Positions 1 through 39,252 of a DNA stretch of 39,252 nucleotides are shown piece by piece (the stretch's first letter is position 1; every line of letters starts with the position of its first letter). The DNA is taken from contig JAKQNZ010000093.1 in assembly GCA_029565535.1 (NCBI GenBank), forward strand, positions 1 through 39,252, given 5' to 3'. Below the pieces are notes generated by a model. The model ran no database searches. It was not told where the DNA came from and worked only from the letters and a program-made list of their open reading frames with translations. The position numbers and the translations under genes are program-made. This DNA is from Candidatus Cloacimonadota bacterium (GTDB lineage: Bacteria > Cloacimonadota > Cloacimonadia > Cloacimonadales > Cloacimonadaceae).

Positions 1-120
1 AAGGAATTATGCCGGTCTCTTAGATGAGATACCTGTTTTCTGGAGAGCCGTATGCGGGAGAACCGCACGTACGGTTCGGAGGGAGGGGAGCCCAGTAATG
101 GATCGCTCCCCTACCCCTAT
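1..120 (+). mobile_element. 3' end of a group II intron (domains V and VI); intron body and any maturase ORF lie outside the window
   Basis: Positions 45-77 GAGCCGTATGCGGGAGAACCGCACGTACGGTTC fold as a canonical domain V (GAGCCGTA/TACGGTTC lower stem, 2-nt CG bulge, capped GCGG/CCGC upper stem). Positions 81-120 GGGAGGGGAGC...GCTCCCCTACCCCTAT look like domain VI with a bulged A at about 113 and an AT 3' terminus. Confidence 0.85.
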
Positions 121-163
121 CAGGGACAGGGAACTGCATTATTGCATTGTTTGGGATAAAACT

Positions 164-187
164 AAGGGCGATCCGTAGATCGCCCTT
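164..187 (-). terminator. Hairpin AAGGGCGATC-cgta-GATCGCCCTT, probable terminator downstream of lysS
   Basis: Perfect 10-bp inverted repeat downstream of the minus-strand lysS stop; only a weak T-rich tract follows. Confidence 0.5.
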
Positions 188-286
188 CATGTATACTATT
201 TATCCACAAAGATCCCTGCTTTTGCAGGAATGATGAAAAGGGTACAGGGATGAGGTTCACAACCTTAACGATTAACCATTAACCCG

Positions 287-1783
287 TTAACTATTCTTCA
301 TCTGTGGGAAAAGAATCACCTCTTTGATCGAGTCGTTTTCTGTTAACAGCATCACCAGTCTGTCGATGCCGATACCCTGTCCGCCCATCGGGGGCATTCC
401 GTATTCCAGGGCTTCCAGAAAGTCTTCATCCACCACGTTTGCTTCCTCGTCACCCAAGGCTCTGAGGGCAGCCTGAGCTTCCAAGCGCTCCCTTTGATCC
501 ATGGGGTCGTTCAGTTCGCTGAAGGCATTGGCGAATTCGCCGCCGGCGATGAAAAGTTCGAAGCGGTCGGCCAATAGTGGATTCCCAGGTTTTGCCTTGG
601 CCAGAGGAGAAATCTCCTTGGGGAAATCACACACGAAGGTTGGCTGAACCAGCTTGGGTTCCACGAAATGTTCAAAGAGCAAGGCAATCAGTTTGCCTTT
701 GCCAGAGCCTTTGGGAATCTCGATCTGTTTGGCCTTGCAGAAGGCTTCCAAGTCTTCCTGGCTGCTGTTATCCACCTTTATGCCTGTATATTCGTTTACC
801 AGATCCGTCATGGCAGCCCTACGCCAGGTACCGCCCAGATTTACTTCGTGGCCGTGATAATGGAAGATTTCTTTGCCGATCACGTCTTTGGCCAGGTGTT
901 TAATCAAGCTTTCCGCAATGTCCATCATTCCGCGCAAGTCTGAATAGGCCTCATAGAATTCGATCATCGTGAATTCGGGGTTGTGGGTTCTGTCCATGCC
1001 TTCGTTGCGGAAATCCTTACCCAGTTCATACACCCTTTCAAACCCGCCCACAATCAGCCTTTTTAGATAAAGCTCGGTGGCGATGCGCAGGTAAAGGTCC
1101 ATGTCCAGGGTGTTATGGTGGGTTATGAAGGGCCGGGCATTGGCTCCGCCGTACAGGGGCTGCAGAATAGGCGTTTCCACTTCCACGTAGCCAAGGTTGT
1201 CCATAAACCTGCGGATGGCTGTGATGATCCGGGAACGTAGCTCAAAGACCTTGCGGTGATCTGGATTCAGCAGCAAGTCCAGATAACGCTTGCGATAACG
1301 CAGCTCGATATCCGAAAACTCATCATAACGAACCGTTTTGCCATCCACCATCTTTTCTTTTACGGCAGGCAGAGGCCGGATGTTTTTGGAAAGCAGCTTA
1401 ATGGCTGTGCATTTCAGAGAAAACTCACCGGCTTGAGTATAAAAAACGCTACCGTTGGCCTGTATAAAATCCCCTGGATCACAGAGCTTGAAAAGCTCGT
1501 AGTTTTCTTCGCCAAGGAGGTTTTGGGCTACATAAAGCTGAATCTTGCCGCTGGCGTCTTCCAGATTACCGAAGCCCAGCTTGCCTTGCCGGCGCATAGC
1601 TACCAGCCTGCCAACAATTGTAACGCTTGTCTCAGAAGCCAATAAAGCTTCTTTGTTTTCCATAAGGGCAGAAATAAAATGGCTGCGTGAGGACTCCACG
1701 GGATAGGGATCAATGCCCAGGGCTTTGATCTTTTCCAGCTTTTCCTGACGCAGCTTGATAAACTGATTTGGCTTTTGCTGCAT
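287..1783 (-). CDS. lysS: Lysyl-tRNA synthetase (class II)
   Basis: 498 aa; OB-fold N-terminus, YRKRYLDLL, FRNEGMDRTHNPEFTMIEFY and GIGIDRLVMLLT motifs. Confidence 0.97.
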   Translation of the reverse strand: MQQKPNQFIKLRQEKLEKIKALGIDPYPVESSRSHFISALMENKEALLASETSVTIVGRLVAMRRQGKLGFGNLEDASGKIQLYVAQNLLGEENYELFKLCDPGDFIQANGSVFYTQAGEFSLKCTAIKLLSKNIRPLPAVKEKMVDGKTVRYDEFSDIELRYRKRYLDLLLNPDHRKVFELRSRIITAIRRFMDNLGYVEVETPILQPLYGGANARPFITHHNTLDMDLYLRIATELYLKRLIVGGFERVYELGKDFRNEGMDRTHNPEFTMIEFYEAYSDLRGMMDIAESLIKHLAKDVIGKEIFHYHGHEVNLGGTWRRAAMTDLVNEYTGIKVDNSSQEDLEAFCKAKQIEIPKGSGKGKLIALLFEHFVEPKLVQPTFVCDFPKEISPLAKAKPGNPLLADRFELFIAGGEFANAFSELNDPMDQRERLEAQAALRALGDEEANVVDEDFLEALEYGMPPMGGQGIGIDRLVMLLTENDSIKEVILFPQMKNS

Positions 1784-1787
1784 TTAA

Positions 1788-3299
1788 TTATAAGTCTTTA
1801 AAGGGATTATCGTCTGAAACGCTCACCTTCTGATTGGCATATTTGCGCCATTCCTCGTCGCTTCTACCTCTTCCGCCCCTACGGGGAGAGCTGGAGAAAT
1901 CTCTGTCTCCACGAGGTTCGCGGGGAGGACGGTCTTCAAAGCGGGGACGGGATTCCACCACTTCATCCGGGCTGCGGTCTGTATAGTCCAAAGTGATGCG
2001 ATGGCTGTCTTTGTCGATGGCGGTAACCATCAAAGTAACTTGGTCTCCGGTCTTGAAGTTATCAGTTTTTCTTACTCTGGAGCGGGGGAGAAGCCCTGTA
2101 ACGCCTTCTGCGATGGTAACAAACACACCGAAATTGGTAGAGCTTTCAACCACGCCTTCAAAAGGGGTTTCCAGTTGGATCAATTCGTCTATCTTGTCCC
2201 ATGGGTCTTCTTGTAAAGCTTTGAGGGACAGGGAGATTTTACGGGTGTCCTCATCTATGCGCAAAATCTGTACTTCAACCAAAGCACCTTCTTTCAGTAC
2301 TTCGCGGGGGTGGGCAATGTTGCGGTTGCGGCTCATTTCAGATACGGGGATCAGGCCTTCCACTCCGGGCTTGAGCTCGGCAAATGCGCCAAAATTGTGC
2401 AGACGCAGAATGCGGCAACTGATGGTGTCGCCTTCGTGCAGTTCGCTCAGAGCCTGAGTAAAGGGATTCTCCAGCAATGCCTTGCGGGAGAGGGCGATCT
2501 TGTCGCCTTTGATTTCCAAAATCTTCACATCGATATCCTGACCGACTTTGAGCTCGTCTTGTGGCTTCACCACATGCTGCCAGGAAATCTCACTCACATG
2601 CATCAAGCCTTCGATTCCACCAAGATCGATGAATGCGCCAAAACTGGTCATTCGCATTACTTTGCCGGTTATCGTATCGCCGGCACTGATTCTGCCAAGA
2701 GCGGCTTCTTTGGCTTCTTTTTCGTTTATCTCGGCCAGTTGACGGTGGGATACCACGATCCGGCGGCAATTTTCCGAACACTCAATCACTAGAAAATCCA
2801 TGGTCTTGCCAATGAACTGAGCAGTATCATCGGAGGGACGAAGGGAAATCTGAGACACAGGGCAAAAAGCTCTGGCCCCCAGAATGTCAACGTTAAATCC
2901 ACCCTTGGTAGGTGAATAAACCTTGCCCTGAACGGGGATTTTCTTCTCGAAGGCATCGAGAATGGATTGTTTGTCCACGTACTGCTTGGTCAAGCTCTTA
3001 CCTACAACGTAGCCTTGATCGTTTTTATCGACCACATATCCTTTTAATGTATCGCCTACATTATAATGCAGCACGCCTTTTTCATCGGAAAATTCTCCGA
3101 TTTCGGCATAGGCGTCGAACTTTCCACCTAGATTCAGGATCAGATACTGATCGCTGATACTAACGATGGGGGCTTCCACGACATCGCCTTTTTTGATTTC
3201 TGCAGTGTTCTGAAAGGATTCTTCGAGCATGCGAAGATATTCTTCTTTCAGTTCCTTCATTGCAGCTTTACTGTTGGTTTCACGCACCTTGTCTGACAT
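1788..3299 (-). CDS. rpsA: 30S ribosomal protein S1 (multiple S1 RNA-binding domains)
   Basis: 503 aa with repeated S1 motifs (GKVMRMTSFGAFIDLGGIEGLMHVSEIS etc.); 4 nt from lysS. Confidence 0.93.
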   Translation of the reverse strand: MSDKVRETNSKAAMKELKEEYLRMLEESFQNTAEIKKGDVVEAPIVSISDQYLILNLGGKFDAYAEIGEFSDEKGVLHYNVGDTLKGYVVDKNDQGYVVGKSLTKQYVDKQSILDAFEKKIPVQGKVYSPTKGGFNVDILGARAFCPVSQISLRPSDDTAQFIGKTMDFLVIECSENCRRIVVSHRQLAEINEKEAKEAALGRISAGDTITGKVMRMTSFGAFIDLGGIEGLMHVSEISWQHVVKPQDELKVGQDIDVKILEIKGDKIALSRKALLENPFTQALSELHEGDTISCRILRLHNFGAFAELKPGVEGLIPVSEMSRNRNIAHPREVLKEGALVEVQILRIDEDTRKISLSLKALQEDPWDKIDELIQLETPFEGVVESSTNFGVFVTIAEGVTGLLPRSRVRKTDNFKTGDQVTLMVTAIDKDSHRITLDYTDRSPDEVVESRPRFEDRPPREPRGDRDFSSSPRRGGRGRSDEEWRKYANQKVSVSDDNPFKDL

Positions 3300-3501
3300 A
3301 AGTAACTCCTAACGACATTTCAGATAGACCACGTTTTTCAGAGGCTTCTTTTTGTAAAGGATTTTATTATTTGGGTTAGATTTAGTTTGGGTTGGGGTTC
3401 TGGAGTGCTGGAGTTATATAAGTGCGGGAAATCCATTTCTTCTATGTTCTCTATATCTATCCATCCAGAACTGCCATTGTTTTTTTCTAGCCCTCATATT
3501 A

Positions 3502-3555
3502 CTATCATACCGCTATCATACCACATGCTCATGCGGTATGATAGCGGTATGATAG
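3502..3555. repeat. Dispersed palindromic repeat, copy 1
   Basis: CTATCATACCGCTATCATACCACATGCTCATGCGGTATGATAGCGGTATGATAG; near-perfect hairpin of two TATCATACCRC units, inverted. Confidence 0.9.
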
Positions 3556-3631
3556 GATGCAGATTCCTTGTGCATTGTAGAATTAGAAGCAGAATTTAAC
3601 TGATTCTGGCTTGATATTTGCATACTCGTTG

Positions 3632-3654
3632 ATAGGCGGGTATAGCTCGCCTAT
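3632..3654 (+). promoter_or_regulatory. Hairpin in the 5' leader region of the C10 peptidase gene
   Basis: ATAGGCG-ggtatagct-CGCCTAT, 7-bp stem, ~36 nt upstream of the ATG. Confidence 0.35.
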
Positions 3655-3689
3655 ATAGTAAAGATAATAACTCAGAAACGGAGTAGATA

Positions 3690-5426
3690 ATGAAAACAGC
3701 ATTGTGTACCTTATTGTGTTTGTTGTTTGGCATCCTGAATGCCACTGCGATAAGCTATGAGCGTGCCGCAAGCTATGCCAGCCAGCAGTTGAATGTTTTA
3801 TATCCTGATCATGCACAGGATAGTTATGATGTGTTAACCGACAATTCCCAGGCGATCGCCTATGTATTTCATCTGCTTCCGACCGGTTATCTGGTTGTTT
3901 CAGCCCAGGATGAGCTACCTCCGCTCTTAGCGTATTCAGGCTCTTCCGAATTTGGGAGTCTGGAGGGAGATAATATTCTGCGAGATATTATCGTTGCCGA
4001 CCTGCAATCCCGCCAGCAATCAGAAATCGCCGCGGATCTAAATCGCCAGGCCTGGCAAAGTATCACCAATCCTCGAACCTTCCAGCAATGGCCCCCCGCC
4101 GGATATTCTACCACCGAAGGATGGATAAAGACCAATTGGACGCAAAACGCCCCCTATAACTGGATGTGCCCAATGGATCCAATTAGCGGAACCAGAAGCT
4201 ATGCAGGGTGCCCGACCGTAGCCATGAGCCAGATCGTAAATTACCACAGATCTTTAAATGGCACGCGTTTGGACGATAGCGACGATTATCTGCATAATTA
4301 TGGCGGCCGTTATTATTGGATAGATAACGATTACGCTGCCCATGGGTTTCCTTCCTTCCCGCAATTAAATGGCTACCTCGACCAGGTGAACGATCGCTTT
4401 CGTTATGGCCAGGAGCTTAGTGACAGCCTGAAGGCTGCTCTGATCTTTGCCTGTGGAACAGCTATGAAACAGGTTTATTCCTCAGAGGGTTCCGGAACCT
4501 TTGGTGTAAACCAGGCTCTTCAGGGTTTTGAAAGATTCAATTTTCCAAATGTTGAACTGCTGACCGAAAACTCTCCCGGTCTCTATACCCGCATCAGCAA
4601 TAACATAAAGAATGCCCAACCTGTTCACCTGGCGGTAGTTACTCCAGCCTGGGATATGGGACACAACGTAGTGATAGATGGTTATAATACAAACGAATAC
4701 TATCATCTGAATTTTGGCTGGGGCGGACAATACAATGGCTGGTATCTGCTGCCTTCGCAAATCCCTTACGGGCTCACTGTGGTAGAAGGTGCAATAGTGG
4801 ACATCGCTCCCTACCAATACGTGTTTACGGTTCCCGACACCTTAATCTGCCAAACCAATACCCCGGCTACTTTGGAGATAAATAATCTGCATGATGAAGC
4901 GATTGTGCTGGAAGAAATTCTGTTCGATACAAACAGTGGTGGTTATGATTGGACCATAGCCTATTCTTCGCCCTTACCCGCTACCATTCCGGCCGGAGGG
5001 CTCTACACCCTCAGCCTTACCCAAAATTATGGCGGAGGGAAAAATCGCTATTGGGAAACCAGCCTTACCTTAATTCTGGATCAGGGCTTTGCCACTGTCC
5101 CCGTAAAATATGAAGCACCTGTAACGGTTACGGACGATTTAATGCCTGTCCAGGCTTTAAAGCTGACTAACTACCCCAATCCCTTCAACCCCGAAACCAC
5201 GATCAGCTTTACTTTGCCTGAAAGCGGATTGACCAGCCTGAAAATTTATAACTGCAAAGGGCAAATGGTGAAAGAGCTTTTTAAGGCTGATCCTGGCGCA
5301 GGAACGCACAAATGTGTGTGGAATGGCACAGATAACTCCGAAATACCTGTTGCCTCGGGATTATACTATTGTGTGCTGGAAAAAGGCTCGTCCAGAACCG
5401 CGAAGAAATTGCTATTGATGAAGTAA
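3690..5426 (+). CDS. Secreted C10-family (streptopain-like) cysteine peptidase with C-terminal type IX secretion sorting-type domain
   Basis: Signal peptide; Spi-like propeptide region; catalytic Cys in YAGCPTVAMSQIVNYH, His in MGHNVVIDGYN, NFGWGG; C-terminal LTNYPNPFNPETTISFTLPESG...SGLYYCVLEKGSSRTAKKLLLMK. Confidence 0.9.
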   Translation: MKTALCTLLCLLFGILNATAISYERAASYASQQLNVLYPDHAQDSYDVLTDNSQAIAYVFHLLPTGYLVVSAQDELPPLLAYSGSSEFGSLEGDNILRDIIVADLQSRQQSEIAADLNRQAWQSITNPRTFQQWPPAGYSTTEGWIKTNWTQNAPYNWMCPMDPISGTRSYAGCPTVAMSQIVNYHRSLNGTRLDDSDDYLHNYGGRYYWIDNDYAAHGFPSFPQLNGYLDQVNDRFRYGQELSDSLKAALIFACGTAMKQVYSSEGSGTFGVNQALQGFERFNFPNVELLTENSPGLYTRISNNIKNAQPVHLAVVTPAWDMGHNVVIDGYNTNEYYHLNFGWGGQYNGWYLLPSQIPYGLTVVEGAIVDIAPYQYVFTVPDTLICQTNTPATLEINNLHDEAIVLEEILFDTNSGGYDWTIAYSSPLPATIPAGGLYTLSLTQNYGGGKNRYWETSLTLILDQGFATVPVKYEAPVTVTDDLMPVQALKLTNYPNPFNPETTISFTLPESGLTSLKIYNCKGQMVKELFKADPGAGTHKCVWNGTDNSEIPVASGLYYCVLEKGSSRTAKKLLLMK

Positions 5427-5428
5427 TA

Positions 5429-5731
5429 GTGAGTAGCAGCGAAGAAATCATCAACATAATCAAGTCCATACCCCCTGGTAAAGTAGCTGGCTATGGCCAG
5501 ATTGCCGCTCTGGCCGGAATTCCCCATGGAGCCAGGCTGGTGGTAAGAATCCTCAATGCCAGTAGCAGAAAGCATGATCTGCCTTGGTGGAGAGTTGTTC
5601 GCAGCAGCGGTGAAATCGGTCTTCCCGGCGAGGGTGGAACCCAACAAAGGGCACTGCTGAAAAGCGAAGGGATTGAGGTAGAAACGGGGAAACGCATACC
5701 AATGAAATACTTTTGGCAGATAGGAGATTAG
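5429..5731 (+). CDS. Alkyltransferase-like (ATL) / MGMT-family DNA-binding protein lacking the acceptor cysteine
   Basis: PPGKVAGYGQIAALAGIPHGARLVVRIL...LPWWRVVRSSGEIGLPGEGGTQQRALLKSEGIEV; PWWR replaces PCHR. Supplied ORF starts at 5369 inside the upstream gene; an in-frame GTG at 5429 is the likelier start. Confidence 0.85.
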   Translation: MSSSEEIINIIKSIPPGKVAGYGQIAALAGIPHGARLVVRILNASSRKHDLPWWRVVRSSGEIGLPGEGGTQQRALLKSEGIEVETGKRIPMKYFWQIGD

Positions 5732-5734
5732 AAA

Positions 5735-6505
5735 ATGCATCAAGACATTGTGGGATTGAAGAGCAAACTGAAAGAGCTGCTGCAAAACAAGCCTCAGGTT
5801 CTGGCTGCCTGGGAAGGCGGTTCAGCAGCTACAGGCTTCCTGGATGATTACTCGGATTTGGACCTGGGAATCGTTACAGACAAAGACATGGCGGATGAGC
5901 TTTTTGGGCTTATTGAGGAGTTTTTCTGCGCAGATTATGGAATCATAGCAAAATTCAGGATGCCCGAACCTGCCTGGCACGGAATGTCTCAGTGCTTTTA
6001 CCTGCTGGACAAGCTTCCTCCGCTTTTCTATTGCGACATTGCGATTGTGCCCCAGGACAATCCACATAAGTTCACAGAGCCAGACCGGCATGGAAACGCC
6101 GTTATCTGGTTCGACAAGGCGGCTGTTTACAAATCTGATCCCACCCCCAGAGAAGAGCTTGACGCAATAGCTAACCGGGTATATAAAATGGCTACGGACA
6201 CAGCTTTTCTGGGAACGATCGAACTGCAGAAAGCCCTGGCCAGAAAGAACTGGATGGCAGCCAGTATGAACTTTACAACCTTTGTTTACAGGCATTTAGT
6301 GCCGCTGCTAAACCTTAAATACCGCCCCGCCAAGGCAGACTTTGGGATACGTTACGCAGAGCGTGATTATCCAGCCAGGGAAGCTGAAAAGCTGGCTAAT
6401 TTATTGAAAAACAGATCAGTTCAGGATATTGAAGAGAATTTTGCCATAGCCCAGGCCTGGTTTAAAAGTGTCTGCCAGGAGCTGCAAACTGAATATCAGC
6501 GATAA
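5735..6505 (+). CDS. Nucleotidyltransferase-fold protein (aminoglycoside 6-adenylyltransferase-like)
   Basis: 256 aa; GGSAATGFLDDYSDLDLGIV matches the GS-x-DxD polymerase-beta/NTase motif. Confidence 0.75.
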   Translation: MHQDIVGLKSKLKELLQNKPQVLAAWEGGSAATGFLDDYSDLDLGIVTDKDMADELFGLIEEFFCADYGIIAKFRMPEPAWHGMSQCFYLLDKLPPLFYCDIAIVPQDNPHKFTEPDRHGNAVIWFDKAAVYKSDPTPREELDAIANRVYKMATDTAFLGTIELQKALARKNWMAASMNFTTFVYRHLVPLLNLKYRPAKADFGIRYAERDYPAREAEKLANLLKNRSVQDIEENFAIAQAWFKSVCQELQTEYQR

Positions 6506-6571
6506 ATAGAATTGGTGATGTGGCGGTTTTCCGCTTATCCTATAAAGTAAAAACGTTTCAGGAGGAATGTC

Positions 6572-6712
6572 ATGGCCAAGAAGATTATCCTTATGGTGCT
6601 GATCAGCGTTTTGCTGTCGGTGCTGGCAACCATCGTAGTGAAAAAACTGAAGGACAACTGCCCGCTTTGCAAAGAAGAAGAGCCCGATCAGGAAGCTAAA
6701 GACGATGAATAA
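6572..6712 (+). CDS. Small membrane protein with a CPLC motif (46 aa)
   Basis: Read manually: MAKKIILMVLISVLLSVLATIVVKKLKDNCPLCKEEEPDQEAKDDE*; strong Shine-Dalgarno (CAGGAGGAATGTC) just upstream; overlaps the next start codon. Confidence 0.65.
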   Translation: MAKKIILMVLISVLLSVLATIVVKKLKDNCPLCKEEEPDQEAKDDE

Positions 6713-7229
6713 TGGAGCTGAATCAAAGCCCAAAAACATCAAAGGCAAGCTGATTATTATTGCTGTAGTTCTGGTTCTATTGGCTGTTTTGGCCGCCTTT
6801 GCCCTGCCGCGCTATCACAAATGGCTGAATAATAAGCGTTCGCTAAACGCCCAAAACGCCATATCGGAAATCAGAAAAAGCGTGGATACATACTGGAAAT
6901 CAAATGGGAAAATGAGCGGGTTCCAGCTTCAAACCGCCATCCAGGATGCCAAGCTTAGCAAGAAAACTATCAAAAACTGGCAGTTTGTGGTAGTATGGAA
7001 GCCTGGAGAAATCTACACCAAAGAGCTTGTCGACAAGCTCTCCAACGTGCAAACCAATGAATACGTTTACGTTGCACCCTTCCAGGCGATTTTCGCCACC
7101 GCCACCCAGGAAAATCCCCTGCCAGCCGGGACTAAGGTTTGGTTCGATGGCGACGCCAACCAATTCCATGGCTTCGGCATCGACGACCTGCCAGAACCGG
7201 ACTGGAGCAAAATCTTTCCCGATCCCTGA
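6705..7229 (+). CDS. Membrane-anchored pseudopilin-like protein
   Basis: 174 aa; GKLIIIAVVLVLLAVLAAFALPRYHKWLNNKRSLNAQNAISEIRKSVDTYWKSNGK resembles the pseudopilin N-terminal helix but lacks a canonical GF-TLIE start. Confidence 0.5.
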   Translation: MNNGAESKPKNIKGKLIIIAVVLVLLAVLAAFALPRYHKWLNNKRSLNAQNAISEIRKSVDTYWKSNGKMSGFQLQTAIQDAKLSKKTIKNWQFVVVWKPGEIYTKELVDKLSNVQTNEYVYVAPFQAIFATATQENPLPAGTKVWFDGDANQFHGFGIDDLPEPDWSKIFPDP

Positions 7230-7251
7230 AGTTGAGAATTCGTTATTTGTA

Positions 7252-7279
7252 GGGCGAACTAGTTTCGCCCTTCTTTTCT
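7252..7279 (+). terminator. Rho-independent terminator
   Basis: GGGCGAA-ctagt-TTCGCCC followed by TTCTTTTCT, 22 nt after the stop at 7229. Confidence 0.8.
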
Positions 7280-7388
7280 GGGTTTTATGTGCTAGAATTA
7301 GGAAGTATCTTTAACCCAGCAGTCATGATTGAAAACAAGAAGCTATGCAGAACTTGCAAAAGAAGAGCGAAACATCCAAGCCCTAGGT

Positions 7389-8789
7389 TTACTTTCTCAA
7401 AGCCTGCTGGAAGTTTTTTCGCAGTACCAAATATTGAAAAACGGTTGTCAGAGCAGAGATTATTGCCGAAGGATGCATGGCCTTACGCCGGAAGCTACTG
7501 AAAAATAGTGGTATTAAGCGCCAACCCTTTGACAGATATACCTGCAGATAGGCCCTAGGCAGATATTTTTCCATCGCTTCGGGGCTTATCCCCAAAGGTT
7601 GATAAACGCAGTGCATGGCGTCATAATCTTCCCAATTGTAGTGCCTTATCCTATTTTCTCCAAGCAGTTTATGGAATAACTCAGTTCCCGGAAAGGGCGT
7701 AAGAATGCTGATCACCACATAGCCCAAGGGCAAGCCGCTAAAAAAGCGGATGTTTTGCTTGATGTGCCTTGGAGTATCAAACTCATCGCCAGAGCCAAGG
7801 ATCATATACCAATTGTGCGAGATATCCAGGCTATTCATAATCATAATCGCTTGCTTGATCTGCTTAATGTCTATCTTCTTGTGCATCCGTTCCAGCACTT
7901 CCGGGATACCGCTTTCGATCCCGATGGAAACCAGAGAACAGCCCGTTTTGGCCATACGTGCAAAGAGCAAGGGGTTAGTGCAGATCGTATCCACACGGCT
8001 CATACAATTATAATGAAACTTCAGCCCCTCAGCCTCGATCGCCTCGCAGAAACGCAGCATCCAGGCTGGATCGAGGGTCAGATTATCGTCGTGAAACCAA
8101 AAGGAATCCTCGCCCCAACTCAGGTATTCTTTAATCTCATTGATCACTGCCTCCACGCTGCGTTTGCGGTAACTGCCAGCGTAAAAAGCCGAAATCGAGC
8201 AAAAGGAACAATCGTAAGGACAGCCCCGTGATGACACGATCTTTGGTTTGAAGCTAAATTCCGGTGCACAAAGGTCTTTGGTGATTTTGGGCAGATGCTC
8301 GATATCCTTCATGATTACTATTTCAGCATCGTTGAAGTACTGTCCGCCTTTGCGAAACACAATTCCCGGGATATCTGGTTCGCTGTTGCCCTGCTCCAGT
8401 TCTTTCAAAAGTTTGGGAAAAATTTCTTCACCCTCGCCGCGGCAAACATAATCCACCTTGGTGTCTGCAAAAACCTCTTTGTACATAAAGGTGGCATGGT
8501 GTCCGCCAATAATGGTCTTCAGCTTTGGGTAATTCTGCTTTACATACAGAAGCAGGTCGCGCATGCAGGGATAGGTGGAGCTAACGCATGACACTCCAAG
8601 CAGATCAGGCTGATAGCGTTTGATAAATCCGTCCACATTTTCCCGGTCGGCGATTACCACTGTCACCTGATGTCCGGCATCTCTGGCTGAGGCTGCGACG
8701 TAGAGCAGACCCTGCAGTATCTGATTTCCCTTTCGCAGGCTTTCCAAACCACCTGTAGTGGAGCGGGGAGAGACTAATAGAACTTTCAT
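7389..8789 (-). CDS. B12-binding domain/radical SAM protein (BchE/methyltransferase-like superfamily)
   Basis: MKVLLVSPRSTTGG...GGHHATF (cobalamin-binding-type N-terminus) and SRGCPYDCSFCSI (CxxxCxxC). Supplied ORF extends to 8888; MKVLL at 8789 is the likely start. Confidence 0.85.
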   Translation of the reverse strand: MKVLLVSPRSTTGGLESLRKGNQILQGLLYVAASARDAGHQVTVVIADRENVDGFIKRYQPDLLGVSCVSSTYPCMRDLLLYVKQNYPKLKTIIGGHHATFMYKEVFADTKVDYVCRGEGEEIFPKLLKELEQGNSEPDIPGIVFRKGGQYFNDAEIVIMKDIEHLPKITKDLCAPEFSFKPKIVSSRGCPYDCSFCSISAFYAGSYRKRSVEAVINEIKEYLSWGEDSFWFHDDNLTLDPAWMLRFCEAIEAEGLKFHYNCMSRVDTICTNPLLFARMAKTGCSLVSIGIESGIPEVLERMHKKIDIKQIKQAIMIMNSLDISHNWYMILGSGDEFDTPRHIKQNIRFFSGLPLGYVVISILTPFPGTELFHKLLGENRIRHYNWEDYDAMHCVYQPLGISPEAMEKYLPRAYLQVYLSKGWRLIPLFFSSFRRKAMHPSAIISALTTVFQYLVLRKNFQQALRK

Positions 8790-8950
8790 AGGCATCCCAA
8801 AAGCAGTTTGCGCCAGGCTATTTCTGGCGAGCCACGTGTCAAGAAATTCAGTAGTCCGGTTTTGAACGGGAAAAGTTCCCCTTGACACAAAAAGCTCTTT
8901 TTTAATAAGGGCTTAGGGTAAATAAACAAACAAAAGAACATGGAGGAAAC

Positions 8951-10192
8951 ATGTCCGACAACCTGAAATATGGTAGTATCAGTTCCCGTGAAGCTATGGA
9001 ACTGGAAGAAAACTACGGAGCGCATAATTACCATCCGCTGCCGGTTGTGCTTGCCAAGGGAGAGGGTGTCTTTATGTGGGATCCGGAAGGAAATCGCTAT
9101 TACGATTTCTTGTCTGCCTATTCTGCAGTAAACCAGGGTCATTGCCATCCCAAGATAGTCAATGCACTTATCGACCAGGCAAAAACGCTTACTCTCACAT
9201 CCCGGGCTTTCTTTAATAACAAGCTGGGTGAATACGAAAAGTACATAACCGAGTTTTTCGGTTTTGATATGGTTTTGCCGATGAATTCAGGCGCTGAAGC
9301 TGTGGAAACAGCCATGAAGCTCGCCCGGAAATGGGCTTATCAGGTAAAAGGCGTGGAGCCTAATGGCGCTATCATTATCTTCGCCGAAAACAATTTTCAT
9401 GGCCGAACCATCGCCATTGTTTCCGCTTCGTCCGATCCTGATTGCTACGAGGGGTTTGGTCCTTTTGCGCCTGGTATCGTGAGAGTGGCTTATGACGATG
9501 CGAATGCCCTGAAAGAGTATCTGGAAAAGCACGGCAAGAACGTGGCAGCCTTCATCGTGGAACCAATTCAGGGAGAAGCTGGAGTTTACGTTCCTGCGGA
9601 TGGCTATCTGAAAGCCTGTTTTGACCTCTGTAAACAGCATAACGTGCTGTTCGTAGCCGATGAAATTCAAACCGGCCTGGCTCGCACCGGCAAGCTGTTG
9701 GCCTGCGATTATGAAAACGTCCGTCCAGACATGCTGATCCTGGGTAAAGCCCTGGCGGGTGGCGTGTTGCCGGTTTCTGCGGTTTTGGCCGACAAGGAAA
9801 TCATGCTGCAAATCAAGCCTGGCCAACATGGCTCAACTTATGGCGGATTCCCCTTGGCCTGTGCTGTTGCCAAAGCCTCTTTGGAAGTGCTCAAGGAAGA
9901 AAACCTGGCTCAGCGGGCCTACGAACTGGGCGAGCATTTCCGCAACGAACTGCGCAAAATAGATCATCCCATGCTAAAGCTTGTGCGTGGAAAAGGCTTG
10001 TTGAATGCCATCGTGGTAGAGCCCAAAGACGGCTATGAAGCCTGGGACGTCTGCCTGAAGCTGAAAGAGAAAGGCATTCTGTGCAAACCGACTCATCGGC
10101 ATATTATTCGTCTGGCACCGCCATTGGTGATCACCAAAGAGCAGCTTGATGAATGTGTCCAGATCATCAAAGACGTATTTAATGAGCTATAA
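8951..10192 (+). CDS. rocD: Ornithine--oxo-acid aminotransferase (class III aminotransferase)
   Basis: 413 aa; [90 protein letters not shown]. Confidence 0.88.
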
Positions 10193-10218
10193 TCTTATTA
10201 AGATAAACCTATTCAAAC

Positions 10219-10248
10219 GGGGCGGGACTAATCCTGCCCCTTTGTCTT
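10219..10248 (+). terminator. Rho-independent terminator
   Basis: GGGGCGGGA-ctaa-TCCTGCCCC followed by TTTGTCTT, just after the rocD-like stop. Confidence 0.8.
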
Positions 10249-10261
10249 ATGGAGCTTTCTA

Positions 10262-11152
10262 ATGAGCGTTTCCGCAACCTTCAAAAGTGGCTTTGTCGCC
10301 ATAATCGGCAAGCCAAATACGGGGAAATCAACTTTGATGAACCGCATTCTGGGCGAAAAGATCTCCATCACTTCGCCCAAGCCGCAAACCACCCGTTATG
10401 CTATAAAGGGTATATGGAACGAGCCGGAGCATCAGATTGTGTTTATCGACACTCCCGGCTATCTGAAACCGCGTTATGAAATGCAGGAAAAGATGCTGAA
10501 AATCTGGAACGACGCCTTCAAAGACGTCGATTTGATAATCTTCTTAACCCAGATCGCCGGCTTTCCCAGCGAATATGACATGGAAGTGCTGCAACATTTG
10601 AAGTATCTCAAAAATCCCCAACTGGCAGTGTTCAACAAACTTGACCTCAGTCCTGAGGCAGATCTGGAAGAGCTGAAAGCTGAGCTTCCGGCTTCAATCA
10701 CCGAAAGCATTATGATCTCCGCTCAAACAGGGGAGAACATTCCCGCTTTGTTGGATCTGATTAGAAAATACGTACCTTATCATGAGCCTTATTACGAGGA
10801 GGATCAGCTATCAGACCTGCCCTTGCGTTTCTTTGCCCGTGAGACGATCAGAGAAGCGGTTTTCCGGCAGTTTGAGCAGGAAATTCCCTATGCAACAGCC
10901 GTGTTGATCGAGCGGTTTTCAGAAGAGAGCGACAAAGTTGTTATCGATGCGGTGATCTGGCTGGAGCGCAACAGCCAGAAGATCATCCTGATCGGCAAGA
11001 AAGGCAGTGGGTTAAGGCAAATCAGGGAATACGCCGAAGCTGAGCTTTCCCGCTTTCTGCAAACAAATGTTCAAGTGCATCTCTTTGTGAAAGTAAATCC
11101 CAATTGGCGTAAGAAGGGAACTGCGCTCAAGGAGCTTGGATTCGATAGTTAA
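10262..11152 (+). CDS. era: GTPase Era
   Basis: G1 GKPNTGKST, DTPG, NKLD, C-terminal KH region EEIPYATAVLIERF...KGSGLRQIREYAEAEL. Confidence 0.95.
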   Translation: MSVSATFKSGFVAIIGKPNTGKSTLMNRILGEKISITSPKPQTTRYAIKGIWNEPEHQIVFIDTPGYLKPRYEMQEKMLKIWNDAFKDVDLIIFLTQIAGFPSEYDMEVLQHLKYLKNPQLAVFNKLDLSPEADLEELKAELPASITESIMISAQTGENIPALLDLIRKYVPYHEPYYEEDQLSDLPLRFFARETIREAVFRQFEQEIPYATAVLIERFSEESDKVVIDAVIWLERNSQKIILIGKKGSGLRQIREYAEAELSRFLQTNVQVHLFVKVNPNWRKKGTALKELGFDS

Positions 11153-11196
11153 GAAATCATTCGTTTAGTTCCCATGGGTAATTTGAGGCTAAGTTT

Positions 11197-12213
11197 ATGA
11201 AACCTATCTTGATTTTGATCTTGCTGATTGGTTCGCTATACTTGCAGGCAGGGGAACTGGCCTATGGCGATGATCTGCATTGGTATGACATTGATCTTTT
11301 CCCGGTTGAATTGAAGCTAAAAAGCGGTGATACGCTACGCGTGTTTACAGAACTCTATCCCTTACGCGAAATGAGGTCTTATCAGACGAGATCTGTAAAA
11401 AGGGGAGAGGATGTTTTGAATTACTTGAGCCAAAACGTAGCTCCTGATGATTCATTCACTGTCTATAGAGAGATATTCTGGATTCCAAGTTTATGGGTTA
11501 CCGGTGAATCACAGGTCGCTTCATTGAAGCTGAAAGACGTATCAGAAGCACGTTTGCAGGTTGATTCACCGGAAGAGAGCATTTTTGCCAATAGTTATGA
11601 ACTATCATCCAGTGCGATCCTGAAAGATGTTCAATATCAAAAACTGAAGCAGCCAATTGTCGCCAGCATTTGTGTCGATGAGGCGATGTCAGCGATGTAT
11701 TTATTCAGCATGAACAGCTCACTTACTCAGAAAGACCTGTATCTCTTTTCGCGGTTTCTGATGAATTCCAATGAGGCCTTTTCAAGAGGCTTCGAAACCC
11801 ATCCCAGCTATTCTGATGCGGAAATCGATGAACTAAGCGACCAGCTTGAGTCTTTTTGCGAAGGTAGTGATCAACATAACTTTAGGATTTCAACGGCCCT
11901 GTCGGAAAGCTCAGTTTTGTGGCAAGAACTCGCAGCTGAGATTGACAATCTTGAGATGCTGAGTTCAGAGCAGAACGTAATATGCAAAACCACTTTTTTG
12001 TCCCAAGCGGAGGAGTGCCTGTCAGCTAAGAAGATGCTGGACAATATCAGGAGCAATGGGGTCAAGTTACTTAGCGCAGAAAGGGAAAGGCTATTCAGAG
12101 AGTATTTTCAGTGTCTCTTTCCATATCTATCGTTGCCTTCTCCGGAAGACTATGACTGGGACAGTTATCTACTTTCAAAAGAAGTAGTAGCATTTTGGCT
12201 GCAGATAGATTAG
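11197..12213 (+). CDS. Secreted/periplasmic protein of unknown function
   Basis: 338 aa, signal peptide MKPILILILLIGSLYLQAGE; no recognised domain. Confidence 0.75.
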   Translation: MKPILILILLIGSLYLQAGELAYGDDLHWYDIDLFPVELKLKSGDTLRVFTELYPLREMRSYQTRSVKRGEDVLNYLSQNVAPDDSFTVYREIFWIPSLWVTGESQVASLKLKDVSEARLQVDSPEESIFANSYELSSSAILKDVQYQKLKQPIVASICVDEAMSAMYLFSMNSSLTQKDLYLFSRFLMNSNEAFSRGFETHPSYSDAEIDELSDQLESFCEGSDQHNFRISTALSESSVLWQELAAEIDNLEMLSSEQNVICKTTFLSQAEECLSAKKMLDNIRSNGVKLLSAERERLFREYFQCLFPYLSLPSPEDYDWDSYLLSKEVVAFWLQID

Positions 12214-12232
12214 CCCACGATAAATGGCAAAT

Positions 12233-12290
12233 GGGTATCATACCACTATTATACCGCATGAGCATGTGGTATGATAGTGGTATGATACCC
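12233..12290. repeat. Dispersed palindromic repeat, copy 2
   Basis: GGGTATCATACCACTATTATACCGCATGAGCATGTGGTATGATAGTGGTATGATACCC; inverted TATCATACCRC units, related to 3502-3555 and 30350-30399. Confidence 0.9.
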
Positions 12291-12563
12291 GGATGAGGAT
12301 GAGGTGCTGCCCTTCTATCTGGTTGAGTTATGCTTTATATTCAACACGGAGAAAAGCTGAATTGATCAGTGAGAAGCAGAACTAATCAATTGAAAACAGA
12401 AAAGTGAGGTGGCAGGTGATAGATGTCGGATCGGTTATTGGTTAATGCCGTCAGGTTTGCAGATAACTGATAATCAGCGCAAATCTGGGCTCCTATCCTT
12501 TTTCCGTGTTGATCCATGTTATCCGCATGATATGTATTACTAATAATTCATAATCCCAGATAC

Positions 12564-15500
12564 TTACAGATTTACTTCTACCCAAACACCCAGCCTGAAG
12601 ATTGAGGTACCGTCGTCGCGCTTTTTATCAGCATTCATTTCATAGCTGCTGGTGAGCCCGCCTTTGATATTTGTATCAAACTGGTAAGTAGCTTGAGGAG
12701 AGAAGGTAAGCCTGGAAGTGCTACGGTCGACCAGAACTGTATTGCCTTGGGTCTCATCATAGTTTTTTTCGTAGGTTATTCCCAACGAAGAGGTTAATTC
12801 GTTTTTTATATGGATCTTTTTCTGGGTAAAGGGAATGGTGAAGCCGCGTCCAGCCCTGAAGCTGTAGGAGAGATTTCCGTTCATGGATTGGGAGTCTGTC
12901 GTTTTGATGATGTTCCGATCGACCATGGCAGTTATGTTTTTTGAGCGGGATATTGCATAGCTGAGGTTTGTGCTGACCTTGCCAAGGATGTTGCCGGTGA
13001 ATCCTAGCACCGGGTTCATGCCTGTGGTAAAGGTCTCCTGTTTATTGGCCGTGATTTGATCGGGATTTCCAGTTTCCCGGTATGAGTACTGGAATCCGCT
13101 GTTCAAGCGGCTGCCAGTGATGAATTTTTGAATCCCTAAAAGTGATTCCAAATCGGAAAGAGTGAGAGTAATGTCGGGGAAGGTCCAGCCAAGGGTTTGA
13201 TTGCTGGCGGTAGATTCACGCATGTTATTTGTGTATGAGTAGTTTATCACGCTATCCAGGCGTCGGGAAATGGCGATCCCGCTACTCAGAGTAAGCGTAT
13301 TATCATCGCTGATAGCTTCCAGCGAGTCCTTTACCAAATCATGTGGAAGACCAATCTGGAAGGCAAAAGGATAGGCATCGTTTTTGCGGGCATAATTCAT
13401 GGTATAGCCATTCTGATATGAGGCTGTGATGTTCTTAAACCGGGATAACAGGGATAGAAATCCGACTACGGGATTCCCCCGCGGTTTTTTGGGCTTGGAA
13501 ACAGCCTTTCCAGAATCAGACACTGCCGGTTCTTTCAATCCGTCTGAGGGTATTTGAACTTCTGCCTTTGGTTCTTCAAAATTTTCAAGCTGAGATAATA
13601 GCTCCTGCTCCAACTTTTCAAGCTCTTCAGGGCTAAGCTGATCCTGTAATTCCATCAATTTTTTGTTTGCAGCTTCCCGGATCTTCATCTCTTCATCGCT
13701 TCGCTTGATGTCATCAGAGGGCTCTGATTTAGGCGGGTTGATATCTTTGTCTTCTTTGGGCAGGGGCTCTACCATGCCATCCTTGGGTTTCGGTTCTTCT
13801 TTAGTTTCTTCCTGCTTGGGCTCTTCCTTTGGAGCGGGTGTTTTCGCTTTCAGGCTTTGTACCCAGGAGCCAAGCAAGGTGGAGTTCTGCAAGGTTAGGT
13901 TCAAGCGAATTGTGCGGTTTGTATTTCCATCACGCTGATAATAATCTACATATTGGCCGTCTTCCAACTGCGAATATTTCCTTTGGGTATCGGAATATCT
14001 GGCTGCCACGGAGGAAGTGAAATTCATTACACGCGGAAAGTAGTTTGGATTATAATTCAGCCCCAAGTCTTGAGTGTAGGTGGTTAGTTTGCCTATGTTT
14101 ACGACCCAGAGAGAATCCCTTTGTTTCAGGTCACGGTTGGTGTTCAATCTGGCTGTGGCCGAGAGGTCGCTCAGGATGTTCCAGCTAAGGCTATTATCGG
14201 AAGTGAGGGTTCTGGTGTCGGTGGTTTGAGTTCTCCTGTTCCAGAGCAGGTAAGTGGTGTTTGTGGCGCGGTCCCAGCTTTGCGGTTCATTGGCGCTGAA
14301 AGTAAAACTATTGCTCCAGTTATGGGGGAAATATCCCATGCGATAACTTTTGTATAATTTCAGGCTGGTTTTCTCGGCAGGCAGATTGAGGTTGTAATTC
14401 AAGGTTCCCCGATAGGCCAGGATGTTGTCCCGAGCAGTGGGAGTCTCGTTCTTCGAGCTTTCCACGCGTCCGCTGACAGAGATGTTCTTTATCGTGTACA
14501 AAAGGATTTTGTTTTTGGGCGGTATCTTTTGGCTGAATCCGAAGTCTGCGCTGTAACTTACACGTTTGCTTTGTTCTACGGCACGAAGACTGTCGTTCAG
14601 GATGTTTTCTCTCAAAAGGTCGGAATTTGCTTTGAAGCGGGGTGTGCCTTCTGTGTTTACATAAGCAAGGGAAATAGGAATGTCCAGGTTCCAGGATGCC
14701 GGGAAGAGCTTGTTCACATAGTACTTATTCGTGATGTTCAAGCTCCTTGTACTCGTGAAAGTATTGGTTCTTCCCCTTTGGATATTGGTGTTGAAGTTCT
14801 CGCTTTTATCCTCGAAATCCACATTCAGGGTTGCCACATCTGCAAAGCTGGCATTCAAACTGAGGCGCTTGGCAACGCCAATGTCTTCGTAGGGGTCAGC
14901 AACCCGGATATCGTTGAAATACACAGTCCCAGTAAAGGGTTTCTCATCCGCAGGCCTGGTATAATAGCGATTGGGAATGAAAACCCCCAGGTTCAAATCG
15001 CGAATGTTATTTAGCAAAGGATTGCCTCGCTTGTAAAATCCTTTGCTGTAGTCTGGTTGATCATTGTCGAGATAATAGATCAGCGAATCGGCATGATCAT
15101 AAGCCTGGCTGGGGTTCAGCTCTTTCACCGCGACCAGCTCTTGCAGGTCGATCTCCAGTTGTTGCCAGTTTTCGGCTCGCATTCTGTCTGATGAGCGATT
15201 TTGTGAATAGGGATTTACCTTTACTCGTTGCCGAACTTGATAGTAATTCAGGGAATCCGCTCCGATCCTGAAAATGATGAACACCGAGTCCGGATTGGTA
15301 GTGGAATTTGGCGCAGACTCGGGATAAACCCAAAAACGTAATTTACCGTAAGACCGCAGGTCAAACTGGTCTTGCAACCTTTGTCTCAGAAGAACCATCT
15401 GGCCAGGCTGAAGCTTTGTGAGTTCCACTGATAAGGCGGATTCTGCAGATACCTTCTTATCTTCCATGTACCAGGTGCCATCTGGTGAATTGTAGTGGCT

Positions 15501-18500
15501 GTTCTTTTGATTGCTAACGATGCCCGTAAGGTAGGTGGTGCCGGTAAGCGCGAGAACACTTGGTTTGATAATCAGGTTATGGTTGTTTACGGTGCTTGGA
15601 TAATCCGGGGTTGTGCCTGTTTTCCAGCTAAAATCGCGGATATAGTTATCCTGCCATTTGTTGCCGACCAAGGATATATCAGCGATTCTAACTTTTACGG
15701 GATCGGGGGAGTTCGTTTCCAGCCAGATTCGTGCATAAGACACTTTCTGCAGGCTGGGCATGGCACTGGAAGGCATATCGTTTACCACAGTATAAAAGCG
15801 AGGGTCGTTCAAAGGTATGCGGATGAGCTTCCAATTCTTTTTCAGCGAGTCGACCACCACTTCAGGATCGGGATTTAGCAAGGAGAATGAGTAGCTCAAA
15901 TAGCGGTTCAGGGTGTTCAGAATTCCGTTGCCGTCCAAATCCTCTGTATCCAGGATCCGGTTTTCTTCGGTTCCATTTACCTTGGAATAATCATCTCCAT
16001 CAGGAGGAGCTGCGATATCCAATGGATCATGTCCCGGGTCATTTTTGCTTATTCCGTCCAGACCAATATCTTCGGCTATGGTTAGCTCGCCATCAGAGTT
16101 TCTGTCTTCAGTGTTTTTAATTCCATAACCGCCATATTCTGTATAAAAGTCTTCCGAGATATCTCCCAAATCCAAATGCAGGGTTACATTTGGATATTCG
16201 GTTGCGTTATTTTCCTTGTGATCAAGCTGAACCAGCAACTCCAGATACTTCTTTTGGGAAAAATCAAGCTGATTGCCCAGGTATTTCATCACTCCGGCCC
16301 AGCTTTGAGTTTCGGCCCCAGGGATGAATACCGGATTGGGAGTGGCTTTGAGAGTAAGAACCGTTACATATTCATTTTTTTCTCTGTCGGTTAAAAGGCT
16401 GTCCGGTTCAATGTCTATCCGTTTTACATCCTTTGCATTATACCAATTCATGCGGCCCTTGGCGAGATTTATATCGTAGGGTTTGCTACCCAGCACCCAA
16501 TTGCTATAGGTAACCCCCAGCGGATAGGAATCCATGATGGCTTCCATATCGTCGATGTACGCTTCTTTCTTTTTGCCATCGGGGTTGCCATAGATGTTGG
16601 GAAGAGTGAAGGCCATTTCACCTGAAAGGCTTAGTTCAGTGGGTGAACTGGTTTTTATGAGAGGCAGGGCATCAATCACTTTGGTAACGAAGAAGGGTTT
16701 TACTTTCAGTTCGGCATCCACGTTGCCCATCAGCATTTCGATATTTTCGTTGCCAATTCTGGGTCTTTTGTCGGCCACAAATTCACTGCGATAAATCAGA
16801 GTTCCGCCCAGTTTCAGATTATCTGAGGGTTTATATTCAGCTCTAACTCCGGCCAGGTTTTTTTGGGCTACGCTGAAGAGGGTTCGGGATTCAAACTCCA
16901 CTTCGATTTTTGCTTCGGGGTCTTTTCCTGCAGGAGTAAGGAAGGTAAGCCTGCCAAAGTCGTAGTCCACTATATAATCTACGTTTTCCCTTTGTTCTGT
17001 GCCATTAACCTTCACTTTCACGCTACCTCGCAAAACGCCGGCTGAAGATAGCTCAATGGCGTCGCGTCCGATTTTACCTTTAATTCCGATAAAAATGTCG
17101 GTGGAATCCTGATAGCTGTATTCATCTTCCGTTTCCTTGCGGTAGATGATACCGTCTCCCAGAGCCAGGAATGGTTCGATGAAGGGAATGATGATCCAAC
17201 CTTTGGTCAGGTTCACAGTTGCATCATCGCCGTTGATGATCCCATCCTCGCTGTTATTCGCATTTAGGCGGAGATAATCATTGTAGGTTACCACGTTTTG
17301 GGTGGCAACTTCATTGGGCAGATTATAGTTTCTGGTAAGGTCAACGTTCTGGGTGTAAACCTGCAGTTCAAAACCATCGCTTTTGATATTCGTACGGCCC
17401 ATGTCGTAGATATTGCGCATCTGGTAATGCCAAGAATTCAGCAAGTCTTGGCTCGGAGTAAGCTCATTGGGATTATAGGGGCTGTATTCCTGGTATCTTT
17501 TTCTTAAAACCCTTACCTGCAAACGGCTGGAGCCGGTTTGAAGCGGAACCTGGATCCCGTCCTGACGTTCGAAGCGCACCCCCAGAGTTCCGTTTCGTTC
17601 TATGTTTCGCAGCAGAATTATCGTTCCATTGGCGTAATCGGTAATATAATCCGTGCCTTCTGCCAAGCGGTCGTATTTTGGGAAATAGGTTTGAGGATAA
17701 CCTCCAGCCCAATAAACAGAATCCCCTTCTGTAGTCTCGTTATCGTTGGTGGAATTGGCGTCATCAAACCAAACTTCCACGGTTCCGCTTTTGGGTAGCC
17801 GATTTGTTTTTACTCTCCAAGTGCCATCAGGGTACGTCTTTATCGCATTATTTACCCATCCCTTGGGAACTGATGCCGAATCAGCCGGGCCATAAAGCTC
17901 GTACAGCTCATAGGGATCATCGAGGAAATACATGGTGCGTCGGGCATATTTCCAACTACTGACTATGGAAGAATCAGCCTGGCTTTTTCCCACAAAACTC
18001 TGCACGTTTTTCTGGCTTTCTTCTTTACTGGCGATCACGCTGAGGTCGAGATCGCCATATTTGAATTTCGAAGTAATTCCAAATAGCCCTTGTGAACTGG
18101 CAGAATAGCTTATATAACGGCTTCCACCCAAAGACAAGGTGATGTTGCCACCCTCGATGCTTTTGGTGAATTCGTCGTCAACCCCGGTGTATTTCACATT
18201 TACGTTGTTGGCATCAAAAATCTGATCATCCTGCTTGGAGTTATACTTAAAGTTTATAGCAATCTTTTCGCCAATTGTACCGGAAAGCCGGAGATTGGTC
18301 TCGGTTTCCATCTTCATATCAAATACGTTTTTACCAGAGGTATCGTAGATGGGTACCTGTTTTCGGGATGTGTTGCTTACCGAAAGGGTTAGCTTCTGTG
18401 TTCCATCCAGATTCAGTCTGCCAGCAGTGGAACCTATAAGCTTTTGCACGGCTTTGGGAATCGCAATGTCCGGCAGCACGGAGATGTCTTTGATAAACCC

Positions 18501-18962
18501 GCTGCTGGTGGATTGTGCTGTTTGGGTTTGGGTTTTTATGTTATTCAGCAGTGATTTACGAAAAACTTTGCTACGTAGATTGCTGAAGTAGTGGTCAAAT
18601 GAAATAGTAACATCCGGGCTTAGCTTAAATTCGCCAGTCTGTATGCTAATGATTACCCTCTGATTTGCAAAATCTACTTTCTCTTTGTGTTCAGGTGCAA
18701 AAGCGGTTATTTCAAAAGGCTTGGCGCGGTGGATGTTATGCCCCTTGTCGATTTTGTAAAGCTCGATCCGGTTGTTGATTATCGGATTATACCCTCCCAG
18801 ATACAAGCGCGGAAAAAAGGCTCTTTCTAATGATGAATCCAAAGAATCTGCCGGGGAGCCAGCTTGGGCCTTGTCTGCACCAGAAGTAGCGGCATCAGGC
18901 TTTTGGGCAAAGAGAGCCAGGCTGATGCACAGACTGAGGCAGAAAAGCAGGACTTTACGCAT
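12564..18962 (-). CDS. SprA-like (type IX secretion translocon family) giant outer-membrane protein
   Basis: 2132 aa; signal peptide; SprA-type N-terminus and repeats (QKLTLSVSNTSRKQVPIYDTSGKNVFDMKMETETNLRLSGTIGEKIAINFKYNSKQ), YLSYSFSLLNP, FNDIRVADPYEDIGVAKRLSLNASFADVATLNVDFEDKSENF, beta-strand-rich C-terminus. Confidence 0.85.
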   Translation of the reverse strand: MRKVLLFCLSLCISLALFAQKPDAATSGADKAQAGSPADSLDSSLERAFFPRLYLGGYNPIINNRIELYKIDKGHNIHRAKPFEITAFAPEHKEKVDFANQRVIISIQTGEFKLSPDVTISFDHYFSNLRSKVFRKSLLNNIKTQTQTAQSTSSGFIKDISVLPDIAIPKAVQKLIGSTAGRLNLDGTQKLTLSVSNTSRKQVPIYDTSGKNVFDMKMETETNLRLSGTIGEKIAINFKYNSKQDDQIFDANNVNVKYTGVDDEFTKSIEGGNITLSLGGSRYISYSASSQGLFGITSKFKYGDLDLSVIASKEESQKNVQSFVGKSQADSSIVSSWKYARRTMYFLDDPYELYELYGPADSASVPKGWVNNAIKTYPDGTWRVKTNRLPKSGTVEVWFDDANSTNDNETTEGDSVYWAGGYPQTYFPKYDRLAEGTDYITDYANGTIILLRNIERNGTLGVRFERQDGIQVPLQTGSSRLQVRVLRKRYQEYSPYNPNELTPSQDLLNSWHYQMRNIYDMGRTNIKSDGFELQVYTQNVDLTRNYNLPNEVATQNVVTYNDYLRLNANNSEDGIINGDDATVNLTKGWIIIPFIEPFLALGDGIIYRKETEDEYSYQDSTDIFIGIKGKIGRDAIELSSAGVLRGSVKVKVNGTEQRENVDYIVDYDFGRLTFLTPAGKDPEAKIEVEFESRTLFSVAQKNLAGVRAEYKPSDNLKLGGTLIYRSEFVADKRPRIGNENIEMLMGNVDAELKVKPFFVTKVIDALPLIKTSSPTELSLSGEMAFTLPNIYGNPDGKKKEAYIDDMEAIMDSYPLGVTYSNWVLGSKPYDINLAKGRMNWYNAKDVKRIDIEPDSLLTDREKNEYVTVLTLKATPNPVFIPGAETQSWAGVMKYLGNQLDFSQKKYLELLVQLDHKENNATEYPNVTLHLDLGDISEDFYTEYGGYGIKNTEDRNSDGELTIAEDIGLDGISKNDPGHDPLDIAAPPDGDDYSKVNGTEENRILDTEDLDGNGILNTLNRYLSYSFSLLNPDPEVVVDSLKKNWKLIRIPLNDPRFYTVVNDMPSSAMPSLQKVSYARIWLETNSPDPVKVRIADISLVGNKWQDNYIRDFSWKTGTTPDYPSTVNNHNLIIKPSVLALTGTTYLTGIVSNQKNSHYNSPDGTWYMEDKKVSAESALSVELTKLQPGQMVLLRQRLQDQFDLRSYGKLRFWVYPESAPNSTTNPDSVFIIFRIGADSLNYYQVRQRVKVNPYSQNRSSDRMRAENWQQLEIDLQELVAVKELNPSQAYDHADSLIYYLDNDQPDYSKGFYKRGNPLLNNIRDLNLGVFIPNRYYTRPADEKPFTGTVYFNDIRVADPYEDIGVAKRLSLNASFADVATLNVDFEDKSENFNTNIQRGRTNTFTSTRSLNITNKYYVNKLFPASWNLDIPISLAYVNTEGTPRFKANSDLLRENILNDSLRAVEQSKRVSYSADFGFSQKIPPKNKILLYTIKNISVSGRVESSKNETPTARDNILAYRGTLNYNLNLPAEKTSLKLYKSYRMGYFPHNWSNSFTFSANEPQSWDRATNTTYLLWNRRTQTTDTRTLTSDNSLSWNILSDLSATARLNTNRDLKQRDSLWVVNIGKLTTYTQDLGLNYNPNYFPRVMNFTSSVAARYSDTQRKYSQLEDGQYVDYYQRDGNTNRTIRLNLTLQNSTLLGSWVQSLKAKTPAPKEEPKQEETKEEPKPKDGMVEPLPKEDKDINPPKSEPSDDIKRSDEEMKIREAANKKLMELQDQLSPEELEKLEQELLSQLENFEEPKAEVQIPSDGLKEPAVSDSGKAVSKPKKPRGNPVVGFLSLLSRFKNITASYQNGYTMNYARKNDAYPFAFQIGLPHDLVKDSLEAISDDNTLTLSSGIAISRRLDSVINYSYTNNMRESTASNQTLGWTFPDITLTLSDLESLLGIQKFITGSRLNSGFQYSYRETGNPDQITANKQETFTTGMNPVLGFTGNILGKVSTNLSYAISRSKNITAMVDRNIIKTTDSQSMNGNLSYSFRAGRGFTIPFTQKKIHIKNELTSSLGITYEKNYDETQGNTVLVDRSTSRLTFSPQATYQFDTNIKGGLTSSYEMNADKKRDDGTSIFRLGVWVEVNL

Positions 18963-18969
18963 AGGGTAA

Positions 18970-19803
18970 TCAGTTATTGGCCAGAAGTTTTTGCAGAGCC
19001 AGGTAAAACCCGTCGGTAGTAAGGCTTTTATCCACCAGGTCCACAGAGGGCACCAAGGGCTTCATCAGTTCAGCCATACCGCCAGTAAGGATGGTTAGCA
19101 ATGGATGTTGGTCGAAGTATTGGCGTTTGAGCTGTTGTACGAAATTTTCCAGCATGAAGGCATGGCCGTGAATGATGCCGGAGAGCACGGCTTCAGAGGT
19201 ATTGGTTCCCAATAAAACCGGGGGGCTAACCATCTCCAGTTCGTAGAGCTGAGCCGCGGAAGAAAAAAGATTGGCCGCACCCGTTTTCAAGCCAGGAGCG
19301 ATGATCGCACCTTCGAAACCTCCGGTTTTACTTACTACCTGCAGAGTGGTAGCGGTTCCCAAATCTATCACGATGGCTGCTGAGGCGTATTTTATCCAGG
19401 CTGCGTAGGCATTTGCCACCAGATCAGAACCGATGAAGGAGGGGTTAGGCACCTTGTAGCTGATTCCGAGGGGGCTTAAAGCGCTTATCTCATATACTTC
19501 AGCGCTGAAATACTTACGAAAGAGATGCTTCCAAATTCTGGTAAGCTCCGGTACAACCGAGCCCAAAGCGATGCAGGCAAAAAAATCCCTGGGGATCAAG
19601 GCTTTTGCCTCCTGATCCTGATCTCGACAATAACCCTGTAAAAGGGAATTTAAGGACGCAAAATACTCATCAGCGGTTTTTACATAACTGCTGGAGAGGC
19701 GCACAGACCAATCTATCTGAGTGTTCCGATACACTGCACAGACGATGTTGGTATTGCCAATATCCACCACCAGAACTGGCCGGTTTTCCGAAGTACTACG
19801 CAT
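18970..19803 (-). CDS. coaX: Type III pantothenate kinase
   Basis: LVVDIGNTNIVCAVY, AAIVIDLGTATTLQVV, GAIIAPGLKTGAANLFSSAAQLYELE, LTGGMAE. Confidence 0.93.
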   Translation of the reverse strand: MRSTSENRPVLVVDIGNTNIVCAVYRNTQIDWSVRLSSSYVKTADEYFASLNSLLQGYCRDQDQEAKALIPRDFFACIALGSVVPELTRIWKHLFRKYFSAEVYEISALSPLGISYKVPNPSFIGSDLVANAYAAWIKYASAAIVIDLGTATTLQVVSKTGGFEGAIIAPGLKTGAANLFSSAAQLYELEMVSPPVLLGTNTSEAVLSGIIHGHAFMLENFVQQLKRQYFDQHPLLTILTGGMAELMKPLVPSVDLVDKSLTTDGFYLALQKLLANN

Positions 19804-19936
19804 AATCCCTGCTCATTCATCGTTTTTTGGATAAAGAAATAAAAAAACCTGCCAAGCATGTCTTTCGCTACGTTCTGCAAGACGCTTTTTCTGTCAATAG
19901 AATTCTGGTTTCACCAAATCTTTGCTGCACAGCATC

Positions 19937-20020
19937 CCGGCTCCGATTGGTTATGCAATACGAATGAACTGCGAATCCCATTCGTATTTCATTCGTATTG
20001 CTATAGTAATTGGTGCCGGA
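19937..20020. repeat. Long imperfect palindrome (MITE- or REP-like or regulatory) in the divergent coaX/caspase intergenic region
   Basis: Perfect 14-bp arms GCAATACGAATGAA (19955-19968) / TTCATTCGTATTGC (19988-20001), flanked by partial outer arms CCGGCtCCgATT / AATTggTGCCGG. Confidence 0.75.
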
Positions 20021-20081
20021 GCGAAGGTGCCTGCCGAGGGAGGGTTCTGGCAACCTGGTTGTTTTCAACCTGTTTTTTTTC

Positions 20082-20111
20082 TTGACAGCCAGCCTTGGTT
20101 GGATTTCCTAT
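20082..20111 (+). promoter_or_regulatory. Candidate sigma70-type promoter for the caspase/cyclase cluster
   Basis: Consensus -35 TTGACA at 20082 with a weak -10-like TTCCTAT at 17-18 nt spacing, upstream of ATG 20140. Confidence 0.45.
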
Positions 20112-20139
20112 GGTAACCAGATTGCAGAAGGGGATAAGC

Positions 20140-22608
20140 ATGGACAAAAGATTCCTGTTGGCACTTATTATATTACTGGCTACCAGTATGTTATCTGCCG
20201 CCAGAAAGGCGCTGGTGATAGGTAATGCCTCGTATCAGGATAAACCGCTTCTCAATACCGTAAACGATGCGCAGGATATAAAGAATAAGCTGGAGGCTCT
20301 CGGTTTTATGGTGCGGCCTGTTTACAACGCCAATTTTGAGCAAATGGGACGTGCAATTCAGGAATTCACTAATACTTTGGACTCTGTGGATGAAGCAGTT
20401 TTTTATTATGCCGGACATGGAGTTCAATTGGATGGAGAGAATTATCTGCTGCCGGTAAGCCCCAGAATCACAGATAAAATCTCGGTGCAGTATAACTCCA
20501 TAAAATGTAATGAAATCATTGAAAGGATGGAGCGTCCGCGGGTTGCCATAATCTTCCTGGATGCCTGCAGAGATAATCCTTTTTCCTGGGCCAGGTCTCT
20601 ATCCCGGGGTTTGGTTAGCATAGGCAGAGTTTTCCCGAATCAATGTGTGGTTTTCAGCACCCAACCTGGCGACGAGGCTGCAGATGCAGGTGCCAACGAG
20701 CGCAATAGCCCCTTTACGGCAGCCTTGTTGAAATATATCGACCAGCCAATGCGTTTCGAAGATGTTTTTTTGAGTGTACGCAACGAAGTGGAACAGCAAA
20801 CCGGCAACAAGCAGATACCTTCCCGCTATGGTGATTTGAGAGAGACCTATTATTTCGTAAAGGAAACTCTGAAGCCCGAGCTTGGCAAGGCAATTGATAT
20901 CCCCACGCTCCCAGTAGCTATCACCAATCCTCCCGAGGTTCCAAAACCGGATTCCGTGCCCAAGGAGAGCGTGGCTGGCAGTTCCCTACAATCTTCTACC
21001 GGCAGTTCAACTCATCTGGAGAAACCGGCATCAAACCAAGGAAGTCCAGAATTACCAACTGCAGTTAAGGTAAAAGAAGAAGTGGTTGTGTTGCCAAACA
21101 CCTCAGCGGTTCCTCCTCCTGTCCCCAAACCAGTTCCTGTTACGGCTTCTCAGCCGGAAACCCCAACCTTGGACAAGCCAATCCCTGAGCCGGAGAAAAA
21201 AATAGAAACAACCGATCTTCTGAGCAGCTTGAATGAATTTTTTGCCAAACAAGGAACAGGCAGTACGCAAACAAAACCTGAAGTTCCACCTGCTAGCAAT
21301 AAGCAAACTCAGGAGCCAGCTAAGCCTAAGGAAGCGGCTATACCTTCTGAGAACCCAACTCAGCCTCAGAAAATTGACCAAAAACCTACACCCTCGACAT
21401 CTACTCCTATCCCTCCTCCTCCAGCCTCCAACCTGGCAAACACAGCTACAGAACTGGCAGTTTTAAAGCCGGAAAAGCCAGTGGAAACCAAGAAAACTGA
21501 AGCCCCGGACAAGGCATTGCCCAAGGACGAATATGGTTCGATTGAGGTTTTGGTGAACGCAGATGGTGAGATTTTTATCGATGAGCATGAAGTGGCCTAT
21601 AAGAGTATAAAAAAGAATACGATTTTGCCCATAAATCAGCTTAAAACCGGCAAATGCAAGATTACTTTCAAGTCCGTCAAATACATGGATACAAAGGAAT
21701 TGATTATTGAAAAGGATCAAACCCAATTGGTGGAGTTCACTTTTCCGGAGCCTCCTGTGCCCAAGGGTTTGATGCAGATTTCAGGCGGAAGTTTTAGCAT
21801 GGGTTCCAAAAAGGGAGACAGGGCGGAACAACCCGTGCACACAGTCAGCATCGGCACTTATGCGATCGGTATCACAGAAGTGACAGTGGGGCAATTCAAT
21901 AGCTTTATCCAGGGAACACGCTATAGAACAACAGCCGAAATGAACGGCAAGGCCTACATTGTTGACAAGAAGAATGCGAACTTCAAACAGGAGAAAAACA
22001 TTTCCTGGCGTAAACCTGGCTACGAAGGCAGCGACGACCATCCCGTAAGCTGTGTTTCCTGGTTTGATGCCATCAGCTATTGCAATTGGCGCAGCGCACA
22101 GGAAAACCTCCAGCCCTGCTACAGCCTTAACCACAGCTATAACCCAGGAGATTGGACCAAAGGAACAATCATCTGTGATTTCTTGGCAAACGGCTACCGC
22201 TTGCCCACTGAAGCTGAATGGGAGTTTGCAGCCAGGGCTGGGCAAAAGGAAAGCCTCTATAGTGGCGGTGATAATCTGGATGATCTGGCTGTTTATGCCA
22301 AAAACTGTGATTGGCAACCGAGCCGAGCAGCCTCCAAGCAACCAAACGGTTTCGACTTGTACGATATGAGCGGAAATGTGGCTGAGTGGTGTTGGGATTG
22401 GTATGAAGAGAGTTATTACTCAAGAAGTGAAAGCCAGAATCCCACGGGCCCATTATATCCAAACCGAAAGACAGAAGGGAGAAGGGTTCTACGCGGAGGT
22501 TCCTGGTATAATGGCGATAAAGCCTGTAGAGTAAGCAGCCGGGAAGGGTGGGAACCTGAGCGTTGTGACAACGGAAACGGGTTCAGGGTAGTAAGAAGCC
22601 TTCCCTGA
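20140..22608 (+). CDS. Secreted caspase-domain (peptidase C14) protein with proline-rich linker and C-terminal SUMF1/FGE-fold domain
   Basis: Signal peptide MDKRFLLALIILLATSMLSA; RKALVIGNASYQDKPLLNTVNDAQDIKNKLEALGF, YYAGHGVQ (His), FLDACRDNPF (Cys); Pro/Lys/Glu-rich linker; MQISGGSFSMGS...HPVSCVSWFDAISYCNW...YRLPTEAEWEFAARAG...LYDMSGNVAEWCWDWY...RVLRGGSW. Supplied ORF starts at 20095; ATG 20140 fits the signal peptide. Confidence 0.88.
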   Translation: MDKRFLLALIILLATSMLSAARKALVIGNASYQDKPLLNTVNDAQDIKNKLEALGFMVRPVYNANFEQMGRAIQEFTNTLDSVDEAVFYYAGHGVQLDGENYLLPVSPRITDKISVQYNSIKCNEIIERMERPRVAIIFLDACRDNPFSWARSLSRGLVSIGRVFPNQCVVFSTQPGDEAADAGANERNSPFTAALLKYIDQPMRFEDVFLSVRNEVEQQTGNKQIPSRYGDLRETYYFVKETLKPELGKAIDIPTLPVAITNPPEVPKPDSVPKESVAGSSLQSSTGSSTHLEKPASNQGSPELPTAVKVKEEVVVLPNTSAVPPPVPKPVPVTASQPETPTLDKPIPEPEKKIETTDLLSSLNEFFAKQGTGSTQTKPEVPPASNKQTQEPAKPKEAAIPSENPTQPQKIDQKPTPSTSTPIPPPPASNLANTATELAVLKPEKPVETKKTEAPDKALPKDEYGSIEVLVNADGEIFIDEHEVAYKSIKKNTILPINQLKTGKCKITFKSVKYMDTKELIIEKDQTQLVEFTFPEPPVPKGLMQISGGSFSMGSKKGDRAEQPVHTVSIGTYAIGITEVTVGQFNSFIQGTRYRTTAEMNGKAYIVDKKNANFKQEKNISWRKPGYEGSDDHPVSCVSWFDAISYCNWRSAQENLQPCYSLNHSYNPGDWTKGTIICDFLANGYRLPTEAEWEFAARAGQKESLYSGGDNLDDLAVYAKNCDWQPSRAASKQPNGFDLYDMSGNVAEWCWDWYEESYYSRSESQNPTGPLYPNRKTEGRRVLRGGSWYNGDKACRVSSREGWEPERCDNGNGFRVVRSLP

Positions 22609-22655
22609 ACGAAATGGAATCATGAGTATGTACTGAGATAGAAAAGGGAGATACA

Positions 22656-25600
22656 ATGAAGAAAACAGGCCTTGTGATGATACTTATCAGCCTCTTATGG
22701 GGGCTATTGACAGCTATTCCGCAACCTCTGCATATGATACCCTCGACCAAATCAAAGGAAGCTCCATTTGGTACGGATTTGTTCCACATTCAGGGCAAGA
22801 CAGTGTATTGTCTGGATAAGAAAGGGGGATTGATCAAAGCTTGGGATATCGAGCAGAAGGCCTTCATCCCAGGTTTTCTTGCCAAGCTTCCCTTGGGGAC
22901 CAAGGCTGAGGATATCTGTGGAGACGAAAACAACCTTTACATCCTGGATTCAAAGGCCAGTGCCATTCAGGTTTTCAGCTATGAAGGAAAGCTGAATCGT
23001 ACCATATCCGGCAAGGGTTCTAAGGATATCCAGTTCAAGAAGGCCATCAGGCTGTTGGTAAATTTTCAGAATTATCTCTATGTCCTGGACGCAGGACGAA
23101 ACGAATTGCTATCCTTTACTAACGAAGGCATGTTTTTGGGGAAAGTGGATGTCTTTTCTCCTATTTCGATGTGTATCGGACAGGATCAGGTGATCAGGGT
23201 TTTGCTGGATAAGAAAACACATCAGGAGATGCAAAGCTTCGACATACACCTCAATCCCGGGAAAAGTTATGAAATCCTCACTCCTCAAAACAAACCTGAT
23301 TATGTTGCTGATATCGCTATAAACCAGTATGGGGAAGTCTATACTTTATATACAGAAAGCACTAAGCTTGGAAAAGTGGATTCAAATGGTCGCTTACTGG
23401 GCAAAACCTGGGGTTCCAAAGAAAAAAGCGACAATATGGTTTCCTTTCTGGAACCCACCCGTATAAAATCTATCGCTGATCAGAACAACGCTATCCTGGC
23501 AATACTGGATAGCAAATCTAAGGTCGTGAAACTATATCTGGATAGCGATCCTATAAACTTGGAAAAACTGGAAGTTCCTCCCTTAACCATGCGCCCCAAT
23601 CTGGAAAAGATTGCCGACCCTTTTTGCTACGACAATGTTTTCACCGACTCCACAGCCTACTATCTGTATGACACTCAGGTGCAGATCGGAACTGAGAAAA
23701 AAATTACCCGCGCCGTGGCTTGCAAAAAAGATGGCAAAACCCTTTGGACGATTTTTACAGCAGGAGAAGCCAAACGTGGCGTGAAGGGTTTTGATGCCCT
23801 GGCCGTCCACAATGGAAAGTTGTTTGTGGTGGATACAAAAGGTAGCAAGATATTCGTTTATAACAGCCAGACAGGAGAATACCTGGAAAGCTTTGCCTCC
23901 AAGGGCTCCAAGGATGGACGTCTTAATAGCCCTCGCAGCATCGTGATAGCCCCAGACGGAATGATCTATGTGGCGGATTGGGGAAACAGCAGAATCGCAG
24001 TATTTAGCGAAAACACGATGTTTATCGAAAACATAGAATTCACCGCAGAAAAGCTGAAACCTCAGTTATTAAGGCTGAGTGGTTCGTATCTGTTTTTCCT
24101 GGCCAATGAAGGAAAGATCTTTGAGCTACCCCTTTCTAATACAAAGAAACTCACTCCCTTGGCAAACATGAAAAAGATAAGTACTTTCGACATAATCTAT
24201 GATGATAGACTTGGCTTTATCGACGGGGTAAGCCAACAATTGTATATCTTGCATAATAACAAGGCAGAGCACAAGTATTTTTCCTTCAATCCCAAAGCTG
24301 TGTTTCCCGGTTTTGCCAAAATCTTGCATATCCGATATAACCCGCGCGACAAGTCGCTTTTCATTTGTGATAGGTTAGCTGATAGTGCGAGGAAGCTGAG
24401 CTTTTATTACAGCCCCAAAAAACCAAAAACCATCCATTTGGGGCTGAATGCCAACCGTAAAGCAGAATTGCAATGGGATGTGGCCGAAGGCATAAACAGA
24501 TGGCGCATAACTGAGGATTCAGAGCGGGGTACTTTCGTCTATATTGTTACTGAGCCAAAATATGTGGTAAACAAAGCCCAGGCCAGTATAAATAAATATT
24601 CTGTCTGTGCTATTTCCGCAGATGGGAAAACGGGTCCGTCAAGCGAAGAAATAGAAGACGCTTGGTCTTATGCAAATTATCTGACTGTAAATGGAAATTA
24701 TGGTCAGGCGGTCCTTGCTCTGCAACGCGCAACCAAAACAATCTCTGATCCTCGATTAAACGAGGAGATTGTGAATAACTACATGCTTGAAGCCCACAAT
24801 TTGCAGCGTCTGCAGGAGTATGAAAAAGCGATCAAGACCATTGAAGCGGCCATCGCCGTAGGTGGAAACCGCAAGGAACTCATCATGGCCAAGGTGGAAG
24901 TATACAAACAAATGAAATCGTATCAACTGGGCATAGATATGCTGGAAAAATTCCGGGGTGAAGATAGAGACTTGCAACGGCAATTGATCTCTTTGTATTA
25001 CCTTAACCGCAATTACCCAAAGGTGCAAAGCTTGGCCAGTGTCTATCTGGCAAGGTTTGACAGGGATGCGGAGGTTCTTAGTCACCTTGCCATGGCCTAT
25101 GAAAACCAGAACGACTTCAACAGCGCTCTCATTTCTCAACGGGAGTTGGTCGCCATCCAGGATAATCTGGATAATAATCTCAGAATTGGCGAACTGCTAA
25201 TCAAGACCCAGCAGTATGATGCTGCCAGCAGCCATCTGCAGAGAATGTTAACCAGATTTGGCGACCAGGGTGGAGATTCAATTAACAAGCTATTGGGTGA
25301 TGTATCCTATGCCAAAGGCGATTATGGCAATGCCACAGACTACTATGAATCTGCCATCCGGATTAATCCTGGCAATGCTGAATACTATTACCGTAATGGC
25401 CTGGCTTTTACTGATGGCAGGAAAGCCCTGGAAGCTAAGATCAATCTGGCCAAAGCTTGGGAGTTAAACCCCGAAAACGTGGATTACGCCTTTGCCTTTG
25501 CCCGGGCTTTGGAGCGTGAAAGCCGTTTTACCGAAGCCCTGGCTGTGCTGGATGATATTTATAGATATGTACGCTCCGATGCCTCCAGCACCAGCTACAA

Positions 25601-27224
25601 GGATTTTTATGCTGATCTGCTTATCCGGGAACGCAGATTGGACGATGCGGTGAACGTACTTCAGACAGCGGTCCAATACGCACCTCAGGATCAAGCTCTA
25701 TTAAACAAACTACAATCAGCTCTTTTGGCCAGGGAAGAAGAGAATAAAACAAAATCTGCCATTACCGTAAAGGCCTTTCAGTTTGACCTGGTGTTTCCAG
25801 CTTTGATCGAATCCTATAAAACCAATCCCATCGGCTTGATCAAGCTGATCAATAACCGCAGCGTGCCAATACGCGACGTAAAGATCACCATCACCATACC
25901 GCAGGTCGCAGATAACTCCTTCATGCACGTTATTCCGTCCTTGTTAGCTGGTCAGGATCATGTGGTGGATATAGTGATGCCTCTCAACCGACGACTATTT
26001 GAGCTCTGCAAGGATGGGCCTGTTCAATTTCCCACTTCTCTGGCGATTGATTACTACGAAAACGACCAACCTCTGCGGATTGTATCCACAAACATAACCA
26101 TGAATGCCATGGGCATCACGGCGATGAACTGGAAAGATCGCAAGCAATACGCCAGTTTTGTAAATCCCCAGGATGAAAACCTGAGAGTATTCGTTAATAC
26201 CCAGATTACCCAGCTATTCTCAGGTATCAGTACCAGCCAGTTGAATAAAAACATCCAGCGGGCTATTCAGATTTGGAGCTATTATTCTGCCAATGGTATA
26301 CGATATGTATCGGACAATACGGCAAGCAATGTGGTAAGCGCAGAAGTGGATTATGTGCAGTTTCCTTTTCAAACCCTGGTTCGCAAGGGGGGAGATTGCG
26401 ACGATCTTCTGGCTTTGTTGGCGGGCTCGCTTTCGGTTATTGGCGTTCCCTGCGGTTTTCTGGATGTCCCCAACCACGTTATGTTGATTTTCGATACAGG
26501 GATGAAGCCAGAGGAAGTGATGAGCAGCGGCATAGAGGTAGACCAGTTTTTATTCCGCAACGATAAATACTGGGTTCCCTTGGAAACAACCCTGCTTGGC
26601 AAGGAAAACTTCACCACCAGTTGGAGAGAAGCTATAAAAAGGTACAAAGACTATTGGGAAAAAGGAATTTCACCTGTGGCAATCGAATTTACCGACGCCC
26701 ACAAGCTCTATCCTCCAGCACCTTATACCGAGGCAATTCCAGTTCGCCAGTTTGATGGAGCGTCACAGGCTCAAAGCCTTTTCCGCAGCGATAGCGAATC
26801 GATAATGCTGATGAGCCAGATAAGCAAGGAAGAAGAATTTCGCAATACTCTGGCAAAGTACCCTTCAAATCTCAACGTTAAAAATCAATATGCCCTTTGG
26901 TGCGTTCAAAATGATCGTTCAGCTACCGCCCAGGACCTTTGGAATCAGATTCTAAGACAAGATCCGGCCAATTTTGCCGCGTTAACCAATCTGGGCAGCT
27001 TGCTTCTTAGCAATGGCCTATATCAGGAAGCCAGGATAAAGCTATTGGAGGCACTAAAACAAAACCGGGAAAAAGACAATGTAATCCGTAATCTCTGCAT
27101 CCTGGAGTATCGAAGTGGAAATCTCAGCAAAGCGCGGGAGTATTTTTATCAGCTCAGCGATCGCAATGTACTGAAGAACCTCGATCCCAAAACCTATGCA
27201 GACTTGATGGGTGGAGGAGAATAA
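22656..27224 (+). CDS. Large secreted protein with NHL/beta-propeller repeats, TPR repeats and a transglutaminase-like domain
   Basis: 1522 aa; signal peptide; SKDGRLNSPRSIVIAPDGMIYVADWGNSRIAVF (NHL); multiple TPRs (LLGDVSYAKGDYGNATDYYESAIRINPGNAEYYYRNGLAF); RKGGDCDDLLALLAGSLSVIGVPCGFLDVPNHVMLIFD (transglutaminase-like). Confidence 0.82.
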   Translation: MKKTGLVMILISLLWGLLTAIPQPLHMIPSTKSKEAPFGTDLFHIQGKTVYCLDKKGGLIKAWDIEQKAFIPGFLAKLPLGTKAEDICGDENNLYILDSKASAIQVFSYEGKLNRTISGKGSKDIQFKKAIRLLVNFQNYLYVLDAGRNELLSFTNEGMFLGKVDVFSPISMCIGQDQVIRVLLDKKTHQEMQSFDIHLNPGKSYEILTPQNKPDYVADIAINQYGEVYTLYTESTKLGKVDSNGRLLGKTWGSKEKSDNMVSFLEPTRIKSIADQNNAILAILDSKSKVVKLYLDSDPINLEKLEVPPLTMRPNLEKIADPFCYDNVFTDSTAYYLYDTQVQIGTEKKITRAVACKKDGKTLWTIFTAGEAKRGVKGFDALAVHNGKLFVVDTKGSKIFVYNSQTGEYLESFASKGSKDGRLNSPRSIVIAPDGMIYVADWGNSRIAVFSENTMFIENIEFTAEKLKPQLLRLSGSYLFFLANEGKIFELPLSNTKKLTPLANMKKISTFDIIYDDRLGFIDGVSQQLYILHNNKAEHKYFSFNPKAVFPGFAKILHIRYNPRDKSLFICDRLADSARKLSFYYSPKKPKTIHLGLNANRKAELQWDVAEGINRWRITEDSERGTFVYIVTEPKYVVNKAQASINKYSVCAISADGKTGPSSEEIEDAWSYANYLTVNGNYGQAVLALQRATKTISDPRLNEEIVNNYMLEAHNLQRLQEYEKAIKTIEAAIAVGGNRKELIMAKVEVYKQMKSYQLGIDMLEKFRGEDRDLQRQLISLYYLNRNYPKVQSLASVYLARFDRDAEVLSHLAMAYENQNDFNSALISQRELVAIQDNLDNNLRIGELLIKTQQYDAASSHLQRMLTRFGDQGGDSINKLLGDVSYAKGDYGNATDYYESAIRINPGNAEYYYRNGLAFTDGRKALEAKINLAKAWELNPENVDYAFAFARALERESRFTEALAVLDDIYRYVRSDASSTSYKDFYADLLIRERRLDDAVNVLQTAVQYAPQDQALLNKLQSALLAREEENKTKSAITVKAFQFDLVFPALIESYKTNPIGLIKLINNRSVPIRDVKITITIPQVADNSFMHVIPSLLAGQDHVVDIVMPLNRRLFELCKDGPVQFPTSLAIDYYENDQPLRIVSTNITMNAMGITAMNWKDRKQYASFVNPQDENLRVFVNTQITQLFSGISTSQLNKNIQRAIQIWSYYSANGIRYVSDNTASNVVSAEVDYVQFPFQTLVRKGGDCDDLLALLAGSLSVIGVPCGFLDVPNHVMLIFDTGMKPEEVMSSGIEVDQFLFRNDKYWVPLETTLLGKENFTTSWREAIKRYKDYWEKGISPVAIEFTDAHKLYPPAPYTEAIPVRQFDGASQAQSLFRSDSESIMLMSQISKEEEFRNTLAKYPSNLNVKNQYALWCVQNDRSATAQDLWNQILRQDPANFAALTNLGSLLLSNGLYQEARIKLLEALKQNREKDNVIRNLCILEYRSGNLSKAREYFYQLSDRNVLKNLDPKTYADLMGGGE

Positions 27225-27226
27225 TC

Positions 27227-27895
27227 ATGAAAAAGTTAGGCTTGTTTGTCCTCATGGTTGGCCTGTTGGCCAGCATTACCGCCGCAGAAGTAGTGGGAAA
27301 AATCCGCTTTCAGATTGGAGAGGTCCAATACCGGGAAACCCAAAACCAAAGCTACAAACTTACTACTCTGGGGATTAGCATTCACAAGGAGGGCTACCTG
27401 AAAACAGGCCCTGGGTCTTCAGTGGAAGTTCAATGGAACAATGGCAGCGTTAGCAAGGTGGAATCCAATACACAGATTGCGATAAGCAAGCTATTGGCAG
27501 ATGCCAGCGTGAGTGCCAATTGGAATAGCAAGCTGAAAGACAGGATAAAAAACCTGCAAACTCAAAAACGCTCTGCCAGTTCCGAGGCCGGTATTCGTAG
27601 GGAGGAAGCGGAAGTAAAAAAAGAAAGTCAGCTCTTTTGGTATCAAGATACCATATACGACCTCCAGGAAGCAATCGACTATTATGAACAGAATGATTTT
27701 GCCAAAGCCATCCCGGTTTTTGAAGGCGTGATCCAGCAAGGCCCCTTAAAAAAGGAGGCTGAATTATCTCATGCCTACCTGATTTTGATATATGAGGTAC
27801 AGGGAAACAAGCTGAAGCTGAAAAAACACATCGAATTGCTAAAGGCCGATTTTCCGAACAGCTCGACCCTGGATAGTTTGCCGCCTGAGCAGTGA
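27227..27895 (+). CDS. Secreted FecR-like domain protein with a TPR-like C-terminus
   Basis: 222 aa; signal peptide; GKIRFQIGEVQYRETQNQSYKLTTLGISIHKEGYLKTGPGSSVEVQWNNGSVSKVESNTQIAIS. Confidence 0.65.
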   Translation: MKKLGLFVLMVGLLASITAAEVVGKIRFQIGEVQYRETQNQSYKLTTLGISIHKEGYLKTGPGSSVEVQWNNGSVSKVESNTQIAISKLLADASVSANWNSKLKDRIKNLQTQKRSASSEAGIRREEAEVKKESQLFWYQDTIYDLQEAIDYYEQNDFAKAIPVFEGVIQQGPLKKEAELSHAYLILIYEVQGNKLKLKKHIELLKADFPNSSTLDSLPPEQ

Positions 27896-27902
27896 TCAAT
27901 AG

Positions 27903-30077
27903 ATGGTTTTGCGTTTACGCTATCTGGTGATAGCGCTGGCTATTCTGATAGCCTCTCTGGTCTGTGCATATATTCCTGTGCTGCAAACGGTGCTCAAAAA
28001 TGCCGACCTGCGCATTTACGACACCCTTATGCATATGCACTATGCACTTACCTACGATAAAAACAGACCAGTTTATGATAATATCTGCATAATAGACATC
28101 GACGAGCATAGCATTTCCGAGCTGGGCCAATACACTTCCTGGCCAAACCTGTTCTTTGCCGATCTGGTAAACATCCTTTCCGAAGATGAGCCATTAGCCA
28201 TCGGACTGGATATGTTTTTCACCGAAAGCGACAGTATAAGCGGTTATGGGCGAAAGAGGATGAGCGAAAAGCTGGCTTCGGTATCAGCAAATCAGGACGA
28301 AATTCTGGATGCCTTCAGCACCGACCAGGATTTTGCTGATGCTTTGCAAAGAGCAGGAAACGTTTATCTTGCTATGTTCAATAGCGATTACGCCACTTCC
28401 GACAATGCCCTTCCGGACAAACTGACTGCCTGGAGGATCAGCAATCCAGATTTCGTCAGCTTAATCTATCCTCATCCGCCCATTCCTATGCTTACCGAGG
28501 CTGCCAAAGGCATTGGCTTTGCACATATAGAGCCGGACGAATCAGGGACGATTCACGATTATCCCATTTTTCTCAGCCATGGCAATCTGAGCTACGTGAA
28601 TTTCTCGATGCAGATGGTAATAGATTTGATGGGGGTAAACCGCATAAAGGTGGACAGCCATTGCAATCTCTATGACCATGACAAGCTGATCAGCAGGATT
28701 CCGCTTAGTCCCGATTCCAGGCTGTATTTTCATTACTATGGCCCCCAAAATTCTTTTCGCTACATACCATTTTCCGATGTGCTGAACAGGCGTATTCCAC
28801 CAGGGTATTTCCGGGACAGGATTATCCTGGTTGGCAGCTCTGCTGCTGGCCTTAGGGATATTAAAAGTATCCCTTTGGACAACGACTACCCCGGTGTCGA
28901 ACTTCACGCCACTTTTTTGCGGAACATCCTGGAGGAAGATTACATTTATTGGCTAAGCCCCTGGTTTATTTTGGCTGTGAACATCTTCCTGCTGGTGTTG
29001 TTGTCTCTCATTATTCCCAATACCAAGCCCCTGGTTTCAATCTCGTTTTTCATTGTAAGCTCCCTGCTTTCCCTTCCGGCAACCTATTTTTTATACGCTG
29101 CACACAATTATACTTACCAATATACAATGCTTATCTTGCCATGGTTCTTTGGCTTCCTGGGGCTTTTCATAACCCAATCGCACGAAATGGGGGTGGAAAA
29201 ACGCAAGGTTCGCAACGCTTTTGAGCATTATGTTTCCAAGGAAGTGATCAGCCAGATTATGAAGGGGTCTCAACAGCTTACCGCAGGAGGAGAGAAGAAG
29301 ACGATCAGCGTGATGTTTGTGGATGTCCGTAGTTTTACAACCCTTTGCGAAAACTTGAGTCCGAACGAGATAACCACCTTCATGAATAACTACTTCAATT
29401 TGGCAACGGACGTAATCATCGATAACCGGGGTTTGCTGGACAAATACATTGGAGACGCCATTCTGGGCTTGTTCGGAGCGCCAGTATCCTATCCTGGTTA
29501 CGTGCAAAACGCAGTGAAGACGGCCATTACGATTAGGGATATCTCATATAAACTTGCTGAGGAAAACGCTGCTCATCCGATCCTTAAGGATTTCAAAATC
29601 GGTGCTGCGATTGCCACGGGCGAGGTGATCGTGGGTAACATCGGCTCTAACACTATTTTTAACTACACCGGAATTGGCGACAGAATGAACTTCAGCTCGC
29701 GCCTGGAGGGTTTGAACAAGGTTTATAAAACTAGTATCATAATCGATCAGGCAACCTATGATGAAGTAAACCAGATATATTTCTGCCGCAAGCTCGACCG
29801 GGTGAAAGTGAAAGGAAAATCCATCGAGTCGGATATCTACGAGGTGATCGACAGCTACGAGCGGATGCCCAGAGATTCACGAAAGATAACCTGCTTCCGG
29901 CTATATGAAACTGCTTTGTCGCTTATGACTTATGACCATTGCAACGAAGCCAAAGAACTGCTGGAAGCTGTCCTGAAGGAATATCCGGATGACGATCCCA
30001 GCAAGCTGATGCTGGAGAGGATCGAGCTGATCAACTGGGAAACCTGGGATGGAGTATGGCAATATGAAAACAAGTAG
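27903..30077 (+). CDS. CHASE2 sensor domain-class III adenylate/guanylate cyclase
   Basis: 724 aa; N-terminal TM plus extracytoplasmic CHASE2 (DIDEHSISELGQ...GIGFAHIEPDESGTIHDYPIF...ILVGSSAAGLRDIKSIPLDNDYPGVELHATFLRNIL), three TM helices, cyclase core VMFVDVRSFTTLCENLSPNE...DKYIGDAILGLFGAP...YTGIGDRMNFSSRLEGLNK. Confidence 0.93.
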   Translation: MVLRLRYLVIALAILIASLVCAYIPVLQTVLKNADLRIYDTLMHMHYALTYDKNRPVYDNICIIDIDEHSISELGQYTSWPNLFFADLVNILSEDEPLAIGLDMFFTESDSISGYGRKRMSEKLASVSANQDEILDAFSTDQDFADALQRAGNVYLAMFNSDYATSDNALPDKLTAWRISNPDFVSLIYPHPPIPMLTEAAKGIGFAHIEPDESGTIHDYPIFLSHGNLSYVNFSMQMVIDLMGVNRIKVDSHCNLYDHDKLISRIPLSPDSRLYFHYYGPQNSFRYIPFSDVLNRRIPPGYFRDRIILVGSSAAGLRDIKSIPLDNDYPGVELHATFLRNILEEDYIYWLSPWFILAVNIFLLVLLSLIIPNTKPLVSISFFIVSSLLSLPATYFLYAAHNYTYQYTMLILPWFFGFLGLFITQSHEMGVEKRKVRNAFEHYVSKEVISQIMKGSQQLTAGGEKKTISVMFVDVRSFTTLCENLSPNEITTFMNNYFNLATDVIIDNRGLLDKYIGDAILGLFGAPVSYPGYVQNAVKTAITIRDISYKLAEENAAHPILKDFKIGAAIATGEVIVGNIGSNTIFNYTGIGDRMNFSSRLEGLNKVYKTSIIIDQATYDEVNQIYFCRKLDRVKVKGKSIESDIYEVIDSYERMPRDSRKITCFRLYETALSLMTYDHCNEAKELLEAVLKEYPDDDPSKLMLERIELINWETWDGVWQYENK

Positions 30078-30349
30078 GTTTTAGAATCGGGATTCCAAGG
30101 AGTGGTAAACTCGGTAAGCCATTATCCACAACCACGAATACAGGGTTGAAAGGTTTGGAGCTTGAATAAGTAGGGAGCCGAGCCTGGGGTGGCTGAGTGC
30201 TCTGCCATCATAAAAAACACAGCTTATCGCTGAGGAGTCCCTACTCATAATCTAACTTGAAAGACCGTTGATTAATCAGGGTTACTGGCTGCAGCCATGT
30301 GCAATGGTCTTCTTGAAAGGATTTCCCAAACACCAGCTTGTTTACCGGG

Positions 30350-30399
30350 ATCATACCACTATCATACCGCATGCTCATGTGGTATGATAGTGGTATGAT
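30350..30399. repeat. Dispersed palindromic repeat, copy 3
   Basis: ATCATACCACTATCATACCGCATGCTCATGTGGTATGATAGTGGTATGAT. Confidence 0.9.
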
Positions 30400-30445
30400 A
30401 AGGTTTGATTACCTTGAGGTGGACAACGCCGGACGAAAATCGGGC

Positions 30446-30472
30446 AAAAAAAAACCGGGGAATATCCCCGGG
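30446..30472 (-). terminator. Rho-independent terminator for the 355-aa minus-strand gene
   Basis: On the minus strand CCGGGGATATTCCCCGG followed by nine T residues. Confidence 0.92.
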
Positions 30473-30498
30473 TTCAAATCAATTCTTTACTCTTAAGT

Positions 30499-31566
30499 TT
30501 AGAAGACTACTTCCACAGATGCCCCAAACAGCAGGTCCATGGTTTCATTGTCATGCAAACCAAATGCGCCGAATCCATTTACGCTCATCTTTTCGGGGAT
30601 AACCTGATATTCCACGCCGCCGTTCACTTCCAATCCCAGATCGGTTAGGTAGCCTGCCGCGCCAAACACCTTCATGTCTTCAGTCAAGCCATATTTCAAC
30701 TGACCCACTGCGCTGATGAATACATCAGGATTGTATTGGTAAGGTGTTTGCCAATACTTGTTCACACCATCATGATGAGATCCTATGCCATAGAGATACA
30801 GGCCATTCATATACCAGGGGCTGATGGTTGTGAGTCCATTTTCCATGGCAACAAGAACATCGCCGATTATGGTCATGTTTTCCACCTCGGCAGTGGCTTT
30901 CATGGTTGCGCCCATCCCTAGTTTTTCGTTGCTGTACTGGTAATCAATGAATCCCGTTAGATCTACAATTACCGGACCACCCTCAATAGTAGCGTAAGGC
31001 AATACAGATATTGATTGCATCTCTACGTCGTCTTTGTAGCCCGCAAAAGCGGTAAACCCAAAAGGAACGGGAGCCAGAGTTTCGGTCGCCATATTTGCAA
31101 TGTACCAAGTGCTGTTGTCAGCGCCCATAGGGAATTTCATCAGGATGAATTCACCTTTGAAGCTGCTGATGTCATCCATTTTCAACATTGCTCCAGAAAA
31201 ATAATCGTCCATTATTAAACCGCGGTGATCTGCCCAGTACTGCTTTCCAACCAGGATATTGGCATTCAACATATCCAGCCGGTAATCGATGAAGGCTTCG
31301 TTAACAGACAGATGGAGGTTCCCACCCGAGGGATCTCCCCAAATCCAGTCACCAGCTTGTAAGCCGGCTCTAAATCCGAGGTTTTCCGTGATTTTGCCGT
31401 CCAGGTTCAATCGCATACGGCTGTCGATGGAATTATCTAAATTCTCAGATGCATCGTCGTACAATGCGGCGCTTCGGGTTCTGAATTCGCCTGAATGTTC
31501 GATGTCGATTGCTCCCAGGAGGCCAATAAGGCCCAAAATGCTTATCAGCACTGTCAGTTTTTTCAT
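30499..31566 (-). CDS. Outer-membrane beta-barrel/porin-like protein
   Basis: 355 aa; signal peptide MKKLTVLISILGLIGLLGAI; alternating beta-strand pattern, C-terminal aromatic residue (EVVF). Confidence 0.65.
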   Translation of the reverse strand: MKKLTVLISILGLIGLLGAIDIEHSGEFRTRSAALYDDASENLDNSIDSRMRLNLDGKITENLGFRAGLQAGDWIWGDPSGGNLHLSVNEAFIDYRLDMLNANILVGKQYWADHRGLIMDDYFSGAMLKMDDISSFKGEFILMKFPMGADNSTWYIANMATETLAPVPFGFTAFAGYKDDVEMQSISVLPYATIEGGPVIVDLTGFIDYQYSNEKLGMGATMKATAEVENMTIIGDVLVAMENGLTTISPWYMNGLYLYGIGSHHDGVNKYWQTPYQYNPDVFISAVGQLKYGLTEDMKVFGAAGYLTDLGLEVNGGVEYQVIPEKMSVNGFGAFGLHDNETMDLLFGASVEVVF

Positions 31567-31636
31567 GTTTTCTCCTTCAAGTTTTCGGTTATGATACTAT
31601 TAATATAGGTAAATATGTTCCAAGGCCAAGTCAGAA

Positions 31637-32725
31637 CTACAGTTTTAGCATATCTATGCCCAATTCCTGTTGCATTATCCTGATATCTTTCTCCAGATTC
31701 AGAATGATGGGAACGCCTTCTCTCTTTACTCTCTGCTCAATCTCATATTCTTTTTCCCCAGCCACATAGATACGTTCTTTGCCTGGAAAAAGCTGAGAAT
31801 TCTGCAAATCGCGGCAGATAGCGCCACAGGTTTTTTTGAAGCTGTCAAGCTCAGTAAAAAACTCGATATTAATAGCCAGGAAAAAGTGTCCTAACTTATA
31901 AGGAGCGGGTTTTCCGTTTTCATCCTGACCCAGCAATCCGTTTAGATAGCTGCCGTTCTGCAAGGCTGCGCAGAGGATTTCTACCATCGTGGACAAGCCA
32001 TATCCCTTGTGGCTGCCGTTCAGTTCGTCGGTTCCGCCAATTGGCAGCATGGATGCCTTTTGCCTGATCAGGTCAACCAGCAAGCCCTTGGTATCGGTAT
32101 AGGGCTTTCCTTGCAGATCGATAGCCCAGCCTTCAGGAGTAGCTTTTTCTTCCCGGGCATACTGCTCCACCTTGCCTCGCTGTGAAATGGAGGTGGCGGC
32201 GTCATATAAAAATGGATACTCCATGTCGCTGGGAGCTCCAAAACAAATGGGATTCGTTCCCAGAATTGGTGATACGCCATTGGTGGGGCAGATTGAGGGA
32301 CGGGCATTGGTAAAGGTTAGTCCTATCATGTTTTGCCTGGTAGCCATTTCAGCGTAATATCCGCAGATTCCATAGTGAGTGGAATTGCGAACGGCTACGG
32401 ATCCAAGCCCAAACTGGGATGCCTTGTCGATGGCAGTCTGCATAGCCTTTTTTCCAATTACGTGCCCCATTCCGTGATTACCATCCCATACTGCGGTGGC
32501 GTATCGGTCGCTGATCACATTGATCTTGGTTAGCGGGTTTTGGATACCTGCCTTAATCCGGTCATAATACATCTTCAAGCGGCCAATTCCATGCGATTCT
32601 ATACCTTTCAGATCGCTGGCGATCAGCACTTCGCTACAGATTGCAGCATCGTAAGCAGGTACTCCTATGCGAGTGAAAACCTCTTGCATAAAAAGCTGAA
32701 GCTCGCTGACTGCGAGGTACTTCAT
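31637..32725 (-). CDS. Ldh2/MDH2-family NAD(P)-dependent oxidoreductase (malate/L-lactate dehydrogenase family)
   Basis: 362 aa; SDLKGIESHGIGRL, SVAVRNSTHYGICGYYAEMA, NGVSPILGTNPICFGAP, GSHKGYGLSTMVEILCAAL. Confidence 0.85.
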   Translation of the reverse strand: MKYLAVSELQLFMQEVFTRIGVPAYDAAICSEVLIASDLKGIESHGIGRLKMYYDRIKAGIQNPLTKINVISDRYATAVWDGNHGMGHVIGKKAMQTAIDKASQFGLGSVAVRNSTHYGICGYYAEMATRQNMIGLTFTNARPSICPTNGVSPILGTNPICFGAPSDMEYPFLYDAATSISQRGKVEQYAREEKATPEGWAIDLQGKPYTDTKGLLVDLIRQKASMLPIGGTDELNGSHKGYGLSTMVEILCAALQNGSYLNGLLGQDENGKPAPYKLGHFFLAINIEFFTELDSFKKTCGAICRDLQNSQLFPGKERIYVAGEKEYEIEQRVKREGVPIILNLEKDIRIMQQELGIDMLKL

Positions 32726-32737
32726 AAGAAAGCTCCT

Positions 32738-33916
32738 TTAACCCTTGAAAACAACTGCTTTCAAAGGGGGAAATCCATTGAAATTCACGCTGGAATAGCT
32801 TTGTGTATAAGCTCCGGTTGTGAAAATGTATACTTTGTCTCCTGGCTGCACTCCTTCGGGCATGTGGTAGCGGTAATGCTCATACAGGATGTCCATGCTG
32901 TCGCAGGTTGGCCCGGCAAGGATGATTTCTTCGGCCAGCCCTTCCCTGGGAAACCAAATGGGAAACTTGATTGATTCGTCTATCGTCTCTATCATGCCCC
33001 CAAATTTGCCCACATCCAGATACACCCATTGGTAAAGGTTGTTTTTGGATTTGCGGGAAATATTTACCACTTCCGATACTATTATGCCTGCGTCAGCTAC
33101 CAGGGAACGCCCAGGCTCAAGGATAATCTCTGGGAGATTGTCGCCAAAGTCTTCCCGGATAAAGCGGAGAATTTCTTCGGCATACTCATTAACGGAAAAA
33201 GTGGGGTCCACATAGTTGGCTGGGAAACCGCCGCCAATATTGATCATCTTTAGCTCGATGCCTTCCTCGGCTACTGCGTCGAAGAGATATTTACAGCGGG
33301 CAACTGCGTCGTCCCATTGTCCGATATCACGTTGCTGTGAACCTACATGGAAAGAAATTCCCCAAGGGTTCAGGCCCAGTTCCTCTGCTTGTAAGATCAG
33401 GTGATAAATCGTATCCGGATGGGAACCAAATTTTCGGGAAAGCGGCCAGTCAGCTCCAGTACCTTCCGTTAGTATCCTGAAGAAGGTCTTTACTCCAGGT
33501 GCAAAGCGGGCAATATTCTTAAGATCGTTTTCGCTGTCGGTGGCATAGATGCGAACCCCCTTATTATAGAAATACCTGATGTCTTCTTGCTTCTTGATTG
33601 TGTTGCCATAGCTTATCCGATCCGGAGAAATGCCCAGGGAAATCAGTTGGTCAAGTTCATATCGAGATGCCACGTCAAAATTGGACCCCAGGTTGGCCAA
33701 AAGTTCGATTACTTCATTCATGGGGTTGGCTTTCATAGCATAATAGATTCCGGCCATAGGCAGACTGCCTTGCAGTTCCAGGTATTTGCGGCGAATCAGA
33801 TCCAAATCCACCACCAAAGTCGGAGTAGGCAGTTGATCGGCGAAATCTTTGATTTTATTGAAACGAACAGGATCTACATAGCGTTCCACGTTAAAATGAT
33901 AAGGTTCTTTATACAC
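32738..33916 (-). CDS. PLP-dependent ornithine/diaminopimelate decarboxylase-family protein (fold type III, probably ornithine or lysine decarboxylase)
   Basis: 392 aa; YYAMKANP (PLP lysine), GISFHVGSQQRD, INIGGGFPANY, EPGRSLVADAG, GPTCDSMDIL. Confidence 0.87.
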   Translation of the reverse strand: MYKEPYHFNVERYVDPVRFNKIKDFADQLPTPTLVVDLDLIRRKYLELQGSLPMAGIYYAMKANPMNEVIELLANLGSNFDVASRYELDQLISLGISPDRISYGNTIKKQEDIRYFYNKGVRIYATDSENDLKNIARFAPGVKTFFRILTEGTGADWPLSRKFGSHPDTIYHLILQAEELGLNPWGISFHVGSQQRDIGQWDDAVARCKYLFDAVAEEGIELKMINIGGGFPANYVDPTFSVNEYAEEILRFIREDFGDNLPEIILEPGRSLVADAGIIVSEVVNISRKSKNNLYQWVYLDVGKFGGMIETIDESIKFPIWFPREGLAEEIILAGPTCDSMDILYEHYRYHMPEGVQPGDKVYIFTTGAYTQSYSSVNFNGFPPLKAVVFKG

Positions 33917-34097
33917 GGTTATCCTCTATGTTTTTATCTAAGTATTTGGCTTGTGAGTTTGGTATGACTCGCGGGTGATTATTCGTGATTGCATAATTTT
34001 AAGTGTGTAAAAAACCCATATAAACAAAGGATATTCCTCAGTTCATCGGGGATAATGTCCATTGGAACTAATCTGTGGATAAAGCGCTTTATTTTGC

Positions 34098-34505
34098 TCA
34101 GCCCGCGCCAAAGATCACTCCGATTTCTCGAAACGCGCTTAGCTCGGAATCTGAAGCATGAACGCCGTTTTCTGTAACCCCTTCCCCAAAGAGGAAGCGG
34201 ATGGTGCCTGGTTTACGCTTTTCAGGCTCAACAGCTCCGATTAGTTCTCTCAGGTCTTGAATGGCGTTTTCTTTCTCCACCACAATGGCCACTGTGTCGT
34301 CGGACATCATGAAATCCACCAGTTTGTCGAAAAAACTCTTACCGAGATGCTCGGCATAAAATTCACTGGCAAGCCCCCTATCGAAGCGGAATAGCTTCAG
34401 GGCCACCAAATGGTATCCACCCTTTTCGATCAGAGAGATGATGTGGCCGATATGCCCGTGACGGACCGCGTTTGGCTTTATCAGCAGCAGCGAACGCTGT
34501 ATCAT
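34098..34505 (-). CDS. ndk: Nucleoside diphosphate kinase
   Basis: 135 aa; QRSLLLIKPNAVRHGHIGHIISLIEKGG; GTIRFLFG; NGVHASDS (catalytic His). Confidence 0.92.
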   Translation of the reverse strand: MIQRSLLLIKPNAVRHGHIGHIISLIEKGGYHLVALKLFRFDRGLASEFYAEHLGKSFFDKLVDFMMSDDTVAIVVEKENAIQDLRELIGAVEPEKRKPGTIRFLFGEGVTENGVHASDSELSAFREIGVIFGAG

Positions 34506-34825
34506 TTTGCGCTGTATACGGTCTCGATATAGTCCAGGGCTGCTACTTTGATGGCGATATCGCGATTCAAAACCATGCTCATCTTGATCTTGTGCTTCAG
34601 GATATCTGTCCAGATATCAAACATCTCGCTGGGCTTAAATTCTACTCCGGTATAGAGCTTCAGCATGTCCTGATAAAAATCGTCCCGGTCGGAATCAACC
34701 CTGGCTATCACCAATTTCTGTGTATCTCCACAAACATCATAATCTTTGAAGCGGATATCCACTACTGCATATCCAAGTTTGAGCAGGTTTTCAAAATTAA
34801 CCTGTAAATCCTCATGATTCACCAT
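34502..34825 (-). CDS. Conserved-looking small protein of unknown function (107 aa)
   Basis: ORF from MVNHEDLQVNFENLLKLGYAVVDIRF preceded by GGGAGAG; overlaps the ndk start by 4 nt. Supplied ORF extends to 34972. Confidence 0.7.
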   Translation of the reverse strand: MVNHEDLQVNFENLLKLGYAVVDIRFKDYDVCGDTQKLVIARVDSDRDDFYQDMLKLYTGVEFKPSEMFDIWTDILKHKIKMSMVLNRDIAIKVAALDYIETVYSAK

Positions 34826-34940
34826 CTTATCTCTCCCATTACAAATAATTCTCGACAAAATGCAGACTACTGCAATCATTGTTTGCAAGGAAGTGCGTTT
34901 GGCTTCTGATGTCAAGAAGAATTTAAAGCCGGGAGTAGCG

Positions 34941-36947
34941 ATGTCCGAATTCAAGCTAGTGAGTGAATACACCCCCTCCGGAGACCAACCGGAAGCGATC
35001 GAACAACTTGTGCAGGGTGTTTTGGATGGTAAAAAGCATCAGGTTTTATTGGGAGTAACAGGCAGCGGAAAAACCTTCACGATCGCCAACGTAATCCAGC
35101 GTCTGAACCGCCCTACTCTGGTACTTTCGCATAATAAAACTCTGGCCGCACAGCTCTATGGTGAACTCAGACAGCTTTTTCCGGATAACGCCGTGGAATA
35201 CTTCATAAGCTATTACGACTATTATCAGCCCGAAGCCTACATCCCGGGAAAAGATATCTATATCGAGAAGGATAGCTCTATAAATGAGCAGATCGAAAAG
35301 CTGCGCCTGAGAGCCACGATGAGTCTGATGGAACGCAGAGATGTGATTATTGTGTCTTCAGTATCCTGTATCTATGGCCTGGGAGTTCCCGAAGAATATC
35401 GCGAAGCGCTGATCAGGCTGGAAACGGGTATGAAGATGGATAGGGAAGAGCTGATTTACAAACTCGTGCAAGCTCATTACAGCCGCAATGATATTGCCTT
35501 CGAAAGAGGTGCTTTCAGGGTTAGGGGCGACATCGTGGATATATACCCGGCTTACCTGGAGCATTGCCTGAGAGTGGAGTTTTTCGGCGATGAGGTTTTT
35601 AAGCTTGAAAAGCTGCACCCCATTTCCTATCAAAGCCTGGGGGAAGTGGAGTCTTATCCGGTTTACCCAGCCATCCATTTCATCATGAATGAAGACAAAA
35701 TGCGGGGTGCCCTGGCTGGCATAGAAAAGGAAATGAACGAGCGCGTCGCCTGGTATCTGGCCAATCAGCGCTATGTGGAAGCAGACCGCTTGAAACAGCG
35801 AACCGCCTTTGACCTCGAAATGCTAAGAGAATTAGGTTTCTGCAGCGGAATAGAAAACTACACCAGGCATCTTACAGGAGCCAGGCCGGGCGAAGCACCC
35901 AATTGCCTTCTGGATTATTTTCCGGAGGACTTCCTCTTTGTGATCGACGAATCACATGTCACCATTCCCCAGGTGCATGGTATGTTTGGGGGAGACTACA
36001 CCCGCAAGAAGAACCTGGTGGAATACGGTTTCCGTTTGCCTTCGGCCTTTGATAACCGGCCTCTGCGCTTTGAGGAATTTGAAACCTACATGCGAAGCGT
36101 TATCTTTACTACGGCAACTCCTGCAGACTATGAATTGGGGCTTACCCAGGGAGAGATAGTGGAGCAGGTGATTCGTCCCACAGGCTTGTTGGACCCTGAG
36201 ATTGAAGTAAAGCCCATCAAACATCAGGTGGACGACCTGATAAGCCAGATCAAATCCCGGACCGCCAAGAATCAGAAAAGCCTGGTGCTAACGCTTACCA
36301 AACGCATGAGCGAGGACCTAACCACTTACTTTGTGAATGCAGGGATCAGAGCCAAGTATCTGCACAGCGATATCGACAGCATCGAGCGTGCCAAGATTAT
36401 CAGGGAATTACGCTTGGGCGAGTTTGACGTGATCGTGGGGATAAACCTGCTACGAGAGGGGATAGACCTTCCAGAGGTTTCCCTGGTGGCTATTCTGGAC
36501 GCTGATAAAACGGGCTTCTTGCGTTCCACCAGGTCGCTGATCCAAATCTCCGGCCGGGCTGCCAGAAACGTGGAAGGAAAAGTGATTTTCTATGCCGACG
36601 AGATGACCGATGCGATAAAAAAAACCATGGACGAAACCAACCGTCGCCGGGCCAAGCAGATGGCCTACAACGAAGAACATGGAATCACTCCGCAAACGAT
36701 TATGAAGACCATCGAGCAGATCATGCAATCCACTTCCATTGCAGAAGGCTACGATAAAATCGACAAGGAAGAAAGCAAAGCGGAGAAGCCATCCAAAAAG
36801 GAATTTACCGAGTATCTGGAATTGGATAGCAAGGAAAAGATCATCGAACTGCTAACCAAAGAAATGAATAAAGCGGCAGCCAACCTGAATTTTGAAAGAG
36901 CGGCCGAACTGCGTGACCGGATTTGGGAATTGCAGCAGACCAAGTAA
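34941..36947 (+). CDS. uvrB: Excinuclease ABC subunit B
   Basis: MSEFKLVSEYTPSGDQPEAIEQLV, GVTGSGKTFT, DESHVTIPQ, FTTATP, C-terminal UVR motif NKAAANLNFERAAELRDRI. Likely start 34941 rather than the ORF-track 34860. Confidence 0.97.
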   Translation: MSEFKLVSEYTPSGDQPEAIEQLVQGVLDGKKHQVLLGVTGSGKTFTIANVIQRLNRPTLVLSHNKTLAAQLYGELRQLFPDNAVEYFISYYDYYQPEAYIPGKDIYIEKDSSINEQIEKLRLRATMSLMERRDVIIVSSVSCIYGLGVPEEYREALIRLETGMKMDREELIYKLVQAHYSRNDIAFERGAFRVRGDIVDIYPAYLEHCLRVEFFGDEVFKLEKLHPISYQSLGEVESYPVYPAIHFIMNEDKMRGALAGIEKEMNERVAWYLANQRYVEADRLKQRTAFDLEMLRELGFCSGIENYTRHLTGARPGEAPNCLLDYFPEDFLFVIDESHVTIPQVHGMFGGDYTRKKNLVEYGFRLPSAFDNRPLRFEEFETYMRSVIFTTATPADYELGLTQGEIVEQVIRPTGLLDPEIEVKPIKHQVDDLISQIKSRTAKNQKSLVLTLTKRMSEDLTTYFVNAGIRAKYLHSDIDSIERAKIIRELRLGEFDVIVGINLLREGIDLPEVSLVAILDADKTGFLRSTRSLIQISGRAARNVEGKVIFYADEMTDAIKKTMDETNRRRAKQMAYNEEHGITPQTIMKTIEQIMQSTSIAEGYDKIDKEESKAEKPSKKEFTEYLELDSKEKIIELLTKEMNKAAANLNFERAAELRDRIWELQQTK

Positions 36948-37035
36948 ACCCGCTTCCAAGCCTGGCTAGGCGTTGAAGGATATCAATAATATACATCAGA
37001 TAGAGTTGATGTATTCAGGGTCTGTTGGATAGGGC

Positions 37036-37914
37036 TTATCTGAAGAACTTTCTAAGGCCGGGCATCATGACAAACTCCCTAAAGTTTTGCCGAGCGCTCA
37101 ACTCCATGCATTGTCTTTGCCAGTGCGCCTGCCCGGCAAGGTTATTTCCGGCTTTGTAATAAGTTCCAAAGCTGGCGTCTATTTTCATCTCTTGGGCCAA
37201 GGACTCAGGATTGCTTCCGACACGTCCATAGGGATAGGCAAAGTGATTCTCCCAGGGAAGCTTATAGCTTGTTAACGTTTCGATGTTCTGCTCGATCTCC
37301 GCTTTTGTCTCTGCCTTGCTTAGCCTGCTGAAATCAGGATGCGAATGGCTGTGCAGGGCAAGCCGGATTCCTTTGTCAGCTAAGCTTTTAAGCTGTTCTA
37401 CAGAGAAAAAGGGTTTGTTCTTTTCCAGGTACTCATGCTCCGACCATGGGATCAGTTTGCTCCACAATCTATCCACGATCAAGTCCTTGTCCTGCATGTT
37501 TACCCGGGAAAAGAGAGTGATGTGATCAGCTCCAGGGATTAATAGGTTGATCTGGTGGTTCAGAAGGTCTCTGGGGACATAGCGGCGTAGCAGAATCAGC
37601 TTGTGATTCCAGGCCAGGGCGCGGTTGTCCACACACTTGCCGATCAGAAAAAGAGTTGGCTTTACGCCATACATTTCATTAAGTTGCATTAAGATGGGAT
37701 AGTTTGCGGCCAAGCCGTCGTCCAGAGTGATGCAAAGCTGTTTTGGATGGTTTGACACCAAAGCTTCGGACAGGCTTGCAAACCTCCAGCCCAGCGCTTT
37801 CAATACGGAAAGTTGATACAAAAAACGCCGGATCCCAATCCCCTGCGGATAAAGATCCGGCAGTTGATCGGCAATCACGTGGTAATAAAGAACCCTTGTG
37901 GAGTATTGTTTCAT
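37036..37914 (-). CDS. Polysaccharide deacetylase (NodB-like) family protein
   Basis: 292 aa; YYHVIAD, CITLDDGLAANYPIL, LHSHSHPDFSRLS, FAYPYGRVGSN. Confidence 0.82.
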   Translation of the reverse strand: MKQYSTRVLYYHVIADQLPDLYPQGIGIRRFLYQLSVLKALGWRFASLSEALVSNHPKQLCITLDDGLAANYPILMQLNEMYGVKPTLFLIGKCVDNRALAWNHKLILLRRYVPRDLLNHQINLLIPGADHITLFSRVNMQDKDLIVDRLWSKLIPWSEHEYLEKNKPFFSVEQLKSLADKGIRLALHSHSHPDFSRLSKAETKAEIEQNIETLTSYKLPWENHFAYPYGRVGSNPESLAQEMKIDASFGTYYKAGNNLAGQAHWQRQCMELSARQNFREFVMMPGLRKFFR

Positions 37915-38039
37915 GCAGGAAATGCTTTTCAGCCTGCTGATTCTGTCAAGCTTGGATTTGTTTTGCTAAGCCCTTACCACTTGACAGATGCAGCACTCCG
38001 AAAATGCTGTGATTTTGCTAAGCCAAACAGGAGAGAATG

Positions 38040-39089
38040 ATGAAAATTGCCCAAATAGTGGGAGCCAGACCGCAATTCGTAAAGTTAGCTCCGCTTAGCC
38101 GGGAACTGCGAAAACAGCACCGGGAAATCATAATTCACAGCGGTCAACACTACGATCTGCAGATGAACGAAGTGTTTTTCCGGGATATGGAGATACCTCA
38201 GCCTGATTACAATCTGAGCATCGGATCGGGAACCCAGGGCAAGCAAACTGCTGAGATCCTGAGCGCAATCGAACAGGTATTGCTAAACGAGAAGCCAGAC
38301 CGCATTGTAGTATACGGAGATACCAATACCACCCTGGCTGGAGCTTTGGCTGCGGTCAAGCTGGGCATCAAAACCGTTCATGTGGAAGCCTGCTTACGCA
38401 GTTTCAACCGCATTATGCCGGAAGAGATAAACCGGATCGTGGCTGATCATGTGTGCGATCTGCTGCTTGCACCAACGGCCAAAGCCATGGAAAATGCCAA
38501 AAACGAAGGCCTGTTGAAGAAAACCCATCTAGTTGGCGACATCATGGTAGACAGCCTGAGATTTGGTTTGGCCAAAGCGGAGAAAGATTCCCGTGTTCTG
38601 CGTAGATTGGGTTTGGAAGATACTGAATACTGCCTTTTGACCCTGCACCGTCCATACAACGTGGATGAACCGCAGCAACTTCACAGAATTCTGGAGGGGC
38701 TAAACCATCTGCGACGACTGATCATTTTCCCTGTTCATCCGCGTACCCGAAACATCCTACATAATTCAAATATCACCAGCTATGGCAACATCCGCTTCAT
38801 CGAACCTCAGGCTTACCTGGATTTTCTGTCGTTGATGCAGCATGCACAGGTTATCCTATCCGATTCAGGCGGGATTCAGAAAGAAGCCTATATTCTTAAA
38901 AAACCCTGTGTCACGCTTCGCTATGAAACAGAATGGGTGGAGACAGTGGCCAGTGGCTGGAATCTGCTGCTGCCAGTGAATGATCCCGCTTTCCCGGAAG
39001 CAATCAGAGAGTTTCGTCCTCCCGAAGCGCAGCCAGAGATTTTTGGCAGCCAGGTGGCGGAAAAAATGGCGAAACTCATTAGCGCATAA
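38040..39089 (+). CDS. wecB: UDP-N-acetylglucosamine 2-epimerase (non-hydrolysing)
   Basis: MKIAQIVGARPQFVKLAPLSREL, VYGDTNTTLAGALAAVKLGIKTVHVEACLRSFNRIMPEEINRIVADH, LTLHRPYNVD, SDSGGIQKEAYILKKPCVTLR. Confidence 0.93.
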   Translation: MKIAQIVGARPQFVKLAPLSRELRKQHREIIIHSGQHYDLQMNEVFFRDMEIPQPDYNLSIGSGTQGKQTAEILSAIEQVLLNEKPDRIVVYGDTNTTLAGALAAVKLGIKTVHVEACLRSFNRIMPEEINRIVADHVCDLLLAPTAKAMENAKNEGLLKKTHLVGDIMVDSLRFGLAKAEKDSRVLRRLGLEDTEYCLLTLHRPYNVDEPQQLHRILEGLNHLRRLIIFPVHPRTRNILHNSNITSYGNIRFIEPQAYLDFLSLMQHAQVILSDSGGIQKEAYILKKPCVTLRYETEWVETVASGWNLLLPVNDPAFPEAIREFRPPEAQPEIFGSQVAEKMAKLISA

Positions 39090-39109
39090 ATAGTTTATCC
39101 ACAAGACTG

Positions 39110-39188
39110 CTCCGACATCTTGCCGGAGAAAATGTAGCTCCGACATCTTGCCGGAGAAAATGTAGCTCCGACATCTTGCCGGAGAAAA
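39110..39188. repeat. 28-bp tandem repeat, three copies (third partial)
   Basis: CTCCGACATCTTGCCGGAGAAAATGTAG at 39110, 39138 and 39166; each unit contains a CTCCG...CGGAG stem. Confidence 0.93.
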
Positions 39189-39252
39189 GCAGCATCAAGT
39201 AAACGCACCCACTCATTTCCCATTCTCACTTTCGTAAAAATCACTTCCTTCA

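Follow-up and report, generated by a model that had tools for sequence, protein, structure and literature searches.

CHASE2 cyclases with exported partners are already known. In S. meliloti the outer-membrane protein NsrA acts on the CHASE2 adenylyl cyclases CyaD1, CyaD2 and CyaK (PMC13001267), in magnetotactic bacteria a CHASE2 cyclase gene comes after mtxA (PMC4439547), and in Burkholderia and P. aeruginosa the BiofilmReg operon encodes a LysM-FecR protein together with a CHASE2 histidine kinase. The signal recognised by the CHASE2 domain was not known as of the 2016 paper on the Burkholderia operon (PMC5192318), and the CHASE2 literature that we examined reports no direct CHASE2 ligand.

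Here we analyze four genes, A to D, in a 39,252-nucleotide stretch of a Candidatus Cloacimonadota genome (hereafter the window), the last three of which form a cassette that is a variant of these arrangements. As proposed for the cassette, NsrA is an envelope protein controlling the output of CHASE2 cyclases, but it is a predicted beta-barrel and no partner combining NHL, TPR and transglutaminase-like (TGc) domains is described there (PMC13001267). MtxA, like protein C of the cassette, is a TPR-domain protein encoded beside a CHASE2 cyclase gene; it differs in having an Ig-like domain, and neither a FecR-like part nor a counterpart of protein B is described (PMC4439547). BiofilmReg likewise pairs an exported FecR-type protein with a CHASE2 receptor, but its output is a histidine kinase and it has no TGc protein (PMC5192318). 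The LapG/LapA/LapD system resembles the cassette in that a transglutaminase-like cysteine protein, likewise exported, is combined with a retention-module-like partner and with a signalling protein of the inner membrane (PMC13090378), whereas its catalytic triad ends in Asp and its signalling protein receives c-di-GMP, against a Glu and cAMP synthesis in the cassette. We found no description of the B-C-D cassette, or of its NHL/TGc/CHASE2 combination, in the open-access literature, a scope outside which most subscription journals lie.

Layout of the locus and the position of gene A

All four genes lie on the + strand, at 20140..22608 (A), 22656..27224 (B), 27227..27895 (C) and 27903..30077 (D), and re-deriving the open reading frames reproduced the co-directional arrangement with gaps of 47, 2 and 7 nt that the earlier note had described. 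In the intergenic gaps no terminator-like site was seen on the + strand, and a promoter scan of the locus gave promoter-like sites no more numerous than in shuffled sequence. Gene A encodes a caspase-fold protein with a SUMF1/FGE-like domain, its Pfam matches to Peptidase_C14 (5e-32) and FGE-sulfatase (1e-56) being far over the cut-offs. Its frame is open from a TTG at 20095, and the ATG at 20140 opens a signal-peptide-like sequence (the signal peptides of A, B and C were all judged by eye).

The earlier note had treated A to D as one unit with the caspase-SUMF1 protein among its components. What survives of this is B-C-D, which is conserved across phyla; A stands beside B only in this genome, and no homologue of A adjoins B in any of 13 loci of the family or of 80 further loci (the best 80 of 119). 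A conserved four-gene order is therefore refuted by the note's own criterion once gene neighbourhoods are compared, and a three-gene version replaces it. The gene 5' of B varies from genome to genome and is unrelated to A, encoding for example an aldehyde dehydrogenase, Dus or ARPP-1. Gene A is thus a local neighbour of the cassette and not a component, and may be co-transcribed with B in this genome even though the linkage is not conserved.

It could still be argued from the common strand and short gaps that A to D make up a proteolytic signalling or defence unit, caspase included; PADLOC caspase and Pycsar-cyclase models weakly match A and D, and the TGc region of B shares a domain with the NCBIfam 'anti-phage protein ProA'. 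We regard this as very improbable. The caspase gene is missing at all compared loci, PycC-type matches are expected for any class III cyclase, a full-length B homologue scored 41 bits against the ProA model cut-off of 1500, and the neighbouring genes on either side have housekeeping or secretion functions. Checks of the window neighbours by Pfam or PADLOC turned up no Pycsar partner (a PycTM or PycTIR effector).

The same genome (G000) holds paralogues of A on contigs C186, C165 and C62, two of which share both domains. Elsewhere in the window are an SprA-like type IX secretion protein (12564-18962) and, at 3690-5426, a peptidase of the C10 type that carries a type IX secretion tail. Type IX secretion was considered as a required shared context of the cassette and discarded: SprA is nearby here, but the Gallionellaceae loci examined have a different genomic context. 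On the 3' side of D, at 30350-30405, there is an inverted repeat made up of recurring GTGGTATGATA/TATCATACCAC elements, which could be the site of a regulator or belong to a terminator.

Distribution of B, C and D and phylogeny of the cyclase

A search of 61 relatives gave B orthologues in 15, and in the 13 family loci C and then D follow on its 3' side wherever the contig allows, with A never 5' of B. Across 125 Cloacimonadota genomes, B is present in 18 and C in 17, and a full-length D orthologue occurs in the same 17 genomes as C (in G034 D is cut at the contig end). All 17 also hold B, and the eighteenth B (G075) is on a short contig, at its end. The remaining genomes have only distant, lower-scoring CHASE2 cyclases, paralogues of D. 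Since CHASE2 cyclases in general are widespread, occurring in 95 of the 125 genomes, this distribution indicates that C and the D orthologue are present or absent along with B.

To extend the comparison to other phyla, the B alignment was scanned over one genome per species, which gave 119 encoding stretches, the best 80 of which were analyzed; the stretches were located through short conserved peptides of the TGc region, so that this region is present in them by construction. Gene maps of these best 80 show two orders. Loci of Cloacimonadota, Ignavibacteriota, Chlorobiota and Bacteroidota read B-C-D, and those of Pseudomonadota (mostly Gallionellaceae) and Thermodesulfobacteriota read D-B-C; in the Calditrichota locus B and C are adjacent and D lies at another site in the genome. 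Within the same best 80 of 119, 75 loci could be evaluated for C, and 74 of them have it directly after B (72 called automatically plus L107 and L135 by eye; the exception is L116). For the cyclase 68 loci could be evaluated: a CHASE2 cyclase gene adjoins the pair in the same direction in 62 (61 automatic calls plus L099, where B is frameshifted) and is divergent in L107 and L135. B is split into several frames in L049/L073 (G005:C107) and L099, possibly through assembly errors or decay. Neither an ECF sigma factor nor a TonB receptor, as in Fec-type systems, was found by Pfam beside the cassette in L038, L041, L045 or L103.

The history of the cyclase was reconstructed from 66 CHASE2 cyclases in a quick LG+G4 tree, with the partner-linked group picked by gene context. 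Cyclases from B-C-D loci form one clade (support 99), which also contains the unlinked Calditrichota copy; three further CHASE2 cyclases encoded by this genome fall outside it. The D-B-C cyclases belong to a separate lineage that is not cleanly one clade (p-AU 0.035). A single origin for all partner cyclases was rejected at p-AU 6e-5, a value that is only indicative, given how quickly the trees were built and how the group was picked. The plain reading of the tree is that the B-C pair was linked to CHASE2 cyclases more than once, a repetition that would be hard to explain without a functional tie.

It is against this background that a purely structural role has to be weighed, in which B and C would be envelope proteins, for example for adhesion or for surface assembly, and would share with a generic CHASE2 cyclase no more than the co-regulation of their genes. 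Propellers and TPRs often serve as scaffolds, and four loci (L068, L083, L118 and L134) have B-C without an adjacent CHASE2 cyclase, such cyclases lying elsewhere in those genomes, an observation that counts against the cassette as well as suiting the structural alternative. That alternative nonetheless seems quite unlikely to us, given that the adjacency arose with two cyclase lineages and in two gene orders, and that D is co-distributed with B and C inside Cloacimonadota.

Related cyclases occur in other settings. In two genomes of the D-B-C type (L190:5196-11648 and L192:5145-11513), an unpaired CHASE2 cyclase gene lies two small genes away from one for a CHASE2-like protein of 840-844 aa. 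Phage proteins annotated as cyclases, from Pelagibacter phage HTVC008M (KC465899.1, 12068-13777) and Methylophilales phages Melnitz, match most of the window CHASE2 cyclase at ~24% identity.

Conserved residues and domains of the three proteins

Protein D (724 aa) is a CHASE2-class III adenylyl cyclase by Pfam, with a CHASE2 domain at residues 21-369 (27963..29009, + strand; 3e-53, 181.6 bits against a cut-off of 26.3) and a Guanylate_cyc match (3e-14) to the cyclase domain at residues 465-640 (29295..29822, + strand). Class IIIb adenylyl cyclases have two metal-binding Asp residues, a Lys/Thr base-selecting pair and a transition-state Asn and Arg. The full set is invariant in 14 D orthologues, where D474 and D518 would be the metal Asp residues, K514 and T589 the base-selecting pair, and N596 and R600 the transition-state residues. 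Among solved structures the nearest relatives are adenylyl cyclases, CyaB for example. Judged by these residues the cyclase does not appear degenerate, and because they are of class IIIb the cyclic-nucleotide output that had been proposed would be expected to be cAMP rather than cGMP.

Protein B (1522 aa) begins with a signal-peptide-like sequence, followed by an NHL propeller region, TPR, Ig-like and transglutaminase-like domains and a C-terminal TPR; the NHL and TPR matches are well over the Pfam cut-offs. The Ig-like and transglutaminase-like domains (residues 1020-1400; 25713..26855, + strand) are modelled by AlphaFold with a mean pLDDT of 93. The transglutaminase-like label given in the earlier note has no Pfam match from the window protein alone, and holds through the homologues: Transglut_core matches 40 of 50 homologous segments (best 3e-5), and the Cys-His dyad of the superfamily is invariant. 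The putative catalytic triad, all on the + strand, consists of the candidate nucleophile Cys1248 (26397..26399) in G-D-C-[D/E]-D, His1274 (26475..26477) and, as putative third residue, Glu1310 (26583..26585) in P-x-E-x-T. It is invariant in 13/13 family orthologues and 78/78 homologues across phyla, 91/91 overall, not all of them independent in that some Cloacimonadota genomes are in both sets. In LapG and classical transglutaminases the third triad residue is Asp.

A sequence search of solved structures with the TGc region gave no match, nor did one of plasmids, and Foldseek with the Ig-like plus TGc model returned nothing better than E=0.003, with transglutaminase 2 and PNGase weakly matched and the Ig-like part dominating. 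Residues 1020-1400 match the N-terminus of NCBIfam NF058533, the 1903-aa ProA model, in 46 of 50 members (best 4e-17); no paper on ProA was found in the open-access literature.

Protein C (222 aa) starts with a signal-peptide-like sequence; its predicted structure then has a small beta barrel, one long helix, a linker predicted to be disordered (pLDDT < 50 at residues 116-129) and TPR helices. Of the domain calls at the locus, Peptidase_C14, FGE-sulfatase, NHL, TPR, CHASE2 and Guanylate_cyc are confirmed by Pfam, whereas FecR (PF04773) on C is below the gathering score at 13.7 bits vs 24, the best of 15 orthologues reaching E=0.015. The predicted barrel is closest to PDB 5ix9, a 'cell surface anchoring domain' (E=9.5e-4, TM 0.78 by target), for which nothing relevant was found in the open-access literature; the match of the barrel to NCBIfam retention_LapA is weak (E=0.017, 15.3 bits against a cut-off of 50).

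The linker holds the longest invariant run in C, AGIRR (residues 121-125; 27587..27601, + strand), which is identical in 15 Cloacimonadota orthologues and near-invariant across phyla as [AG]G[IV]R[RG]. B-C-D loci have AGIRR or GGIRR and D-B-C loci mostly GGVRG, usually followed by [YF]W and then TPR. In the D-B-C form of C (Pseudomonadota/Desulfobacterota) the helix, motif and TPR are kept and the barrel is lost; the barrel is therefore not essential, and helix, motif and TPR constitute the core. Because genuine FecR proteins adjoining unpaired CHASE2 cyclases carry a similar 'AAIRGT', the motif is probably FecR-derived. Two such FecR-like proteins, with TAVAAIRGT, belong to a second CHASE2-cyclase operon in Ignavibacteriota/Bacteroidota (L069:4311-9661 and L187:4968-10337), in which the FecR-like gene is followed by one for a protein of ~800 aa (no Pfam match in L069) and one for a CHASE2 cyclase.

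These features bear on a more specific alternative, that of protease-gated cAMP synthesis, in which the TGc domain of exported B would cut its operon partner C at or beside [AG]G[IV]R[RG] in the disordered peptide, much as LapA is cut by LapG behind its retention module, cleavage or CHASE2 sequestering of B would set the cyclase output, and D would read the cut or uncut state. C appears to be built like a LapG substrate, with a beta domain, a poorly conserved helix and a short, conserved small-residue motif in an unstructured stretch, and in B the Cys is flanked by acidic residues, an arrangement also present at the Ca site of DvhG, where D316 and E318 surround C317 (PMC13090378). To this may be added the resemblance of the barrel to 5ix9 and, weakly, retention_LapA, and a weak LapG match of the TGc region in 10 of 50 members (best 0.0019). 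Every Lap match, however, is far under the curated cut-offs (14.4 bits against 320 for LapG on the TGc region), the triad is C-H-E in 91/91 homologues and not the C-H-D of LapG, short forms of C have no barrel, and the motif may be the 'VRGT' strand of FecR, present also in unpaired FecR proteins (TAVAAIRGT in L069 and L187). As no membership threshold is reached and a FecR origin suffices for the conservation of the motif, we hold cleavage of C by B to be unlikely.

A candidate envelope-signalling cassette

The reading that we favour, and hold to be somewhat probable, is that B, C and D work together as a single signalling cassette in which exported B and C control cAMP synthesis by D. This agrees with the association drawn in the earlier note between exported propeller/TPR/transglutaminase-like and FecR-like proteins and a CHASE2 cyclase, an association that gene-neighbourhood data indicate is conserved across phyla. 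We infer that B and C are exported and that D spans the inner membrane, with CHASE2 outside and the class IIIb adenylyl cyclase inside. B would sense or process an envelope factor through its propeller/TPR scaffold and its transglutaminase-like cysteine-enzyme domain, which we presume to be catalytic, and C, as a small FecR-like/TPR adaptor, would relay the signal of B through the conserved linker, the proteins presumably making physical contact. The CHASE2 domain of D would then turn the B/C signal into a change in cAMP, to be read by cNMP-binding proteins. Four proteins of this kind are over the cut-off in the genome; the cAMP effector is uncertain because the single HTH_Crp_2 match is partial and below cut-off.

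The occurrence of the partner pair beside two CHASE2 cyclase lineages, with an invariant active site and a conserved peptide, turns the question of CHASE2 sensing into one with residues that can be mutated. The cassette is found, moreover, in groups in which envelope signalling is little studied, such as Cloacimonadota, Ignavibacteriota and Gallionellaceae, and if the protease-gated reading were true, a LapG-like proteolytic switch would be wired to cAMP synthesis across many phyla.
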